The notes under the pieces were generated by a model. It was not told the DNA's origin and ran no database searches. It saw only the letters and a list, made by a program, of their open reading frames with translations. Made by a program: the position numbers and the translations under genes. 9,698 nucleotides of DNA from Candidatus Babeliales bacterium (GTDB taxonomy: Bacteria > Babelota > Babeliae > Babelales > Vermiphilaceae): positions 1 to 9,698 of the forward strand of contig JAGVMI010000126.1 of the NCBI GenBank assembly GCA_020053845.1. The letters run 5' to 3'. This document shows positions 1 to 9,698 of the stretch, in pieces (positions within the stretch are counted from its first letter, which is position 1; every line of letters starts with the position of its first letter).

Positions 1-212
1 CGCTGACGATGCTCTACAAAGAGATCGATTGGACTGATTTCAAACGCATTGGCAAGCTTGCGCAATGAGTCTTCGTTCCAGCGACGGGTTCCGTTCTTGA
101 TGTGAGTCAAATAACTCTCGGACATTCCCGTTTTTTCTGCTAAAATTTTGGTGGTCCAGCCTTTTTCTCGCAAGAGTTCTTTTACGCGAAGCTGAGTCGA
201 AGTAGACGCCAT
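1..212 (-). CDS. Cro/C1-type helix-turn-helix regulator (C-terminus beyond window)
   Basis: This frame is open from an ATG at 212 down to the window edge, giving 70 residues with no stop, so the gene is partial. The start is firm because AGGAG lies 7 bases upstream of the ATG. Residues 8 to 66 fit the five-helix XRE/Cro-C1 DNA-binding fold: RVKELLREKGWT (helix 1), ILAEKTGMSESYL (helix-turn-helix), THIKNGTRRW (end of the recognition helix and the following turn), SLRKLANAFEISPIDLF (helices 4 and 5). Proteins of this family bind operator DNA as dimers and are often autoregulatory or act as antitoxins or phage-type repressors. Which of these applies depends on the unseen C-terminus. It diverges from rnhB over a 117-base gap, so it could control both genes; that part is inference. 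Confidence 0.9.
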   Translation of the reverse strand, partial: MASTSTQLRVKELLREKGWTTKILAEKTGMSESYLTHIKNGTRRWNEDSLRKLANAFEISPIDLFVEHRQ

Positions 213-286
213 GGCTAAACTCCTCTTGAACATTACTTTTTTACTGAATAGATGGTACACGGTTAGAATCTACTGCCTTATTTCTA

Positions 287-314
287 ATTGTACTCATAAT
301 ATACCCTTTGTCAA
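287..314 (-). promoter_or_regulatory. Near-consensus sigma-70 promoter for the HTH regulator
   Basis: Read on the minus strand, TTGACA (314 to 309) is followed after 16 bases by TACAAT (292 to 287), matching the consensus at 11 of 12 positions. Transcription would begin near 280, leaving a leader of about 68 bases before the ATG at 212. It is the best promoter match I found in the window. Confidence 0.75.
295..300 (+). promoter_or_regulatory. Candidate -10 element for rnhB, inside the divergent promoter
   Basis: CATAAT on the plus strand lies 29 bases upstream of the rnhB ATG and matches TATAAT at five of six positions. No good -35 hexamer stands 16 to 18 bases upstream, so this is weaker than the opposing promoter. 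It lies in the spacer of the minus-strand promoter, so the two could not be occupied by polymerase at the same time. Confidence 0.35.
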
Positions 315-329
315 CCGGGCCGCCCTCCC

Positions 330-1028
330 ATGAATAAGAAAAGACAGAAAGTCGATTTTAACAAGAATTTATTCGAAAAAACGGCCTGGGAAGCTCAAAA
401 ATCGATTATAGGCGTCGATGAGGTAGGCCGGGGGTGCCTGGCAGGCCCTCTTGTGACCGCGGCAGCCATTCTGCCCATTGGCAGAGCGCATCCTCTGCTT
501 AAAGACTCCAAAGCTATGACTCCGCAAGAGCGCGATAGGGCGTTCATTTGGATAGATAAACACTGCATTTATAGCGTCTCAATCCTGCACAATCGCGCTA
601 TTGACACACTGAATATATGGCACGCCACTCTTTGGGCCATGAAACGGGCAGTTTTGCAGCTTTTGGCAAGCCACAATAGGCACATAGGGGCCATCCTTGT
701 TGATGCTATGCCCCTAAGTCTTGCCGATACCCACGTTAAAGATGTGCCTGTGCATCATTTCCCCTTTGGAGAAAGTAAATCAAGTTCTATAGCCGCCGCC
801 TCTATTGTGGCTAAGGTTACCCGTGATCGCCTCATGGGCCGCATGGGCCAATACTTTCCCGCCTACGCTTTAGAGCAGCATAAGGGGTATGGTACCCCAG
901 AACACCGATATGCTATCATGCAGCATGGTCATTCCATCATCCACCGCGAAAGCTTTCTCTCTAATATAAGAAAGCCAGAGGAAGGAAATCCCCATGCAAA
1001 CGCAAACACCCAACAAACCATTTGGTGA
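330..1028 (+). CDS. rnhB: Ribonuclease HII
   Basis: RNase HII cuts the RNA strand of RNA/DNA hybrids and removes single ribonucleotides misincorporated in DNA. The 232-residue protein carries all the family signatures. IIGVDEVGRGCLAGP (26-40) holds catalytic D30 and E31 and the GRG motif (33-35) that senses the 2'-OH. A third acidic residue is D125 in VDAMPL, and a fourth is D166 in VTRDRLM. KGYGT (185-189) supplies the conserved tyrosine. The segment IDTLNIWHATLWAM (91-104) is also typical. Length is normal for the family, with a short basic N-terminal extension of about 25 residues. The bases before the ATG are C-rich with no Shine-Dalgarno, so translation may start on a short leader or be weak. 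The 3' end overlaps the next gene by 35 bases, implying co-transcription. Confidence 0.98.
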   Translation: MNKKRQKVDFNKNLFEKTAWEAQKSIIGVDEVGRGCLAGPLVTAAAILPIGRAHPLLKDSKAMTPQERDRAFIWIDKHCIYSVSILHNRAIDTLNIWHATLWAMKRAVLQLLASHNRHIGAILVDAMPLSLADTHVKDVPVHHFPFGESKSSSIAAASIVAKVTRDRLMGRMGQYFPAYALEQHKGYGTPEHRYAIMQHGHSIIHRESFLSNIRKPEEGNPHANANTQQTIW

Positions 1029-1635
1029 AGTGGTAGAAAGCAGCCTGCATGCATTTACCGTACAAGGATGGCAGTGGGATAGCGCAGCTCCGTTTGGTGC
1101 GCTCGTACTTGCTCTTGCTCAAGAAAAAACACTCTTTGGCGTTGTACACCAGGTGAGTACTGGATCTATCGATCCCTCGCGCACTCCCTTCACGTATCAA
1201 AAGACTCCCGAGCAGCTACGCGCAGAGCAACCTCAAATATTTTCTTTTTTAAAAACCACCATTTCATGCATTGCAGTGGGCTACACAGACAATAAGCGCA
1301 TACTCTACCAGCTTGCGCCACACCCTGCTCCCTTGCACACATTTGTAGCTGAAGCAGATACGCCTATCGCACAACAGTTCTTTGCATCTGATCATTATCT
1401 ACAAATACTCTTTGCCCATGCGGGGCGCATTGAATTTATGGATGAACTCTTGCTTGCCATATTAAGCAGGAAGGCTGCTATAGCAGTGCTTACCCCCGCC
1501 CGCCTGCGCAGCTTTATGAACACATTTGCACTCCTTGCGGGCAACGACTATCGCCGCACTAAGCTTTTTATGGAGCGGGCGCAGCTACTTTTACAATCAA
1601 AACACGACTTTCATGCAGCCAGCGCTCAGCCCTGA
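994..1635 (+). CDS. Conserved protein resembling the HAS-barrel family, function unknown
   Basis: The product has 213 residues with no signal peptide or membrane segment, so it should be cytosolic. The start is well chosen: AGAGGAAGGA at 977-986 sits about 8 bases before the ATG, although it overlaps the end of rnhB. The N-terminal part, FGEVVESSLHAFTVQGWQWD (10-29), then FGALVLALAQEKTLFGVVHQ and STGSIDPSRTPFTYQKT, reads like a small beta-barrel with alternating hydrophobic strands. I recall similar FGEV.ESS / TGS.DP.R / YQKT sequences in proteins labelled HAS-barrel (HerA/ATP synthase barrel), including in cyanobacteria. The C-terminal half is helical and ends in LLAGNDYRRTKLFMERAQ (180-197). 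No ATPase motif is present, so this is not HerA itself. The biochemical role is unknown. Linkage to rnhB hints at nucleic acid metabolism, but that is only inference. Confidence 0.6.
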   Translation: MQTQTPNKPFGEVVESSLHAFTVQGWQWDSAAPFGALVLALAQEKTLFGVVHQVSTGSIDPSRTPFTYQKTPEQLRAEQPQIFSFLKTTISCIAVGYTDNKRILYQLAPHPAPLHTFVAEADTPIAQQFFASDHYLQILFAHAGRIEFMDELLLAILSRKAAIAVLTPARLRSFMNTFALLAGNDYRRTKLFMERAQLLLQSKHDFHAASAQP

Positions 1636-1673
1636 TCCAGCGTCACGCCTACCCGCGCAAAAAAGGCCGTTTA

Positions 1674-1694
1674 TGCTACACTATACGGTATAGT
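1674..1694 (+). promoter_or_regulatory. Candidate ftsY promoter: extended -10 overlapped by a 15-base palindrome
   Basis: The 109-base gap before ftsY contains TGCTACACT (1674-1682), an extended -10 of the TGnTAnnnT type; no convincing -35 precedes it. Overlapping it at 1680-1694 is a perfect inverted repeat, ACTATAC-G-GTATAGT, which would straddle the predicted start of transcription. This could be an operator for an unknown dimeric repressor, or partly a second -10 (TATAGT, 1689-1694). The remainder of the gap shows no terminator-like hairpin. Confidence 0.45.
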
Positions 1695-1744
1695 ATGGTA
1701 CCCTAACCGCAGAGCGCACCCCTCAAGCAAAAGAACGATACACC

Positions 1745-2638
1745 ATGTTTGGATTTATAAAATCAAGCCTGCAAAAGATCTATGCTCACATTACGAGCAA
1801 GCTCGCTTCGTTTTTCTCACAAAAAACAATCGATCTTACTACGCTTGCCGAACTTGAGCTCCTACTCATTCAAGCAGATACTGGGGTCAAAACAACGCGC
1901 TCGATTATTGAACGTCTCAAAGAAGCATTCTCACAAGGCACACTCCAATCTGGCGATGATCTTCGCGCAGCACTCAAGCATGAACTTACCGCGCTTCTTG
2001 AGGCAGTGCCTTCATTTCCCGGCACTGCAAGTCGCGTCTTTGTGATGGTAGGCGTCAATGGAACCGGTAAAACAACATTTGCAAGCAAGTTGGCACAGCT
2101 CCATCGCAGCCAAGGCAAGCGCGTGCTTTTTGTCGCTGCTGACACATTCCGCGCAGCCGCTCCTGAACAACTTTCTGTGTGGGCACAAACATGCGGGGCT
2201 TCTATTGAGCGAGGCAATCCTGGCCAAGATCCTGCTGCAGTTGTTTTTGCAGGATGCGAACGCTTCAAGAAAGAACGCTTTGATACGATCATTATCGATA
2301 CAGCTGGGCGCCTGCATAATAAAGTAAACTTGATGGGCGAACTTGCTAAAATTAAGCGCGTGGTAAGTAAACAACTTCCTGATGAGCACGTGTGCACCCT
2401 GCTGACTATTGATGCAATGCTCGGGCAAAACTCTTTTGAGCAAGCAAAGCTTTTCAAAGAATGTACCGATGTACAAGGTATCGTACTTACCAAAATGGAT
2501 GGTACGGGCAAGGGAGGCATTGTATTTGCCATCGCTCAAGAGCTTGGCATTCCTGTTGCTTACATCTCATATGGCGAGCAGGTACATAATCTTAAAGCAT
2601 TCGATCACACTGCGTACATCGAAGAACTGCTTGCATGA
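1745..2638 (+). CDS. ftsY: Signal recognition particle receptor GTPase FtsY
   Basis: FtsY docks the SRP-ribosome complex at the inner membrane through a heterodimer with Ffh, coupling GTP hydrolysis to membrane protein insertion. The 297 residues comprise an amphipathic basic N-terminus, the helical N domain (about 28-90, with LLIQADTGVKTT) and the NG GTPase domain. GTPase motifs are GVNGTGKTT (103-111), DTFRAAAPEQL (133-143), DTAGRLHNK (185-193) and TKMDGTGKGG (249-258). The protein lacks the long acidic A domain of E. coli FtsY, as in many bacteria, so the N-terminal amphipathic helix probably binds lipid. Two family motifs vary: IDAMLGQN where DATTGQN is usual, and GEQVHNLKAFD where GE..DDL.PFD is usual. 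Distinct from Ffh by the absence of an M domain. The stop overlaps prmC by 4 bases (ATGA). The Shine-Dalgarno is weak. Confidence 0.98.
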   Translation: MFGFIKSSLQKIYAHITSKLASFFSQKTIDLTTLAELELLLIQADTGVKTTRSIIERLKEAFSQGTLQSGDDLRAALKHELTALLEAVPSFPGTASRVFVMVGVNGTGKTTFASKLAQLHRSQGKRVLFVAADTFRAAAPEQLSVWAQTCGASIERGNPGQDPAAVVFAGCERFKKERFDTIIIDTAGRLHNKVNLMGELAKIKRVVSKQLPDEHVCTLLTIDAMLGQNSFEQAKLFKECTDVQGIVLTKMDGTGKGGIVFAIAQELGIPVAYISYGEQVHNLKAFDHTAYIEELLA

Positions 2639-3561
2639 ACACACACATGCTCCTTTCCGACATTATTAAGAATTTGAGTACGCGCATTGCCGATTCTGGC
2701 ATAGAGCCGCATATAAGCGAATCTTACGCATGGTGGCTTTTAGAAAAAGCAACAGGGCTAAACCGCGCACAATTGCTTGCACGCGACACCCTTGAATACA
2801 CTGCGCACATCAAAGATACGCTCGATACAATGGTGCGTGATCTCACGCACCAGAATAAGCCGCTGGCTTATATATTGGGAACCGTGCCATTTGGCGATCT
2901 CACCCTGCATGTGCAGCCGCCAACACTCATTCCAAGGCATGAAACTGAAGAATGGGTACTACACCTTGCGAAAAAACTTCAGCAGACTGCTGCACATGAG
3001 AAGCTTGCTATCCTTGATCTGTGCACTGGATCTGGATGCATTGCTTTAACGCTTGCAGCACATCTTCCCCATGCTCATGTATGGGCAGTGGATATTGCAC
3101 CAGAAGCGCTTGAGCTCGCGCAAAAAAATGCTGCGCTCAATGGAATACATAACATTACACTACTCAATTCAGATCTTTTTAGCGCTCTCGCTCCTGATAT
3201 GCGTTTTGACCTCATTGTTGCCAATCCTCCGTACATTAGCCACAACGTGTGGGAGACGCTTGATACATCTGTGACGCAGTGGGAAGATTATCGCGCCCTT
3301 GTTGCCACTAAAGAGGGAGCTGCTATACTGGGGGCAATCATTAAAGAGGCACCTTCGTGGCTGCGCTCAAATGAGAAGCTCAAACAAGCGGGCATTTCGC
3401 ATCTCATGCTTGAAATAGGCTATGATCAGGGTGATACTATTTGTGCATTGTTTGAGCGCGAGGGGTATGAAGGAGTACGCGTGTTGCAAGATGCGCATGG
3501 CAAGGATCGTGTAGTAACAGGAAGCAAGCCATATGTGGCCATTCAATCGGTGGAGCAATAA
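2635..3561 (+). CDS. prmC: Peptide chain release factor glutamine methyltransferase PrmC (HemK)
   Basis: PrmC uses S-adenosylmethionine to methylate the glutamine of the GGQ loop in release factors RF1 and RF2, improving termination. The 308-residue protein has the usual two parts: a helical N-terminal domain (1-75) that grips the release factor, containing KPLAYILG (75-82) and LIPRHETE (98-105), and a Rossmann methyltransferase domain. SAM-binding motif I is LDLCTGSGCIALTLA (127-141), the acidic residue after strand 2 is D153, and the amide-methylating signature NPPY lies at 197-200. Length is slightly above the 280 or so typical of the family. The start at 2635 is supported by the ATGA overlap with ftsY, which implies coupled translation; the only nearby alternative is an ATG at 2647. 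The usual neighbour prfA is absent here. Confidence 0.97.
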   Translation: MNTHMLLSDIIKNLSTRIADSGIEPHISESYAWWLLEKATGLNRAQLLARDTLEYTAHIKDTLDTMVRDLTHQNKPLAYILGTVPFGDLTLHVQPPTLIPRHETEEWVLHLAKKLQQTAAHEKLAILDLCTGSGCIALTLAAHLPHAHVWAVDIAPEALELAQKNAALNGIHNITLLNSDLFSALAPDMRFDLIVANPPYISHNVWETLDTSVTQWEDYRALVATKEGAAILGAIIKEAPSWLRSNEKLKQAGISHLMLEIGYDQGDTICALFEREGYEGVRVLQDAHGKDRVVTGSKPYVAIQSVEQ

Positions 3562-4249
3562 ACTTATTACTATGACCGTCACACCCGGACAAATCGGATG
3601 TGCACTGCTCTCTCAAAGTTCGCGCATTGCGCCCTTTGCTCTCGCCGCCTACAGCCATATTCATCACACTGATCAAGAATACAATGAGCTTGCGCTCTTC
3701 AATCCAACGTCGCTTGCGCGCTCCATTGGCGCATTCCTTGATCACTACCGCTTGCGCAGATCATTCGCTTCTATTGCACTCTCAGGCCCCAACATTAAAG
3801 AAGAAATTGTTATCACTTCATCTGCACATCCAGATCCTCAAGAACTCCATCAGCCAGGGATTGCACACCGTGTGGTACAGGTAAAATATCTGTATCCGCA
3901 TGAGGGTAATCAACATGCATGGTATGTGTGCAGCATTGATCGGCCTACGCTTTTGCAATATGAGCTACTTGCACATATGGCACAGCTTAATCTCGTACGC
4001 ATCACCACATTAGGGCTCGCGCAACTACAATTATACCGCCACATGTATGGTGCAGCATTCAGACCAGCTCAATTGGGTATTCAACTTGCACGCGCGCACA
4101 ACAACATTGAGCATCTTTTCACTCCTGAAAGTATTCGTCGCGCACTGTATGTACCTCTAGAATTCCATGAAGCAAAGCAATATCCTCAGCACCTTCTGGG
4201 TTCTTGTGGGCTTTTTGTTTCAGAGGAAGGATATGGCATTCATCACTAA
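3533..4249 (+). CDS. PilM-like protein, short and divergent
   Basis: The protein has 238 residues and no membrane segment. The start at 3533 overlaps prmC by 29 bases but is favoured because AGGAAG (3519-3524) lies 8 bases upstream; the alternative ATG at 3572 has no ribosome site. The opening MWPFNRWSNK resembles the short amphipathic start of PilM proteins. The next part can be read as the first lobe of an actin-like fold: IGCALLSQSS as a first strand and turn, SIALSGPNIKEEIV (about 77-90), and a segment like PilM, RPTLLQYELLAHMAQLNLVRITTLGLAQLQLYR. PilM is a cytosolic ATPase that binds the N-terminus of PilN in type IV pilus machines. This one is about 100 residues shorter than usual and I see no clear phosphate loops, so ATP binding is doubtful. 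The PilN-like gene downstream is the main support. Confidence 0.55.
   Translation: MWPFNRWSNKLITMTVTPGQIGCALLSQSSRIAPFALAAYSHIHHTDQEYNELALFNPTSLARSIGAFLDHYRLRRSFASIALSGPNIKEEIVITSSAHPDPQELHQPGIAHRVVQVKYLYPHEGNQHAWYVCSIDRPTLLQYELLAHMAQLNLVRITTLGLAQLQLYRHMYGAAFRPAQLGIQLARAHNNIEHLFTPESIRRALYVPLEFHEAKQYPQHLLGSCGLFVSEEGYGIHH
4223..4230 (+). promoter_or_regulatory. Ribosome binding site that fixes the pilN-like start
   Basis: GAGGAAGG lies just upstream of the ATG at 4233, with AGGA 5 bases before it. A longer frame beginning at the ATG at 4167 has no such site and would overlap the upstream gene by 83 bases, so the later start is preferred. Confidence 0.75.
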
Positions 4250-4778
4250 CTTTACCAATGCAGTCTCACCCGTTGTACAGCGTAATTTCTTCAGATGGGT
4301 ACTATTTTCAACGCTCGCACTGCTCATCACGATAAGTGCACTTATCACCGCTACCTATTTTCAAGTTAAAACACTCAAGCGCATACGGCGCGAAGAGCAA
4401 CAGCTCGCGCTCAAAACAAACACATGCCAAACGATGCTTGATAAAAAAACCAATCTTGAAAAAACAGTCTGTTCACTTAAAAAACAGCAAGACACCATAC
4501 AAAAGCGAATAGCATCTCCTAAAAACCCCCTCGATCATTTGCAAGCACTCATTGCTGCATGCTCTGAAGATATCACTATCGACACCATAGAACTGCAAAA
4601 AAAGCAGGTATGCATGATAGCGCACGCCCCTTCCATGGCTGATGCTACTCAAATAGTGGAACGCCTTAAGGCATCCAATCTTTTTAGCAACATCGCTATC
4701 ACTACCATTCGCCAAGACACCAAAAGCGAGGAGCCTTCGTACTCTTTTACCATCAAAGGCTCGCGCATCCTCTCATGA
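4233..4778 (+). CDS. PilN-like inner-membrane protein of a type IV pilus or related system
   Basis: From the ATG at 4233 the product is 181 residues. The layout is that of PilN: a short cytosolic N-terminus (1-21), one membrane helix (about 22-43, WVLFSTLALLITISALITA), a charged coiled coil (44-94, TLKRIRREEQQLALKT onward), then a compact periplasmic domain (100-180) of alternating strands and helices ending in YSFTIKGSRIL, like the ferredoxin-like fold of PilN/PilO. PilN joins PilM in the cytosol to PilO in the periplasm. It overlaps the PilM-like gene by 17 bases. No pilO, pilP or pilQ follows; mutL is next. Either those genes lie elsewhere or the pair serves a reduced system such as DNA uptake. 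A GspL/GspM-type secretion protein or unrelated single-pass protein is possible. Confidence 0.6.
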   Translation: MAFITNFTNAVSPVVQRNFFRWVLFSTLALLITISALITATYFQVKTLKRIRREEQQLALKTNTCQTMLDKKTNLEKTVCSLKKQQDTIQKRIASPKNPLDHLQALIAACSEDITIDTIELQKKQVCMIAHAPSMADATQIVERLKASNLFSNIAITTIRQDTKSEEPSYSFTIKGSRILS

Positions 4779-4794
4779 CTGCCTGAAACATTTG

Positions 4795-4803
4795 TGATAC
4801 ACT
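4795..4803 (+). promoter_or_regulatory. Candidate mutL promoter (extended -10)
   Basis: The 76-base gap before mutL contains TGATACACT, an extended -10 that matches the TGCTACACT before ftsY at eight of nine positions. No -35 is evident at the expected distance. Transcription would begin near 4810, about 45 bases before the ATG. No terminator hairpin is visible after the upstream gene, so read-through from the ftsY operon is also possible. Confidence 0.4.
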
Positions 4804-4854
4804 TGCAATGCTTATGTTGTCCGTAGTTGCGTGTATTACATCTAAGGTTGTGCC

Positions 4855-6711
4855 ATGCCTCACATACATGTTTTACCTGCCCATGAGGCACAAAAAATAG
4901 CCGCCGGTGAAGTAGTAGAACGCCCTGCGAGTGTCGTCAAAGAACTTGTTGAAAATGCGCTCGATGCAGGTAGCACCAAAGTAAGCGTGCAGATCGAAGG
5001 CGGAGGCGCAACACTCATGCGCGTTGTGGATAATGGGCACGGCATGGATAAAGAAGATGCTCAGCGATGCTTTGAAAAGCACGCAACGAGCAAGATTCGC
5101 AGTATTGCCGATCTTGATACTATTAATACATTTGGCTTTCGCGGGGAGGCGTTAGCAAGCGTTGCTGCTATTGCACGCGTTACTATGCTTACCAAACAAG
5201 AAAATGCTCTTGAAGGATGGGCAGTAGAGGTAGCAAGAAGTAACGTAACCTCAATTGAGCCAACTGCATGCCCTACCGGAACTGATATCAGTGTGCGCGA
5301 TATATTTTATGAGATCCCTGCACGCAAAAAATTTCTTAAGTCTCCAGAAACAGAGTGGCGCCATGTGCTTAACTTGATGCAAGCATTCTGCTTTGACTAT
5401 CCCGACAAGCATTTTACACTTCATTCTGAAGGCAAGCTTGTGCTCAACTGTCCGCCTGTTGCCTCTTTGGAGCAACGCTGCGCACAAATCTGGGAATATG
5501 GTGTAGCTACCCATACCATTGCGGTACACGCACAACGCGACGTGCCTCGCATTACCATTGAAGGCATTATCAGTAATCATCAGCGTTATCGCTATGATCG
5601 CAGCTCATTATTTTTCTTCGTGAACAAGCGCTGGGTAAAAAATCAAAAGCTCACCAGCGCACTGCTCAAAGGGTATGGCAATGTACTGCCACAGGGTAAG
5701 TTTCCTCTGAGCTGCATTAAGATCACTATCGACCCGCTTGAAGTTGATATCAATGCTCATCCGCGCAAAGAAGAAGTGCGATTTATGCATCCACGCATTG
5801 TGGAGCAATTGCTGGAAGCTACCGTGAGGCAAGCACTTGAATCACGTGTTTCTCAGAATCTCATACCACCTCATACGCCCAGCATGGTGAGTACAGCCGC
5901 TCATCAGCAGCCACTTTTTACTGCGCGTCAGGCCGCACCTAAACCATGGAACACATCAGGCTTTACCGCAACATTTAGTGAAAAGCCAGTAGCCACACAA
6001 AGCGCATCCATAATACCTTCGTATGATAGTGCGCCCCATGATGTGATGGCACGCGAGAGTACCTATGCTACGACTACTCTGCAAAAAGAACCGTTTGTAG
6101 ATGAACAGCAGAAATTAGATACAGATATTCCTGCCCATCACATTATTGGGCAGTTTTCTAAAACATATATTTTGATTGAAAAAAATGATGGGCTGCTGCT
6201 TATTGATCAGCACGCAGCGCATGAGCGCATTTTGTATGAAACGTTTGAACAGCGCTTTCATGATGTGCCCACAATCCCCTTGCTTTTCCCCCAAATTGTA
6301 ACTGTCAGTACCCATGATATGCCACTTATACTCGCGCATCTTGATGTGTTTGCACGCAATGGCATTACGCTTGAACAATTTGGAGATGATCAGCTTGTAG
6401 TACAAGCAATTCCTATCCATCTCAAAAATGCGCACATCGCCGACTTTATTCGAGAAGTAATTGGATGGATGCATGAATATGAGCATGTTGATGCAGCACT
6501 CTTTTTCAAGCAAGTTACTGAAAAATTACGTGCGCAAATGGCATGCAAAGCAGCAGTAAAAGCTGGCGATGAACTCACCCCTGCACAAATGGAAGAACTC
6601 GTACGCGATCTTGCACAAACAAAAAACCGGTTGACATGCCCTCACGGCAGGCCAACCAGTTGGTTGTTAACTACGTATGATATTGAAAAGACGTTTAAAC
6701 GAATCGTCTAA
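4855..6711 (+). CDS. mutL: DNA mismatch repair protein MutL with endonuclease domain
   Basis: MutL couples mismatch recognition by MutS to strand removal. The 618-residue protein has an N-terminal GHKL ATPase: IAAGEVVERPASVVKELVEN (15-34) with catalytic E30 and metal-binding N34, DNGHGM (59-64), HATSKI (76-81) and TFGFRGEAL (92-100). The transducer domain ends near 330. A linker rich in Pro, Ser, Thr and Ala (about 345-425) leads to the dimerisation domain. That domain holds the nicking-endonuclease motifs DQHAAHERILYE (451-462), ACKAAVK (563-569), CPHGRPT (595-601) and a terminal FKR (614-616). This is therefore the self-nicking type of MutL, as in organisms without MutH. TAAGG lies 7 bases before the ATG, fixing the start. 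The stop is 2 bases from the end of the convergent gene. mutS is not in the window. Confidence 0.99.
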   Translation: MPHIHVLPAHEAQKIAAGEVVERPASVVKELVENALDAGSTKVSVQIEGGGATLMRVVDNGHGMDKEDAQRCFEKHATSKIRSIADLDTINTFGFRGEALASVAAIARVTMLTKQENALEGWAVEVARSNVTSIEPTACPTGTDISVRDIFYEIPARKKFLKSPETEWRHVLNLMQAFCFDYPDKHFTLHSEGKLVLNCPPVASLEQRCAQIWEYGVATHTIAVHAQRDVPRITIEGIISNHQRYRYDRSSLFFFVNKRWVKNQKLTSALLKGYGNVLPQGKFPLSCIKITIDPLEVDINAHPRKEEVRFMHPRIVEQLLEATVRQALESRVSQNLIPPHTPSMVSTAAHQQPLFTARQAAPKPWNTSGFTATFSEKPVATQSASIIPSYDSAPHDVMARESTYATTTLQKEPFVDEQQKLDTDIPAHHIIGQFSKTYILIEKNDGLLLIDQHAAHERILYETFEQRFHDVPTIPLLFPQIVTVSTHDMPLILAHLDVFARNGITLEQFGDDQLVVQAIPIHLKNAHIADFIREVIGWMHEYEHVDAALFFKQVTEKLRAQMACKAAVKAGDELTPAQMEELVRDLAQTKNRLTCPHGRPTSWLLTTYDIEKTFKRIV

Positions 6712-6713
6712 TC

Positions 6714-7415
6714 TTATGCGGTGTAAGGCGCCTGCGTGTTTTTTGCAAGCATTGCACGGTAAAAATACGCTGTTGCTAAAGAACTGATTGCGTATGCTAT
6801 TGCTTTCAGAGGCAGTGACTGCAACATTTCTATGCCTACACCAATATACAAAAGCGCTGCCATTTCCCAGAAATATCCTGAGGTTAAACGCCAGCTTTGC
6901 ACAATCGCGCTGATAGGATTAATGCGCTGATCAACGATTACCCATGGCGTAAGAGCGAAACGTACGGTCAAGAACAATCCCGGCACTAAAAAGGCTGCAA
7001 ACCCCATTGCTAATAGCGGTGCAACAAGCATGAATCCGGCAAAAAGCATCAGCGCACTCAAGGGAGCAGCAAATAATCTACCCACGTTGCTTGTTCCGGT
7101 ACGACACACATCGAGTGCAATACGTATACATCCTGCTAGGGTGTACAGAAAATAAAACAGCATCATGAGGCCATACAATACGATTAGGCCGCGTGGAACG
7201 TTTTGCAATACAAGACGTGCAGCTTCTAGTGAAAGTCCCGATGCCAAAGGCACACGGTATACCTGGCTTGCGACTAGTGCTCCTGCAAATAAAATAAAAA
7301 ATCCGCCCAGCGCACAAATAAAGGTGAGGCATAAAAGGCGAATATGCGCACAAAATGCGCGAAAGCCAAATGTATAGGCATCAAAAAGTACTGAGCGTGG
7401 TACCGGTGTTTCCAT
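6714..7415 (-). CDS. Polytopic inner-membrane protein, YciC / GPDP membrane-domain-like
   Basis: The 233-residue protein has about six membrane helices (roughly 27-50, 76-101, 115-137, 138-160, 184-200, 201-223). Between helices 4 and 5 it carries FLVPGLFLTVRFALTPWVIV (142-161) and then NPISAIVQSWRLTSGYFW (166-183). This matches the pattern PG.(x)n.R....P....D....P..A...S..LT.G.FW shared by YciC/DUF975-like proteins and the membrane domain fused to some glycerophosphodiester phosphodiesterases. No catalytic domain is attached. The family's function is not established; envelope homeostasis or lipid handling has been suggested for relatives. AAGGA 6 bases before the ATG at 7415 supports the start. 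It follows mscS by 26 bases on the same strand, so it probably ends that transcript. Confidence 0.8.
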   Translation of the reverse strand: METPVPRSVLFDAYTFGFRAFCAHIRLLCLTFICALGGFFILFAGALVASQVYRVPLASGLSLEAARLVLQNVPRGLIVLYGLMMLFYFLYTLAGCIRIALDVCRTGTSNVGRLFAAPLSALMLFAGFMLVAPLLAMGFAAFLVPGLFLTVRFALTPWVIVDQRINPISAIVQSWRLTSGYFWEMAALLYIGVGIEMLQSLPLKAIAYAISSLATAYFYRAMLAKNTQAPYTA

Positions 7416-7441
7416 GAGTGTTCCTTACATCACCATATGTG

Positions 7442-8230
7442 TTACGACAATTTTTTTACTGCAAGCTCTATAGAGGCTGAATCGCAGCGCCCTTTTGCTT
7501 CTTTGATAAATGCATCAAGTACATCATCAAGATCTTGAGGCTTCACCCAACACAATACTTTCATTACCATAAAGCGCCGCTGAGTAGGAAGATCAATAAT
7601 AATGCCATGCTCAAGAATTCTAGGTTTCGGATCGCGCTCTATGCAATCAATAGTACGCAAGCTTGCCATCAAGATGCTTTTGATTTGTGCTTCATTGACC
7701 TGTACTGGCACGCTCGCTTCTAACTCCAACTGGTGTGTGCCATAGTAGGTGATATTCATCACACGCCCGCGCACAAATGATTCATTAGGTACACGCACTA
7801 AAAGACCATCTGTGGTGCGCAGTACCACTGCAAGCACTCCTACCGATTCTACTATTCCGGTAACGCCATCGCATGATACTAAATCACCTATAGCAAATGA
7901 GCGCTCACATACAATGAAAATGCCTGAAATAATATTAGCTATCGTTGTTTGGGCGGCAAAACCTATTGCAATGCCAGCAATGCCAGCAGCTCCCATAAAT
8001 GCAGAAATATTAATGCCCATTTGCGAGAGTGCGCACACACCCACTATAAGCAATCCGACATAGAGAACTACCGTGCGTACCAGCAAAAGCACTTGGGGAT
8101 TTACGCGATCAGCAAATAATCGTGCTACATAACGCGTAAGAACTACAACAATAGCTGCACCAACAACTGCAGTAATTAAAGCCTGAGTAAAAGGTACAAT
8201 CCGATGTATATAGTGATGAAGCACGTCCAT
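7442..8230 (-). CDS. mscS: Small-conductance mechanosensitive channel (MscS family)
   Basis: MscS is a heptameric inner-membrane channel that opens under tension to release solutes during hypo-osmotic shock. The product is 262 residues from the preferred ATG at 8230. Two helices (about 13-35 and 48-70) precede the pore-lining helix with its Gly/Ala packing, GAAGIAGIAIGFAAQTTIAN (80-99), then the kinked ISGIFIV segment. The beta domain follows with GIVESVGVLAVVLRTTDG and VRVPNESF, the most conserved MscS signature, and an alpha/beta C-terminal cage. Overall length is close to E. coli MscS (286). A second ATG two codons upstream (8236) directly abuts the Shine-Dalgarno and is unlikely to be used. 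The gene sits between two other membrane protein genes in a compact minus-strand operon. Confidence 0.97.
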   Translation of the reverse strand: MDVLHHYIHRIVPFTQALITAVVGAAIVVVLTRYVARLFADRVNPQVLLLVRTVVLYVGLLIVGVCALSQMGINISAFMGAAGIAGIAIGFAAQTTIANIISGIFIVCERSFAIGDLVSCDGVTGIVESVGVLAVVLRTTDGLLVRVPNESFVRGRVMNITYYGTHQLELEASVPVQVNEAQIKSILMASLRTIDCIERDPKPRILEHGIIIDLPTQRRFMVMKVLCWVKPQDLDDVLDAFIKEAKGRCDSASIELAVKKLS

Positions 8231-8236
8231 AAGCAT

Positions 8237-8240
8237 TCCT
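8237..8240 (-). promoter_or_regulatory. Ribosome binding site that decides the mscS start
   Basis: On the minus strand AAAAGGA is followed directly by ATGCTTATG. The first ATG (8236) has zero spacing from AGGA, too close to be used; the second (8230) has 6 bases. The site overlaps the end of the upstream 68-residue gene, consistent with coupled translation. Confidence 0.65.
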
Positions 8241-8241
8241 T

Positions 8242-8448
8242 TTAGCGTCGTGGATGGTAAGCCCAGCCGTCGCTATAAAAACGAAACATACGTGAAGAAT
8301 AACCAAGTGTGCGCAAGCCTACATGGATAAGCATGAGCCCAAAGAAAGCTCCTACGATGCGCATAACCAATGCTCCTGCAAAAAGGCAGAAGATCATTGC
8401 ACCTGCTATCATCGCTCCCGTTCCTACAAAAAATTGGCGGTATATCAT
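8242..8448 (-). CDS. Small membrane protein, unknown function
   Basis: This 68-residue frame has a strong ribosome site, AAAGGAG 7 bases before the ATG at 8448, which makes it likely to be real. Residues 7 to 29 (FVGTGAMIAGAMIFCLFAGALVM) and 31 to 46 (VGAFFGLMLIHVGLRT) are hydrophobic and glycine-rich, suggesting a two-helix hairpin. The C-terminus RMFRFYSDGWAYHPRR is basic and aromatic and probably cytosolic. I do not recognise a family. Its stop lies 5 bases before the mscS ribosome site and ATG cluster, so the two are almost certainly co-translated. It might be a partner of the channel or simply a co-transcribed envelope protein. Confidence 0.75.
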   Translation of the reverse strand: MIYRQFFVGTGAMIAGAMIFCLFAGALVMRIVGAFFGLMLIHVGLRTLGYSSRMFRFYSDGWAYHPRR

Positions 8449-8627
8449 GAAGTCACTCCTTTACTTTGAGCAGATGATGCGTAACGCATATCTGACGACA
8501 TCATAGTTAGTTGCATAAGTTTATTTTTAAAACGCTTTATTACTTCAACTGAAGCATCTTCACAGGCCTTGCGCTTTCTATCTACTTCACTTGGAGCGTT
8601 GAATACAACTTTACTCGTATCATTACC
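8445..8627 (-). other. Orphan open frame of 60 codons, possible frameshifted C-terminus or small gene
   Basis: Between the cysteine protein and the 68-residue membrane gene, the minus strand holds 60 codons with no stop, ending in a TGA at 8447-8445 that overlaps the next ATG as ATGA. The encoded sequence is charged and protein-like, including SEVDRKRKACEDASVEVIKR, and codons follow an RNY-like pattern. There is no ATG, GTG or TTG start until an ATG at 8516 (23 residues left, no ribosome site). The upstream gene stops at 8623-8625, and a +1 shift at its last codon (AGG TAA to AAT) would join the two into about 243 residues. The frame could be a frameshift-disrupted C-terminus, a programmed shift, or chance. 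The upstream gene ends in tandem stops (TAATGA), which argues against efficient programmed read-through. Confidence 0.35.
8477..8489. repeat. 13-base perfect palindrome upstream of the small membrane gene
   Basis: ATGCGT-A-ACGCAT forms 6-base arms around one base, 29 bases upstream of the ATG at 8448. It lies within the orphan open frame, so it may be coding coincidence. As DNA it has the shape of a dimeric regulator site. No convincing promoter hexamers flank it. Confidence 0.4.
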
Positions 8628-9177
8628 TTACACTTAAAAGCTGCCCATCCAATACTACGCTTCGAGCATCGTAGTAGCTTAAGGAAGCGAGCGTGGTACG
8701 TTCTTTTAATGCAGCAACTCGCTCAGCTCGTGTCTTGCACGCTTTGATAATACTTTCAAATTCAGTACTCACATATGCACGCCCATTCCAACGCTTTTTC
8801 TCATACTCCTCTTTGGCTTGTTGATATGCGGGCTCATCGCATTGAGGACACCAAGAACCTTTAAAAACCTGTTGCCTTTGCTCGATTTGCATCATTCTTT
8901 GCAAAGGAAACTCTTCACACGTTGGGCAAAAAACGGTTCTGCGGGCCGGCTGGCGATTTGACATCGCAAGAGGCACTAAAGGAACATCCTCTATCCTATT
9001 ACTGAGTCGAAGTTTGGATAATTTCTCAGATAGCAGGTCTATCGTATTTTCGTCCCATTCTTTGGCAACGCACTGAGCATTATCCATACCAACCAACTGA
9101 AAGCTCATCACTACGCTCGCTATAATACACCAATTGATGCGCACAGTTACCCCGAGCGTGATTTTTTTAAAGAACAT
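8623..9177 (-). CDS. Exported cysteine-rich protein with two CxxC knuckles (paralogue A)
   Basis: The frame encodes 184 residues from the ATG at 9177, or 173 from a GTG at 9144. The GTG follows the upstream stop by 2 bases and is preceded by CGGGG; the ATG has only AAGAAG abutting it, so the start is unsettled. Either start gives a hydrophobic export segment (INWCIIASVVMSFQLVG, 14-30). The mature part has AKEWD (38-42) followed by a helix, then CPTC (84-87), 22 residues and GSWCPQCDE (107-115), a likely four-cysteine metal or disulfide site. A lysine- and glutamate-rich helical tail follows. The neighbouring upstream gene has the same CPTC...GSWCxxCD core, so the two are diverged duplicates. 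I recognise no named family. Secretion to the periplasm is inferred from the N-terminus. The tail may be longer if the downstream open frame belongs to it. Confidence 0.8.
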   Translation of the reverse strand: MFFKKITLGVTVRINWCIIASVVMSFQLVGMDNAQCVAKEWDENTIDLLSEKLSKLRLSNRIEDVPLVPLAMSNRQPARRTVFCPTCEEFPLQRMMQIEQRQQVFKGSWCPQCDEPAYQQAKEEYEKKRWNGRAYVSTEFESIIKACKTRAERVAALKERTTLASLSYYDARSVVLDGQLLSVR

Positions 9178-9614
9178 TCTTCTTGTTGCTTCAGAGCCGA
9201 CTTACTCGATGCCTCATATCCTCTTTTGAGCATCGCAATACGCAAATCCGCTCGCTCTTTTTTCAGCCTCTTTTCGCGCAACCCAATCTTAGCAAGCTTT
9301 TTAGACATTCGATCCATCACGCGCGCATCCCACTCCTTGGCATCACACACAACGCACCACGATCCATAGAGTTCTTTGAAACCTTCTGAACGTACCAATT
9401 CATGCGCTCCGCGGCCCTCAGTAATACAGGTTGGGCATAGGATACGATCGGCAGGCGGAGTATGTCGCACTCCAAATTGAGCATTTTGCTCCACAAATTG
9501 CACCACTTCAGGCGACACAACATATTCAGGTGTTTCATGTGTAGCGGCAGCAGAGAGTGTTGCAGAAAAAATTACCTGGACACATGCGATAATAAACGAG
9601 CTTGCTCTGATCAT
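9147..9614 (-). CDS. Exported cysteine-rich protein with two CxxC knuckles (paralogue B)
   Basis: From the ATG at 9614 the product is 155 residues; a GTG at 9623 would add three but has no better ribosome site. A classic signal peptide is visible: MIRASS, a hydrophobic core FIIACVQVIFSATL, and a probable signal peptidase I site after SAAA (21-24). The mature protein has CPTC (60-63), 23 residues and GSWCVVCD (84-91), then AKEWD (92-96) and a helix with the pattern VMDRMSKKLAKIGLR (99-113). The tail is strongly basic (KRLKKE, LKKSRSG). Four cysteines in two CxxC pairs suggest a zinc ribbon or, in the periplasm, disulfides. No catalytic motif of thioredoxin type (CxxC in a TRX fold) can be recognised. 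Function is unknown. It is the first gene of the minus-strand cluster. Confidence 0.8.
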   Translation of the reverse strand: MIRASSFIIACVQVIFSATLSAAATHETPEYVVSPEVVQFVEQNAQFGVRHTPPADRILCPTCITEGRGAHELVRSEGFKELYGSWCVVCDAKEWDARVMDRMSKKLAKIGLREKRLKKERADLRIAMLKRGYEASSKSALKQQEECSLKKSRSG

Positions 9615-9628
9615 GTTTGTCACTTGGC

Positions 9629-9657
9629 AGTAATAAAATGTATTGTTACTTACACAA
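9629..9657 (-). promoter_or_regulatory. Weak candidate promoter for the minus-strand cluster
   Basis: On the minus strand TTGTGT (9657-9652) is followed after 16 bases by TATTAC (9635-9630), each matching the consensus at about four of six positions. It stands directly upstream of the first gene of the cluster. Better promoters may lie beyond the window edge. Confidence 0.3.
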
Positions 9658-9666
9658 AGAGTAACA
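9644..9666. repeat. Inverted repeat spanning the -35 of the cluster promoter
   Basis: TGTTACT (9644-9650) and AGTAACA (9660-9666) are perfect 7-base inverted arms around a 9-base centre that contains the candidate TTGTGT -35 on the minus strand. The geometry fits an operator for a dimeric regulator better than a terminator, since no T-run follows and the arms are AT-rich. Confidence 0.4.
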
Positions 9667-9698
9667 CCAGACGTATCAGCAGTAAATGCCGATATATA

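What the first reader, a model, noticed from the sequence alone, without database searches (positions are those of the whole stretch)
8623..9614. Tandem exported paralogues built from a re-used CPTC / GSWCxxCD / AKEWD module
Both neighbouring proteins have an export signal and the core CPTC-x22-23-CxxCD with GSW before the second pair. In the upstream protein the second CxxC runs directly into AKEWD and a helix (D..S.KL.K..LR). In the downstream protein a matching AKEWD helix stands before the cysteine core instead, preceded by a lone C. The halves thus look permuted or partly duplicated, not merely copied. AKEWD is encoded by different synonymous codons in each, so the duplication is not recent. 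I recognise no described family, so this may be a new secreted cysteine-knuckle family.
Basis: partly seen in the sequence, partly recalled or inferred. Interest (0 to 1): 0.7.

Follow-up and report, generated by a model that had tools for sequence, protein, structure and literature searches.

The report
Exported cysteine-protein twins with swapped modules
Two neighbouring genes of a small-genome bacterium, likely an intracellular parasite, encode small proteins that are probably exported and that share the same two building blocks in opposite order; they match no protein family in the libraries searched, and they would act on the host or in the cell envelope.

Summary
P1 (9614-9147, -) reads core then AKEWD helix; P2 (9144-8623, -) reads AKEWD helix then core. 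Both similarities exceed shuffles (helix: 0 of 5000 in 4 of 4 pairings; core: 0 to 1 of 5000); flanks in like position show none. Full-length BLASTP gives the two matches in inverted order. A relative on one 33-kb contig keeps both proteins (79% and 84-85% identical) and the swapped order. P2's real C-terminus is longer: its frame breaks near 8627, and 59 of 60 further residues of the relative lie in another frame, ending in an ATGA overlap with the next gene. No library scanned recognises the pair, and no convincing relative appears in the 100 other genomes of the phylum held. They precede, in an apparent operon, a small membrane protein, an MscS channel and a YciC-like protein; three relatives keep a similar trio with something else ahead of it. 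Reading: a very narrow, module-shuffled pair of likely exported orphan proteins, probably zinc-ribbon-like, from a presumed Dependentiae bacterium. Export, fold, zinc and function are untested.

The parts
9147..9614 (-). P1: 155-aa protein, likely exported; order = N-terminal region, four-cysteine core, AKEWD helix, basic tail
   Evidence: ORF; relative P0004 of the same length, 122 of 155 residues identical
9543..9614 (-). P1 hydrophobic N-terminus ending LSAAA, likely signal peptide (residues 1-24)
   Evidence: strongest 13-residue hydropathy peak of the protein, at residue 8; identical in the relative; no signal-peptide predictor was available
9345..9437 (-). P1 four-cysteine core CPTC-x23-CVVC (residues 60-90)
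   Evidence: all four Cys kept in the relative
9270..9341 (-). P1 AKEWD helix module, directly after the core
   Evidence: helix only by a low-confidence model
8623..9144 (-). P2: likely exported protein read from a GTG start 2 bases after the P1 stop; frame breaks near its end; order = signal, AKEWD helix, core, C-terminal region
   Evidence: relative P0002 starts at the equivalent codon
9073..9144 (-). P2 hydrophobic N-terminus, likely signal peptide (residues 1-24)
   Evidence: strongest hydropathy peak, at residue 6
8995..9066 (-). P2 AKEWD helix module, before the core
   Evidence: helix only by a low-confidence model
8839..8928 (-). P2 four-cysteine core CPTC-x22-CPQC (residues 73-102)
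   Evidence: all four Cys kept in the relative
8445..8627 (-). conserved C-terminal part of P2, in another frame than the rest of P2; 59 of 60 residues identical to the relative; its stop overlaps the next start (ATGA)
   Evidence: read on its own, not joined
8242..8448 (-). 68-aa small membrane protein, next gene of the apparent operon
7442..8236 (-). MscS-type mechanosensitive channel
   Evidence: PF00924 4.7e-20
6714..7415 (-). YciC/UPF0259-like membrane protein
   Evidence: NF002774 5.8e-6 and PF06790 0.0013, both below the curated cut-off

Best explanation
Two adjacent genes encode paralogous small proteins, each with an N-terminus that likely serves as a Sec export signal, a shared four-cysteine core that probably binds one zinc ion as a zinc-ribbon-like knuckle pair, and a shared AKEWD stretch, predicted to be helical, that follows the core in the first protein and precedes it in the second. 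Inferred history: a core-helix gene was duplicated in tandem; a stage with core-helix-core in one reading frame lost its first core, which leaves helix-core behind the second signal peptide. Inferred function: both proteins cross the inner membrane and act as a co-made pair outside the cytoplasm, in the envelope or in the host cell. There the core would be the stable scaffold and the re-used helix the common docking surface, presented from opposite sides. Shown: the two modules, their swapped order, its conservation in one relative, the tight gene packing. Not shown: export, zinc, partner, host role.
For: Module similarities in swapped order: helix 0 of 5000 shuffles in 4 of 4 pairings, core 0 to 1 of 5000, cores with cysteines fixed 0 to 2 of 5000. 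BLASTP of whole proteins gives both matches in inverted order: helix 1e-8 and core 0.001 for P0001 vs P0004; 5e-6 and 3e-5 within the window; 1e-6 and 6e-4 within the relative. The relative pair P0002/P0004 is reported with a longest contig of 33,292 bases for both, hence likely neighbours. The four core cysteines are kept in 4 of 4 proteins, while others change (C to Y before AKEWD in P2, C to S near the P1 end). The strongest hydropathy peaks lie at residues 6-8 in all four. P1 stop and P2 start are 2 bases apart and the P2 tail overlaps the next gene by ATGA. In the Dependentiae Chromulinavorax, 44% of coding sequences carry putative signal peptides and this set is enriched in ORFans (PMC6561590, passages).
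Against: No zinc-finger family reaches its cut-off (best of the two-pair kind Zn_ribbon_NOB1, E 0.28). Models have mean pLDDT 39 and 42, so the fold is unknown. Outside the cytoplasm four cysteines could instead form disulphides; VKOR is present in 23 of 101 genomes of the phylum, though not found in this 66.9% complete one, and DsbA was not searched. Only one relative contig was found, so conservation rests on two sequences per protein. The AKEWD helix has a hydrophobic moment above chance in none of the four (256, 2084, 1638 and 2404 of 5000 shuffles reach it), which weakens the docking-surface idea. DNA-level traces of the duplication are weak. The phylum name is inferred, not read from a record.
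Confidence: 0.45

Rival explanations
1. The core is a disulphide-bonded module of a periplasmic protein, not a metal site: the two CxxC pairs stabilise a small envelope protein that works with the MscS channel and small membrane protein of the same operon.
For: Both proteins are probably exported; they sit directly upstream of a small membrane protein, MscS and a YciC-like protein on one strand with overlaps or short gaps; VKOR occurs in 23 of 101 genomes of the phylum.
Against: No VKOR found in this genome (66.9% complete). In three relatives a similar trio is kept while the slot ahead holds an ankyrin protein, an unrelated 200-aa protein or only a 62-codon open frame, so the channel does not need P1/P2. 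CPxC pairs spaced like this are more usual for zinc knuckles (recalled).
Confidence: 0.25
2. Degenerate RING origin: the four cysteines are the second half of a RING finger (its fifth to eighth ligands) kept after loss of the first half, in exported proteins aimed at the host ubiquitin system.
For: A 241-aa protein with an N-terminal hydrophobic stretch and a RING-like end in genome G083 aligns with P2 from the core into the following region: 0 of 2000 (P0001) and 1 of 2000 (P0002) shuffles reach the score, 2 and 16 of 2000 with C and P fixed; BLASTP 4e-4 for the single pair with P0002. Babela is reported to have a RING finger protein and other ubiquitin-related proteins (PMC4378268, passages).
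Against: That protein was picked as a weak hit from 86 genomes (E 0.148), so the pairwise values are selected. P1 and its relative do not match it (99 and 403 of 2000; 290 and 936 with C and P fixed). No RING model is listed for any of the four proteins at E up to 10. No CxxC or CxH pair stands before the core. The profile of the cores did not list G083 at E 0.1.
Confidence: 0.12
3. The AKEWD helix resemblance is convergence or chance between two helix-forming stretches, and only the cores are related.
For: Alanine-, lysine- and leucine-rich helices resemble each other easily; the helix profile gives no convincing match elsewhere in the phylum (best E 0.00849, with a stop inside).
Against: 0 of 5000 composition shuffles in each of 4 pairings, ungapped over 19 to 24 residues; 8 columns invariant in all four.
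Confidence: 0.06

Closest known systems
Exported ORFans and host-interaction proteins of Dependentiae (Chromulinavorax, Babela; PMC6561590, PMC4378268, passages seen)
   Same: Probable signal peptides, lineage-restricted proteins without known domains; Babela is reported to have a circularly permuted Ulp1-like family and seven large secreted proteins with a cysteine-rich domain.
   Different: Here two adjacent genes share two modules in opposite order; no similarity to a described family was found. Membership of the organism in Dependentiae is inferred.
Zinc ribbon / zinc-knuckle domains (such as Zn_ribbon_NOB1, PF08772)
   Same: Two CPxC/CxxC pairs about 22 residues apart.
   Different: No profile reaches its cut-off; probably exported, whereas most zinc ribbons are cytoplasmic (recalled).
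RING finger (PF00097, PF13639)
   Same: P2 core and the stretch after it resemble the last half of a RING-like protein of genome G083 that may be exported.
   Different: Only four of eight ligands; no RING model match; P1 does not show it.

Membership tests
Zinc ribbon | two cysteine pairs CxxC ... CxxC in one small domain | tested here: met
   CP[TA]C-x22/23-CxxC in 4 of 4 proteins
Zinc ribbon | profile match above curated cut-off | tested here: not met
   PF08772 E 0.28, 11.8 bits against a cut-off of 24.9; Zn_ribbon_8 E 1.2; NCBIfam below cut-offs and PDB profile searches best E 0.14
Zinc ribbon | beta-hairpin ribbon fold around one zinc | tested here: inconclusive
   AlphaFold2 mean pLDDT 39.1 and 42.4 with two-row alignments
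Zinc ribbon | bound zinc | not testable with these tools
   needs purified protein
RING finger | eight ligands (C3HC4-type) in cross-brace order | tested here: not met
   four cysteines only, no CxH between the pairs (sequence)
RING finger | match to a RING profile | tested here: not met
   no RING model listed for any of four proteins at E up to 10
Exported lineage-restricted proteins (ORFans) | N-terminal export signal | tested here: inconclusive
   hydropathy peak at residues 6-8 in 4 of 4, small-residue cleavage context in P1; no signal-peptide predictor available
Exported lineage-restricted proteins (ORFans) | no relatives outside a narrow lineage | tested here: met
   only the window and one other contig in about 5.8 billion proteins; in the 100 other genomes of the phylum the best matches are E 0.0148 (core profile, 28 positions) and 0.00849 (helix profile, stop inside)

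The most novel reading that the evidence does not exclude
A tandem pair of exported host-directed adaptors built from a reduced, RING-derived cysteine core and a mobile AKEWD docking helix; the helix was moved from one side of the core to the other after gene duplication, so the two proteins present the same docking surface with opposite geometry to a host complex.
Probability: 0.08. Interest if true: 0.65.

Novelty: new variant of a known kind. Interest (0 to 1): 0.33.

Why it matters
Some intracellular bacteria export large sets of proteins that match nothing (for one Dependentiae member see PMC6561590, passages). This pair shows one way in which such proteins could arise: duplication followed by a swap in the order of two short modules, kept in two related genomes. 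If the swap is functional, it offers a small test case for how new exported proteins are assembled. If it is neutral, it is one more narrow orphan family.

Tried and rejected
Wider family: three searches of about 5.8 billion proteins, the last with the four-protein profile at E up to 10, gave only the window's own proteins and one other contig. Two scans of genome contigs and one of viral contigs gave none (own or very near records may be left out there). Genome searches with each protein in 86 genomes and with the core profile and the helix profile in 101 gave only weak matches outside the own genome. The 13 loci of those weak matches were translated in six frames (for ten; one search's range was off for L013, L015 and L020, which read). 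Two are pyruvate-phosphate-dikinase-like with a chance GSWCP (recognised from memory), one is the RING-like protein, and the rest look like other proteins, antisense frames or stop-interrupted frames. One search had read only one strand of these loci and is replaced. The weak helix matches (22 genomes besides the own at E up to 1) were not read one by one. The GSWCxxCD DNA pattern occurs in 7 of 101 genomes; the six single matches outside the own genome lie in open stretches of 7 to 31 codons without a CPxC partner.

Second copy of the helix after the P2 core: MAFFT aligned K.W..R there, but shuffles do not support it (402 to 1488 of 2000 reach the score). Common N-terminal helix: not supported (1278 to 1994 of 2000). 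DNA-level trace of a recent partial duplication: weak (37 and 47 of 1000 codon shuffles in two tests, 99 of 1000 in a third, softer one; in the first the best match was not the AKEWD region). Fold comparison was not run, because the models were too poor.

A tail comparison was made in the wrong frame and printed 4 of 59; one search replaces it (59 of 60).

Literature: listings of searches, passages of PMC6561590 and PMC4378268. No paper describing this pair was seen in those listings; no search by the sequence motifs themselves was made.

Full report
Setting. The window is a whole contig (C75, 9698 bases) of an 822,586-base, 148-contig, 66.9% complete genome. The phylum has 101 held genomes counted with this one; one search lists all of them, and all 100 others are of the same order, with sizes of 0.5 to 2.4 Mb. 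From the small genomes and the one-order phylum I infer Dependentiae (recalled picture of that phylum); no call names the organism.

The two proteins. P1 runs 9614-9147 and P2 starts at a GTG at 9144, both on the - strand, 2 bases apart. The relative's P2 begins MHINW where the window has GTG-RINW, which supports this start against the longer ORF from 9177. P1 has the core CPTC-x23-CVVCD followed at once by AKEWD; P2 has AKEWD after the signal and then CPTC-x22-CPQCD. Whole-protein BLASTP finds the helix and the core as two matches in inverted order. Shuffling shows that both are beyond chance: helix 0 of 5000 in each of four pairings, core 0, 0, 0 and 1 of 5000, and cores with their cysteines fixed 0, 0, 2 and 0 of 5000. 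The comparisons of like positions (after-core with after-core, before-core with before-core) are not significant.

Conservation. Only one other contig was found to carry relatives: P0004 (122 of 155 residues identical to P1) and P0002 (146 of the first 172 residues identical to P2). Both are reported with a longest contig of 33,292 bases, so they are likely neighbours too. The order of modules is the same. AKEWD differs in 3 of 4 degenerate codons between P1 and P2. The relative's DNA was not at hand, so selection on the codons could not be measured.

The broken end of P2. P0002 is longer, and the window encodes 59 of 60 of its last residues in another frame between 8627 and 8445; that stretch ends in a stop that overlaps the ATG of the next gene as ATGA. 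The window's P2 is therefore a frame-broken version of a longer protein. An intact copy exists in the relative. Whether the break is real or an assembly error cannot be told without reads.

Surroundings. Downstream on the same strand follow a 68-aa membrane protein, an MscS channel and a YciC-like protein, then a convergent gene. Thirteen of the 14 other genomes of the same family with an MscS match were opened around it (G019 was left out because its match lies at a contig end). In three, G011, G027 and G005, a small membrane protein stands before MscS: BLASTP 0.002 and 0.019 for G011 and G027, 2e-5 for G005 and 7e-15 between G005 and G027. A membrane protein follows in each, UPF0259-like below the cut-off in G027 and G005 and closer to another membrane model (GPDPase_memb, 2.3e-4, below the cut-off) in G011. 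The slot ahead of the trio holds an ankyrin protein in G027 (Ank 1.1e-5), an unrelated 200-aa protein in G005 and only a 62-codon open frame in G011. In the other ten no such small protein was recognised next to MscS. P1/P2 thus look like lineage-specific cargo ahead of a cluster that recurs in part of the family.

What it could be. Best E-values per library are 0.067 (Pfam), 0.038 (NCBIfam) and 0.05 (PHROGs), none over a curated cut-off where one exists; PADLOC lists none at 0.1; the PDB sequence searches give 0.14 and 0.73 at best. Structure prediction with two-row alignments failed (mean pLDDT 39.1 and 42.4), so no fold search was run. I favour a zinc-ribbon-like core by the conserved spacing and the retention of just these four cysteines; disulphides remain possible. 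VKOR was not found in this incomplete genome but is present in 23 of 101 of the phylum. A weak resemblance of P2, not P1, to the second half of a RING-like end of a protein in G083 is a lead only, because that protein was chosen from 86 genomes by this very resemblance.

Context in print. In Chromulinavorax 44% of coding sequences carry putative signal peptides, and that set is enriched in ORFans (PMC6561590, passages). Babela is reported to have a circularly permuted Ulp1-like family, a RING finger protein and large secreted proteins with a cysteine-rich domain (PMC4378268, passages). The present pair would fit such a repertoire, if the phylum is right.

Verdict. The sequence observation is real and cleanly supported; the family is very narrow; the mechanism is inferred. 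It is a modest but well-defined case of module rearrangement in probably exported orphan proteins.

Noticed in passing
8620-8630: The P2 reading frame is broken here; the conserved rest continues in another frame to 8445 with an ATGA overlap to the next gene.
   Followed up: yes
L011 1-723 (-), genome G083: 241-aa protein with a hydrophobic N-terminal stretch and a RING-like C-terminus (zf-C3HC4 6.5e-4, RING_XB3-XBAT31 5.9e-5, both below the curated cut-off), possibly an exported RING protein; three residues are unknown.
   Followed up: partly
6714-8448; L063, L065, L066: Small membrane protein, MscS and a further membrane protein stand together in three relatives, with a variable gene, once an ankyrin protein with a likely export signal (L065 391-885), in the slot ahead.
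   Followed up: partly
4167-4775 and 3533-4246: PilN-like protein (PF05137 3.6e-7) preceded by an unrecognised 238-aa protein, possibly a PilM-like partner (guess from position), between genes that look like a protein methyltransferase and MutL (names recalled).
   Followed up: no
L062 805-1215 (on the reverse-complemented locus): VKOR-like gene in relative G009, so disulphide formation outside the cytoplasm is likely in part of the phylum (23 of 101 genomes).
   Followed up: yes
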